From positions 1-49,572 of the forward strand of contig NZ_JBBAYJ010000028.1 in the NCBI RefSeq assembly GCF_037153975.1: DNA of 49,572 nt, in the 5' to 3' direction. The notes beneath the pieces were generated by a model that was not told where the DNA came from, ran no database searches, and worked only from the letters and a program-made list of their open reading frames with translations. The translations under genes were made by a program, and so were the position numbers. Positions 1 to 49,572 of the stretch are shown one piece after another; within the stretch, counting starts at the first letter, position 1; the number at the start of each line of letters is the position of its first letter. Source of the DNA: Aquipuribacter sp. SD81. GTDB lineage: Bacteria > Actinomycetota > Actinomycetes > Actinomycetales > JBBAYJ01.

Positions 1-450
1 CCCGGCGGACGCGACGGCCTCGGGGCCCTGGCCGCCTCCCAGGCGGCGGGCGCGCCGGCCCCCGGCGGGGGCGGCGCCGGACCCGCGCGCCTCGACCAGC
101 GGCCCGACGACGAGCGCGGACGGCGTGGGCAGTGCCGGCCCGGTGGCCACACCGGGCAGGGTCGGTCGGGCCGGGCGCACGACGGGCCGGGGCGAGGCGG
201 GCGGCTCGGCCACGGGCCACTGCGACGTGGTCGCGTCCAGCGGCACCTGTCCCGACCGTTCCGCCATGCGACGGCGACGGCGCTCACCGACCGCCCGCTG
301 CAGACCGGTCTCCGTCACCCCGCCCGGCAGGTCGGAGCCGTGGGTGTCGTCGGACAGCTCCGTGCCTTCGGGTGGCTCGGTGCCGTCGGGCACGCCGGTG
401 CCGGCGGCGGTGCGGGCGTCGTCGGGCCCGCCGTGCGTCCCGTCGGTCAT
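1..450 (-). CDS. hypothetical protein downstream of nadD (3' end outside window)
   Basis: The frame stays open for 150 codons from an ATG at 450 to the window edge, so the C-terminus is missing. The ATG overlaps the nadD TGA in an ATGA junction, which implies translational coupling and the same transcript. The visible part is rich in Pro, Ala, Gly and Asp/Thr, has an Arg run ([11 protein letters not shown]) near residue 55-66, and shows no membrane segment or catalytic motif; it looks disordered. In related actinobacteria the slot between nadD and rsfS often holds a hypothetical or LytR-type protein, but nothing here identifies one. I do not recognise the family. Confidence 0.6.
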
Positions 451-1082
451 CGGCCCTCCTCCCGTGCCTGCGCCGCGGCGTCCGTCCCACGGTAGAGGCC
501 GGTCTTGGCGATGTACTGCAGCACTCCGGTCGGCACGAGGTAGCGGACCGGCCGTCCCTCCGCGACGCGCCGGCGGATGTCGGTGCTGGAGATGGCGAGC
601 GCGGGGATCTCCACGACGCTCACCGAGTCCTCGGGCAGGCCGTGGGCGGCGACGTCGTGGCCCGGCCGGGTGACCGCGACGAAGTGGGCGAGGCGCCACA
701 GCTCGTCGACGTCCTTCCACGACAGGATCTGCTCCAGCGCGTCGGCGCCGGTGATGAAGAACAGGTCGGCGCCGGGTCGCGCGGCGGCGAGGTCGCGCAG
801 GGTGTCGGTCGTGTACGTGGGCCCGGGTCGGTCGACGTCGACCCGCGACACCGTGAAGCGCGGGTCGGCGGCGGTCGCGACGACGGTCATGAGGTAGCGG
901 TGCTCGGCGGGGCTCACCTCGGTCCCAGCCTTCTGCCACGGCGTGCCCGTCGGTACGAAGACGACCTCGTCGAGCGCGAAGCGCGCGGCGACCTCGCTGG
1001 CCGCCACGAGGTGCCCGTGGTGCACCGGGTCGAAGGTGCCGCCCATGACCCCGAGCCGCGGCCGCCCGGCCGCGGGCGTCAC
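447..1082 (-). CDS. nadD: nicotinate-nucleotide adenylyltransferase NadD
   Basis: 211 residues. It transfers AMP from ATP to nicotinate mononucleotide to give deamido-NAD in cytoplasmic NAD synthesis. The nucleotidyltransferase signature [11 protein letters not shown] is at residues 14-24 and the second ATP-binding motif ISSTDIRRR lies near the C-terminus; length is normal for the family. The GTG start at 1082 overlaps the TGA of the upstream small membrane gene (GTGA junction), and the nadD TGA overlaps the next ATG (ATGA), so it is coupled on both sides. Placement after proB-proA is the usual actinobacterial order. Confidence 0.95.
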
Positions 1083-1261
1083 CGGCGGTGCGAGACGTTC
1101 TTGAAGGAGTACGTGATGCCGAGCAGGAGCAGGAAGAGGACGAAGGTGATGACCCCGAACGCGAGCGCCGGGACCGGCAGCTCGACCTCGGCGAGCTCGG
1201 TGCCCGTCTCGCCCGCGGCGGCGACCACGCCGACCAGGTGCGAGCCGATGCTGCTGCCCAT
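1079..1261 (-). CDS. 60-residue single-pass membrane protein
   Basis: ATG at 1261 is preceded by a clear ribosome site (GGAGG, 6 nt upstream). The N-terminal half is short and polar with several acidic residues ([14 protein letters not shown]). One hydrophobic segment of about 20 residues ([20 protein letters not shown]) is followed by a basic tail ending SFKNVSHRR, which suggests an outside N-terminus and inside C-terminus. Its stop overlaps the nadD GTG, so the two are co-translated. Similar tiny membrane proteins occur between proA and nadD in actinobacteria; no function is known to me. Confidence 0.75.
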
Positions 1262-1399
1262 GCGTCCTCCACTCCGACGGCGACGGCCGTGCCCGGCCGG
1301 GCGTCCGCCCGGCCGGGGACAGTCTGGCACGGGCGGAGCGGCTCGCCCGGCACGAGGCCCCGCGGGCCGTGCGCCGGACCCGCGGGCGCCGCGGGCCGG

Positions 1400-2761
1400 C
1401 TAGTGGCGCAGGTGCCCGTCGCCTGTCATGACCCAGGTGGTCGTCGTGAGGTCGGTGAGGCCCATGGGCCCGCGGGCGTGCAGCTTCTGCGTGGAGATGC
1501 CGATCTCCGCGCCGAGACCGAGCTGGCCCCCGTCGGTGAACCGGGTGGAGGCGTTGACCGCGACGCCCGCGGCGTCGACCTCGGCGACGAAGCGGTCGGC
1601 CGCGCGCACGTCGCGGGTGCAGATCGCCTCCGTGTGCCCGCTGGACCAGCGCCGGATGTGCTCCAGCGCGGCGTCGAGGTCGTCGACGACGCCGACCGCG
1701 AGCTCCAGGGCGAGGTACTCCGTCGCCCAGTCCTCCTCGCCCGCCGGCTCGACCGGCACGTCGCCGGCGCGGGCGCGCACCCGGTCGTCGCCGTGCAGGC
1801 GGACCCCCGCCGCCGCCATCGTCTCGACGAGCCGCGGCACGAAGGCGTCGGCCACCGCGGCGTGCACGAGGACGGTCTCGGCGGCGTTGCACGTGCTGGG
1901 GCGCTGCACCTTGGCGTTGACGCACACCTCGAGGGCCTCGTCGAGGTCGGCGGCCGCGTCGACGTACACGTGGCAGTTGCCGGTCCCGGTCTCGACGGTC
2001 GGCACGGTCGCGGTCTCCACGACGGTGCGGATGAGGTCCGCTCCCCCGCGCGGGATGACGACGTCGACGAGCCCGCGCGCACGCAGCAGCGCCCGCACGC
2101 CGGCGCGGCCGTGCGCGTCGATGGTGCGCACCGCGTCGGCGGGCAGGCCGACGGACACCAGCGCCTCCTGCAGCACCGCGATGATCGTCTCGTTGCTGCT
2201 GCGCGCGGCCGACCCGCCGCGGAGCACGACGGCGTTGCCGCTCTTGAGGCACAGCGCCGCCGCGTCGACCGTCACGTTCGGGCGCGCCTCGTAGACCATG
2301 CCGACCACGCCGAGCGGGCGCCGCACCTGGCGGACGCGCAGCCCGTTGGCCAGCGTGGACCCCCGCACGACCTGCCCGACGGGGTCGGGCAGGGCGACGA
2401 CCTCGCGGACGGCGTCGGCGATGGCCTCGACCCGCCCGGCGTCGAGCCGGAGCCGGTCCTGCAGCGACGTGCTCATGCCCTCGGCGCGGGCGCGCTCGAG
2501 GTCCTCGGCGTTCGCCGCGACGACGCGGTCGGTCGCGGCGACCAGACCGTCGGCGACGGCGAGCAGGGCCGCGTCGCGCGTGGCGCCCGACGCGGTGGCG
2601 AGGGCGCGGGAGGCCACCCGCGCCTCGCGCGCGACCTGCTCGACGGCCTCGCGGACGGCGTCGGCGTCCCCCGCCGCGGCGGGGTCCCCGAGCGGGCCGT
2701 GGTCCCGGCCCTCGACGTGCGCGTCGTCGGTGTCCGCGGGGCTCCGGAGCAGGTCGGTCAT
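1400..2761 (-). CDS. proA: glutamate-5-semialdehyde dehydrogenase (gamma-glutamyl phosphate reductase) ProA
   Basis: 453 residues. It reduces gamma-glutamyl phosphate with NADPH to glutamate semialdehyde, the second step of proline synthesis. The ALDH-fold catalytic cysteine is C291 in the segment [11 protein letters not shown]; the [10 protein letters not shown] stretch and the C-terminal [20 protein letters not shown] are typical of ProA. The first 30 or so residues are an acidic extension relative to common homologues (about 415-430 residues), so a downstream start is possible. No SD precedes the ATG; instead TACCCT ends 6 nt upstream, suggesting a leaderless transcript in addition to read-through from proB, whose stop is 13 nt away. 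Confidence 0.96.
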
Positions 2762-2767
2762 CGCCCC

Positions 2768-2773
2768 AGGGTA
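2768..2773 (-). promoter_or_regulatory. candidate -10 (TACCCT) for leaderless proA
   Basis: TACCCT matches TAnnnT and leaves 6 nt to the proA ATG, the spacing expected when transcription starts at the start codon. It lies between the proB stop and proA, so proA could be expressed apart from obg-proB. No clear -35 is visible. Confidence 0.4.
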
Positions 2774-2774
2774 G

Positions 2775-3917
2775 TCAGCGGCCCCGGTGCGCGGCGGCGG
2801 CGTCCGCGACGACGAGGTCGTCGCGGTGCACGACCTCCCGGCCGTAGCCGGGCCCGAGGTCGGCGCGCAGGTCGTGCGTGGAGCGGCCCATGAGCCGCGG
2901 CAGCTCCGCGGCGGCGTACTGCACGATGCCGCGGGCGACGCCCGCGCCGGCCTCGTCGCACAGCTCGACGACCGCGCCCACGTCGAAGGCCCCGGTCACC
3001 GAGCGCACCCCGGCCGGCAGCAGGGAGGCGCCGCGGTCCACGACCGCCCGCACGGCCCCGTCGTCGAGCACGAGCCGGCCCCTCGGGACGGCGACGTGCG
3101 CGAGCCACAGCGTGCGAGCGGGCATGACCCGCTCCCGCGCCCGGAACCAGGTCCCGACGTCCGCCCCCGCCACGGCGTCGGCGAAGCGGTCCGTCGCCGT
3201 CACGTACGTCGGCACACCCGCGTCGGCGGCGATGGCGGCGGCGTCGACCTTGGTGCGCATGCCGCCGGTGCCGACCGCGCTGCCGGCCCCGGTGCCGAGG
3301 TCCGCGCCCACCTCGCCCGGGTCGTCGACGACCGCGAGCCGGCGGGCGCCGGGTCGGGTCGGCGGGCGGTCGTACAGGGCGTCGACGTCGGTGAGGAGCA
3401 CCAGCGCGCTGGCCTGCACGAGGTGGGCGACGAACGCGGCGAGGCGGTCGTTGTCGCCGAAGCGGATCTCGTCGGTGGCGACCGTGTCGTTCTCGTTGAC
3501 CACGGGCACGGCGGCCAGCTGCAGGAGCCGCGCGAGGGTGGCCCGCGCGTTGAGGTAGTGGTGGCGGCGGACGAGGTCGTCGAGGTCGAGCAGGACCTGG
3601 CCGGTGACCATCCCGTGCCGCTCGAAGGAGGACGACCACCGCGCGAGCAGCCGTCCCTGCCCGACGCTCGCGGCGGCCTGCAGGCCGGCGAGGTCCCCGG
3701 GGCGCCGGGCCATGCCGAGCGCGGGCAGCCCCGCGGCGATCGCGCCGCTCGTCACCACGACGAGGTGCCGGTCCGGTCCCGCGGCGCGGCGCGCGGCGAG
3801 CAGGTCGACGAGACCGTCGAGGCGGACCCCGTCCACGCCCGTGGCCGTCGCGAGGCTGGACGAGCCCACCTTGACCACGAGCGTGCCCGGGGCCAGCAGC
3901 CGCTCGTGGGAGGTCAC
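2775..3917 (-). CDS. proB: glutamate 5-kinase ProB with PUA domain
   Basis: 380 residues. It phosphorylates glutamate to gamma-glutamyl phosphate, the first and proline-inhibited step of proline synthesis. The amino-acid kinase fold covers about residues 10-265: [11 protein letters not shown] near the N-terminus, [34 protein letters not shown] and [12 protein letters not shown]-terminal PUA domain follows (about 285-365, including [20 protein letters not shown]). The ATG overlaps the obg stop as ATGA, so it is translationally coupled to obg, the standard actinobacterial arrangement. Confidence 0.97.
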
Positions 3918-5497
3918 GCGCGGTCGCCCGACCCGCCGGTGCCCTCGGTGCCGTCGGGCCCGTCCGTGCTGTCGCGGGCGTCGCTGACGTCGCCGTCGTC
4001 GGGCGCGGTCCAGCGCCCGGCGGCGCGCTCGGCCGCGAGCTCCTCGCGGGCCTCGCTCTTGGCGTCCATCCGCTCGCGGTACGCCTCGCGCCGCTCCGCC
4101 CGGCTCGCGCGCCCGCCGTCCATCGCGAACCGCGCGTCGGTGCCCCGGGGACCGCCCGCGGCGCTGCCGCCCAGCGTCGGCTCCCAGTCGAAGACGACCG
4201 CCCGGTCGCCGTCGCCGATGACGACCTCGGCCCCCGCGACGGCCCCCGCCCGGTACAGCGCCTCCTCGACACCCGCACGGGCCAGCCGGTCGGCGAGGTA
4301 GCCGACGGCCTCCTCGTTCGCGAAGTCGGTCTGGCGGACCCAGCGCTCGGGCCGCCCGCCGCGCACGCGGTACAGCGTGCCCTCGCCGTGCTGCTCCGGC
4401 ACGACGGTGAACCCGGCGTCGTCGGTCGCGACGGGGCGGAGCACGACCCGCTCCGGCGCGCTCGGGCGGGCCCGGGCGGCGCGGTCGGCCGTCACCCAGC
4501 GCGCGAGACCGAAGGACAGCTCGCGCAGGCCGTCCCGGCTCACCGCGGACACGGTGAACACCTCGTAGCCCCGCTCGCGCAGCTGCGGCGCGACGAGCTC
4601 GGCCATGTCGCGGCCGTCGGTCGTGTCGACCTTGTTGAGGACGACGACCTGCGGCCGCTCGACGAGCGGGACGGTCCCGTCGTCACCGCGGTAGCGCTCC
4701 AGCTCGGCGAGGATGACGTCGAGGTCGCGCACCGGGTCGCGGTCGGCCTCGAGCGTCGCGGTGTCGAGGACGTGCGCGAGCACGGCGCAGCGCTCGACGT
4801 GGCGCAGGAACTCCAGGCCGAGGCCGCGGCCCTCGCTCGCGCCCTCGATGAGGCCCGGCACGTCGGCGATCGTGTACCGGACCTCGCCCGCCTCGACGAC
4901 GCCGAGGTTCGGCACGAGCGTCGTGAAGGGGTAGTCGGCGATCTTCGGCCGCGCGGCCGACATCGCGGCGACGAGGCTGGACTTGCCCGCGCTGGGGAAG
5001 CCGACGAGGGCGACGTCGGCGACGGTCTTGAGCTCGAGGACGACGTCGCGGGCCTCCCCCGGCTCGCCGAGCAGGGCGAAGCCGGGCGCCTTGCGGCGGG
5101 GGCTCGCGAGCGAGGCGTTGCCGAGGCCGCCGCGCCCGCCGGCGGCGACGACGAAGCGGGTGCCGGCACCGAGCAGGTCGGCGAGGACGTCCCCGGCCGG
5201 CGTCTGCACGACGGTGCCGTCCGGCACGCGCAGCTCGACGTCGGCGCCGTCGGCGCCGCTGCGGTTGCCGCCGCGCCCGACCCCGCCGGCCGCCGCCCGC
5301 CGGTGCGGCGAGCGGTGGTACTCCAGCAGCGTCGTCACGGAGGGGTCGACGACGAGGACGACGTCACCGCCGTGCCCGCCGTCGCCGCCGTCCGGGCCGC
5401 CGAGCGGCTTGAACTTCTCGCGGTGCACCGACGCGCAGCCGTTGCCGCCGTCCCCGCCGGCGACGTGCAGCACGACGCGGTCGACGAACTGGCTCAC
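3914..5497 (-). CDS. obgE: Obg-family GTPase (ObgE/CgtA)
   Basis: 527 residues. Ribosome-associated GTPase acting in 50S assembly and stress control. The glycine-rich Obg domain fills residues 1-158. The G domain follows, with P-loop GFPSAGKS at 166-173, DVPGL switch II near 215 and NKVD near 290. An OCT domain (about 345-430) ends in [16 protein letters not shown]. The last 90 residues are charged ([19 protein letters not shown]) and then acidic and probably disordered, as in other actinobacterial Obg proteins. GTG at 5497 has AGGAGG 6 nt upstream. Two strong hairpins lie between rpmA and this start, so obg may be partly insulated from the ribosomal-protein genes. Confidence 0.97.
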
Positions 5498-5528
5498 GGT
5501 GGGCCTCCTGGTCCTGGCGGTGCTGCGT

Positions 5529-5597
5529 GGGTCCGGCGGTGCCGCCGGACCCGGGAACGCGACGCGCCGGCCGTCCGCGGGGGACGACCGGCGCGTC
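5529..5597 (-). terminator. tandem hairpins between rpmA and obg
   Basis: Two inverted repeats follow each other. 5561-5597 has 10-bp perfect outer arms (GACGCGCCGG / CCGGCGCGTC) enclosing a 5-bp inner stem; 5529-5552 has an 11-bp perfect stem (GGGTCCGGCGG / CCGCCGGACCC) with a 2-nt loop. No U tract follows. They sit 25-37 nt past the rpmA stop and 32 nt before the obg GTG. A partial terminator or mRNA-stability element is likely; full termination would need a separate obg promoter, which I do not see. Confidence 0.55.
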
Positions 5598-5621
5598 GGC
5601 GCGTGGGTGCGGGTGCCTGGG

Positions 5622-5885
5622 TCAGGCGCTGGCCTCGGCGGCCACGATGTTGACGACGCGGCGGCCGCGGCGGGTGCCGAACTCGACGGCGCCCGGCGCG
5701 AGCGCGAACAGCGTGTCGTCGCTGCCCCGGCCGACGTTGGCGCCGGGGTGGAAGTGCGTGCCGCGCTGACGGACGATGATCTCGCCGGCGCCCACGACCT
5801 GACCGCCGAAGCGCTTCACGCCGAGGCGCTGCGCGTTGGAGTCGCGGCCGTTGCGGGTGGAGCTGGCGCCCTTCTTGTGTGCCAT
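5622..5885 (-). CDS. rpmA: 50S ribosomal protein L27
   Basis: 87 residues. Component of the large subunit whose N-terminus reaches the peptidyl-transferase centre. The start [20 protein letters not shown] and the following RLGVKRFGG are the L27 signature. The N-terminus begins directly with the mature-type sequence and has no cleavable extension of the Firmicutes kind. ATG at 5885 lies 6 nt after the rplU stop, and its SD (GGGGAG) is inside the end of rplU, so the pair is co-transcribed. Confidence 0.98.
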
Positions 5886-5891
5886 CTCAGG

Positions 5892-6200
5892 TCACTCCCC
5901 GATCTTCGTGATCTTGACGCGGGTCAGCTCCGAGCGGTGGCCCTGGCGCTTGCGGTACCCGGTCTTGTTCTTGTACTTGAGGATGCGCAGCTTGGGGCCG
6001 CGGAGGTCGTCGACGATCTCGCCCGCCACGACCACCTTGCTCAGCGCGTCGGCGTCGGAGGTGACGGTCGCACCGTCGACGACGAGGACGGGGGTGAAGC
6101 GGACGTCGTCACCGGTTGCACCGGTGAGTCGGTCGACCGTGAGGACGTCGCCGACGGCGACCTTCTCCTGGCGTCCTCCTGCGCGGACGATCGCGTACAC
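5892..6200 (-). CDS. rplU: 50S ribosomal protein L21
   Basis: 102 residues from GTG at 6200, the normal L21 length. It starts VYAIVRAGGRQEKV and contains KLRILKYKNKTGYRKRQGHR, the conserved rRNA-binding stretch near the C-terminus. An AGGAAGAG ribosome site lies about 9 nt upstream. An in-frame extension to 6257 is open but does not resemble L21 and is rejected. First gene of rplU-rpmA(-obg-proB); a structured 110-nt leader precedes it. Confidence 0.97.
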   Translation of the reverse strand: MYAIVRAGGRQEKVAVGDVLTVDRLTGATGDDVRFTPVLVVDGATVTSDADALSKVVVAGEIVDDLRGPKLRILKYKNKTGYRKRQGHRSELTRVKITKIGE

Positions 6201-6310
6201 GTCGTGGCTCTCTTCCTGTCGGGCCGATCGGGATGGCGCCCTGCCGGGCCGGCGCACCGCGCCGGGGAGGGAACGCTCTGGTGGCGCAGCAACGGGGCGC
6301 CACCGGCCAG
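6201..6310 (-). ncRNA. structured 5' leader of rplU-rpmA
   Basis: The RNA from the predicted start near 6310 to the rplU GTG can fold into two perfect hairpins. One at 6280-6304 has an 8-bp stem (GGTGGCGC / GCGCCACC) and a 9-nt loop; the other at 6249-6265 has a 7-bp stem (CCGGCGC / GCGCCGG). L21 leaders controlled by a ribosomal protein are known in other phyla; that this one binds L21 or L27 is inference. Confidence 0.4.
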
Positions 6311-6316
6311 CGTCCT

Positions 6317-6322
6317 AGCCTA
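6317..6322 (-). promoter_or_regulatory. candidate -10 (TAGGCT) for rplU-rpmA
   Basis: TAGGCT on the minus strand fits TAnnnT and lies in the rne-rplU intergenic region. It would start RNA near 6310, giving a leader of about 110 nt. No consensus -35 is evident. Confidence 0.4.
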
Positions 6323-6366
6323 CGCGGCGCGGGGCCCGGCTCCAAACCGGCTGCCCCGCCCCGCCC

Positions 6367-9261
6367 TCAGCCGCCGGAGCGAGAGCCACGACGGCGCGAA
6401 CCGCCGCCGCCGCTGCCGCCGCTGCTGCCGCTGCCGCTGTGGCCGCCGCTGTGGCCGCCCGCCGCGGCGCCGACCGGCTCGTCGTGCACGACGACACCGC
6501 GGCCGGCGCAGTGCTCGCACGGCGTGCTGAAGGACTCCAGCAGGCCGGAGCCGACGCGCTTGCGCGTCAGCTGGACGAGACCGAGGGAGGTGACCTCCGC
6601 GACCTGGTGCTTGGTCCGGTCCCGGCCCAGGCACTCGACGAGGCGACGGAGCACGAGGTTGCGGTTGCTCTCGAGGACCATGTCGATGAAGTCGACGACG
6701 ATGATCCCGCCGATGTCCCGCAGCCGGAGCTGGCGGACGATCTCCTCGGCCGCCTCCAGGTTGTTGCGGGTGACGGTCTCCTCGAGGTTGCCGCCGGACC
6801 CGGTGTACTTGCCGGTGTTGACGTCGACGACCGTCATCGCCTCGGTCCGGTCGATGACGAGCGAGCCGCCCGAGGGCAGCCACACCTTGCGGTCGAGGGC
6901 CTTCGCGAGCTGCTCGTCGATGCGGTGCTCCGCGAACAGGTCCTTGCCGTCGTGCTCGACCGGCTGCCAGCGCGTCATGCGCTCGGCGAGGTCGGGGGCC
7001 ACGTGGCGGACGTAGCCGTCGAGGGTGTCCCACGCGTCGTCGCCCTGGACGAACAGCCTGGTGAAGTCCTCGTTGAACACGTCGCGGACGACCTTGATGG
7101 CGAGGTCGGGCTCGCTGTAGAGCCGCGCCGGCGCGTTGACCGCGCCGGCCTTCCGCTCGATGTCCTCCCACTGGGCCTTGAGGCGGGCGACGTCGCGCTC
7201 GAGCTCGGTCTCGCTCGCGCCCTCGGCGGCCGTGCGCACGATGACGCCGGCGTCCTCGGGGACGACCCGGCGCAGCACCTTCTTGAGGCGGGCGCGCTCG
7301 GTCTCCGGCAGCTTCCGGCTGATGCCCGTCATCGACGAGCCCGGCACGTAGACGAGGTAGCGCCCCGGCAGGGACACCTGCGCGGTGAGGCGCGCGCCCT
7401 TGTGCCCGATCGGGTCCTTGCTCACCTGCGCGAGGACGGGGTCGCCCGGCTTGAGCGCGGCCTCGATGGTGCGGGCCGCGCCGTTGGGCAGGCCGACCGC
7501 GTCCCAGTTGACCTCGCCGGCGTACAGGACCGCGTTGCGTCCGCGACCGATGTCGACGAAGGCGGCCTCCATGCTCGGCAGCACGTTCTGCACCTTGCCG
7601 AGGAACACGTTGCCGATCATCGACTGCTGGCTCGGGCGGGAGACGTGGTGCTCGACGAGGACGCCGTCCTCGAGCACCGCGGTCTCGGCGCGGTCGTCGA
7701 GCTGCCGCACGAGCAGGGTCCGGTCGACGGACTCGCGGCGCGTGAGGAACTCCGCCTCGGTGATGACGGTGCGCTTGCGCCGCTCGCCGCGACCCTCCCG
7801 GCGGCGCTGGCGCTTGGCCTCCAGCCGCGTCGAGCCCTTGACCTTCGTCACCTCGTCCGCGCGCGACTCCCGGATGCGCACGACGGTGCCGGGCGGGTCG
7901 TCCGGGTCCGGCGAGAGGTCGGCGTCCCCGCTGCCCGCGCGACGGCGACGGCGACGGCGACGGCGCGACGAGCGCGAGCCGCCATCGGGGTCCTCGTCGG
8001 AGTCGTCGGAGTCGTCGGGCTCGTCGGAGTCGTCGCCGGTGACCGCCCCCGCCGCGTCACCCCGGCCCGGGTCCGCGTCGTCGGTGGCGTCGCCGGACCC
8101 ACGACCGCCGCGCCGGCCCGAGCGGCCCCGGCCGCGGCGTCCCCGACGGCCGCTGCGGCCGCCGGACCCCTCTGCCTCGTCGTCCTCGTCGCCGTCGTCG
8201 CCGTCGTCGCCCGTGTCACCGGCGTCGGTACCGTCGCTGCCGTCGCCGGCCGTCCCGTCGCCGCCCGACCCGTCGGCGTCGGCGTCGGCGTCGCGGTCGG
8301 TTCCCTCGCGCTCGTCCTCGTCGCCGTCCTCGGCGTCGCCGGTCTCGTCGGCGTCGCTGCTGTCGTCGGCCTCAGCGCGCCCGCGCCCACCGCGTCGACG
8401 ACGGCCGCGGCCGCCGCGACGGGAACGGCGCTGCCCGCCCTCGTCGTCGTCGTCGGTCGCCTCGGAGGCGCCTGTCGTGTCCTCGTCCGCCGCGCCCTCG
8501 TCGGAGGTCTCGGCGGGGACCGCGTCGTCGGGCGCGGAGTCGGCGGTGCCGGACGCGCCCGGGGAGGCGACCGCACCGAGGACCTGCTCGACGTCCGGAC
8601 CCTGCGCCGCCGGGCGCGTGGCCCGGCGCCCGCCGCGGCGGCGGGCGGGCCGCTCGGCCGCCTCGCTCCCGGTGTCCTCGGCGGCGCCGTCACCCGCGAC
8701 CGGCGGCGGCAGCAGGTCGTCGAAGTCGACGGGCGGGGCTGCGGTGAAGATGTCGGCGGCCGGCGGCCCGGCGGCCGAGGTGGCCCGCCGGCGGGGGCGG
8801 CGCGCCGCGGGGGCGGCGGGCTCCTCGAACGGCGTCGCGAAGACCGCCTGCGACGCGGTCGACGGGGACCCCGGCCCTGCCGTCGGCTCGGTGTCCGCGG
8901 TCTCGGCGGTCCCGGCCGTCGGCTGCTCCTCCGCGGCCCCGTCCGCGGCGCCGTCGTCCACGGCCGGGCCCTCGTCGGTCGGGCCCTCGTCGGTCGGGAC
9001 GTCCTCGGTCGGGACGTCCTCGTCGTCGGTCCCGTCACCCACGACGGGAGCGTCCTCCGGCGACGGCCCGCCCCCCGGTGCCGGCTCCGGTGCCGGCTCC
9101 GGCGCGGGAGTCGCCTCGGGCTCCGGCGGCCCGGCGGGACGGGAGGCCGCCCGGCGTCGGCGCGGCCGCGTCGTCGTCACGGGTGCGTCCGCCGAGGCGC
9201 GCTGCGGGCCGTCCGGCTGCCCGGTGGGCTGCTCGTTCGTCTGGTCGGTGTCCTCGAGCAC
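6367..9261 (-). CDS. rne: ribonuclease E/G family endoribonuclease
   Basis: 964 residues from GTG at 9261, which has GAGGAG 5 nt upstream. Single-strand endonuclease for mRNA decay and rRNA/tRNA maturation. Roughly residues 1-450 are low complexity: acidic Asp/Glu/Gly/Thr tracts alternate with Arg-rich blocks (RRRRRRRRR near 440). The catalytic part begins about residue 500 with the S1 domain (SMIGNVFLGKVQNVLPSMEAAF is split across it). Catalytic metal-binding aspartates lie in TVVDVNTGK (about 810) and DFIDMVLESN (about 855), and a Zn-link CEHC is at about 914. The catalytic core sits at the C-terminal end behind a long N-terminal arm, the actinobacterial layout, unlike E. coli. Confidence 0.95.
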   Translation of the reverse strand: MLEDTDQTNEQPTGQPDGPQRASADAPVTTTRPRRRRAASRPAGPPEPEATPAPEPAPEPAPGGGPSPEDAPVVGDGTDDEDVPTEDVPTDEGPTDEGPAVDDGAADGAAEEQPTAGTAETADTEPTAGPGSPSTASQAVFATPFEEPAAPAARRPRRRATSAAGPPAADIFTAAPPVDFDDLLPPPVAGDGAAEDTGSEAAERPARRRGGRRATRPAAQGPDVEQVLGAVASPGASGTADSAPDDAVPAETSDEGAADEDTTGASEATDDDDEGGQRRSRRGGRGRRRRGGRGRAEADDSSDADETGDAEDGDEDEREGTDRDADADADGSGGDGTAGDGSDGTDAGDTGDDGDDGDEDDEAEGSGGRSGRRGRRGRGRSGRRGGRGSGDATDDADPGRGDAAGAVTGDDSDEPDDSDDSDEDPDGGSRSSRRRRRRRRRAGSGDADLSPDPDDPPGTVVRIRESRADEVTKVKGSTRLEAKRQRRREGRGERRKRTVITEAEFLTRRESVDRTLLVRQLDDRAETAVLEDGVLVEHHVSRPSQQSMIGNVFLGKVQNVLPSMEAAFVDIGRGRNAVLYAGEVNWDAVGLPNGAARTIEAALKPGDPVLAQVSKDPIGHKGARLTAQVSLPGRYLVYVPGSSMTGISRKLPETERARLKKVLRRVVPEDAGVIVRTAAEGASETELERDVARLKAQWEDIERKAGAVNAPARLYSEPDLAIKVVRDVFNEDFTRLFVQGDDAWDTLDGYVRHVAPDLAERMTRWQPVEHDGKDLFAEHRIDEQLAKALDRKVWLPSGGSLVIDRTEAMTVVDVNTGKYTGSGGNLEETVTRNNLEAAEEIVRQLRLRDIGGIIVVDFIDMVLESNRNLVLRRLVECLGRDRTKHQVAEVTSLGLVQLTRKRVGSGLLESFSTPCEHCAGRGVVVHDEPVGAAAGGHSGGHSGSGSSGGSGGGGSRRRGSRSGG
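8966..9028 (-). repeat. 15-nt tandem repeats inside rne N-terminal region
   Basis: Units of 15 nt begin at 8966, 8981 and 8996, and a longer 18-nt variant begins at 9011. They encode acidic DEGPT / EDVPT units in the disordered N-terminal arm. They stay in frame, so copy-number change would only alter arm length. Confidence 0.6.
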
Positions 9262-9460
9262 TGGTGCTCCTCTTCGACCCCGGTCGAGCTGCACCCCCGT
9301 CCGGGGCGGTCGTCGTGCGCCCGCGGGCGGCACGGAAGTCCGTGGTCGTCGCCTCGGTCCGCCGGCGCAGACCCGCGGACGGTCACCCGTGCAGGTCGCG
9401 CCCGGCAGGACGGGCGACGCGGGGGGACGGCCGGTGCAGGACGCGCCCCTCCGGCTGCCG

Positions 9461-9466
9461 AGTATG
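9461..9466 (-). promoter_or_regulatory. candidate -10 (CATACT) for rne
   Basis: CATACT on the minus strand is the only AT-richer hexamer in the 279-nt gap between ndk and rne. Use of this site would give a 5' UTR of about 190 nt. RNase E genes in other bacteria are autoregulated through long 5' UTRs; that this applies here is inference. Confidence 0.3.
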
Positions 9467-9540
9467 GCACGGCCCCGCCGGGCGGGCGCCCGTCGACCCG
9501 CCGACGGCGCGGCGCACGGCGCGGCTGCGGGCCGAGCGCG

Positions 9541-10002
9541 TCAGTCGAACCAGATGGCGGTCTCGCGCTCGGCCGACTCCGGGGAGTCGCTGCCGTGCAC
9601 GAGGTTCTGCTGCACGCGCAGCCCCCAGTCCCGTCCGAGGTCGCCGCGGATGGTTCCCGGCGCGGCCGCCGTCGGGTCCGTCGCACCGAGCAGGCTCCGG
9701 ACGCCCTGGACGACGCCGTGCCCCTCGACGACCGCGACGACGACGGGCCCGGAGAGCATGAACTCGACGAGCGGCTCGTAGAACGGCTTGCCCTCGTGCT
9801 CGGCGTAGTGGCGGGCGAGCAGCTCGCGGGTCGCGTAGCGCATCTCCAGGCGCGCGAGCGTGTAGCCCTTCGTCTCGATACGGCGCAGCACCTCCCCGGT
9901 GAGGCCGCGGGCGACGCCGTCCGGCTTGACGATGACGAGCGTGGACTCCGTCGTCGGCTCGGCGGTGGGCTGGGAGGGCGCGGACGCCTGCGGCTCGCTC
10001 AC
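9541..10002 (-). CDS. ndk: nucleoside diphosphate kinase
   Basis: 153 residues. It transfers the gamma-phosphate between nucleoside tri- and diphosphates through a phosphohistidine. The fold starts [14 protein letters not shown]; the active-site histidine is H136 in [15 protein letters not shown]. About 17 residues precede the usual start, so the N-terminus is slightly long. No SD precedes the GTG; TAGGGT ends 8 nt upstream, and its TAG is the stop codon of the DUF4233 gene, so ndk is probably transcribed as a leaderless mRNA from within that junction as well as by read-through. Confidence 0.96.
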
Positions 10003-10010
10003 GAGCGGCA

Positions 10011-10016
10011 ACCCTA
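10011..10016 (-). promoter_or_regulatory. candidate -10 (TAGGGT) for leaderless ndk, sharing a stop codon
   Basis: TAGGGT fits TAnnnT and ends 8 nt before the ndk GTG. Its first three bases are the TAG stop of the upstream DUF4233 gene (10014-10016), so the two functions overlap. Confidence 0.4.
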
Positions 10017-10376
10017 GCCGGGCGCCGGCCCGCCGTCCGCGGCGCTCCACGCCGCCCGCTCCCGCTCCACCCGGGTGCCGAGCACGACGGCGGCGACCCA
10101 CAGCCCGGTGAACAGCAGCCCGATGACGAGCATGGTGGCGACCAGCAGCCCCGTCGCGACGACGACGACCTGCAGCAGGGAGCCGACCCAGTAGCCACCG
10201 GGGCGACCGAGGAGACCCGAGGCGACGACGAGGAGCGCGGCCAGCGCGAGGCCGCCGCCCACCGCCTGCGCCGTGCCGAGGCCCGTCAGGTCCTTCGCGA
10301 CCAGGGCGGCGAAGACCACGACGAGCGCCTCGAAGACGAGGACGGTCGCCCCCATCGCCCGCTTCGGGTCACGCAC
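10014..10376 (-). CDS. DUF4233 family membrane protein
   Basis: 120 residues with four predicted membrane segments: [56 protein letters not shown] and [18 protein letters not shown]. The charged ends are short. The GTG start at 10376 overlaps the folC stop by 8 nt. DUF4233 proteins are a constant small companion of folC and ndk in actinobacteria; no biochemical role is established. The folC-DUF4233-ndk order here matches that. Confidence 0.85.
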
Positions 10377-11931
10377 GCCCGCCGGCCTCCTCGTCGTCGT
10401 CGAGCACGGTCGGGTCGTCGAGGAACGCGCTGTCCTCGGGGGCCTCGTAGCGGTCGTCGCCGGGGTCGGCCCAGTCGTCGCCCAGCAGGCGGCGCTCGGT
10501 GTCGGTGGCGACGACGCTGACCCCCCGGCTCGTCGTGTCGACCGCCACGGCGTCGGGGTCGGCGGCCCCGAGCAGCGTCCGGGCGTGCGCGACGAGCAGC
10601 ACCGAGCCGGTGACGACGACCCCCGAGGCGACCCCCCCGGCCGGGTCGGCGGTGTCCGCGAGCGCCACGGCCCGGTCGAGGGCGTCGGTGAGGCGGGGTG
10701 CCACGTGGACCCGGTCCTCGCCGAGGACGTCCCGCGCCACCGCCGCGAGGTCGTCGGCGGGCAGGGCGCGCTCCGTCGGGGCGGTCGTCACCACGACCTC
10801 GTGCAGCGCCGGCTCCAGCACGTCGAGCACGGCACCGGCGTCCTTGTCGGCCATGAGGCCCACGACCCCGACGAGCCGCGTCCCCGGGAAGGCCTCGTCC
10901 AGGCCGGCGACGAGCGCCTCGGCGCCCGCCGGGTTGTGCGCGGCGTCGACGACGACGAGCGGCCCGCGGCGCACGGGCTCCATCCGCCCGGGCGCGTCGA
11001 CGTGGGCGAAGGCGTCGCGCACCAGGTCGGCGTCCAGCCCCGTCCCCCCGGCACCGCCGGAGCCGAGGAACGCCTCGACCGCGGCGAGCGCGACCACGGC
11101 GTTGCCGGCCTGGTGCGCCCCGTGCAGGGGGAGGTACACGTCGTCCGCGCCGCCGACGAGGCCCTTGAGGGTGACCCGCTGGCCGCCGACGGCGACGTCG
11201 CGCTGGAGCACGCCGAACTCGATGCCCTCGCGCGCGACGACGGCGCCCACCTCCTGCGCGCGCGCCAGGAGCACCTCGGCGACCTCGACCGGCTGCTGCG
11301 CGGTGACGAGGACGGAGCCCTCCTTGACGATGCCGCTCTTCTGCGTGGCGATGGACACGAGGTCGTGCCCGAGCCACCGCTCGTGGTCCAGCGCGACGGG
11401 CGTCACCACCGCGACGGTCGCGTCGGCGACGTTGGTGGAGTCCCACGTGCCGCCGAGGCCGACCTCGACGACGGCGACGTCGACCGGGGCGTCGGCGAAC
11501 ACCGCGAACGCCATGCAGGTGAGCACCTCGAAGAACGACAGCCGGGGTCCGCCCTGCTCGAGGCTGCGCGCGTCGACCAGCTCGACGTAGGGGGCGACGT
11601 CGTCCCAGGCGGCGACGAAGGCGGCGTCGTCCAGGCGCAGGCCGTCGACGGTGATGCGCTCCCCCACGTGGCTGAGGTGGGGTGAGGTGAAGCGGCCGGT
11701 GCGCAGACCGTGCTCGCGCAGCAGCCGGTCCACCATGCGCGCGGTCGACGTCTTGCCGTTCGTGCCGGTGACGTGGACGACGGGGTACGCCCGTTGCGGG
11801 TCGCCGAGCAGCTCGAGGACCGCGCGCACCCGTTCCAGGGACGGCTGCGGCGAGTGCTCGGGTGCGCGGTCGAGGATCTCGGCCTGGACCTGCGCGAACC
11901 GGGGGTCCGATGCTGCGGGTGGGACGGTCAC
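10369..11931 (-). CDS. folC: folylpolyglutamate synthase / dihydrofolate synthase FolC
   Basis: 520 residues. It adds glutamate to dihydropteroate and extends folate polyglutamate tails, using ATP. The Mur-ligase-type P-loop TGTNGKTS is at residues 55-62; GRFTSPHLSHVGERI, VVEVGLGGTWDSTN, VVTPVALDHERWLG and VVVDAAHNPAGAEAL are family motifs. A C-terminal acidic tail of about 45 residues (ERRLLGDDWADPGDDRYEAP) goes beyond usual homologues. GTG at 11931 was chosen because homology begins shortly after it; GATGAT 6 nt upstream could serve a leaderless start. The open frame continues upstream but into the preceding gene. Confidence 0.94.
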   Translation of the reverse strand: MTVPPAASDPRFAQVQAEILDRAPEHSPQPSLERVRAVLELLGDPQRAYPVVHVTGTNGKTSTARMVDRLLREHGLRTGRFTSPHLSHVGERITVDGLRLDDAAFVAAWDDVAPYVELVDARSLEQGGPRLSFFEVLTCMAFAVFADAPVDVAVVEVGLGGTWDSTNVADATVAVVTPVALDHERWLGHDLVSIATQKSGIVKEGSVLVTAQQPVEVAEVLLARAQEVGAVVAREGIEFGVLQRDVAVGGQRVTLKGLVGGADDVYLPLHGAHQAGNAVVALAAVEAFLGSGGAGGTGLDADLVRDAFAHVDAPGRMEPVRRGPLVVVDAAHNPAGAEALVAGLDEAFPGTRLVGVVGLMADKDAGAVLDVLEPALHEVVVTTAPTERALPADDLAAVARDVLGEDRVHVAPRLTDALDRAVALADTADPAGGVASGVVVTGSVLLVAHARTLLGAADPDAVAVDTTSRGVSVVATDTERRLLGDDWADPGDDRYEAPEDSAFLDDPTVLDDDEEAGGRA

Positions 11932-11972
11932 GGACCCATCATCCCAGCGGCGGGCGCGGGCGCCGCGCCGCC

Positions 11973-12605
11973 TCAGCCTGCCGGCAGGACGCGGACCGCC
12001 CGGACGCCGGGGGCGACCCGTGCCGTCGTGCGGAGCAGCGCCGTCGGCACCTCCTGGTCCACGAGCAGGTCGCGGACCGTCCTCGCCCGCTCCTCGGCGA
12101 GCGCGACCCCGGCCGGGCCCTCCGGGCCCTCCGCCACCCCCTCCACGACGACCGGGCCGGCACCGGGAGCCCGCAGCGTGGCGGCGAGCCCCGTCAGGGC
12201 CGACGCCGCCTGCTCGTCGACGACGGAGCCGACCGCGAACGTCACGGCCAGGAGCGGCTCGACGGCGTCCCCGGTCACGGGACCGTCCGCACCGGCCGGC
12301 GTCGCGGCGCCCGACGGGCCGGTCGGGCCGCTCGTCGGGCCGCTCGTCGGGCCGCTCGTCGGGCCGCTCGTCGGGCCGGTCGGGCCGCTCGTCGGGCCGC
12401 TCGTCCCCGCAGCCGGGGGCGGCGTCGGGGCCGCCGCCGTGACGGTGTCCGGGGGTCGGGCGACGGCGGCCTGCCCCGCGAGCACGGCCAGCAGGCCGCC
12501 GGCGGCGACGACGACGACCGGGACGCGGCGACGCCGCCGGGGCAGCCAGTACGTCACGGTCGCCGGCGCCCGGTCCGGCCCCCGGTCGCCGCCCGTGGGC
12601 CTCAC
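11973..12605 (-). CDS. membrane-anchored protein with GPTS repeats and OmpA-like C-terminal domain
   Basis: 210 residues. An Arg-rich cytoplasmic start (WLPRRRRR, about 20-26) precedes one membrane segment (VPVVVVAAGGLLAVLAGQAA, about 28-47). A Pro/Gly/Thr/Ser linker follows, with tandem GPTS units at about residues 68-97. The last 95 residues resemble an OmpA-type fold in outline: a beta start (LLAVTFAVGSVVDEQAASAL), a VVEGVAEG strand and LAEERARTVRDLLVDQEVP. The canonical OmpA peptidoglycan-binding Asp and Arg positions are only partly recognisable, so binding to peptidoglycan is inference. Its GTG overlaps the stop of the next gene upstream (GTGA), indicating joint expression. Confidence 0.75.
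   Translation of the reverse strand: MRPTGGDRGPDRAPATVTYWLPRRRRRVPVVVVAAGGLLAVLAGQAAVARPPDTVTAAAPTPPPAAGTSGPTSGPTGPTSGPTSGPTSGPTSGPTGPSGAATPAGADGPVTGDAVEPLLAVTFAVGSVVDEQAASALTGLAATLRAPGAGPVVVEGVAEGPEGPAGVALAEERARTVRDLLVDQEVPTALLRTTARVAPGVRAVRVLPAG
12316..12405 (-). repeat. 12-nt tandem repeat (GPTS-coding)
   Basis: On the plus strand GGGCCGCTCGTC is repeated exactly at 12325, 12337, 12349, 12361, 12382 and 12394. Two 9-nt variants (GGGCCGGTC) lie at 12316 and 12373. The pattern 9-12-12-12-12-9-12-12 fills 90 nt without interruption. Each 12-nt unit encodes four residues, so slippage would change linker length but not the frame. Confidence 0.9.
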
Positions 12606-12898
12606 GCGTCCGGAGGGGTGCGGGCGGGCCGCCTACCCGCCCAGTCGGCGGCGCTCTCCCCGGAGCCGTCACCGGGACCGTCCGCCGACCCGCCGGCGGT
12701 CCCGCCGAGCAGCCGCGGGAGGTGGGCGTCGGTGGCCGCGAGCTCCCGCTCGAGGCGGTCGGACATGATGGCGAGGGCCTCCTCGCGCGTCAGCCGCGCC
12801 CGCACGAACTGCCGGCCCCACCACAGCCACCCGACGAGCAGCCCGAGCGCGAAGGCCGCACCCGTCAGCAGGACGGGGACGGCGCCCGGCCAGGCCAC
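12602..12898 (-). CDS. 98-residue membrane-anchored hypothetical protein
   Basis: GTG at 12898 has GGAGGAGG about 6 nt upstream. One N-terminal membrane segment (PVLLTGAAFALGLLVGWLWW, about 8-27) is followed by a basic stretch (GRQFVRARLTREEALAIMSD) that probably forms a cytoplasmic helix. The rest is a Gly/Ser/Asp-rich tail. It overlaps the OmpA-like gene by 4 nt, so the two form a small envelope operon between the XRE regulator and folC. Family not recognised. Confidence 0.75.
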   Translation of the reverse strand: MAWPGAVPVLLTGAAFALGLLVGWLWWGRQFVRARLTREEALAIMSDRLERELAATDAHLPRLLGGTAGGSADGPGDGSGESAADWAGRRPARTPPDA

Positions 12899-12961
12899 GG
12901 CGACCTCCTCCGCTCGACGCGCCCGGGCGCGGCGCGCCGACGGGGCGGCCCGGGTCGCCTC

Positions 12962-12967
12962 ACGCTA
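12962..12967 (-). promoter_or_regulatory. candidate -10 (TAGCGT) for the two envelope genes
   Basis: TAGCGT lies 63 nt before the GTG at 12898 in the 125-nt gap after the XRE regulator gene, giving an estimated leader of 57 nt that carries the SD. Confidence 0.35.
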
Positions 12968-13023
12968 CCGGCACGCGGGTCCGGCCCGGGACCCCCGGTC
13001 CGCTCGCCGGGGGCCGGGCCGGT

Positions 13024-14361
13024 TCACGCCTCGCGGCGCACCGGTTGCGGGCGGGAGACCGACCCGCGCACGCCCAGGGCGTCGAAGGCCTGCTGGAACG
13101 CTCCGAGGGCGGCCTCGGCGCGGCCGATCTCCATGAGCCGGTCCCCGAGGTCGCGCCACGCCTGGGCGGCCTGACGGGAGGCGGACATCATGGCGAGCGC
13201 GTCGCCGGCCCGGCGGTACTCCGCCTCGGCGCCCGTGTGGTCGCCGCCGGCCGCCAGCGCGTCGCCGAGCACGGTCCGCGCGACCCCCGCCTCCAGCCGC
13301 GGCGTGCCGCCGAGCGCCGCCAGCGCCGAGCGGGCGGCGTCCTCGGCGAGGGCGGCGTCGCCGGAGCGCAGGTACGCCGTCGCCCGGATGCGGTGCCAGT
13401 ACGCGAGGTCGACCTCGCTGCCCAGCTGCTCCAGCGGCTCCCGGATCGAGGTGAGGGCGTCCACGGCCTCGTCCACCTCGGGCGGGTCGGCGGACAGCAG
13501 CAGCGACGCGAGCGCGAGCTTCAGGCGGAAGAAGTCGCGGTTGTCGGGCCCCTCGGACAGGAACGCGACGGCCCGGCGCGCGTGGTGCAGGGCCCGCTCC
13601 ACGTGCCCGCTCTCCTCGGCGACGAGCGCGGCGTTCCAGTGCAGGCTGCCCTGGCCCGTGCGGCTGCCGACGCGCTCGGCGTCCTGGAGCATCTCCTCGG
13701 CGAGGTGCTGGGCGTACAGCAGGTCGCCGCGCTCCATGTGGACCCCGACGAGGGTCGCGGCCAGGCGCAGGTGCTCGTCGGTGCCGGCCGAGCCCAGCCG
13801 GGTGGACGCGGCGACGGCCTCGGCGCCGGCGTCGGCGGCCTGGTTGAGGTCGCCGGACTCGACGAGGCACTGCAGCAGCAGGATGCCGGTCTCCGACACC
13901 CCGACGGCGGCGTCGCCGGTGAGCGCGCGCCGGTGCAGCGGCAGCAGCGTGGTGAGCGCGTCCTCGAGGGCTCCCGAGCGCTCCAGCGCCCGGCACAGCA
14001 CGAGCACGGCCTCGTCGTGCAGCCGACGCGGGGCGCCCCGGGCCGCGAGCACGGCGCGGGCGCGCGTGGTGGCCTCGTCGAGGTCACCGGTGACGAGAGC
14101 GTGACGGGCGTGCTCGAGCTCGAGCTCGGGCACCCGCTCCTCCGGCGCGGCGCTGCCGTGGCGCAGGAAGTGCGCGGACACGTCGAGGCGCTCGGCCAGC
14201 TTCTCCAGCACGGCGTCGCTCGGCGTGCGCTTGCCCGACTCGATGAGCGAGAGGTAGCTCGGCGACAGGTCCGGTCCGGCGAGCTGCGTCTGCGACACCC
14301 GGCGCTCCTCCCGCACCGCCCGCAGCCGCTCGCCGAGTCCCCCGGTGGTCCCCTCCGACAT
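13024..14361 (-). CDS. XRE-family HTH regulator with C-terminal TPR domain
   Basis: 445 residues; ATG at 14361 has GGAGGAGG 4-6 nt upstream. Residues 8-65 are an XRE helix-turn-helix (LGERLRAVREERRVSQTQLA, then SPSYLSLIESGKRTPS). The remaining 370 residues are all-helical TPR-like repeats, for example LHDEAVLVLCRALERSGALE, GSLHWNAALVAEESGHVERA and AWRDLGDRLMEIGRAEAALG. This is the architecture of cytoplasmic peptide-receptor regulators (RRNPP type), although many TPR-HTH proteins in actinobacteria have no known ligand. It is divergent, 152 nt away, from a tiny gene for a secreted peptide. Regulator assignment is firm; peptide control is inference. Confidence 0.88.
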   Translation of the reverse strand: MSEGTTGGLGERLRAVREERRVSQTQLAGPDLSPSYLSLIESGKRTPSDAVLEKLAERLDVSAHFLRHGSAAPEERVPELELEHARHALVTGDLDEATTRARAVLAARGAPRRLHDEAVLVLCRALERSGALEDALTTLLPLHRRALTGDAAVGVSETGILLLQCLVESGDLNQAADAGAEAVAASTRLGSAGTDEHLRLAATLVGVHMERGDLLYAQHLAEEMLQDAERVGSRTGQGSLHWNAALVAEESGHVERALHHARRAVAFLSEGPDNRDFFRLKLALASLLLSADPPEVDEAVDALTSIREPLEQLGSEVDLAYWHRIRATAYLRSGDAALAEDAARSALAALGGTPRLEAGVARTVLGDALAAGGDHTGAEAEYRRAGDALAMMSASRQAAQAWRDLGDRLMEIGRAEAALGAFQQAFDALGVRGSVSRPQPVRREA

Positions 14362-14410
14362 GTGTCCTCCTCCGCGGGCCGCGGAACGCTCCGACGGGCC
14401 CTGCCGGTCA

Positions 14411-14416
14411 ACACTA
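14411..14416 (-). promoter_or_regulatory. candidate -10 (TAGTGT) for the XRE-TPR gene
   Basis: TAGTGT on the minus strand would start RNA near 14404, about 43 nt before the ATG. GGTCAA (14406-14411) and TTGACC (14452-14457) flank the centre of this divergent intergenic region as an inverted pair and could be operator half-sites. Confidence 0.35.
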
Positions 14417-14513
14417 GACCCAGAGCCTGTGACTGAGCCATGCTTCCGCCATTGACCACTGGGCGTGCTCGTCCGACCACGGCCCGCCGCACCGCTACCC
14501 CAGGAGCCACACC

Positions 14514-14645
14514 ATGCGCCCCAGCCGACGCACCCTCGCCGCCGCCGCCCTGCTCGCCGCCCTGCTCGCAGGAGCGGCCGGCACCGCGGCCCAGGCGGCC
14601 GAGGACGAGGCCTTCGGTCCCGGCCCCATGTGCTGCGCGGGCTGA
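14514..14645 (+). CDS. 43-residue secreted peptide, divergent from the XRE-TPR regulator
   Basis: ATG at 14514 has AGGAG 8 nt upstream, a good ribosome site where nothing else needs one. The product has a classical signal peptide: basic start MRPSRRT, hydrophobic core of Ala/Leu (about residues 8-22) and an AQA-A cleavage region at 26-29. The remaining 14-residue tail is acidic then small and thiol-bearing, ending GPGPMCCAG. It is divergent from the XRE-TPR gene and is followed by a strong hairpin. A secreted signal, or a metal-binding or cell-surface micropeptide, would both fit; the position next to a TPR regulator favours a signal. No family is recognised. Confidence 0.6.
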   Translation: MRPSRRTLAAAALLAALLAGAAGTAAQAAEDEAFGPGPMCCAG

Positions 14646-14674
14646 CCCGCACCGCGCCCCTCACCCGACCGCGC

Positions 14675-14704
14675 GGGACGCCCCCGCGGTCGCGGGGACG
14701 TCCC
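14675..14704. terminator. hairpin between the peptide gene and ileS (convergent)
   Basis: The 30-nt sequence pairs 1-6 with 25-30 (GGGACG / CGTCCC) and 8-13 with 18-23 (CCCCGC / GCGGGG), with one C-A mismatch and a 4-nt loop. It lies 29 nt past the peptide stop and 25 nt past the ileS stop, so it can serve both strands. No U tract is seen, as is usual for this GC range. Confidence 0.6.
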
Positions 14705-14729
14705 GGGGTCGACCCGGGCGCGTCGGGCG

Positions 14730-17700
14730 TCAGACGCGGGTGACGGCGACCCGGGCGGTCTCGGCCGGCACGTCGCCCGTCGTCACGACGACGTCCTGCG
14801 CGAGCGTCTCCCGCGCGAGGAGACCGAGGTGCTCCTCGGCGGCCGCCCGCCGCTCGGCCGCGACGACGAGCTCGACCCGGACCCGGTCCGACACGTGCAG
14901 CCCGGCGACACGGCGCGCGTCCTGCACGAGCCGGACGACGTCGCGCGCCCAGCCCTCGCGCTCCAGCTCGTCGGTGACGCCGGTGTCGAGGACGACGAAC
15001 CCACCGCCCGGCAGGGCGGCCGCGGCCCCGCCGGAGCCGCCGCCGACGACCGTCGTGAGCTCGTACTCGCCGGCCAGCAGGGGGACGCCGCCGCACACCA
15101 CGCCGTCGCTGCCCTCCGACCAGTCGCCGGCGCGGGCCGCACCGATCACCTGCTGCACCTGACGACCCAGCCGGGGACCGGCGGCGCGGGCGTTGACGGT
15201 GAGGCGCCGCTCGACGTCGACGCCGACCTCGTGCGCCTGCTCGACCGAGAGCAGGCGGACCTCGTGCACGTTGAGCTCGGCGCGCACGAGGTCGACGAGG
15301 GGGGCGACGCGGTCGGGCTCGGCGACGGCCACCGTGAGCGCGCGCAGCGGCTGACGCACGCGCAGCCCGGCCGCCTTGCGCAGACCGAGGGCGGCCGAGG
15401 CGACGTCGCGCACCTCGTCCATCGCGGCGACGAGCGCGTCGTCGGCGGGCAGGGCGGTTGGGTCGGGCCAGTCCTCCAGGTGCACCGATCGACCACCGGT
15501 GAGCCCGCGCCACACCTCCTCCGTCACCAGCGGCAGCAGCGGCGCGCCGAGCCGGGTCAGCACCTCCAGCGCGGTGTGGAGCGTGTCGACCGCCGCCTGG
15601 CCCTCGGGGGTCTCCGCGGTCCAGAACCGGTCGCGGGAGCGTCGCACGTACCAGTTGGTCATCGCCTCGAGCACCTCGCGGTACTCCCCCGCCGCCACCG
15701 CGAGCTCGCTCGCCTCCATCGCGGCCGTCACGCGCTCCACGGCCGTCCGGACCCGCGCGAGCAGGTAGCGGTCGAGGACGTGCGGGGAGTCGGTCCGGGT
15801 GCGCCCGACGGTCCCCGCGGCGCCGGCGTACAGCTGCAGGAAGTACCAGGTGCTCCACAGCGGCAGCAGCACCTGCCGGACGGTGTCGCGGATGCCCTGC
15901 TCGGTGACGACGAGGTTGCCGCCCCGGAGCACCGGAGAGCTCATGAGGAACCACCGCATGGCGTCGGCGCCGTCGCGGTCGAAGACCTCGCGCACGTCCG
16001 GGTAGTTGCGCAGCGACTTGCTCATCTTGCGCCCGTCGTCGCCCAGCAGGATGCCGTGCACGAGGCACGTGCGGAACGCGGGCCGGTCGAACAGGGCCGT
16101 GGCGAGCACGTGCAGCGTGTAGAACCAGCCGCGGACCTGCCCGTTGTACTCGACGATGAAGTCGCCCGGGTAGTGGTGCTCGAACCAGTCGGCGTTCTCG
16201 AACGGGTAGTGCACCTGGGCGAAGGGCATGGAGCCGGACTCGAACCAGCAGTCGAGCACCTCCGGCACCCGGCGCATCGTGGAGCGGCCCGTCGGGTCGT
16301 CCGGGTTGGGGCGGGTGAGCTCGTCGACGACCGGGCGGTGCAGGTCGGTCGGGCGCACGCCGAAGTCGCGCTCGAGGTCGTCGAGGGAGCCGTAGACGTC
16401 GACGCGCGGGTAGGCGGGGTCGTCGGAGACCCACACGGGGATGGGCGAGCCCCAGAACCGGTTGCGGCTGATCGACCAGTCGCGGGCGTTGGCGAGCCAC
16501 TGGCCGAAGGAGCCGTCCTTCACGTGGCCGGGCACCCAGTCGATCTGCTCGTTGAGCTCGAGCATGCGGTCCTTGAACGCCGTCACCTTGACGAACCAGC
16601 TGCTGACGGCCCGGTAGATGAGCGCGTTGCCGCAGCGCCAGCAGTGCGGGTACGGGTGCTCGTAGGACTCGTGGCGCAGCAGCAGCCCCCGCTCGCGCAG
16701 CGCCCGGGCGATCGGGGTGTTGGCCTCGAACACGTGCATGCCGGCGAAGTCAGGCACCTCGGCGGTGAACTCGCCCTTGCTGTCGACGGGCACGACCGGC
16801 TCGATGCCGGCCGCGTCGGTGACGACCTTGTCCTCCTCGCCGAAGGCGGGCGCGATGTGGACGAGGCCGGTGCCGTCCTCGGTCGTCACGTAGTCGGCCG
16901 CGAGCACCCGGTGGGCGTTCTCCCGGCCGACGAAGTAGTCGAAGGGCGGCGTGTAGCGGCGCCCCAGCAGCGCGGTGCCCTTCATCCGCTCGAGGACCTC
17001 CGGGTCCTCGCCGAGCTCGCGGGCGTAGGCGGCGACGCGCGCCTCGGCGAGCACGAGCCGCTCCCCGGCCCAGTCCCCCTCGCGCGGGCGGACCACGACG
17101 TAGTCGAGCGCGGGGTTGACCGCGGCCGCGAGGTTGCTGGGCAGCGTCCACGGCGTCGTCGTCCACACGAGGGCGAGCTCGCCGGTCTCCAGGCGCAGCC
17201 CGACCGTCACGGCCGGGTCCTGGCGCGGGCGGTAGACGTCGTCCATCCGGGTCTCGGTGTTGCTCAGCGGGGTCTCGCAGCGCCAGCAGTACGCGAGCAC
17301 CCGGAAGCCCTCGTAGACCAGACCCTTGTCGTGGAGCGTCTTGAACGCCCACATGACCGACTCCATGTAGTCGAGGTCGAGGGTCTTGTAGTCGTGCTCG
17401 AAGTCCACCCAGCGCGCCTGGCGGGTGACGTAGTCCTGCCACTCGTCGGTGTAGCGCAGCACCGAGGTGCGGCACGCGTCGTTGAAGCGCGCGACACCGA
17501 GGGCCTCGATCTCGCTCTTGTGGGTGATGCCGAGCTGCCGCTCGGCCTCGACCTCGGCCGGGAGCCCGTGGCAGTCCCACCCGAACCGGCGCTCCACGCG
17601 GCGGCCCTGCATGGTGCGGAACCGCGGCACGACGTCCTTGACGTAGCCGGTGAGCAGGTGCCCGTAGTGCGGCAGGCCGTTGGCGAACGGCGGGCCGTCG

Positions 17701-17900
17701 TAGAAGACGAACTCGTTGTCGCCGTCGGTGCCGGCGGGGCGCGCGGCGACGGAGGCGTCGAAGGTGCCGTCGGCGTCCCAGTAGGCGAGGACGCGCTGCT
17801 CGACCTCGGGGAAGCGGGGGCTGGCGGGGACCTCGCCGCCGTGCCGGGGGTAGCCGGCTCGGGTCGTCGGCTCGGTGGCGGTCTCGGGCGGGGTGCTCAT
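14730..17900 (-). CDS. ileS: isoleucyl-tRNA synthetase (type 2, eukaryote-like)
   Basis: 1056 residues. It charges tRNA-Ile and edits misactivated valine. The HIGH motif appears as HYGH at 78-81 in [25 protein letters not shown] follows; KMSKS is at 625-629. The CP1 editing domain lies between, including [15 protein letters not shown]. Length and the GLPHYGH context match the IleRS2 class found in mycobacteria and eukaryotes, which lacks the usual C-terminal zinc-finger tail; members of this class tend to be insensitive to mupirocin (family knowledge). Expression is under a T-box leader. Confidence 0.96.
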
Positions 17901-17910
17901 CGCGGGCTGC

Positions 17911-18119
17911 TCCTCATCGCGTGCGCTGCTGCGACGAGGACGACGGCCCGGGCTCGCCGGGTCACCGCGGTACCACCTCGTGTGCCGCCGTCCCCGCTGG
18001 CTGCGGAGCCGTGCGACCGCTCGTTGACGGCTGTGACGGGCCTACCCGGCCGGATCTACTGGGGTGCGCGCACCCGTTCTCCCGGCGGCTCCCCGGTGAT
18101 GGCCGGATCAGCGCCTGTG
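17911..18119 (-). promoter_or_regulatory. T-box riboswitch controlling ileS translation
   Basis: The minus-strand leader carries the T-box consensus GGTGGTACCGCG at 17966-17977; its TGGT can pair with the ACCA end of uncharged tRNA. Upstream is a short Stem I region with an ATC triplet at 18106-18108 (isoleucine codon; a second ATC is at 18098-18100) and the GGGGAGCC..GGGAGAACGG context of actinobacterial ileS T-boxes. Downstream, TCCTCGTCGC (17931-17940) pairs with GCGATGAGGA (17911-17920), burying the ribosome site. So control is by SD sequestration, not termination. Folding of the antisequestrator is inferred from the family. Confidence 0.88.
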
Positions 18120-18125
18120 GTGACC

Positions 18126-18131
18126 ATGCTA
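18126..18131 (-). promoter_or_regulatory. candidate -10 (TAGCAT) for the ileS T-box RNA
   Basis: TAGCAT on the minus strand puts the RNA start near 18119, just ahead of the T-box Stem I. This agrees with the short leader length of actinobacterial ileS T-boxes. Confidence 0.5.
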
Positions 18132-18177
18132 GCGACGGCCGTCAACCCGGTTCGGCCGTCGCGTGACGTCGCGGCGC

Positions 18178-19722
18178 TCAGCCGTGCTCCGCGTGAGCGC
18201 CGGGCTCGTCGTCGGGGAAGCCGACCGGGTCCTCCCCCGGCGCGACGACCTCCGCGACGCCCATCATCCCGAGGTCGTGGTGGGTCGAGAAGTGGCAGTG
18301 GTAGACGACGCGGCCGGTGAAGTCCTCGAAGCGGGTGCGGAACGTGACGCTGCCGCCGTTGCGCCCCACCAGCACGGTGTCGCGCCACTCGGGGTCCTGG
18401 ACCGGCTCGCCGTCGACGTGGGTGACCTGGAACGGGTTGACGTGGATGTGGAAGGGGTGGATGAGGCCCGTCGGGTTGTGCACGGTCCACTCCTCGACGG
18501 AGCCGAGGCGCATGACCCGGTCGATGCGGCCGGGCTCGTACGGGCGCCCGTCGATGCCGAAGCCACCGGTCATGGTCATCGCGAGCTCGTGCCGCGCGTC
18601 GACCCGCGCGTGGCGCAGGTCCTCGGGCGGGCGGCCCGCGTCGACGAGCCGGACCTGGCGCGGGGTGCGGGACGCGCCGCCGACCCGGACCGTCGCGAGG
18701 CGTGCGGCGGGCAGCACCACGCCGAAGCCCACCTCGACCGGCATGGTCTCGAACACGTGCTCGCCGGGCTCGCGACCGGTGACGAGCAGGTCCGCGCGCT
18801 GCCCGGCCGACAGCTCGAGCTCCTCCACGCGGTGGGGGCGGCGCAGGCTGAGCCCGTCGGAGGCCACGTGCTCGACGTCGAGGCCGTCCAGGCGCAGCCG
18901 GAGCACGTCGTTGACCGAGCTGTTGACCAGCCGCCAGCGCTGCGTCTCCCCCGGGGCGATGTCGACCACCGGGTCGAGCTGGCCGTTGACGAGGCGCGTG
19001 TGCGCGCTCTGCCGCGCGGCCAGCGGGTCCAGGGGCCTGCCGTCCGCGTCCACCTGCAGGGAGTGCAGGAGCATGACCCGCTCCCGGGGCGCCCGCCGGC
19101 CCGACCCGGTCGATCCCTGGCCCCCGCGCGGTTCCACGACGAGGGCGCCCGCGAGCCCGCCGAACAGCTGCCGGGCGCCCCAGCCGTGCAGGTGGGGGTG
19201 GTACCAGTGGGTGCCGGGGCGGTGGTCGGCGCGCAGGTCGACCGTCACGTCCATGGCGTCGAGGGACTCGACGACGCGGAACACGTTGTCGCCGGTGCCC
19301 TCACCGGACACGTGCAGGCCGTGCGTGTGCAGGTTCGTCGGCTCCGGGAGGTCGTTGAGCAGGCGCACCCGCAGCCGGTCGCCGGGCTGGACGACGAGCG
19401 TCGGGCCGGGCAGGCCGCTGTCGGCCGCCGGGTCGGCACCGGGCACGTCGTAACCGAGCAGGTGCCACGGCCGGCCGTCGACGGGCACCCGCACGGGACC
19501 GGCGCGCAGGGTGACGTCGAGGACGCCGTCGACGCTGCGCAGGACCGCCGGCTCACGCAGGGCCTCCCCCGACACGCCGACCCATGCCGGCGGGGCCTCG
19601 GCCGCGTTCGCCGTCGCGGCCCAGCGGGTCGCGGGCAGCAGGAGCGCGGCGCCGGTCGCGCCGAGTCCGAGCGCCTGGCGGCGGCTCACGGGCAGGGGGG
19701 TTCCGCTTCGGGGGGTCGGCAC
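18178..19722 (-). CDS. Tat-exported multicopper oxidase
   Basis: 514 residues. Three-cupredoxin oxidase coupling substrate or Cu(I) oxidation to O2 reduction. A twin-arginine signal (SRRQALGLGATGAALLL) starts at residue 13. All four copper-binding motifs are present in order: HTHGLH (about 130), HWYHPHLHG (about 172), HPFHIHVNPF (about 422) and HCHFSTHHDLGMMG (about 475). A CueO-like Met-rich insert is absent, so the substrate is open. GTG at 19722 was chosen because GAGGAG lies 7 nt before it; an upstream GTG at 19743 is possible. A promoter with near-consensus -35 and -10 precedes it. Confidence 0.92.
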   Translation of the reverse strand: MPTPRSGTPLPVSRRQALGLGATGAALLLPATRWAATANAAEAPPAWVGVSGEALREPAVLRSVDGVLDVTLRAGPVRVPVDGRPWHLLGYDVPGADPAADSGLPGPTLVVQPGDRLRVRLLNDLPEPTNLHTHGLHVSGEGTGDNVFRVVESLDAMDVTVDLRADHRPGTHWYHPHLHGWGARQLFGGLAGALVVEPRGGQGSTGSGRRAPRERVMLLHSLQVDADGRPLDPLAARQSAHTRLVNGQLDPVVDIAPGETQRWRLVNSSVNDVLRLRLDGLDVEHVASDGLSLRRPHRVEELELSAGQRADLLVTGREPGEHVFETMPVEVGFGVVLPAARLATVRVGGASRTPRQVRLVDAGRPPEDLRHARVDARHELAMTMTGGFGIDGRPYEPGRIDRVMRLGSVEEWTVHNPTGLIHPFHIHVNPFQVTHVDGEPVQDPEWRDTVLVGRNGGSVTFRTRFEDFTGRVVYHCHFSTHHDLGMMGVAEVVAPGEDPVGFPDDEPGAHAEHG

Positions 19723-19772
19723 CGGTGGTCTCCTCGACGGCACGTCGTCGTGCTCGGGACTGGGGGCGCGTC

Positions 19773-19802
19773 ACCATATGTTGCGGCACCCGCCCCAATC
19801 AA
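19773..19802 (-). promoter_or_regulatory. promoter of the multicopper oxidase gene with an inverted repeat at -35
   Basis: TTGATT (19797-19802) and TATGGT (19773-19778) are separated by 18 nt on the minus strand, the best -35/-10 pair in the window; RNA would start near 19766. The -35 sits inside a perfect inverted repeat, GCCCC-AATCAA-GGGGC (19792-19807), a plausible operator. Confidence 0.55.
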
Positions 19803-19831
19803 GGGGCTCCTGCCCCGGAGCCGCTCGGCGC

Positions 19832-20335
19832 TCAGGCCCGGCGCACCTCGATGTCCGGGGCGGTGGCGAGGCTCTTCGCCACGACGCAGTACCGCTCGGT
19901 CAGCTGGGCGAGCTTGGCGAGCTGGGCGTCGTCGGCGTCGGTGTCGACGTCGAAGACCACACGCACGCCGGTCACGCCGACCGGCGTCTCGCGGTCCACA
20001 CCCAGCGTGCCCCGTGCGTCGAAGGAGCCCGTGACCTCCCCCGCGACGGACGTCAGGCCGATGCCCATGGCCGTGGCCACGCTGCGCAGCGTGACGCCGG
20101 CGCACCCGAGCAGCGCCTCCAGCAGCATGTCGCCGGAGCACGCGTCCCTGCCGTCGCCGCCGGTGGCCTCGTGCAGCCCGGCGCGCACGTCGCCCGCCCA
20201 GCCCGCGACCGTGAAGGTCACGTCGTCGCCCTCGCCGCGGCCCCGGGCGTGCAGCGGGGTGGCGGCGGAGGCGGGGTCGTCGCGGTAGGCCTGCTTGAGC
20301 GGGGCCTGGAGCTCGCGCAGCGTCGTGGCGTCCAT
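19832..20335 (-). CDS. OsmC family peroxiredoxin-like protein
   Basis: 167 residues. OsmC/Ohr-fold proteins reduce organic peroxides through a cysteine pair. The first expected cysteine is in [21 protein letters not shown] and that segment also carries a second; [15 protein letters not shown] provides the C-terminal one seen in this family. The domain starts about residue 20 ([20 protein letters not shown]). Closer to the YhfA/OsmC-like branch than to Ohr. No SD; CAGACT lies 7 nt before the ATG at 20335, so the mRNA is probably leaderless. It is divergent from valS, with 71 nt between the starts. Confidence 0.85.
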
Positions 20336-20342
20336 GCGGCCC

Positions 20343-20348
20343 AGTCTG
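20343..20348 (-). promoter_or_regulatory. candidate -10 (CAGACT) for leaderless osmC-like gene
   Basis: CAGACT keeps the A2 and T6 of the -10 consensus and stands 7 nt before the ATG at 20335, where no SD is present. Confidence 0.3.
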
Positions 20349-20393
20349 CGCCAGCCCCCGGAAAGCCGGTGCGGGGTGTCCACGTCGCGCGGG

Positions 20394-20399
20394 CACAAT
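20394..20399 (+). promoter_or_regulatory. candidate -10 (CACAAT) for leaderless valS
   Basis: CACAAT ends 7 nt before ATG 20407. There is no SD. The in-frame ATG at 20398 overlaps this hexamer and is therefore unlikely to be the start. Confidence 0.4.
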
Positions 20400-20406
20400 G
20401 GCGGCC

Positions 20407-23007
20407 ATGACCACGCCCGCGGCGACCTCCGCCGCCCACGTGCCCGAGCGCCCGACCGTCGACGGCCTCGAGGAGAAGTGGGTAGGGGTCTGGGCCGAGC
20501 AGGGCACGTACGACTTCGACCGGTCCGCCACGCGCGAGCGGGTGTACGCCATCGACACCCCGCCGCCGACCGTGTCCGGGTCGCTGCACGTGGGCCACGT
20601 GTTCAGCTACACCCACACCGACTGCGTCGCCCGCTACCGGCGCATGCGCGGCTACGAGGTCTTCTACCCCATGGGCTGGGACGACAACGGCCTGCCCACG
20701 GAGCGCCGGGTGCAGAACTACTTCGGCGTGCGCTGCGACCCGTCGCTGCCCTACGACCCGGCCTTCGAGCCGCCGGCGCAGGCGCCGAAGAACGACCGCG
20801 ACTACGTCAACGTGTCGCGGCGGAACTTCGTCGAGCTGTGCGAGCGGCTGACCGTGGAGGACGAGAAGGTCTTCGAGGCGCTGTGGCGCCGCCTCGGGCT
20901 GTCCGTCGACTGGTCGCACACGTACCAGACCATCGACGCCGGCGCCCGCGCCGCGTCCCAGCGGGCGTTCCTGCACGCGCTGGCGCGGGGCGAGGCGTAC
21001 GCCGCGGAGGCACCCACGCTGTGGGACACGACCTTCCGCACGGCGGTCGCGCAGGCGGAGCTGGAGGACCGCGAGCGGCCCGGTGCCTACCACCGCGTCG
21101 CCTTCCCCCGCGCCGACGGCGGCGAGGCGGTCCGCATCGAGACGACCCGTCCGGAGCTCATCCCCTCGTGCGTCGCCCTGGTCGCGCACCCCGACGACGA
21201 GCGGTACCAGCCGCTCTTCGGCGCCACGGTGCGCACGCCGCTCCTCGACGTCGAGGTGCCGGTGCTCGCGCACCGCCTCGCGGAGCCCGACAAGGGCTCC
21301 GGCATCGCGATGATCTGCACCTTCGGCGACACGACCGACGTCACGTGGTGGCGCGAGCTCGACCTGCCGACGCGCGCCCTGATCGGCCGGGACGGCCGCT
21401 TCGTCGCCGACACCCCCGACTGGGTGACCTCGCCCGCGGGCCGCGAGCTGTACGCCGCGATGGCCGGGAAGACGGCGCACACCGCACGCGAGGTGCTCGT
21501 CGCCGCCCTGCGCGACAGCGGCCACCTCGAGGGCGAGCCGCGCGCCATCACGCACCCCGTCAAGTTCTACGAGAAGGGGGACAAGCCGCTCGAGATCGTC
21601 GCGAGCCGGCAGTGGTACCTGCGCAACGGCGGGCGCGAGCACGGCGACGGCGGCGCGCTGCGGGAGCGGCTGCTCGAACGCGGCCGCGAGCTCGTGTGGC
21701 ACCCCGAGCACATGCGCCACCGCTACGAGAACTGGGTCGGCGGGCTGAACGGCGACTGGCTGGTGTCGCGCCAGCGCTTCTTCGGCGTGCCGTTCCCCGT
21801 CTGGTACCCCCTCGACGAGGCCGGGGAGCCCCGGTTCGGCTCCCCGCTGCTGCCGGCCGAGGACCGCCTGCCGGTCGACCCGTCCAGCGACGTGCCCGAC
21901 GGCTTCACCGAGGACCGGCGCGGCGTGCCCGGCGGCTTCGTCGCCGACCCGGACGTCATGGACACGTGGGCGACCAGCTCCCTGACGCCGCAGATCGCGG
22001 GCGGCTGGGAGCGCGACCCGGACCTCTTCGCCCGCGTGTTCCCGATGGACCTGCGCCCGCAGGGCCACGACATCATCCGCACCTGGCTGTTCTCGACGGT
22101 CGTGCGCTCCGACGCGGAGCACGACAGCCTGCCGTGGCGCCACGCGGCGATGTCGGGCTGGATCCTCGACCCGGACCGCAAGAAGATGAGCAAGTCCAAG
22201 GGCAACGTCGTCACACCCATGGGCCTGCTCGAGGAGCACGGCTCGGACGGCGTGCGCTACTGGGCGGCCAGCGGCCGTCCCGGCGTGGACACGGCCTTCG
22301 ACCCGGGCCAGATGAAGGTCGGCCGCCGCCTGGCCATGAAGGTGCTGAACGCGAGCAAGTTCGTGCTCCTCAACGACTCGGACGGCGCCGGGCTCGAGGC
22401 GGTCACCGAGCCGCTGGACCGGGCGCTGCTCGCCGGGCTCGCCGACGTCGTCGACACCGCGACGGCGGCGTTCGAGGCCTACGACTACACCCGGGCGCTG
22501 GAGGTCGCGGAGGCGTTCTTCTGGGACTTCTGCGACGACCATGTCGAGCTCGTCAAGGAGCGTGCCTACCGCGGCGAGGCCGCGGCACGCGCCTCGGCGG
22601 TCGCCGCCCTCCGCGAGGCGCTGTCGGTGCAGCTGCGCCTGCTCGCGCCGTTCCTGCCCTTCGCGACCGAGGAGGTCTGGTCGTGGTGGCAGGAGGGGTC
22701 GGTGCACCGCGCCGCGTGGCCCGACGCCGCCCCGCTGCGTGCCGCCGCCGGCGACGCCTCCCCCGGCATGCTGCGCGTCGTGGGCCAGGCTCTCGCGGGC
22801 ATCCGCAAGGCGAAGAGCGAGGCGAAGGTGTCGCAGCGCACCGACGTCCGCGCCGCCGTCGTGCGGGTCCCGGAGCAGTCCCTCGCCCTCGTCGAGGCCG
22901 CGGTCACGGACCTGCGCGGCGCAGGGCGCGTCGGCCGGCTCGAGCTGCTGGCCGGGGGCGAGGAGCTGCAGGTGGAGGACGTCGAGCTGGAGCCCGCCGC
23001 GGGGTGA
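20407..23007 (+). CDS. valS: valyl-tRNA synthetase
   Basis: 866 residues. It charges tRNA-Val and edits threonine. The HIGH motif is HVGH at 61-64 in [38 protein letters not shown] follows; KMSKS is at 593-597. The CP1 editing region carries the TTRPE signature ([20 protein letters not shown]). It belongs to the ValRS form with a short C-terminal coiled coil. In many actinobacteria valS is read in line after clpX and before folC; here it lies between those blocks but on the opposite strand, with ileS, OsmC and the oxidase also inserted. Start chosen by the leaderless geometry. Confidence 0.96.
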
Positions 23008-23047
23008 GCGCCGACCCGGTGCGCCGCTGCGGCACGCGGCGGGCGAC

Positions 23048-23596
23048 GTGACCGGGCGGCGAAGCCGCCACCGGGTGCTGCTCGGTCTCGCGGCGCTCGC
23101 CGCCGTCGCCCTGCTCGGGGTGCTCGCGCTCCTGCGCGACCCGGGCCCGCGGCTGCCGGACACGGTGGCGGGACTGCCGGCCGTGTCCGGGGGCGACGGC
23201 CTCGCCGCCCTGGAGCGCCGGCTCGGCGCGCAGCCCGCCGTCGCCGACGTCGGCGGCCGCGTCTACGACGACGGCACGACGCGCGCGGCGGTGCTCCTCG
23301 TGCTCCCGAGGGAGCCGCTCACGGACCGGACCGCCGCCGAGCTCGTCGACGGGGTGCTCGGCACGACGGGCGGCCCCGGACAGGGCACGACCCGCGCGAG
23401 CGCCGACGGCGAGGCGTTGCTGGCGTGCGCGGACGCCGGCGCGGCCGCGGGCTCGCGCCAGGTGTGCGTGGCGGTCGAGGCCGCCCGGGCCGTCGTGGCC
23501 GTCGTGGACGGCCTGCCGGAGGGCCCCGACGGGGCGCCGGCCTGGCTCGACCAGGTGAGGACCGACGTCGTGGCCGCGGGGCCGAGCGAGCCGTGA
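23048..23596 (+). CDS. single-pass anchored hypothetical protein after valS
   Basis: 182 residues from GTG at 23048, 40 nt past valS and probably co-transcribed with it. An N-terminal Arg cluster (TGRRSRHR) and one membrane segment ([20 protein letters not shown], about 9-28) anchor a roughly 150-residue extracellular domain. Two cysteines (LLACADAG and RQVCVAVE) about 13 residues apart could form a disulfide. No motif is recognised and the SD is weak, so the exact start is uncertain. Confidence 0.65.
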
Positions 23597-23633
23597 GACG
23601 GCCGGGCCCGGACGGCTCGGGTCGTGTCGGGGC

Positions 23634-24908
23634 TCAGGCCGACTTGTCGCGGCGCGCCCGGCGCGGGCCCTCCTCGCGGGGCACGAGCGTGGGCAGCACG
23701 TTCTCGAGCACGACCTCGCGGGTGATGACGACACGGGCGACGTCGTCCCGGCTCGGCAGGTCGAACATGACCGGCATGAGCACCTCCTCCACGATGGCGC
23801 GCAGGCCGCGCGCCCCCGTGCCACGGAGGATCGCCTGCTCGGCGACCGCCTCGACCGCGTCGGTGGTCAGCTCCAGCTCGACGTTGTCGATCTCGAACAT
23901 GCGCTGGTACTGCTTGACGAGGGCGTTGCGCGGCTCGGTGAGGATCCGCACGAGCGCCTCGCGGTCGAGGTTCGTGACGGTCGCGAGCACCGGGAGACGA
24001 CCGATGAACTCGGGGATGAGGCCGAACTTCAGCAGGTCCTCGGGCATGACCTCGTTCATCGCCGTGGCCTCGTCGACCCCGGACGACAGCTCGGCCCCGA
24101 AGCCGAGTCCGCGCCGACCGACCCTCTGCTCGATCATCTTCTCCAGCCCGGCGAAGGCGCCGCCCACGATGAACAGCACGTTCGTCGTGTCGATCTGGAT
24201 GAACTCCTGGTGCGGGTGCTTGCGCCCACCCTGCGGGGGGACCGACGCGCTCGTGCCCTCGAGGATCTTGAGCAGGGCCTGCTGCACGCCCTCGCCGGAC
24301 ACGTCGCGGGTGATCGACGGGTTCTCGCTCTTGCGGGCGATCTTGTCGACCTCGTCGATGTAGATGATGCCCGTCTCGGCCTTCTTGACGTCGTAGTCAG
24401 CGGCCTGGATGAGCTTGAGGAGGATGTTCTCGACGTCCTCGCCCACGTAGCCGGCCTCGGTGAGGGCCGTCGCGTCGGCGATGGCGAAGGGCACGTTGAG
24501 CATGCGCGCGAGCGTCTGGGCGAGGTACGTCTTGCCGCAGCCGGTGGGGCCGATGAGCAGGATGTTCGACTTCGCGATCTCGACCTGGTCGTCGCGCTTG
24601 GGGCCGGAGGCGCCGGCCTGCACGCGCTTGTAGTGGTTGTAGACCGCCACGGACAGCGCGCGCTTGGCGGGCTCCTGGCCGACGACGTAGTTGTCGAGGA
24701 AGGCGAAGATCTCGCGCGGCTTCGGCAGCTCGGTCAGACCGAGGTCGCTCGCGTCGGCGAGCTCCTCCTCGATGATCTCGTTGCACAGGTCGATGCACTC
24801 GTCGCAGATGTAGACACCCGGCCCCGCGATGAGCTTCTTGACCTGCTTCTGGCTCTTGCCGCAGAAGGAGCACTTGAGGAGGTCACTGCCGTCTCCGAGT
24901 CGTGCCAC
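23634..24908 (-). CDS. clpX: ATP-dependent Clp protease unfoldase ClpX
   Basis: 424 residues. AAA+ hexamer that unfolds substrates and feeds ClpP1P2. The N-terminal zinc-binding domain (KCSFCGK and CDECIDLC) is at about residues 11-40; Walker A is GPTGCGKT, Walker [11 protein letters not shown], sensor and [11 protein letters not shown] loops follow, and a C-terminal small domain ends about residue 405. Two adjacent GTG codons could start it; the second (24908) has the better SD distance and matches mycobacterial ClpX, which begins M-ARIGDG. It is 141 nt downstream of clpP2, with its own candidate promoter. Confidence 0.97.
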
Positions 24909-24951
24909 CACGAGTCCTTCCCTCGCGCACCGGTCCCGGTGCGACATCTCG

Positions 24952-24957
24952 ACGCTA
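24952..24957 (-). promoter_or_regulatory. candidate -10 (TAGCGT) for clpX
   Basis: TAGCGT in the clpP2-clpX gap would start RNA about 37 nt before the clpX GTG, so clpX can be expressed apart from clpP1P2. Confidence 0.4.
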
Positions 24958-25049
24958 CCCGCCAGGGTCCGCCCTGGGCAGTCCCCCACGCCAGCCGGCG
25001 CGCCCGGATGGGTGCGGTTACCACCCGGGCGGCGCCGACGCGCGGTCCC

Positions 25050-25697
25050 TCAGACGCGGGGCAGACCCGCCTGCGCCGTCGCCTTGCGCGGCTCGAGCAC
25101 CTGGTCGATGAGGCCGTACTCGAGCGCCTGCTGCGCCGTGAGGATCTTGTCGCGCTCGATGTCGGTGCGGACCTTCTCCACGTCCTGGCCGGTGTGCCGG
25201 GCCACGGTCTCCTCCAGCCAGATCCGCATGCGCTGGACCTCGTTGGCCTGGATCTCGATGTCAGAGGCCTGGCCGTAGTCACCGCCGGACATGGCGGGCT
25301 GGTGGATGAGCACGCGCGCGTTCGGCAGGGCGAAGCGCTTGCCCGGGCTGCCCGCCGCCAGCAGCACCGCCGCCGCCGAGGCCGCCTGCCCGAGGCAGTA
25401 GGTCTGGATGTCCGGCTTGATGTACTGCATGGTGTCGTAGATCGCCGTGAGGGCGGTGAAGGAGCCGCCGGGGCTGTTGATGTAGAAGATGATGTCCCGG
25501 TCAGGGTCCTGCGACTCCAGCACGATGAGCTGCGCCATGACGTCGTCGGCCGAGGCGTCGTCGACCTGCACGCCGAGGAAGATGATGCGGTCCTCGAACA
25601 GCTTCGCGTACGGGTCGAGGCGCTTGTAGCCGTAGCTCGTGCGCTCCTCGAAGCTCGGCAGGATGTAGCGGGCGCTGGGGGCGGGGACGTTCGACAT
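25050..25697 (-). CDS. clpP2: ATP-dependent Clp protease proteolytic subunit ClpP2
   Basis: 215 residues. Serine protease ring that pairs with ClpP1 in actinobacteria. Motifs: [15 protein letters not shown] at the N-terminus, [20 protein letters not shown], the nucleophile region [16 protein letters not shown], the histidine in [10 protein letters not shown], and [18 protein letters not shown] near the end (it reads ERDKILTA). ATG at 25697 has GGGAGG 5 nt upstream and gives the length of mycobacterial ClpP2. An in-frame GTG at 25751 overlaps the clpP1 stop as GTGA and would add 18 residues; it is possible but less likely. Confidence 0.96.
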
Positions 25698-25747
25698 GGA
25701 GGCCTCCCTCGACGTGGCGGACGGACGGCGCGGGTCGTAGAGCTCGC

Positions 25748-26407
25748 TCACTGCGTGCCACCGCCGCCCGGCACGTCGTGGGAGGAGCGGACGACGTGGT
25801 CGACCTGGCCGTACGCCTGCGCGTCCTCGGCGGTGAACCAGCGGTCGCGGTCGGAGTCCTTCGTGACCGTCTCGACGCTCTGCCCGGTGTGCACGGCGAT
25901 GAGCTCGGCCATCTGCTTCTTGATGTGGACGATCTGCTCGGCCTGGATCTTGATGTCCGACGCGGTGCCGCCCATGCCGCCGAGCGGCTGGTGCATCATG
26001 ATCCGCGAGTGGGGCAGCGCGTAGCGCTTGCCCTTGGCCCCCGCGCACAGCAGGAACTGGCCCATCGAGGCGGCGAGGCCCATCGCCAGCGTGCCGACGT
26101 CCGGCTCGACGTACTGCATGGTGTCGTAGATCGCCATGCCGGCGCTGACGGAGCCGCCCGGGGAGTTGATGTAGAGGAAGATGTCCTTCGCCGGGTCCTC
26201 GGCCGCGAGCAGCAGGAGCTGGGCGCAGATCGCGTTCGCGTTCTCGTCGCGGACCTCGGAGCCGAGGAAGATGATCCGCTGCGCCAGCAGGCGCTGGTAG
26301 ACGTTGTCGTCGAGGCCGAACTGCCCCGGGGTGGTGGTGCGGGCGCTCGGCAGGACGAGGCCGGGTGCGCCCCCGGCGAAGCCGGGCAGGTGGTGCTGGG
26401 CCGTCAC
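25748..26407 (-). CDS. clpP1: ATP-dependent Clp protease proteolytic subunit ClpP1
   Basis: 219 residues; GTG at 26407 has GAGGAG 6 nt upstream. Catalytic serine in [18 protein letters not shown], histidine in [11 protein letters not shown], aspartate in [14 protein letters not shown]. The N-terminus (about 30 residues before [20 protein letters not shown]) is a propeptide-like extension that is normally processed in actinobacterial ClpP1. clpP2 starts 50 nt downstream, so both subunits come from one transcript, consistent with the mixed ClpP1P2 tetradecamer known in mycobacteria and streptomycetes. Confidence 0.96.
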
Positions 26408-26487
26408 GGTGTGCTCCTCACGTGGCTGTTCCGCGGGCTGGTCGCGTCGATGGCGCCGGCCGCAGGTTCGCGGGCCGATCGACACGG

Positions 26488-26493
26488 ACACTA
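26488..26493 (-). promoter_or_regulatory. candidate -10 (TAGTGT) of the clpP1P2 operon
   Basis: TAGTGT lies 81 nt before the clpP1 GTG and would start RNA near 26481. The probable ClgR site is centred about 60 nt upstream of that start, a usual place for an activator. Confidence 0.45.
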
Positions 26494-26535
26494 ACGCCGG
26501 CCCCGGACACGCCACTCCCCGGCGCCTCGGCGTTT

Positions 26536-26546
26536 CGCTGTCGGCG
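26536..26546 (-). promoter_or_regulatory. candidate ClgR binding site upstream of clpP1P2
   Basis: On the minus strand CGCCGACAGCG matches the core CGCY-NAN-RGCG of the ClgR box described for actinobacterial clp operons (CGC-N5-GCG). The flanks fit the wider motif only partly. No clgR gene is in the window. Confidence 0.5.
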
Positions 26547-26634
26547 CAGGTCGCTCCGCCCTCGGCAGACGGCCCCCCCGCCCCGCGCGCGACGTGCTAC
26601 GCCGAGGCGCGGGGGGAGGGCGGGAGCGGTGTCG

Positions 26635-28083
26635 TCAGGCCTTCGCGGCGTCGGTGCCGTCGGCGGTGTCGGCGGCCGGCTCGTCCGTCTCGGCGACCTC
26701 GACGGTCTCGGCGACCTCGACGGTCTCGGCGACGTCGGTGGCCCCCGCGGCGGCGTCGGCGTCACCGGCCGGCTGCTCGGCGGCCGGGACGACGGGAACA
26801 CCGGCGGCGCGGCGCGACAGCGACTCCTCGAGGTCGACGGCGTCGCCGGAGGCGTCGGTGACGGTGGCGGCGGCCATGGCGATGGCGAGGGCCTTCCGGC
26901 GGCCGACCTCCTGCACCATGGCCGGCACCTGGCCCGCCTCGTCGACGGCCTTGGCGAACTCGTTCGGGTCCATGCCGTACTGACGTGAGCTCGACACGAG
27001 GAACTGGATGAGCTCGTCGCGCGCGACGCTCACCTGCTCGCGCTCGGCGAGGGCGTCGAGGAGCAGCTGGCCGCGCAGCGCCTTCTCGGCGTCGGGGCGG
27101 ATCTCGTCACCGTGCGGGTCGTCGGACTCCTTGCCCTCGCTCTCGAGGTGGCGCTGGACCTCCTCCTCGACCAGGCCGTCCGGCACGGGCACCTCGACCG
27201 CGTCGAGGAGCGCCTCGAGGACCTTCTCGCGGGCCTGGACGCCCTGCTCGACGCGCTTGGTGCTCTCGACCTGCTGGCGCAGGTCGGCGCGGAGCTCCTC
27301 GACGGTGTCGAACTCGCTCGCCAGCTGGGCGAAGTCGTCGTCGGCCTCGGGCAGCACGCGCTCCTTGACCGCGCCGACCGCGACGGTGATCTGCGCCTCG
27401 GCGCCCGCGTGCTCCCCGCCGCGCAGCACGGAGGTGAAGATGGCCTCCTCGCCCGCGGACAGCCCGGTGACGGCCTCGTCGGTGCCCTCGAGCATCTGCC
27501 CGCTGCCGATCTCGTAGCTGATGCCCGTGGCGGAGTCGACCTCCTCGCCGTCGACCGTGGCGGTGACGTCGAGTGTCACGTAGTCGCCGGCCTGCGCGGG
27601 GCGGTCCACGCCCTGCAGCGTGCCGAAGCGACCCCGCAGGTCGTCCAGACGCTCCTGGACCTCCTCGTCGGACACGGCGACGTCGTCGACCGTCACGCTG
27701 ACGGAGGCGAGGTCCGGCAGCTCGAGGTCGGGGCGGACGTCCACCTCGGCGGTGAACTTCAGCTCGCCGTCGGTGCTGTCGGGGTCGGGCACCTCCGACA
27801 CCTCGACCTCGGGGCGACCGAGGACGCGGACGCTGTTGTCCTGCACGGCCCGCTGGTACAGCCCCGGCAGGGCCTCGTTGATGGCCTCCTGCAGCACGGC
27901 CCCGCGGCCGACCCGCTGGTCGATGATGCGCGCCGGCACCTTGCCGCGACGGAAGCCCGGCACCTGCACCTGCTGCCCGATGGTCTTGTAGGCGGCGTCG
28001 ATGCTGGGCTTGAGCTCCTCGAAGGGGACCTCGACGTTGAGCTTGACGCGGGTCGGGGCGAGGGTCTCGACGGTGCTCTTCAC
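26635..28083 (-). CDS. tig: trigger factor
   Basis: 482 residues. Ribosome-bound chaperone and peptidyl-prolyl isomerase. The ribosome-docking motif GFRRGKVP is at residues 43-50; a PPIase domain (GDYVTLDVTATVDGEEVD to the EEAIFTSVL region) occupies about 150-240; helical chaperone arms follow. The tail after about residue 430 is acidic, with TVEVAE repeats. GTG at 28083 (VKSTVETL) matches the conserved start KSTVE; a GTG at 28098 would add five residues and lacks an SD. It precedes clpP1P2-clpX in the classical order. Confidence 0.96.
   Translation of the reverse strand: MKSTVETLAPTRVKLNVEVPFEELKPSIDAAYKTIGQQVQVPGFRRGKVPARIIDQRVGRGAVLQEAINEALPGLYQRAVQDNSVRVLGRPEVEVSEVPDPDSTDGELKFTAEVDVRPDLELPDLASVSVTVDDVAVSDEEVQERLDDLRGRFGTLQGVDRPAQAGDYVTLDVTATVDGEEVDSATGISYEIGSGQMLEGTDEAVTGLSAGEEAIFTSVLRGGEHAGAEAQITVAVGAVKERVLPEADDDFAQLASEFDTVEELRADLRQQVESTKRVEQGVQAREKVLEALLDAVEVPVPDGLVEEEVQRHLESEGKESDDPHGDEIRPDAEKALRGQLLLDALAEREQVSVARDELIQFLVSSSRQYGMDPNEFAKAVDEAGQVPAMVQEVGRRKALAIAMAAATVTDASGDAVDLEESLSRRAAGVPVVPAAEQPAGDADAAAGATDVAETVEVAETVEVAETDEPAADTADGTDAAKA
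26687..26733 (-). repeat. 18-nt tandem repeat in the tig 3' end
   Basis: GTCTCGGCGACCTCGACG is repeated exactly at 26687 and 26705 and partly at 26723. It encodes VEVAET units in the acidic tail of trigger factor. Confidence 0.8.
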
Positions 28084-28146
28084 GGAGTACGGCTCCACTG
28101 TGGGACGGCGACGGGTAGGGGCGGCGCGCCGAGGGCGCGACCAGCC

Positions 28147-28152
28147 AGGGTA
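28147..28152 (-). promoter_or_regulatory. candidate -10 (TACCCT) for tig
   Basis: TACCCT on the minus strand between tRNA-Pro and tig would give a leader of about 57 nt. Confidence 0.4.
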
Positions 28153-28206
28153 CGCGGTCGGCGCGGCACGGCGGCACGCCGCGGCTCGCGCCGGCCGGCA
28201 CCGCCG

Positions 28207-28280
28207 TCGGGGTACCCGGATTCGAACCGGGGGCCTTCCGCTCCCAAAGCGGACGCGCTACCTGGCTGCGCCACACCCCG
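28207..28280 (-). tRNA. tRNA-Pro (anticodon TGG)
   Basis: The minus strand folds as a full cloverleaf: acceptor CGGGGTG / TACCCCG with one G-T pair, D-loop GCAGCCAGGTAGCGC, anticodon stem TCCGC / GCGGA with loop TTTGGGA, and T-loop GGTTCGAATCC. The anticodon TGG reads CCA and, by wobble, CCG. The discriminator base is A at 28207; the CCA tail is not encoded. Confidence 0.96.
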
Positions 28281-28311
28281 TGCGCCGTGCGCGGTGGCGC
28301 ACGACGGGGCC

Positions 28312-28317
28312 AGCGTA
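28312..28317 (-). promoter_or_regulatory. candidate -10 (TACGCT) for tRNA-Pro
   Basis: TACGCT lies 32 nt before the mature tRNA 5' end, a typical distance for a short 5' leader removed by RNase P. Confidence 0.45.
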
Positions 28318-28360
28318 GTGCGCGACGGCCCGCTCGGGGCGGCGCCGACGCGGCGGCACC

Positions 28361-28392
28361 GTGCTGGCCCGAACGCGGTTCCGTGCCAGCAC
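28361..28392. repeat. nested inverted repeat upstream of the secreted-protein gene
   Basis: Outer arms GTGCTGGC / GCCAGCAC (8 bp, perfect) enclose inner arms GAAC / GTTC around GCG. It lies between the divergent tRNA-Pro promoter and the gene at 28479. It could be an operator, or an RNA hairpin in the 5' UTR. Confidence 0.6.
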
Positions 28393-28478
28393 CGATGCGG
28401 CGGGCGGGCCGCCGGAGCAGGGTCAGGGACAGCCGGCGGTGGCCGCCGGCCCGTCCTCCCCGACCCCAGGAGACCCCC

Positions 28479-29069
28479 GTGGACGCACGCTCCCGCACCC
28501 TGGCCGCCGTCGGCGCGGCGGCTCTCGCCCTCGCCGGCACCGCCACCGCCGCCTCGGCCGCCCCGATGCTGCAGGAGCGCATCGAGGACTCCTACGAGTT
28601 CGTCGACGACGACTTCTGCGGCACCGGCACGACCGTCCTCGTCGAGGGCGGCTTCTCGGCCCGCCTGCTCGCGGTCGAGCAGGGCCGCGACCGTCTCGCG
28701 CACTTCAGCGACCGCACGAGGGGCGAGGTGCTCTTCACCACCCTCGACGACGCCGGGGAGCCGGTGCCCGGCCTGACGGCGCGGGAGGTGGGCACGTTCG
28801 CCACCCGTGACCTGCACGTCGTCGACAACGGCGACGGGACGCTGTCGATCCGGCTGCTGTCGACGGGCAACCTCACGTGGTACGGCCCGGACGGCAAGGC
28901 CGTGGGACGCAACCCCGGCCAGATCCGCCTCACGTTCCTCGTCGACCACGGCGGCACGCCTCAGGACCCCTTCGACGACGAGACGATCGACGTCGGCGAC
29001 GTCGACTTCGGCTCGACCGGGCGCACCGACGACTTCTGCGACTCGCTGGTGCCGGTGCTCGTGCCGTGA
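28479..29069 (+). CDS. secreted hypothetical protein
   Basis: 196 residues; GTG at 28479 has AGGAG 7 nt upstream. The signal peptide runs through residue 25 or so (TLAAVGAAALALAGTATAASA) with cleavage near ASA-AP. The mature domain of about 165 residues looks like a beta protein (alternating strands such as GTTVLVEGGFSARLLAVEQ and GTLSIRLLSTGNLTWYGPDG). It has just two cysteines, in DDFCGTG and DDFCDSL at its two ends, which suggests a terminal disulfide; both sit after a DDF triplet. Similar secreted proteins without a named function are common in actinobacteria; I cannot assign a role. Confidence 0.8.
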   Translation: MDARSRTLAAVGAAALALAGTATAASAAPMLQERIEDSYEFVDDDFCGTGTTVLVEGGFSARLLAVEQGRDRLAHFSDRTRGEVLFTTLDDAGEPVPGLTAREVGTFATRDLHVVDNGDGTLSIRLLSTGNLTWYGPDGKAVGRNPGQIRLTFLVDHGGTPQDPFDDETIDVGDVDFGSTGRTDDFCDSLVPVLVP

Positions 29070-29079
29070 TCGCCGCCTC

Positions 29080-29559
29080 TCACGAGGCCCCGGCGGGAGG
29101 CTCGCCGGGCAGCAGCACGAGCGGGATGCGTCTCGTCGTCGCGGCGCGGTAGCGAGCGAAACCGCCCCACGTGCCGACGAGCGCGACCCAGCCCGCCTCC
29201 TCCTGCGCGCCGTCCGCCACCCTGGCGCGCGCCTGCCAGCGCCGCTCCCGCAGCTGCACCCCGACCCGTGGGTCCGCCTGCAGGTTGAGGAACCACGCCG
29301 GGTGCCGCTCCGCTCCCCCGGCGCTCGCCGCCACCACGAGCACCGACCCGCCGCCCGCGGCCGGGACGCGCGCGTAGACGAGCGGGACCGTGTGCTCGCG
29401 GCCGCTGCGTCGCCCGGTGGTGGTTAGAAGCAGGTGCGGCCGGTCCGCCCACGTGTGGCCGACGGTGCCGTCGCTGGCCCGATAGGCGGCCACGTGCTCG
29501 GCGGCGTCCACCCAGCGCCGGCGGTTCGGGTCGCCGTCGTGGCCGGCGGGAGCCGTCAC
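29080..29559 (-). CDS. deazaflavin-dependent nitroreductase family protein
   Basis: 159 residues. Split-barrel F420/flavin-binding protein of the Ddn (DUF385) family. The pattern HLLLTTTGRRSGREHTVPLVY, followed by VLVVAASAGGAERHPAWFLNLQ, then the RARVADGAQEEAGWVAL segment, is the family core. It normally reduces quinones or nitro compounds with reduced F420. An unusually hydrophilic N-terminus replaces the membrane-associating helix seen in some homologues. GTG at 29559 overlaps the DUF2071 stop (GTGA), so both are co-translated. Confidence 0.87.
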   Translation of the reverse strand: MTAPAGHDGDPNRRRWVDAAEHVAAYRASDGTVGHTWADRPHLLLTTTGRRSGREHTVPLVYARVPAAGGGSVLVVAASAGGAERHPAWFLNLQADPRVGVQLRERRWQARARVADGAQEEAGWVALVGTWGGFARYRAATTRRIPLVLLPGEPPAGAS

Positions 29560-30302
29560 GCCGGGAGCTCCCGCGCGGGCACGGGCGCACCGAAGCGGCT
29601 CGTGACGCCGGGTGAGGCGAGGACGGAGTCCGGCGGCCGGTCGACGACGCCCTCGAGCCCCGCGGCCGCGACGAGCGAGTCGTCGAGGTGCAGCAGCTCC
29701 GCCCGGTGCAGCGGCCACCGCTCGTGCTCGTTCGGCACCCAGCGCAGCCGGCCCCGCACGCGCGTGTGCAGGCCCCACCGGGCGGTGAGGAACGTCGCGA
29801 GGGGGTCCGGCTGGGTGAGCGGCGCACCGAGGCGGACCCTGACCGTGCCCCCGGCGCCGCGCGGACCCGGCCACCGCCGGCGGCTCGCGTACTCCACGAC
29901 GTCGCCGTCGCGGTGCGCCACCATCCGCGCCCACGTGTACGGCAGCGCGAACACCGCACGGGCGCCGAGCACGACGGCGAGGCGCTGGGCGTCCAGCGAG
30001 CGGAACGCGACACCGCGCCGGCCGTCGCCGTCGACGCTGTACGTGCGGACGTTCGTCTCGGCGAAGGACCCGAACCACGGCACGCCCGGGAGCCGGCCGG
30101 GGGCCGCGTCCAGGAGACGGAAGGGGATGAGGCCCACCCACGCGTCGCCGTCGTGGGTGTCCGGCACGGTGCCGACCGGCACCAGGTGGGCGACGCGCTC
30201 GACCGGCACGCGCCAGTGCAGGAACACGAGATCGCGCCACCGCTGGCTCAGGATCGGCCGGCCGGCCAGCGGCGGGGCGGTCGGGCTGAGCGGCTGCCGC
30301 AC
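29556..30302 (-). CDS. DUF2071 (YqjF-like) family protein
   Basis: 248 residues. The family signature QRWRDLVFLHWRVPVERV near residue 25, GDAWVGLIPFRL, FAETNVRTYSVDGDGRRGVAF and the LYHLDDS-type ending (LLHLDDSLV) identify DUF2071; its fold resembles acetoacetate decarboxylase, but no activity is established. GTG at 30302 is chosen because TACCGT ends 6 nt upstream (leaderless) and homology starts soon after; a GTG at 30335 is the alternative. It is coupled to the deazaflavin reductase gene. Confidence 0.82.
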   Translation of the reverse strand: MRQPLSPTAPPLAGRPILSQRWRDLVFLHWRVPVERVAHLVPVGTVPDTHDGDAWVGLIPFRLLDAAPGRLPGVPWFGSFAETNVRTYSVDGDGRRGVAFRSLDAQRLAVVLGARAVFALPYTWARMVAHRDGDVVEYASRRRWPGPRGAGGTVRVRLGAPLTQPDPLATFLTARWGLHTRVRGRLRWVPNEHERWPLHRAELLHLDDSLVAAAGLEGVVDRPPDSVLASPGVTSRFGAPVPARELPA

Positions 30303-30308
30303 CCGGCG

Positions 30309-30314
30309 ACGGTA
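30309..30314 (-). promoter_or_regulatory. candidate -10 (TACCGT) for leaderless DUF2071 gene
   Basis: TACCGT matches TAnnnT and leaves 6 nt to the GTG at 30302, supporting that start over the upstream GTG. Confidence 0.35.
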
Positions 30315-30376
30315 GCCGCCCGCGCCCGTGGCCACGCGGCAGGTGTCGCACCCGCAGCGACGGGTACGGCCACGGG

Positions 30377-30871
30377 ATGGAGCGTGTGAGGCGGGCCGCG
30401 ATCGACGCCGCCGCGGGGGCGGCGGCGGGGACGGCGGCGACCGTGCCCATGACGGTGCTGCTGGTCGCACTACGACGCCGCGGCCTGGTCGGCGCGCTTC
30501 CGCCGCGGCGGGTGACCGACCGGGCGCTGCACCTGGCCGACCGGGCTCCCGCGGGCGGCGTGCTCGACCCGTCCGAGCGGTCGCGCCGGGTGCTGGCGGG
30601 CGCCCTGCACGTCGGTTTCGGCGCGCTCGCCGGCGCCGCGTTCGCGCTCGGGCGACGGGCGTTGCCCGGCGGGCTGCCCGACCCGGCGCTCGGCGCCGCG
30701 CACGGGCTCGCCGTGTGGGCCTCGGCGTACCTCGGCTGGGTGCCGGCCATGGGGGCGCTGCCGCGCGCGGACGAGGACCGCTCCGACCGGACCGCGGCGA
30801 TGGTGGCCGGTCACCTCGTGTACGGGGTCGTCCTCGGCGCGACGCTCCGGGTGCTGCGTCCGCGCTCCTGA
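30377..30871 (+). CDS. membrane protein (DUF1440/DUF6789-like)
   Basis: 164 residues with four predicted helices: GAAAGTAATVPMTVLLVAL, LAGALHVGFGALAGAAFALG, AAHGLAVWASAYLGWVPAM and AAMVAGHLVYGVVLGATLRV. The first helix with its PMT motif and the HLVYGVVLG end resemble small membrane proteins of the DUF1440/DUF6789 kind found beside stress genes; function unknown. ATG at 30377 has only a weak SD. It diverges from DUF2071 (75 nt between starts) and is followed by tRNA-Gly. Confidence 0.75.
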   Translation: MERVRRAAIDAAAGAAAGTAATVPMTVLLVALRRRGLVGALPPRRVTDRALHLADRAPAGGVLDPSERSRRVLAGALHVGFGALAGAAFALGRRALPGGLPDPALGAAHGLAVWASAYLGWVPAMGALPRADEDRSDRTAAMVAGHLVYGVVLGATLRVLRPRS

Positions 30872-30888
30872 GCGGGTGCGCCGCCCGG

Positions 30889-30894
30889 TACCGT
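30889..30894 (+). promoter_or_regulatory. candidate -10 (TACCGT) for tRNA-Gly
   Basis: TACCGT lies 43 nt before the mature tRNA-Gly 5' end, just after the stop of the membrane-protein gene. Confidence 0.35.
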
Positions 30895-30936
30895 GGTGCC
30901 GTCGGCCGCTGCGGGACGCGTCCCGTCCGGCCCTCC

Positions 30937-31007
30937 GCGGGTGTAGTTCAATGGTAGAACTCCAGCCTTCCAAGCTGGTCGTGCGGGTTCGATTCCCGTC
31001 ACCCGCT
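30937..31007 (+). tRNA. tRNA-Gly (anticodon TCC)
   Basis: Acceptor stem GCGGGTG / CACCCGC is perfect; D-arm GTTCAATGGTAGAAC; anticodon stem CCAGC / GCTGG with loop CTTCCAA; T-arm CGGGTTCGATTCCCG. The discriminator is T (31007). The sequence after it is CCG, so CCA is added after transcription. Confidence 0.96.
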
Positions 31008-31046
31008 CCGTGTGTGGGTCCTCGCCCGGCCGGGTACGCGACTGTC

Positions 31047-31454
31047 ATGCCCACGATGCAGACCGTCCGGACCATGATCGGCACGCACCCCGCGGAGACG
31101 GGGGTCGACCGGGCGCTCCTCGCCCGCGTCGTCGACCTCGCGGTCGCGTGCAGCACCGCCTGCACCGTGTGCGCGGACGCGTGCCTCGCCGAGGAGCAGG
31201 TCGCCGACATGCGGCGCTGCATACGCACCGACCTCGACTGCGCGGACGTGTGCGCCGCCACCGCCCGCGTCGTCGCGCGTCAGACGGAGTACTCCGCGGA
31301 CGTCACCCGTGCCGTCGTGCAGGCGTGCGCCACCGCGTGCCGCACGTGCGCGGAGGAGTGCGGTTCGCACACCGACGAGCACTGCCGGGTCTGCGCCCAG
31401 GCGTGCCGGGACTGCCTGGAGGCGTGCGAGGAGCTCCTCGCCGCGATCGGCTGA
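31047..31454 (+). CDS. four-helix-bundle copper-storage-like protein (Csp / DUF326)
   Basis: 135 residues, 16 of them cysteine. The cysteines occur in CxxxC and CxxC rows along helices, for example ACSTACTVCADAC, TDLDCADVC, ACATACRTCAEEC and HCRVCAQACRDCLEAC. This is the pattern of Csp cytosolic copper-storage proteins, which line a four-helix tube with Cu(I)-thiolates. There is no signal peptide, so it is the cytosolic (Csp3-like) kind. Close behind tRNA-Gly (39 nt), with no clear SD; TACGCG 6 nt before the ATG is a poor -10. A second ATG nine bases on is possible. Confidence 0.9.
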   Translation: MPTMQTVRTMIGTHPAETGVDRALLARVVDLAVACSTACTVCADACLAEEQVADMRRCIRTDLDCADVCAATARVVARQTEYSADVTRAVVQACATACRTCAEECGSHTDEHCRVCAQACRDCLEACEELLAAIG

Positions 31455-31459
31455 GCCCG

Positions 31460-31482
31460 CCGGGTCCCCGCGAGGACACCGG
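31460..31482. terminator. hairpin between csp-like and PP2C genes (convergent)
   Basis: CCGGGTCC (31460-31467) pairs with GGAC-a-CCGG (31474-31482), eight pairs with one bulged A and a 6-nt loop. It fills the 31-nt gap between two converging genes. Confidence 0.5.
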
Positions 31483-31485
31483 GGG

Positions 31486-32604
31486 TCAGTCGCGCCACAC
31501 CACGACGACGGTGCGGTCGTCGTCGACGTTGCCGCGCGGGGCCGCCGCGCCCGCCGCGGCGGCCCCGGCGAAGCCCTCGCGCACGTGCCGGGCGAGCTGG
31601 CCCGTGAGCCGGTCCACGCCGTAGCCGAGGTCGCGCCCGCGCGCCTCCACCACGCCGTCGGTGAACAGCACGACGGCGTCGCCGTGCCCGAGCGTCCCGC
31701 ACAGCTCGTGGTACTCCCCCACGCTCATGAGGCCCAGCGCCGGCTCCGCGGCGGTGGCGAGCACGTGCCACGACCCGGTGCCCGCCTCGTACCGCAGCGG
31801 TGGCAGGTGGCCCGCGCTGCGGACCGAGAACCGGCCGGTGCGCGCGTCGAGGACGAGGTGCACGGCCGTCGCGAAGCCCTCCTGCCACGACTGGCGCAGC
31901 AGGTACGCGTTCGCGGCCGGCAGGAAGCGCGACACCTGGACCCCGGCCAGCAGCCCCGACAGCCCCCCGGACAGCAGCAGCGCGCGGGTGCCTGCCGCCT
32001 GACCCTTGCCGGACACGTCGACGACGGCGACCTCCAGCGCCCCCGGCCAGTCGATGCCCTCCCCGCCCATCGCGTGGACGTCGGCGTCGGTCGGCCGCAC
32101 CGACGAGAGCACGAAGTCGCCGGAGAAGCCCTCGCCGTTGGCCGACAGCTGCGCCACCTCCATGTGGACGCCGGCCGGCAGCTGCGGCGGCAGCGCCTGG
32201 GCGCGCAGCCGGTCGCGGAGGTCGACGAGCATCGCCTGGCCCGTGTTGCCCTGCACCCCCAGCACCTCGCGGGTGCGGACGAAGCCGACGACGAGCACGG
32301 CCGCGACGGCGATGACCACCCAGATCCCCGGGGCCGGGCCGTTGCCCGCGCCGCGCATGATGGCGGCGGTGACGAGCGCGACACCGAGCACCGACAGGTA
32401 CAGCGCGAGGTAGCGCAGCTGCAGCAGGTAGCCGGCGACCATGACGAGGACGACGGACCAGGCCGAGGGCACCCACCGGGGGTGCGTCCCGCTCGCGACC
32501 ATGAAGAGCACCGTCACGCCGATGAGGGTGAGCAGCACCGCCGGCTGGTTGCGGGGCCAGCCGCCCCGCCAGCCGCGCACGGCGGCGTACGGCAGGCGGC
32601 GCAT
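31486..32604 (-). CDS. membrane-bound PP2C/SpoIIE-type serine phosphatase
   Basis: 372 residues. About four membrane helices occupy residues 15-115 (PAVLLTLIGVTVLFMVASG to IWVVIAVAAVLVVGFV), then a SpoIIE-type PP2C domain. Metal-binding and active-site stretches are visible: GDFVLSS (first Asp), EVAVVDVSGKGQAAG (second), AVVLFTDGVVEARG and DDRTVVVVW (last Asp). These phosphatases usually act on anti-sigma antagonists in partner-switching; no partner gene is here. ATG at 32604 has no SD, but TACGCT lies 6 nt upstream (leaderless). Confidence 0.9.
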   Translation of the reverse strand: MRRLPYAAVRGWRGGWPRNQPAVLLTLIGVTVLFMVASGTHPRWVPSAWSVVLVMVAGYLLQLRYLALYLSVLGVALVTAAIMRGAGNGPAPGIWVVIAVAAVLVVGFVRTREVLGVQGNTGQAMLVDLRDRLRAQALPPQLPAGVHMEVAQLSANGEGFSGDFVLSSVRPTDADVHAMGGEGIDWPGALEVAVVDVSGKGQAAGTRALLLSGGLSGLLAGVQVSRFLPAANAYLLRQSWQEGFATAVHLVLDARTGRFSVRSAGHLPPLRYEAGTGSWHVLATAAEPALGLMSVGEYHELCGTLGHGDAVVLFTDGVVEARGRDLGYGVDRLTGQLARHVREGFAGAAAAGAAAPRGNVDDDRTVVVVWRD

Positions 32605-32610
32605 GACCGG

Positions 32611-32616
32611 AGCGTA
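32611..32616 (-). promoter_or_regulatory. candidate -10 (TACGCT) for leaderless PP2C gene
   Basis: TACGCT matches TAnnnT and ends 6 nt before the ATG at 32604; no SD is present. Confidence 0.45.
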
Positions 32617-32698
32617 GGGGCGCCCCGCGCCGCGGGGCGAGCGCCCGCGCAGGACGGTCCTCACGCCCTGCCGGACGGGCGGGAGGGCCGGGACGGCC

Positions 32699-33520
32699 TC
32701 AGCGGGACTGGCAGGACGGGCACCAGTACAGCCGTCGCCCGAGCAGCTCACGCACCTGCACGGTCGTCCCGCACAGCCGGCAGGGCAGGCCGTGACGTCG
32801 GTAGACGTAGTGGGCGTCGGAGCGGCGGGCGGGTCCGGTGCGCCGCTCGCGGTGCTCCCGCTCCGTCGTCACGATCCGACCGGCACGCACACCCGCACGC
32901 ATGAGGCGCCCGAGGTCCTGCCACAGCGCCGTCCACGTCTCCTCCTGCACCTCGCGGCCGGGGACCTCCGGGTGCAGCCGTGCGCGGAACAGGACCTCCG
33001 CCCGGTAGACGTTCCCGACGCCCGCCACGACGGCCTGGTCCATGAGGAGCGCCGCGACGGACTGCCGCGAGCGTCGCACCCGCGTCAGGCCCGCGGCGGC
33101 GTCGGCGTCCGCCCGCAGCGGGTCCGGCCCCAGTCGGGCGACCAGCGCCGCCCGCCCCGTGTCGTCGAGCAGCTCGCACGCCGTCGGCCCGCGCAGCTCG
33201 GCCCAGCGCGGCTCCTCGGGCGGACCACCGAGCAGCCGCAGCCGCAGCGCTCCACGCGGTGCGGGCGGCTCGCCGTCGCCGAGCAGCCACTTGCCGTACA
33301 GCCCGAGGTGCACGTGCAGCCACCGGTCGGCGCCGGGCGGCGCGTCCACGCGGACGAGCAGGTGCTTGCCCCACGCCTCGGCGCGCACGACCACGAGCCC
33401 GTCGAGGGCGGCGGCCCCGGCCGCGAAGCGGCCCTGCGGGCTGTCGGCGCGGACGGGGTGCCCGCCGAACGCGGCGGTCAGCTGCCGGGCGTGCCGGTGG
33501 ACGGTGTGGCCCTCGGGCAC
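32699..33520 (-). CDS. Fpg/Nei family DNA glycosylase (Nei2-like)
   Basis: 273 residues. Bifunctional glycosylase/AP lyase for oxidised bases. The start PEGHTVHRHARQL has catalytic Pro2 and Glu3; the lysine in the WGKHLLVRV strand is conserved. The helix-two-turn-helix segment (LLMDQAVVAGVGNVYRAEVL) and the C-terminal Zn finger (CRLCGTT to WCPSC) are intact. PEGHTV and the lack of a His at position 2 place it with actinobacterial Nei2 rather than MutM. GTG at 33520 has no SD and no convincing -10; it follows rpiB by 42 nt. Confidence 0.93.
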   Translation of the reverse strand: MPEGHTVHRHARQLTAAFGGHPVRADSPQGRFAAGAAALDGLVVVRAEAWGKHLLVRVDAPPGADRWLHVHLGLYGKWLLGDGEPPAPRGALRLRLLGGPPEEPRWAELRGPTACELLDDTGRAALVARLGPDPLRADADAAAGLTRVRRSRQSVAALLMDQAVVAGVGNVYRAEVLFRARLHPEVPGREVQEETWTALWQDLGRLMRAGVRAGRIVTTEREHRERRTGPARRSDAHYVYRRHGLPCRLCGTTVQVRELLGRRLYWCPSCQSR

Positions 33521-33562
33521 GGTCTAGAGGCGTCCGGCTCGGCGGGCGGGCGGTCCGGCCGG

Positions 33563-34051
33563 TCAGCGGTGCTCGGGGTGCCCGGCGGGCAGCGGCGGCA
33601 GCACACCGTCGGCCTCGAACGCCGCCACCTGGTCCAGCCGGCGCCGGTGGCGCGGGTCGCCGCTGAAGGGCTCGGCGAGGAACGCCGACACGATGCCCGT
33701 GGCCTCGTCGAGGCCGTGCATCCGGGCCCCGACCGCGACGACGTGCGCGTCGTTGTGCTGCCGGCCGAGCCGGGCGGTCTCCTCGCTCCACGCGAGCACC
33801 GCGCGCACGCCGGGCACCTTGTTGGCCGCGATCTGCTCGCCGTTGCCCGAGCCGCCGACCACCACGCCGAGGCTGCCCGGGTCCTCCCGGACGGCGAGGG
33901 CCGCGCGCAGGCAGAACGGCGGGTAGTCGTCGCTGGGGTCCAGGGCGACGGGCCCGTGGTCCACGACGTCGTGCCCGGCCTCGCGCAGCCGCTCGACGAG
34001 GTGCTGCTTGAGCTCGAAGCCGGCGTGGTCGGACCCCAGGTGGACGCGCAC
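33563..34051 (-). CDS. rpiB: ribose-5-phosphate isomerase B (Glu-type)
   Basis: 162 residues from GTG at 34051. Interconverts ribose 5-phosphate and ribulose 5-phosphate. HLGSDHAGFELK is at residues 4-15; VVVGGSGNGEQIAANK carries E72, the general base that replaces cysteine in mycobacterial-type RpiB. The tail ends LPAGHPEHR. ATG at 34060 is another possible start; GTG is preferred because CACAAT lies 7 nt upstream and there is no SD. Divergent from a DUF429 gene whose start lies on the other side of the same -10 region. Confidence 0.93.
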   Translation of the reverse strand: MRVHLGSDHAGFELKQHLVERLREAGHDVVDHGPVALDPSDDYPPFCLRAALAVREDPGSLGVVVGGSGNGEQIAANKVPGVRAVLAWSEETARLGRQHNDAHVVAVGARMHGLDEATGIVSAFLAEPFSGDPRHRRRLDQVAAFEADGVLPPLPAGHPEHR

Positions 34052-34057
34052 GGGTGG

Positions 34058-34064
34058 CATTGTG
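34058..34064. promoter_or_regulatory. shared symmetric -10 for divergent leaderless rpiB and DUF429 genes
   Basis: CATTGT on the plus strand (34058-34063) and CACAAT on the minus strand (34064-34059) overlap. Each ends exactly 7 nt before a GTG: 34071 for DUF429, 34051 for rpiB. Each keeps the A2 and T6 of the -10 consensus. Confidence 0.45.
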
Positions 34065-34070
34065 ACCGAC

Positions 34071-34877
34071 GTGCGCGTCGCCGGGGTGGACGGGGTGCGC
34101 GAGCGGTGGGTGGCGGTCGTCCTCGACGGCGTCCCCGGGCCCGGGGACGACCCCGGCCGGCCGGGCGGGGTCGAGGTGTCGTGGCGGGTCGGGGCCGCGG
34201 CGGACGTGCTCGGCCTGACCCACGAGGTGTCCGCCGTCGGCGTCGACGTCCCGGTCGGCCTCGTGCCGACGGGGCGCCGGGCCTGCGAGGGCGAGGCGCG
34301 GCGGCTGCTCGGGCGCGCCTCCTCCAGCGTCTTCGACACCGCGCCGCAGCCCGCCTTCGGTCTCGCGAGGCGCGAGGGGCCGCGCCCGGGCAACCGCGCC
34401 GCGGCGGAGGCGCTCGCCCGCGCCGCCGGGGGCACCGGCATCAGCACGCAGGCGTGGATGGTGGCGGCGAAGGTGCTCGAGGTGGAGGCGGCCGTCCGCA
34501 CGCTCGGCGGGACCGGGGAGCGGGTCGTCGAGGTGCACCCCGAGACCGGCTTCGCCGTCCTCGCCTGGGCGAGCGGCGCAGCCCCGCCGCCGTCCAAGCG
34601 CTCGGCGCCCGGCGTCGCGGCGCGCGTCCGCCTGCTCGCCGGCGGCCTGCCGGGGCTCGACGTGCTCGACGTGCTCGAGGCGCTCGCCCGCGTGCCCGTG
34701 GGCGGGCGGGCCGCCGACCGCGTGCCGGTCGACGACGCGCTCGACGCGCTCGCGGCGGCGTGGAGCGCGGCGCGGCACGCCCGGGGCGGGGCGCGGGTGC
34801 TCGGCGCGGCCGACGCCGCGCGGGCCGTGTGGTCCGACGGCGCGCCAGCACCGGGACGGGCCGTCCTCGTGGTGTGA
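34071..34877 (+). CDS. DUF429 family protein
   Basis: 268 residues. DUF429 proteins have a predicted RNase H-like fold: AGVDGVRERWVAVVL with the first acidic residue, VSAVGVDVPVGLVPTGRR with the next, then RRACEGEARRLLGRASSSVF, and GISTQAWMVAAKV. The C-terminal DVLDVLEALARV and DDALDALAAAWSA helices carry late acidic residues. Enzyme activity has not been established. The GTG at 34071 is preferred from the -10 spacing; GTG at 34062 would add three residues. Confidence 0.88.
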   Translation: MRVAGVDGVRERWVAVVLDGVPGPGDDPGRPGGVEVSWRVGAAADVLGLTHEVSAVGVDVPVGLVPTGRRACEGEARRLLGRASSSVFDTAPQPAFGLARREGPRPGNRAAAEALARAAGGTGISTQAWMVAAKVLEVEAAVRTLGGTGERVVEVHPETGFAVLAWASGAAPPPSKRSAPGVAARVRLLAGGLPGLDVLDVLEALARVPVGGRAADRVPVDDALDALAAAWSAARHARGGARVLGAADAARAVWSDGAPAPGRAVLVV

Positions 34878-34920
34878 GGGCCGGACGCGGGGACCGGACG
34901 CCCGGAGCCCGCTCAGCCGG

Positions 34921-35550
34921 TCACTCGAAGGACGGCCCGGCGGTCCTCGTGCGCTTGATCTCGTAGAAGCCGGGGGTCCCGGCCACGAGGAGCGTGCCGT
35001 CCCACAGCCGGCCGGCGGCCTCGCCCTTGGGGGCGGGCGTCACGACGGGGCCGAAGAACGCCGTCCCCTCGAAGGCGACGACGGGCGTGCCGACGTCCTC
35101 GCCGACCAGACCGATGCCCTCGGCGTGGCTGCGGCGCAGCGCCTCGTCGTGGGCGTCGGTCGTGGCGGCGTCGGCGAGCTCCGGCGGCAGGCCCACCTCG
35201 GCGAGCGCCTCGGCGAGGACGGTCTCGAGGTCCGTGCGCCCGCCCGGGTGCACGCGGGTGCCGATCGCGTCGTACAGCGGCTTCACCACGTCGTCGCCGT
35301 GGGCCTGCTGCGCCGCGACGACGACCCGGACCGGTCCCCACGCCCGGTCCATGAGGTCCCGGTACTCCTGCGGCAGGTCCCGGCCCTCGTTGAGCACGGC
35401 GAGGCTCATCACGTGCCAGCGCACGCGCACGTCGCGCACCTGCTCGACCTCGCCCATCCAGCGGGACGTCATCCACGCCCACGGGCAGAGCGGGTCGAAC
35501 CAGAAGTCGGCGACGGGCGTGTCGAGGGTGCTCGTGGTGTCTTCGCTCAC
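34921..35550 (-). CDS. mycothiol-dependent nitroreductase family protein (Rv2466c-like), CPWA variant
   Basis: 209 residues. DsbA-like thioredoxin-fold protein. Very similar in outline to Rv2466c: [72 protein letters not shown] and the end FYEIKRTRT. The active-site motif is CPWA at 22-25, so the resolving cysteine of CPWC is alanine. The remaining cysteine can still form a mixed disulfide with mycothiol (inference). GTG at 35550, no clear SD; divergent from pepN. Confidence 0.9.
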
Positions 35551-35623
35551 GACCGGCGCAACGGAGGCGCCGCCGGAGCTGTTCCCGCCGCGCGACCCGG
35601 GGGGCGGGCGCGTCCCCGCGTGC

Positions 35624-35629
35624 CACTAT
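35624..35629 (+). promoter_or_regulatory. candidate -10 (CACTAT) for leaderless pepN
   Basis: CACTAT ends 7 nt before GTG 35637. The ATG at 35628 overlaps it and so is not a likely start. Confidence 0.45.
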
Positions 35630-35636
35630 GCGGTCC

Positions 35637-38216
<2,580 letters not shown>

Positions 38217-38260
38217 CTGCCCTTCCGCCGCGGCCCGCAGCGGCCCCTCGTGGCCGTCGC

Positions 38261-40426
38261 TCAGACGCCCTCGTCGAGCACGCGGGCGAGGCTCGCCGCG
38301 CGCGGCGAGCGGACGAGGTCCTCCACGAGGACGGGCTGACCGACGCCGTCGGCCATCGGCAGCCGCCAGTTCGGGTACTCCAGGTGCGTGCCCGGCTGGT
38401 TGATGGCCCGACGGTCACCGACCGCGTCCGGCAGCGCGACCCCGAGCATGATGCTGGGGGTCCACGTGAGCAGCCGGTGCAGCGCCTCCACGGTGTGCCG
38501 CTCCAGCGGGTCGTCGGGCAGCAGGCCGAGCTCGCGCAGCAGCGCGAGGTAGGCGGCCCGGTCGGCCTCGTCGGCGGCCCGCTCCTCCGCCGCCGGCCGG
38601 GTGAGCAGGCCGAGCCGCTCGCGCACGTCGATGTGCTCACCGGCGAGGTAGCCCGCGGTCGGCGGCAGGTCGTGCGTGGTGACGGTGGCCAGGCACAGCT
38701 CGCGCCAGCGCTGGGGGCGCAGCGGCGTGTTGTCGGAGTAGTCCTTCTCGAACCACAGGATCGACGTGCCGAGGATGCCGCGCTCCGCGAGGTACTCCCG
38801 CACCCACGGCTCGACGTTGCCGAGGTCCTCGCCGATGACGACGGCCCCGGCGCGGTGCGCCTCGAGCGCGAGCACGCCGATCATGGCCTCGTGGTCGAAG
38901 CGCACGTACGTGCCCTGGCCCGGACCCGCGCCGGCGGGGATCCACCACAGCCGGAACAGGCCGATGATGTGGTCGATGCGGATGCCGCCGCCGTGGCGCA
39001 GCACCGCACGGAGCATGTCGCGCAGCGGGGCGTACGCGCTCGCGGCGAGCGCGTCGGGGCGCCACGGGGGCTGCGACCAGTCCTGGCCCTGCTGGTTGAA
39101 GGCGTCCGGCGGGGCGCCGACGCTCACGCCGCGGGCCATGGAGTCCTGCAGCGCCCACGCGTCGGCGCCGTCCGGGTGCACCCCGACCGCCAGGTCGTGG
39201 ACGATGCCGATGCCCATGCCGGCCTCCAGCGCGGCGCGCTGCACGGCGGCGAGCTGCTCGTCCATGAGCCACTGCAGCCAGCAGTGCAGCTCGACGCGCT
39301 CGGCCAGCTCCTCGCGCAGCTGCTCGACGGCCTCGGAGTCCGGGCGCCCGGCGTGCTCGGGCCAGCGCGGCGACGGCTCGCCGTAGAACTCGCGCAGCGC
39401 GCACCACGTGGCCCAGTCCACGAGGCCCTGGCCCTCGCGCTCGCGGAAGGCGAGGAACGACGCCTCGCGGGCCGGTGAGCGGGGCACCCGGAACACGCGC
39501 TCCAGCGCCGCGCTCTTGGCCTCCCACACGAGGTCGCGGTCGATGAGGACGTCGTCGCGGTTGAGCTCGCGCAGCTCCTCGGCGTGCCACTCGACGACGG
39601 CGCGGTCCGCGGCGGACAGGTACGCGGTCTCGCGCACGTCCTCCACCCGCAGGTACAGCGGGTTGACGAAGCGGCGGCTGGCGGGCAGGTACGGCGAGGC
39701 CTCCAGGGGCGGCACCGGGTCGGTGGCGTGCAGCGGGTTGAGCAGGACGAAGCCCGCGCCGTGCTCGCGGGCGGACCACGTCGCCACCTCGGTGAGGTCG
39801 GCGAGGTCGCCGAAGGCCCACGAGGCCTCCGAGCGCACCTGGAAGAGCATCGTCATGAAGCCCCACTGCCGGCGCTCGGCCATCGCCGCGGGCAGCTGGA
39901 GCCGCTGCGGGGACACGACGAGGGTGCCCTCCCCCTGCACCGGCTCCCCGGCCGCGCCCTCGGGCGGGGTGGACGTGAGGCGGAGCGTGTGCCAGCCGAG
40001 CGGCAGGTCCTCGGGCAGGACGAACGCCGACTCGCCGACCCGCCGCCCGTCGACGTCGCGGGGCGCCGCCTCGTGCGGCGCCTGCGCGAGGGGCCGGCGC
40101 CCGCCCGCCTCGAGGTCGACGACGAACTGTGCGTCCCAGCCGTCCGGGACGTGGACGAGCACCTGGGACTCCCGGCCCTCGCGCACCACCGTGCACGTGG
40201 GCACCGCGGCCCGCCACGGCCCGAGCTCGACGTCGCGCAACGCCCCCTGCAGCGCCTCGGGCGTGGCCGCGTCGACCTCGAGCGCCGCGAGCACGGCGAG
40301 CACGGTGTCGCGCGGCACCACCACGTGCCGGCCCTGCCAGTCGTGGTACTCCGTGGCGACCCCGTAGGCGTCCGCCAGCCGCGCGAGGTCCTCGTCCAGA
40401 CCCTGCCCCTGCGCCGCGTCGTCCAC
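38261..40426 (-). CDS. malQ: 4-alpha-glucanotransferase (amylomaltase, GH77)
   Basis: 721 residues. Disproportionates maltooligosaccharides in the cytoplasm. Catalytic signatures are in order: IRIDHIIGLFRLWWIP with the nucleophile Asp, VVIGEDLGNVEPWVREYL with the acid/base Glu, and TVTTHDLPPTAGYLAGE with the third Asp. The N-terminal 230 residues are a long extension typical of actinobacterial MalQ (VATEYHDWQGRHVVVPRDTV and a beta-sandwich region). GTG at 40426 has GGAGGAG 5-6 nt upstream. It converges with pepN (44 nt gap) and diverges from the S9 peptidase gene. Confidence 0.95.
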   Translation of the reverse strand: MDDAAQGQGLDEDLARLADAYGVATEYHDWQGRHVVVPRDTVLAVLAALEVDAATPEALQGALRDVELGPWRAAVPTCTVVREGRESQVLVHVPDGWDAQFVVDLEAGGRRPLAQAPHEAAPRDVDGRRVGESAFVLPEDLPLGWHTLRLTSTPPEGAAGEPVQGEGTLVVSPQRLQLPAAMAERRQWGFMTMLFQVRSEASWAFGDLADLTEVATWSAREHGAGFVLLNPLHATDPVPPLEASPYLPASRRFVNPLYLRVEDVRETAYLSAADRAVVEWHAEELRELNRDDVLIDRDLVWEAKSAALERVFRVPRSPAREASFLAFREREGQGLVDWATWCALREFYGEPSPRWPEHAGRPDSEAVEQLREELAERVELHCWLQWLMDEQLAAVQRAALEAGMGIGIVHDLAVGVHPDGADAWALQDSMARGVSVGAPPDAFNQQGQDWSQPPWRPDALAASAYAPLRDMLRAVLRHGGGIRIDHIIGLFRLWWIPAGAGPGQGTYVRFDHEAMIGVLALEAHRAGAVVIGEDLGNVEPWVREYLAERGILGTSILWFEKDYSDNTPLRPQRWRELCLATVTTHDLPPTAGYLAGEHIDVRERLGLLTRPAAEERAADEADRAAYLALLRELGLLPDDPLERHTVEALHRLLTWTPSIMLGVALPDAVGDRRAINQPGTHLEYPNWRLPMADGVGQPVLVEDLVRSPRAASLARVLDEGV

Positions 40427-40548
40427 GCCTGCTCCTCCTGGTGTCCGACGGCGTCCGGGCACGGCCGTCGTGCGTGGGCCGAGTCTCGCAGACGGGACCG
40501 CGCCGGACGACGCCGCACACGGCCGCCGGGACGCCCCGCCGCCGTGCC

Positions 40549-40554
40549 TAGGGT
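40549..40554 (+). promoter_or_regulatory. candidate -10 (TAGGGT) for the leaderless S9 peptidase gene
   Basis: TAGGGT matches TAnnnT and ends 7 nt before GTG 40562. GTG at 40553 overlaps it and is rejected as the start. Confidence 0.45.
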
Positions 40555-40561
40555 GTGGCGG

Positions 40562-42799
40562 GTGAGCAGCGAGCAGGCGCGACGACGCGCCGACGCCCCG
40601 TCAGGTGTGCCCGGCTCCTACCCGCCGGCCGGGCGCGACGACGTCGTCGAGGTCCTGCACGGGCACGAGGTGCCCGACCCGTACCGCTGGCTGGAGGACG
40701 CCGCGTCCGCCCGCACCGGGGAGTGGGCCGCGGCCCAGGACGCCCTGTTCGCCGCGCACGCCGCCACGTGGCCGGGCCGCGAGGTCGTCCGCGCGTCGCT
40801 GGCGCGCCTGCTCGCGACCGGCTCGGTCGGGGTGGCCGCACGCCGCCGCGCACCGGGCGGCGGCACCCGCGAGGTCCTCACCCGTCGTGAGCCCGACCAG
40901 GAGCACGCCGTGCTCCTCGTCCGCGAGCGCGCCGTGGACGGGACCGTCACCACCGAGCGGGTGCTCGTCGACCCGGTCCGCCGTGACCCGTCGGGCACGA
41001 CGACCCTCGACGCGTGGTCGCTGTCCCGCGAGGGTGACCTGCTCGCCTACCAGCTGAGCGAGGGCGGGTCGGAGGAGAGCGTCCTGCGGGTGCTCGACGT
41101 CGTCTCCGGCGAGGACGTCGACGGCCCGCTGGACCGGGCGCGCTACTCCCCCGTCGCGTGGCTGCCCCGCCGCGAGGACGGGCCCGCGCGCTTCTACTAC
41201 GTGCGCCGGCTGCCGCCGGAGGACCTGCCGGAGGACCAGCGGCAGTACCACCGGCGCGTGTACCTGCACACCGTCGGCGGCGCGGTGCCGGACGCCGAGG
41301 TGCTGGGCGACGGGCTCGACCTCACGAACTACTACGGCGTGGGGGTGTCGCACGACGGGCGCTGGGTCGTGGCGTCGGCGTCGGCCGGCACCGCGCCGCG
41401 GACCGACGTGTGGCTCGCGGACCTCGACGCGTCCGACGCGGCGGCACCCGCGTGGCGGCCCGTTGCGGTCGGTCTCGACGCCGAGCACGGCGTGTGGGTC
41501 GGTGCCGACGGGCGGCTCTACGTCCACACCGACCTCGACGCCCCCCGCGGCCGGCTGTGCGTCGCAGACCCCGGCGCCCCGGGCCCCGAGCACTGGGTCG
41601 ACCTCGTCGCCGAGGACCCCACGGCGGTGCTCACCGACGTCGCCGTCCTCGACGACCCCGGCCTGCCGGAGCCCCGGCTGCTCGTGCAGCGCACGAGGCA
41701 CGCCGTGACCGAGCTCGCCGTGCACCGCCTCTCCGACGGCGCGCACACGGCCGACGTCGCGCTGCCGGGCGTCGGCTCCGGCGGTGCGCTCGTGACCGCG
41801 CTGGAGGACCGCGACGCGGCGTGGTTCTCCTGGACCGACCACACGAGCCCCGCGCGCGTGCTCCGCCTCGACGGCCACGACCTCGCCCTCACCGAGTGGG
41901 AGGCCCCGCCGGGGAGCCCGCCACCCGGCCCGGCCGTCACCGCGCGGCACGTGGCGGTGACGAGCGCCGACGGCACGACGGTCCGCGCGCTCGTCCTCGC
42001 GCGCGGCGACCTCCTGGCGGCCGACGACACCCCGCGCGCCCCGCTCCCGACCGTGCTGTACGGCTACGGCGGCTTCGGCATCAGCCTGACGCCGGGCTGG
42101 TCCGCCTCGACGCTGGCGTGGGTGCGGGCCGGCGGGGTGTGGGTGGTCGCGAACCTGCGCGGCGGCGGGGAGGAGGGCGAGGACTGGCACCGGGCCGGCT
42201 ACCGGGGCGCCAAGCAGCGCGTGTTCGAGGACCTCGAGGCCGTCGCGGACACGCTGGTCCGCGACGGCTGGACGACCCCGCAGCAGCTCGCGCTGCAGGG
42301 CGGCTCCAACGGCGGGCTGCTGGTCGGCGCGGCGCTGACCCGCCGCCCGGACGCCTACGCGGCCGTCGTGTGCTCGGCGCCGCTGCTCGACATGGTCCGC
42401 TACGAGAAGCACGGGCTCGGCGTCACCTGGAACGACGAGTACGGCACCGCCGAGGACCCCGAGGAGCTCGGCTGGCTGCTGGGGTACTCGCCCTACCACC
42501 GGGCGGTCGAGGCGCTCGGCACGGACGTCGCGTACCCCTCGACGCTGTTCACGGTGTTCGACGGCGACAGCCGCGTCGACCCGCTGCACGCGCGCAAGAC
42601 CGCCGCCGCCATGCAGGCGGCGACGACGGGGGACCCGCGCACCCGCCCGGTCCTGCTGCGTCGCGAGCGCGACGTCGGTCACGGCGCCCGCTCGGTCAGC
42701 CGCACGCTCGGCCTGGCCACCGACACGCTGCTCTTCCTCGCCCACCACACCGGCCTCGACCGGTCGGCCGGCTGGTCGGCGGACCCGTCGGACGGCTGA
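40562..42799 (+). CDS. prolyl oligopeptidase family serine peptidase (S9A)
   Basis: 745 residues. The beta-propeller domain (about 70-470, starting after DPYRWLEDAASARTGEW) precedes an alpha/beta hydrolase domain. The nucleophile is S582 in LQGGSNGGLLVG; the Asp is in FDGDSRVDPLHARK and the His in ERDVGHGARSVSRT. LYGYGGFGISLTPGWSAS and VVANLRGGGEEGEDWH are S9A hallmarks. It cleaves short proline- or basic-containing peptides; no signal peptide, so cytosolic. The catalytic domain is intact. Confidence 0.95.
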   Translation: MSSEQARRRADAPSGVPGSYPPAGRDDVVEVLHGHEVPDPYRWLEDAASARTGEWAAAQDALFAAHAATWPGREVVRASLARLLATGSVGVAARRRAPGGGTREVLTRREPDQEHAVLLVRERAVDGTVTTERVLVDPVRRDPSGTTTLDAWSLSREGDLLAYQLSEGGSEESVLRVLDVVSGEDVDGPLDRARYSPVAWLPRREDGPARFYYVRRLPPEDLPEDQRQYHRRVYLHTVGGAVPDAEVLGDGLDLTNYYGVGVSHDGRWVVASASAGTAPRTDVWLADLDASDAAAPAWRPVAVGLDAEHGVWVGADGRLYVHTDLDAPRGRLCVADPGAPGPEHWVDLVAEDPTAVLTDVAVLDDPGLPEPRLLVQRTRHAVTELAVHRLSDGAHTADVALPGVGSGGALVTALEDRDAAWFSWTDHTSPARVLRLDGHDLALTEWEAPPGSPPPGPAVTARHVAVTSADGTTVRALVLARGDLLAADDTPRAPLPTVLYGYGGFGISLTPGWSASTLAWVRAGGVWVVANLRGGGEEGEDWHRAGYRGAKQRVFEDLEAVADTLVRDGWTTPQQLALQGGSNGGLLVGAALTRRPDAYAAVVCSAPLLDMVRYEKHGLGVTWNDEYGTAEDPEELGWLLGYSPYHRAVEALGTDVAYPSTLFTVFDGDSRVDPLHARKTAAAMQAATTGDPRTRPVLLRRERDVGHGARSVSRTLGLATDTLLFLAHHTGLDRSAGWSADPSDG

Positions 42800-42859
42800 G
42801 CCGGCCGGTGTGACGCAGGTCCCGCCGGAGGAGGTGGGCGGAGGGTGGGGGCCGCTCGC

Positions 42860-42865
42860 TAGCGT
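42860..42865 (+). promoter_or_regulatory. candidate -10 (TAGCGT) for leaderless mscS gene
   Basis: TAGCGT matches TAnnnT and lies 8 nt before ATG 42874, where no SD is present. Confidence 0.4.
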
Positions 42866-42873
42866 GGGGCGCG

Positions 42874-44277
42874 ATGCCCCTCTCCCTGCCCCTCTCCCTA
42901 CCCGTCCCTGCCCTCCTGGGGGTCTCCTCCCCCGAACCGAGTGCGCCCTCCTCCGGCGAGCCGCAGCCCACCCCGACCCAGACCGGGACCGTCGGGCAGG
43001 CCGTGCGCGAGGAGCCGTGCGGCACCGGCGACCTCACCCCGTGCGGCGTCATCCACCGCGTCACCGGTGACCTCGACCTGGCGCGCGACCTCGCGCCGGT
43101 CCTCGTCGTCGCGGGCTTCGTGCTCGCGGTGCTCGTCGTCGCGGTCGTGCTGCGGGCCGTCCTGCACCGCCTCATCAACCGCGCGGTGGACCGGGTGGTC
43201 GCCGACAACGAGAAGGAGAAGGCGGGTGGGCGGCGCCGCCGCGGCCGCCTCGACGTCTTCGAGCCCGTCGACACGATCGCCGCCGCGCGCAAGGTGCAGC
43301 GCGCGAAGGCGATCGCGTCGATACTGCGCGCCTCGGTCTCGGTCGTGGTCTGGACGGCCGCGGTCTTCGTCATCCTCCCCGAGCTCGGGGTCAACATCAC
43401 CGGCCTCGTCGCCGGTGCCGGCATCGTCGGCATCGCCCTCGGCTTCGGCGCGCAGACGCTCGTGCAGGACTTCATCTCCGGCCTGTTCATGATCGCCGAG
43501 GACCAGTACGGGGTCGGCGACGTCATCGACATGGGCGAGGCGACGGGCACCGTCGAGGCGATCGGCCTGCGCGTCACGCGGCTGCGTGCCGTCGACGGCA
43601 CCGTCTGGCACGTGCGCAACGGCGAGGTGGTCCGCGTCGGCAACATGAGCCAGGGCTGGTCGCGGGCGGTGCTCGACGTCGACGTCGCCTACGGCGAGGA
43701 CCTCACGCAGGTCATGGAGACCCTCAAGGAGCTCGGTCACCAGCTGCGGGAGGACCCCGACTGGGGGCCCAAGCTGCTCGACGAGCCCGAGGTGTGGGGC
43801 GTCGAGGCGCTCGCGGCCGACGGCATCACCGTCCGCATGATCCTCAAGACGGTGCCGCTGGAGCAGTGGGTCGTCGCCCGCGAGATGCGCCGGCGCGTCA
43901 AGTACCGCTTCGACACCCTCGGCATCGAGATCCCCTTCCCCCAGCGCACGATCTGGATGCGGACGGAGGGGCCGGGCTCGGAGGACTCCGAGCCGGAGGC
44001 GGACACCGTCGGCGCTCGCGAGGCGTCCGCGACCGATGCCGCCGCGCCCCGCCGCCAGCCCCGTGGGACGGGGGCCGTGCCGGTCGACGGCAGCGACATC
44101 CCGCCCGCGCCCCAGAGCACGCGCGGCGAGCGCCACGTCGCCTCCGAGGACGCTCCCGACCCGGCCCGGGGCGAGCCGTTCAGCGCGTCCGACGACCCTG
44201 CCCCCCGTCCTGCGGAGGAGCCGGCCGCGAGCGAGCCGGCGGGTGACCCGGGGGGACCCGGCTCCCGCCGCCCCTGA
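42874..44277 (+). CDS. MscS-family mechanosensitive ion channel
   Basis: 467 residues. The first 70 residues are Pro/Ser-rich and may form an extracytoplasmic arm. TM segments: PVLVVAGFVLAVLVVAVVLR (about 75-95), SILRASVSVVVWTAAVFVIL, and the pore-type helix NITGLVAGAGIVGIALGFGA ending in QTLVQDFISGLF. The MscS beta domain (VGDVIDMGEATGTVEAIGLR, then VDGTVWHVRNGEVVRVGNMS) and C-terminal vestibule follow. An additional 100-residue disordered tail (PRRQPRGTGAVPVDGSDIPP and onward) is present. It starts leaderless, 74 nt after the S9 peptidase gene. Confidence 0.94.
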   Translation: MPLSLPLSLPVPALLGVSSPEPSAPSSGEPQPTPTQTGTVGQAVREEPCGTGDLTPCGVIHRVTGDLDLARDLAPVLVVAGFVLAVLVVAVVLRAVLHRLINRAVDRVVADNEKEKAGGRRRRGRLDVFEPVDTIAAARKVQRAKAIASILRASVSVVVWTAAVFVILPELGVNITGLVAGAGIVGIALGFGAQTLVQDFISGLFMIAEDQYGVGDVIDMGEATGTVEAIGLRVTRLRAVDGTVWHVRNGEVVRVGNMSQGWSRAVLDVDVAYGEDLTQVMETLKELGHQLREDPDWGPKLLDEPEVWGVEALAADGITVRMILKTVPLEQWVVAREMRRRVKYRFDTLGIEIPFPQRTIWMRTEGPGSEDSEPEADTVGAREASATDAAAPRRQPRGTGAVPVDGSDIPPAPQSTRGERHVASEDAPDPARGEPFSASDDPAPRPAEEPAASEPAGDPGGPGSRRP

Positions 44278-44344
44278 CCCGCGCGCCGCGACGTCCGCCG
44301 TGAGCCACGGCGCCGGCCCGGGTGCGGGGCGGGCCGGGCGCGCA

Positions 44345-44350
44345 GAGACT
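44345..44350 (+). promoter_or_regulatory. candidate -10 (GAGACT) for the SDR gene
   Basis: GAGACT keeps A2 and T6 and ends 6 nt before ATG 44357, where no SD is present. Weaker than the other leaderless signals. Confidence 0.3.
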
Positions 44351-44356
44351 GGGGCG

Positions 44357-45910
44357 ATGCCCGACGCCCCCCTCGTCCTCGTCACGGGCGCCACCGGCTA
44401 CATCGGCGGGCGGCTCGTCCCCGCGCTGCTGCGAGCCGGGTACCGCGTCCGCACGCTCACACGCCACCCCGAGCGGCTCGCCGGACGCGACTGGAGCGGT
44501 GACATCGAGGTCGTGCGGGGTGACGCGACCGACCCCCACGCGGTCCGCGAGGCGCTGCGCGGGGTCGCGGTCGCGTACTACCTCATCCACTCCCTCGCCT
44601 CCGGGCGCCGCTTCGAGCGGCTCGACCGGACGGCCGCCCGGGTCTTCGCGCGGGTCGCGCGGGAGGAGCACGTCGGGCGCATCGTCTACCTCGGAGGGCT
44701 CTACCCGGAGGGTGAGGACCTGTCGCCGCACCTGCAGTCCCGTCGCGAGGTCGGCGAGGTCTTCCTCGACTCGGGCGTGCCGACGGCCGTGCTGCGCGCC
44801 GCCGTCATCCTCGGCTCCGGCTCGGCGTCCTTCGAGATGCTCCGCTACCTCACCGAGCGCCTGCCCGTCATGGTCGCGCCCCGGTGGCTCAGGAACCGCA
44901 TCCAGCCCATCGCGATCCGCGACGTGCTGCGCTACCTCGTGGGCGTGGCCTCGCTGCCGCCGGACGTCAACCGCAGCTTCGACATCGGCGGGCCGGACGT
45001 CCTCACGTACCGCGACATGATGCAGCGCTACGCCGCCGTCGCGGGGCTCAGCCGCCGCGTCATCATGCCGGTCAACGTGCTGTCGCCGCGGCTCAGCTCG
45101 CACTGGGTCGGCATCGTGACCCCGGTGCCGCACCGCATCGCCAAGCCGCTGGTCGCGAGCCTCGTCCACGAGGTCGTCGTCAAGGACGACGACATCCGCG
45201 ACTACGTGCCGGACCCCCCGGAGGGCCGCATCGGCTTCGACCGGGCCGTCGAGCTCGCCCTGCAGCGCATCAAGGAGGCCGCGGTCCTCACGCGCTGGTC
45301 CTCGGCGAGCCTGCCCGGGACCGCGAGCGACCCGCTGCCCGGCGACCCGACGTGGGCGGGCGGCTCGCTGTACGTCGACGAGCGGACCACGCCGGTGCGT
45401 GCGTCGCCCGCGAGCCTGTGGTCGGTGATCCAGGGCATCGGCGGGGAGAACGGCTGGTACTCGTGGCCGCTCGCGTGGTCCGTGCGCGGCTGGCTCGACC
45501 GCTTCTCCGGCGGGCCCGGGCTCACGCGCGGCCGGCGCGACCCGGCCCGGGTGGCCGTCGGCGACGCCCTGGACTGGTGGCGCGTGGAGGACGTGCAGGA
45601 GCTCCGGCTGCTGCGGCTGCGCGCCGAGATGAAGGTGCCGGGCCTGGCGTGGCTGGAGCTGTGGGTCGAGCAGGACCCGGTCGGCCGCACGCTGTTCCGG
45701 CAGCGCGCGCTGTTCCACCCGCGCGGCCTGCTCGGTCACGCGTACTGGGCGTCGGTCGCGCCGTTCCACGCGTTCGTCTTCGGCGGCATGCAAGCGAACG
45801 TCGCGCTCGCGGCGGAGCGCCGCGAGCGCGAGGGCGGTGCCGGGCCGGAGCGAGGTGGGGCGTCGGGGCCCGCGGCTCAGTCCGACGCGACGAGCCAGAG
45901 CGCCGCGTAG
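44357..45910 (+). CDS. NAD(P)-binding SDR/NmrA-like protein with DUF2867 domain
   Basis: 517 residues. The Rossmann motif TGATGYIGG is at 10-18, and VRGDATDPHAVREALRGVAV follows; IQPIAIRDVLRYL and SFDIGGPDVLTYRDMMQRYA are typical of the extended NmrA-type branch. The C-terminal 150 residues (WSVIQGIGGENGWYSWPLAW, RAEMKVPGLAWLELWV, FRQRALFHPRGLLGHAYWAS) are DUF2867. Two-domain proteins like this are usual in actinobacteria; substrate unknown. Its last 34 nt overlap the end of the convergent amylosucrase-like gene. Confidence 0.9.
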   Translation: MPDAPLVLVTGATGYIGGRLVPALLRAGYRVRTLTRHPERLAGRDWSGDIEVVRGDATDPHAVREALRGVAVAYYLIHSLASGRRFERLDRTAARVFARVAREEHVGRIVYLGGLYPEGEDLSPHLQSRREVGEVFLDSGVPTAVLRAAVILGSGSASFEMLRYLTERLPVMVAPRWLRNRIQPIAIRDVLRYLVGVASLPPDVNRSFDIGGPDVLTYRDMMQRYAAVAGLSRRVIMPVNVLSPRLSSHWVGIVTPVPHRIAKPLVASLVHEVVVKDDDIRDYVPDPPEGRIGFDRAVELALQRIKEAAVLTRWSSASLPGTASDPLPGDPTWAGGSLYVDERTTPVRASPASLWSVIQGIGGENGWYSWPLAWSVRGWLDRFSGGPGLTRGRRDPARVAVGDALDWWRVEDVQELRLLRLRAEMKVPGLAWLELWVEQDPVGRTLFRQRALFHPRGLLGHAYWASVAPFHAFVFGGMQANVALAAERREREGGAGPERGGASGPAAQSDATSQSAA

Positions 45911-47844
45911 GGCGGCAGGTGCAGCGGCTCGTCGCCGTCGACGTGGACCTGCCGGTCGGCGACGTGGTCGTGCGCGTGCGCGACCCCGTGCGCGTGCAGG
46001 TACTCCCCCGGCACCTCGACGTGCTGCTCGGTGACGTTGTACAGCGCGAGGACCGGGCCGAGCGGGTGCCGGCGCAGCAGCGCGAGGACGCCCGGGTGCG
46101 GTGGGTCGGGTACCTCCGTGGGCACCGCGGCGTGCAGGTGCGGCAGCCCGGCGCGGGCCCGGGCCAGCCGCGCGAGGCCGGTGAACACGCGACCGGCGAC
46201 CGTCGTGGGGTCGTGGCGCGAGGCGACGTGCTCGCCGTCGGCGTTCATGGTCCACGGCAGGCGCGGTCGGTGCGCCCACCGGTTGTCACCCGCGTGGCCG
46301 GGCTCCTCGGCCCAGCCGCGGTCGTCACGCAGCCCGAGCTCGTCACCGGACCACACGACGGGCACGCCGCCGAAGCCCATGACGACGGCGTGCGCGAGGA
46401 GCACCCGGGCGACGGCCTCGTCGAGCGCGTGGGCACGTACCGGGCCCTCCGGCTGCTCCGACGCCGCCTCGATGCCGGCGAGCGAGGCCGCGGTGCCGGA
46501 GATGCGGCGGTCGCCGGTCTCCGAGTTGTGCTGGAACACGAGCCCCCGCCCGAACGAGCCGGGGAACGCCCCGGAGTAGAAGTCGGCGAGGAACGCCCGG
46601 TGGGCCCAGCCGTCGAGGCCGACCGCCCGCGCGTCGCCGTCGTCGACCGCCCAGCCGATGTCGTCGTGGCAGCGCACGTACGTGATCCACGCCGTCGTGG
46701 ACGGCACGGGCGGGAACTGCCGCAGCGCGTGGACCGTGAGGCGGACGTCGCGGCTCGCGAGCATCGACCACACCTGCACCATGAGGCTGTTGTGGTACGC
46801 GAGGTCGCTCACCTTGCCGTGGTGGCGGCCCGTGCCCAGGTACGGCACGAGGTCGCGGGGCCCGACGATGGCCTCGGCCTTGAGCGCCGCGGCCGGCGCG
46901 ACGACCCGCAGCGCGGCGCGCAGCGCCTGGGTGAGTGCGTGCACCTCCGGCTCGTTCTGGCACGAGGTGCCGAGCCGCTTCCACAGGAAGGCGATGGCGT
47001 CGAGACGGAGCACGTCGGCGCCGAGGTTGACGAGGTGGCACACCACCTCGAGGTACTCCACGAACACGTCGGGGTTCGACCAGTCGACGTCCCACTGCCA
47101 GGAGTTGAAGGTCGTCCACACCCAGCCGTCGAGCTCGTCGTCCCACGTGAAGCTGCCCGGGGCGAAGTCGGGGAACACCTCCGGCAGGGTGCGCTCGTAG
47201 GCGTCCGGGCCGGACCGGTCGGGGAAGACGCGGAAGTAGCGGCGGTAGCGCTCCTCCCCCGCCCTCGCGCGTCGCGCCCACTCGTGCTCGCGGGCCACGT
47301 GGTTGAGGACGAGGTCGACGCACAGGCTCATGCCCCGCTCGTGCAGGGCGTCGGCGAGGTCGGCGAGGTCGTCGTTGGTGCCGAGGTCGGGGCGCACGGT
47401 CCGGTAGTCGGCCACGGCGTAGCCGCCGTCGTTGTCGCCGGGTCGCGGCTGCAGGAGCGGCAGCAGGTGCAGGTACGTGACGCCGAGCTCCTCGAGGTAG
47501 CCCAGACGGTCCCGGACCCCGGCGAGGTCGCCCGCGAAGCGCTCGGTGTAGGCCGCGTAGCCGAGCACGTCCGGCTGCTGGAACCAGTCCGGGCGCAGCA
47601 GGCGCCGCTGGTCCAGCACGCGCAGCGCCGGGCGGCGCGCGGCGTGGGCGGCGCGCAGCGCCCGCTCGACCCGCCCGAGCAGCGGCTCGACCTCGTCGGC
47701 GGCGTACACCGCCCGCAGCCCGTCGCGCACGTCGTCGGCGTAGCGCTCCCAGCGCAGCTCGAACAGCTCGTCGGCGAGCGGGTCGTGGACCCGGGCCGGG
47801 GCGGGGACGGCGGCGGGGTCGGGAACGGCGGCGGGGTCGGGCAC
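45877..47844 (-). CDS. amylosucrase-like GH13 glucosyltransferase
   Basis: 655 residues. GH13 (subfamily 4 type) enzymes build alpha-1,4-glucan from sucrose or hydrolyse it. The N-terminal helical domain (FELRWERYADDVRDGLRAVY) and QQPDVLGYAAYTERFAGDL match amylosucrase. Catalytic residues are D282 (VLRLDAIAFLWK), E324 (LKAEAIVGP) and an Asp in the VRCHDDIGW motif near 395, the same order and spacing as in Neisseria amylosucrase (286, 328, 393). GTG at 47844 lacks an SD, and TAGCGT lies 8 nt upstream. Sucrose specificity is inference; an alpha-glucosidase or trehalose-synthase relative is less likely from these motifs. Confidence 0.9.
   Translation of the reverse strand: MPDPAAVPDPAAVPAPARVHDPLADELFELRWERYADDVRDGLRAVYAADEVEPLLGRVERALRAAHAARRPALRVLDQRRLLRPDWFQQPDVLGYAAYTERFAGDLAGVRDRLGYLEELGVTYLHLLPLLQPRPGDNDGGYAVADYRTVRPDLGTNDDLADLADALHERGMSLCVDLVLNHVAREHEWARRARAGEERYRRYFRVFPDRSGPDAYERTLPEVFPDFAPGSFTWDDELDGWVWTTFNSWQWDVDWSNPDVFVEYLEVVCHLVNLGADVLRLDAIAFLWKRLGTSCQNEPEVHALTQALRAALRVVAPAAALKAEAIVGPRDLVPYLGTGRHHGKVSDLAYHNSLMVQVWSMLASRDVRLTVHALRQFPPVPSTTAWITYVRCHDDIGWAVDDGDARAVGLDGWAHRAFLADFYSGAFPGSFGRGLVFQHNSETGDRRISGTAASLAGIEAASEQPEGPVRAHALDEAVARVLLAHAVVMGFGGVPVVWSGDELGLRDDRGWAEEPGHAGDNRWAHRPRLPWTMNADGEHVASRHDPTTVAGRVFTGLARLARARAGLPHLHAAVPTEVPDPPHPGVLALLRRHPLGPVLALYNVTEQHVEVPGEYLHAHGVAHAHDHVADRQVHVDGDEPLHLPPYAALWLVASD
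47807..47842 (-). repeat. 18-nt direct repeat at the amylosucrase-like N-terminus
   Basis: ACGGCGGCGGGGTCGGGA / ACGGCGGCGGGGTCGGG occurs at 47807 and 47825 (plus strand), encoding a repeated PDPAAVP unit right after the start codon. Confidence 0.75.
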
Positions 47845-47852
47845 GGTCGGCG

Positions 47853-47858
47853 ACGCTA
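47853..47858 (-). promoter_or_regulatory. candidate -10 (TAGCGT) for the leaderless amylosucrase-like gene, sharing a stop codon
   Basis: TAGCGT matches TAnnnT and lies 8 nt before GTG 47844. Its TAG is also the stop codon of the DUF6912 gene (47856-47858). Confidence 0.4.
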
Positions 47859-48485
47859 CGACGTCGTGGGCGACGGCGGCCAGCCGTCCGCGTCCGGGAC
47901 CTCGCTCGGCGCGTACCAGCCGAGCGCGAGGTCCTCCAGCCGCGCGAGGGCCGCCTCCTCGTCCCCCTCCACGGCCAGGCGCAGCGCGTCCCGCACCGAC
48001 GGCTCGTCGGCGGCGTCGTCCGCGAGCACAGCCGCCACGCGGGCCCACGGCACGTCCGCGGCCAGGCGCACGGCCGCCGGGTGAGCAGGCCCCTCCGCGG
48101 ACGCGCCGGGGCCGTCGGCCTGCGCGTCGAGGCCGGTGGTGACGGGCACGTCGACGGCGAGGACCGCGCGCCGAGGAGCGGCGCCGCCCGGGCCGTCGGG
48201 GCCGTCGGTGTCGTCGGTGCCGTCGGTCGCCGCGAGCAGCAGCAGCGAGGCGTCCGCCGCGGCCGCGGCGGCGGCGTCGTGCAGGTCGTCGAGGGCGTCC
48301 TCCCCCGCCGCGGCCGGGTGCGGCAGGCCGAGCGCGTCGGCGAGGGCGTCGGTCGCGGCGTAGCCCTCGGCGCCGGCACGCAGCCCGCCGGCCGCACGGA
48401 GCGCCGGCAGCGCGTCCCACGTCGTGGGCACGTACACCCGCACCGGCTGCGGCCGGCCGCCGCCGCCCACCGGCCCGCCGCTCAC
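47856..48485 (-). CDS. DUF6912 family protein
   Basis: 209 residues. RVYVPTTWDALPALRAAGGL followed by the EGYAATDALADAL region matches small actinobacterial proteins of the DUF6912 kind; no activity is known. The long middle part is Ala/Asp-rich and acidic (DGTDDTDGPDGPGGA), and the end holds EEAALARLEDLALGWYAPSE. GTG at 48485 overlaps the patatin stop (GTGA); homologues typically begin at the RVYVP strand, so GTG at 48443 is the alternative start, giving 195 residues. Co-transcribed with the patatin gene, and its stop codon doubles as part of the next promoter. Confidence 0.8.
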   Translation of the reverse strand: MSGGPVGGGGRPQPVRVYVPTTWDALPALRAAGGLRAGAEGYAATDALADALGLPHPAAAGEDALDDLHDAAAAAAADASLLLLAATDGTDDTDGPDGPGGAAPRRAVLAVDVPVTTGLDAQADGPGASAEGPAHPAAVRLAADVPWARVAAVLADDAADEPSVRDALRLAVEGDEEAALARLEDLALGWYAPSEVPDADGWPPSPTTS

Positions 48486-49572
48486 CGGACCGCCGGCACG
48501 GGCGGGTCCGCGGGCAGCCCGAGCGGCTCGGGGTCGGTGAGGGCCTCCGCCGACGTGCGCAGCGAGGTCCGCAGCACGCGCAGCCGGTGCTGGGGGTCCA
48601 TGACGTTGGTGCCGAGGACGGCGAGGTCCTCCGCCGAGGGGCCGAGCACCGTCACCTCGGTCCCGGCGGCGTGGGCGGCGCGCACCTCCCGCAGGCAGCG
48701 GGCGGTGGTCGCCTCGCGCCACTGCCGGTCGACGATCTGGGCGAAGGTGCGGGGCCGGTCGGGGGCGAAGCACACCATGGGTGCCACCACGACCACCTCG
48801 TCGAGGTGGTCCGCCGCGACGAGGTCGACGTTCGTGCTCGACCACGTGCCGCCGTCGACGTAGCGGTGCTCGCCGATGGTCACCGGCGCGTACCAGCCCG
48901 GGATCGCGCACGAGGCCATGACCGCGTCCGCCAGTCGCGCCCCGCGCACCGTGTGGCGACGGTGCCGGTCCGCCTCCGGCTGGTCGGTCGGGCCGGCGAA
49001 CACGGTCCGGTGCCCGGTGTCGTAGTCGAGGGCGACCGCGCGGACCCCGCGCCGGGGCACCCAGTCCCGCCCGCCGAGCAGACCGTCCACGGTCTCCCCG
49101 ATGCGGGCGGGCGAGCCGCGCCCCTCCGGGACGAGCGCGGAGAACAGCGCGGCCGGTGGCACGCGCCGCAGCCGCCGCACGTTGCCCACGACGAGGCCCG
49201 GCGAGCCCGGCCGGTGCCCGGGGCGTGGCGGGTGCGCGCCGCCGGAGTCGACGTCGTAGTCCCACGCGAGCCCGGCCATCGGCCCCTGCCGCACCCGCCG
49301 GCCCTCCTGGTGCGCGCACCAGTCCGCGACGGACGCGCCCGCGCCGAGCAGCGCGGCGGCGAACGCGCCGACCGAGGTGCCGATGATGACGTCGGCGTCA
49401 CGGCAGTCCCGCCCCGACGCGGCCTCGTACGCGCTGAGCGCCCCGGCCATCCACGCGCCGCCCAGCACGCCCCCGCCGCCGAGGACGAGCCCCCACGAGT
49501 GCCCGCCGCGGGCCCGCCGGAGCGCCCTGCGCGGGGCGCGACGGGCCGCCGCGGCGCCGTCCCGCGCGCCCG
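48482..49572 (-). CDS. patatin-like phospholipase (5' end outside window)
   Basis: At least 362 codons remain open to the window edge, so the N-terminus is missing. The oxyanion-hole stretch LVLGGGGVLGGAWMAG lies near the edge, the nucleophile motif GTSVGAFAAA follows, and the Asp is in the HRYVDGGTWSSTNVDL segment (DGG). This is a bacterial patatin acyl hydrolase of the RssA type. A GTG at 49468 falls inside the oxyanion motif and cannot be the real start. The stop overlaps the DUF6912 start by 4 nt. Confidence 0.88.
   Translation of the reverse strand, partial: GARDGAAAARRAPRRALRRARGGHSWGLVLGGGGVLGGAWMAGALSAYEAASGRDCRDADVIIGTSVGAFAAALLGAGASVADWCAHQEGRRVRQGPMAGLAWDYDVDSGGAHPPRPGHRPGSPGLVVGNVRRLRRVPPAALFSALVPEGRGSPARIGETVDGLLGGRDWVPRRGVRAVALDYDTGHRTVFAGPTDQPEADRHRRHTVRGARLADAVMASCAIPGWYAPVTIGEHRYVDGGTWSSTNVDLVAADHLDEVVVVAPMVCFAPDRPRTFAQIVDRQWREATTARCLREVRAAHAAGTEVTVLGPSAEDLAVLGTNVMDPQHRLRVLRTSLRTSAEALTDPEPLGLPADPPVPAVR

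Follow-up and report, generated by a model that had tools for sequence, protein, structure and literature searches.

The closest described systems are the RRNPP(A) receptors of Firmicutes, Rap, Rgg, NprR, PlcR, PrgX and AimR, which act together with propeptides. Another regulator of relevance is MalT, a maltotriose-binding protein with a LuxR-type HTH and an ATPase. In RapF, a strictly conserved asparagine (Asn227) on a TPR helix is described as fixing the peptide backbone (PMC3601957). The signals of Actinomycetota are described as typically small molecules (PMC10075063), gamma-butyrolactones being included among them (PMC13220807), and a general review statement mentions the use of cyclic or modified peptides by actinobacteria besides the gamma-butyrolactones (PMC4748050).

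The locus compared here with these systems belongs to Aquipuribacter sp. SD81 (contig NZ_JBBAYJ010000028.1) and lies in a window of 49,572 nucleotides, which is the whole stretch of DNA that was analysed. It comprises the gene of an HTH-TPR regulator and, divergent from it, a small gene for a peptide with two adjacent cysteines (CC) near its end; the features are collected in Table 1. The reading preferred for the two genes, which is considered probable, is that of a peptide receptor and its pheromone, RRNPP-like, in Actinomycetota and with a new Cys-Cys kind of signal. The likenesses to RRNPP(A) are the order of HTH and then TPR, as in the DNA-binding members; an adjoining short gene with a secretion-like signal, identified at 138 of 165 loci against 1 of 159 controls; and a signal presumably contained in the C-terminal tail, with self-regulation being likely. 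N243, an Asn of helix A in repeat 5 that is present in 73 of 82 regulators, may be a counterpart of the RapF residue. The differences are the host phylum, Actinomycetota here and Firmicutes there, and the conserved Cys-Cys pair in the tail. No description of pairs of regulator and CC peptide in Actinomycetota was found among the papers listed in searches of the open-access literature.

Table 1. Features of the regulator-peptide locus, in positions of the window
Feature	Position	Strand	Basis
HTH-TPR regulator, 445 aa; proposed intracellular peptide receptor	13024..14361	-	ORF, Pfam, AlphaFold model
TPR domain of about nine helical hairpins, residues 73-429	13075..14145	-	AlphaFold model and conservation
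DNA-binding HTH domain, residues 9-68	14158..14337	-	Pfam HTH_31/HTH_3 and model helices
GGTCAA, element of the preliminary description	14406..14411	+	Altered in two congeners; GTCA core kept in one
TGTGACTGAGCCATGCTTC, candidate promoter/operator of the peptide gene	14428..14446	+	Invariant form TGTGACTGRGMCATGCTTC in the genus
TTGACC, element of the preliminary description	14452..14457	+	CTGACC and CGGACC in congeners
Shine-Dalgarno AGGAG of the peptide gene	14502..14506	+	7 nt before ATG
Peptide gene, 43 codons and stop	14514..14645	+	ORF; pairing in homologues; pN/pS
Signal-peptide-like part, residues 1-28	14514..14597	+	Visual reading: arginines, hydrophobic core, AQA
AEDEAFGPGPMCCAG, tail proposed to be released; its two Cys codons occupy 14631-14636	14598..14642	+	CC kept in relatives
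GC hairpin 3' of the peptide gene, strong, without T-run	14666..14711	+	Folding and terminator scan

The HTH of the regulator is of the XRE type (Pfam HTH_31, residues 9-63, E 2.3e-10), and TPR models cover the remainder of the protein. The TPR model with the best E-value is TPR_MalT (5.4e-10), its 39.5 bits being under the cut-off of 45. The AlphaFold model, built from 59 sequences, has a mean pLDDT of 90 and places the HTH and the helical hairpins within the limits given in Table 1. Helices A, which line the interior of the TPR superhelix, are more conserved than helices B, with mean information of 1.75 vs 1.31 bits. The top conserved columns are W242 (81/82) and W402 (80/82), followed by N243; the most conserved positions include W242 and N243 (repeat 5, helix A) as well as R275 and R279 (repeat 6). 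These figures refer to 82 of the 91 de-replicated regulators, nine distant or odd rows being omitted. As judged on the model, the regulator has a conserved inner TPR face, and the HTH plus TPR plan given in the preliminary description is borne out by Pfam and by the model. None of the receptor cysteines is invariant among the 82 regulators, the best column being C in 43 of them, so a disulfide between peptide and receptor is unsupported.

Compared with the solved RRNPP receptors, the regulator profile matches PlcR at E 2.5e-8 over profile positions 1-180 (HTH and first repeats, the share of the HTH being included in this value) and ComR at E 7.7e-5 over positions 1-62, the HTH; these two are the RRNPP matches among the best 60 of 190 rows. 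In the structure comparison the values of Z are 26.1 for LGN, 22.1 for RapI (347 aligned), 21.6 for Rap with CSF, 20.9 for MalT and 20.3 for NprR, and PlcR holds Foldseek rank 14. The highest-ranking structures are peptide-binding TPR proteins of eukaryotes (LGN), and others rank as high as Rap and NprR or above them. The predicted TPR fold therefore agrees with a peptide receptor without pointing to RRNPP in particular. Likeness to the MalT type is given by the TPR_MalT model and by domain III of MalT as the structural neighbour mentioned above, whereas the XRE-type HTH and the adjoining peptide gene set the locus apart from it. Two actinobacterial regulator families, NsdA (TPR-like) and RamB (matching in the HTH), show some likeness, but the scores of 14.4 and 30.5 stay far below their curated cut-offs of 75 and 700.

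The peptide of the window, MRPSRRTLAAAALLAALLAGAAGTAAQAAEDEAFGPGPMCCAG, has 43 residues and presents both the signal-peptide-like start and the GPGPMCCAG end that had been described for it; its divergence from the regulator and its own Shine-Dalgarno sequence are likewise confirmed. Cleavage is likely between AQA and A, as read by eye, and would leave a tail of 15 residues, where the preliminary description had given a mature length of 14. The region 14640-14735 folds at -62.2 kcal/mol (z -2.8 vs shuffles), and the strong hairpin said to close the unit is present in this sense, lacking a T-run and a terminator call: the consensus scan of the locus called neither a terminator nor a sigma-70-like promoter. 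The next gene 3' of the peptide gene encodes a class I tRNA synthetase (14730-17900) on the opposite strand, and the peptide gene therefore stands alone.

The preliminary description had let the pair stand or fall with a small ORF beside the regulator orthologues. Such an ORF, signal-peptide-like and with CC in the last 12 residues, was identified about 1.1 kb or less from the regulator at the 138 loci already mentioned, in frame and with CC kept. The rule behind this count takes ORFs of 30-85 codons with a signal-peptide-like start, judged by an in-house rule and not by SignalP, and with CC within the final 12 residues; it was fixed after the data had been seen, a stricter filter having given 79/165 and excluded evident members. 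Control tiles measured 1140 bases, two such windows being allotted per regulator locus, and under the same rule they gave 0/41 elsewhere in the window, 1/73 in far flanks and 0/45 at off-target loci. Looser earlier counts were 86/98 and 45/70, both upstream, and the looser rule matched 1/48 window tiles and 11/167 downstream tiles, eight of the 11 being taken for real peptides. The sole far-flank match belongs to L106, a regulator locus scored as having none; in L106 and L112 the CC peptide, situated behind a Peptidase_S9 gene, has its end some 3.5 kb away from where the regulator starts.

The peptide ORF is upstream of the regulator at 117 of the 165 loci, downstream at 16, on both sides at 5 and on neither at 27. 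Other doublets in the place of CC are less frequent (AA 21, SS 17, TT 12, WW 1 and YY 0 of 165), and the counts for GG (56/165) and GC (76/165) are taken as largely the same peptides. Exactly two cysteines were counted in 124 of 132 distinct peptides. De-replication at 80% identity leaves 91 regulators, 65 of them with a peptide: 26 upstream co-directional, 23 upstream divergent, 13 downstream antisense and 3 downstream sense. On the regulator tree (FastTree, 24 of 88 inner branches open) the place of the peptide gene switches at least 12 times while the pairing with CC persists. That regulator and peptide occur together in many actinobacterial families is suggestive of an undescribed system of peptide signalling.

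Three sources, which overlap, supplied the 165 loci; these are not a random sample, and some genes are present twice (L017 and L035, for example). The order search identified regulator relatives in 16 of 297 genomes at E 1e-20 and contributed 18 of 21 places, L030, L033 and L034 being left out as fragments of a tandem array. The genome collection contributed the best 80 of 150 loci. The class search with a profile gave 85 of 394 genomes at E 1e-30; 70 of the 113 listed places were taken from it, 30 returned with the search and 40 hand-picked to span families, and 67 were used after the duplicates L125-L127 had been dropped. Second copies in f35 genomes are mostly outside the 165 loci. Recoding at in-frame stops, flagged in the class search, was rejected on inspection of six flagged loci, where the stops are C-terminal.

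By family, the peptide was identified at 55/55 loci of Cellulomonadaceae, 4/4 of Streptomycetaceae, 2/2 of Kineosporiaceae, 1/2 of Micromonosporaceae, 0/3 of Streptosporangiaceae and 3/3 in the family of the window's organism. In the families known here by label the counts are 20/21 in f38, 9/12 in f45, 7/8 in f16, 6/6 in f9, 5/5 in f32, 3/3 in f44, 2/4 in f54 and 5/14 in f35, where the other nine loci have no peptide ORF by the rule. The seven loci examined in f5, f6, f27, f37 and f53 together have none by the rule either. For single loci it was observed that L128 (f27) has a peptide ORF by looser rules and that L129 and L130 have little upstream DNA to examine. Neighbouring genes recur within a family, as at two f38 loci and as Peptidase_S9 in both Streptosporangiaceae. 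A phylum-wide search gave regulator relatives in 36 of 396 genomes, with a peptide at 3 of 29 loci, all of f60; the other 26 had none, and allowing shorter ORFs added no members.

The tails can be illustrated by examples. Cellulomonas has GGATGCCR followed by a short tail, and Actinotalea GSTGCCK-x; WPGMCC or PGDFCC stands at the very C-terminus in f38, TVWCC or NVWCC is present in f45, GGIWCC or GGQWCC in f44, and IPLCC or VPLCC in Streptomyces, while the f60 tails are APWPHCC, APWPPCC and APFPGCCG. Genome G442 contains three receptors (L172, L177 and L183) and three different CC peptides. Outside the 165 loci, 16 plasmid records contain distant relatives of the regulator. Six plasmid or phage regions were fetched, and the ORF rule, extended up to 110 codons, matches three of them; a plasmid of Streptomyces goshikiensis has a clear CC peptide, the matches at L209 and L211 were judged by eye to be chance, and the phage contig has no CC peptide. 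One CC peptide was met in an annotated record, with 71 aa and the label hypothetical protein.

Among 31 hand-picked pairs of close relatives, pN/pS is 0.41 in the peptide frame, the two remaining forward frames giving 1.20 and 1.76; the last 12 codons of the peptide ORF give 0.34. The reverse-strand frames give 1.38, 0.53 and 2.06; one low reverse-frame value would be expected if third positions coincide there. In the window's genus alone, three pairs give 0.47-0.82 for the whole ORF and 0.14-0.58 for the last ten codons, and on these alignments the signal of purifying selection appears weaker within that genus. The preliminary description had proposed to look at purifying selection and at the C-terminal residues, and both are in its favour: selection acts on the frame and CC is kept in the relatives. 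Its candidate peptide-signalling pair is thereby supported, by recurrence in many families as well as by purifying selection.

The candidate promoter/operator element of the peptide gene in the window has the form TGTGACTGRGMCATGCTTC, which is invariant in all three genomes of the genus (alignment with two congeners) and which occurs at 0 mismatches once per genome in each of the three. The pair GGTCAA/TTGACC of the preliminary description is present and its elements are 40 nt apart, but it is not conserved as such in the congeners; as an operator it was rejected, GGTCAA not being kept in either of the two. In the wider family, an unsupervised motif search of the peptide promoters gave GTCAT-N-AT followed by TGA, mostly near -50. 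Of 77 non-redundant regions upstream of peptide genes, 51 contain the form GTCA[TC]N2TN4-5TGAC, a GTCA-N8/9-TGAC dyad (dinucleotide shuffles: mean 0.1, maximum 3 of 77), and in 50 of the 51 cases the dyad lies 38-59 nt before the start codon of the peptide. The window's own promoter does not fit this dyad.

At genome scale, TGTCATAGTN5TGAC occurs exactly once per genome in 10/10 genomes of 3.3-4.4 Mb, with 0 in the backwards control, and the strict dyad sites are 24-43 nt before the start of a CC peptide in 10/10. A longer dyad with one mismatch allowed gave 20 sites in 9 of 10 further genomes, again with 0 in the backwards control. Seven of its sites are exact, each at a CC-peptide gene, in 7 of the 10 further genomes, and in 3 of those seven genomes a one-mismatch site lies 14 nt before the first aligned regulator codon; one more site is further upstream of the peptide gene. 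Nine one-mismatch sites are away from the locus and could be further targets or chance. As read from the upstream regions, the GTCA/TGAC dyad is a conserved promoter feature of the wider family.

The mechanism proposed for the pair takes secretion, processing, import, binding and the reading of the dyad by the regulator from the RRNPP model, by analogy. Its starting points have computational support: both genes, the persistent pairing, selection on the frame, CC, the dyad and the predicted TPR fold. The small gene would encode a precursor whose signal peptide directs export through Sec, and a short C-terminal peptide with the Cys-Cys pair would be released outside. An oligopeptide permease would take this peptide back up; three oligopeptide-binding PF00496 proteins are present in the organism's own genome, and PF00496 is also present in 11 of 14 control genomes. 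Once imported, the peptide would bind the TPR domain on its concave face and alter the hold of the HTH on the GTCA/TGAC sites at the peptide promoter and, in some genomes, on sites before the regulator gene, and the signal would thereby control its own production.

The most likely alternative to the signalling pair, and an unlikely one, is a CC peptide with another job: an effector (antimicrobial, metal- or thiol-binding, or a RiPP precursor) whose gene is controlled by the HTH-TPR protein in response to something else. Vicinal cysteines suit metal or thiol chemistry, the dyad makes control of the peptide gene by the regulator quite plausible, some of the peptides are longer (64-71 aa), and a CopD domain was identified in a neighbour ORF of the f35 regulator L216, which by the rule has no CC peptide. 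However, the ORFs listed for nine wider loci show no recognised modifying enzyme or exporter common between families, seven neighbour ORFs being tested with Pfam; the twelve peptides tested fall in no NCBIfam or Pfam family at cut-off; and the one constant partner of the peptide, a TPR protein, is conserved on its inner face.

It is quite improbable that the peptide works on the cell surface or within the secretion pathway, with the regulator sensing the state of the envelope or of secretion indirectly. All the features seen, a secretion-like signal and a CC tail, would suit such a role; yet CC is near the C-terminus and not in the cleavage-site position of lipoproteins, and an indirect stress link would not require so close and movable a pairing with a TPR regulator for which no secretion is predicted.

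Cysteine attenuator leaders occur in mycobacteria, and the small ORF, with adjacent Cys codons close to its stop, could resemble one in which a downstream gene is tuned by ribosomes that stall at these two codons. The co-directional ORFs, about 70-360 nt upstream of the regulator, would fit this arrangement and are 26 of the 65 de-replicated cases, but 23 are divergent and 16 downstream of the regulator, and in the window no downstream gene has the same direction, the tRNA synthetase being on the opposite strand. A leader needs neither a signal peptide nor selection on the flanking residues, and sensing of cysteine by attenuation is held to be highly improbable. A chance ORF without product has next to no probability: the small size of the ORF and the ease with which GC-rich DNA yields signal-like starts speak for it, but chance does not agree with the 138/165 vs 1/159 count, the pN/pS of 0.41 and the promoter dyad.

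Under the receptor-pheromone reading, a broader proposal is given about even chances: a family of CC pheromones across Actinomycetota, each to be read by an intracellular HTH-TPR receptor of its own, with the vicinal Cys-Cys forming part of the message. Outside the cell the pair could, for instance, be oxidised or bound to metal and then become reduced after import, the receptor reading the thiol form. If this is true, genomes with several receptors and different CC peptides would have several private channels.

ORFs as short as the peptide gene are easily missed by gene finders. Actinobacteria are the main antibiotic producers, and RRNPP peptide receptors are described for Firmicutes. The pair in Cellulomonadaceae, Kineosporiaceae, Streptomycetaceae, Micromonosporaceae and other families would make receptor-peptide signalling directly testable in the phylum, because the candidate ligand, the receptor and the operator are all named.

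Regulators arranged in tandem were identified in genomes G219 (loci L032/L022), G148 (L019/L031) and G078 (contig C158). In the first two the Cys-Cys (CC) peptides lie between the regulators or adjoin them, as if the module had been duplicated. In family f38, four loci present one regulator flanked by an additional, distinct CC peptide on the opposite side, with tails such as TPDGGSDFCC. In L214, the wider region of L151, this second peptide is enclosed by an EamA transporter gene and the regulator, and no second regulator was found in the ORF list of that region.

The divergent ORFs in L239, L243 and L247, loci of family f60 from the phylum-wide search, are only 30-33 aa long, adjoin regulators of the same family and end in APFPGCCG, APWPHCC and APWPPCC. 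In two loci of Streptosporangiaceae a Peptidase_S9 gene separates the regulator from the CC peptide, which this enzyme could process or degrade.

Positions of features in the regulator loci
Feature	Locus	Position	Source
Peptidase_S9 gene	L106	3867-5675	
Peptidase_S9 gene	L112	2899-4698	
Tandem regulators	L021, L030, L033, L034		G078 contig C158
CC peptide WP_008741297.1	L207	5496-5711	Streptomyces goshikiensis plasmid NZ_CP108058.1
Second CC peptide	L144, L148, L149, L151 (f38)	~+1430 from regulator start	

Two Kineosporia-like genomes, G1020 (L257) and G162 (L258), contain the same one-mismatch dyad, ATCACCCTTCCGGTGACCCAAGGTCA, remote from the regulator locus, a possible further target. Finally, the plasmid-borne CC peptide, annotated as a hypothetical protein, is close to the gene of a BTAD-domain putative regulator; a connection with antibiotic gene control is possible.
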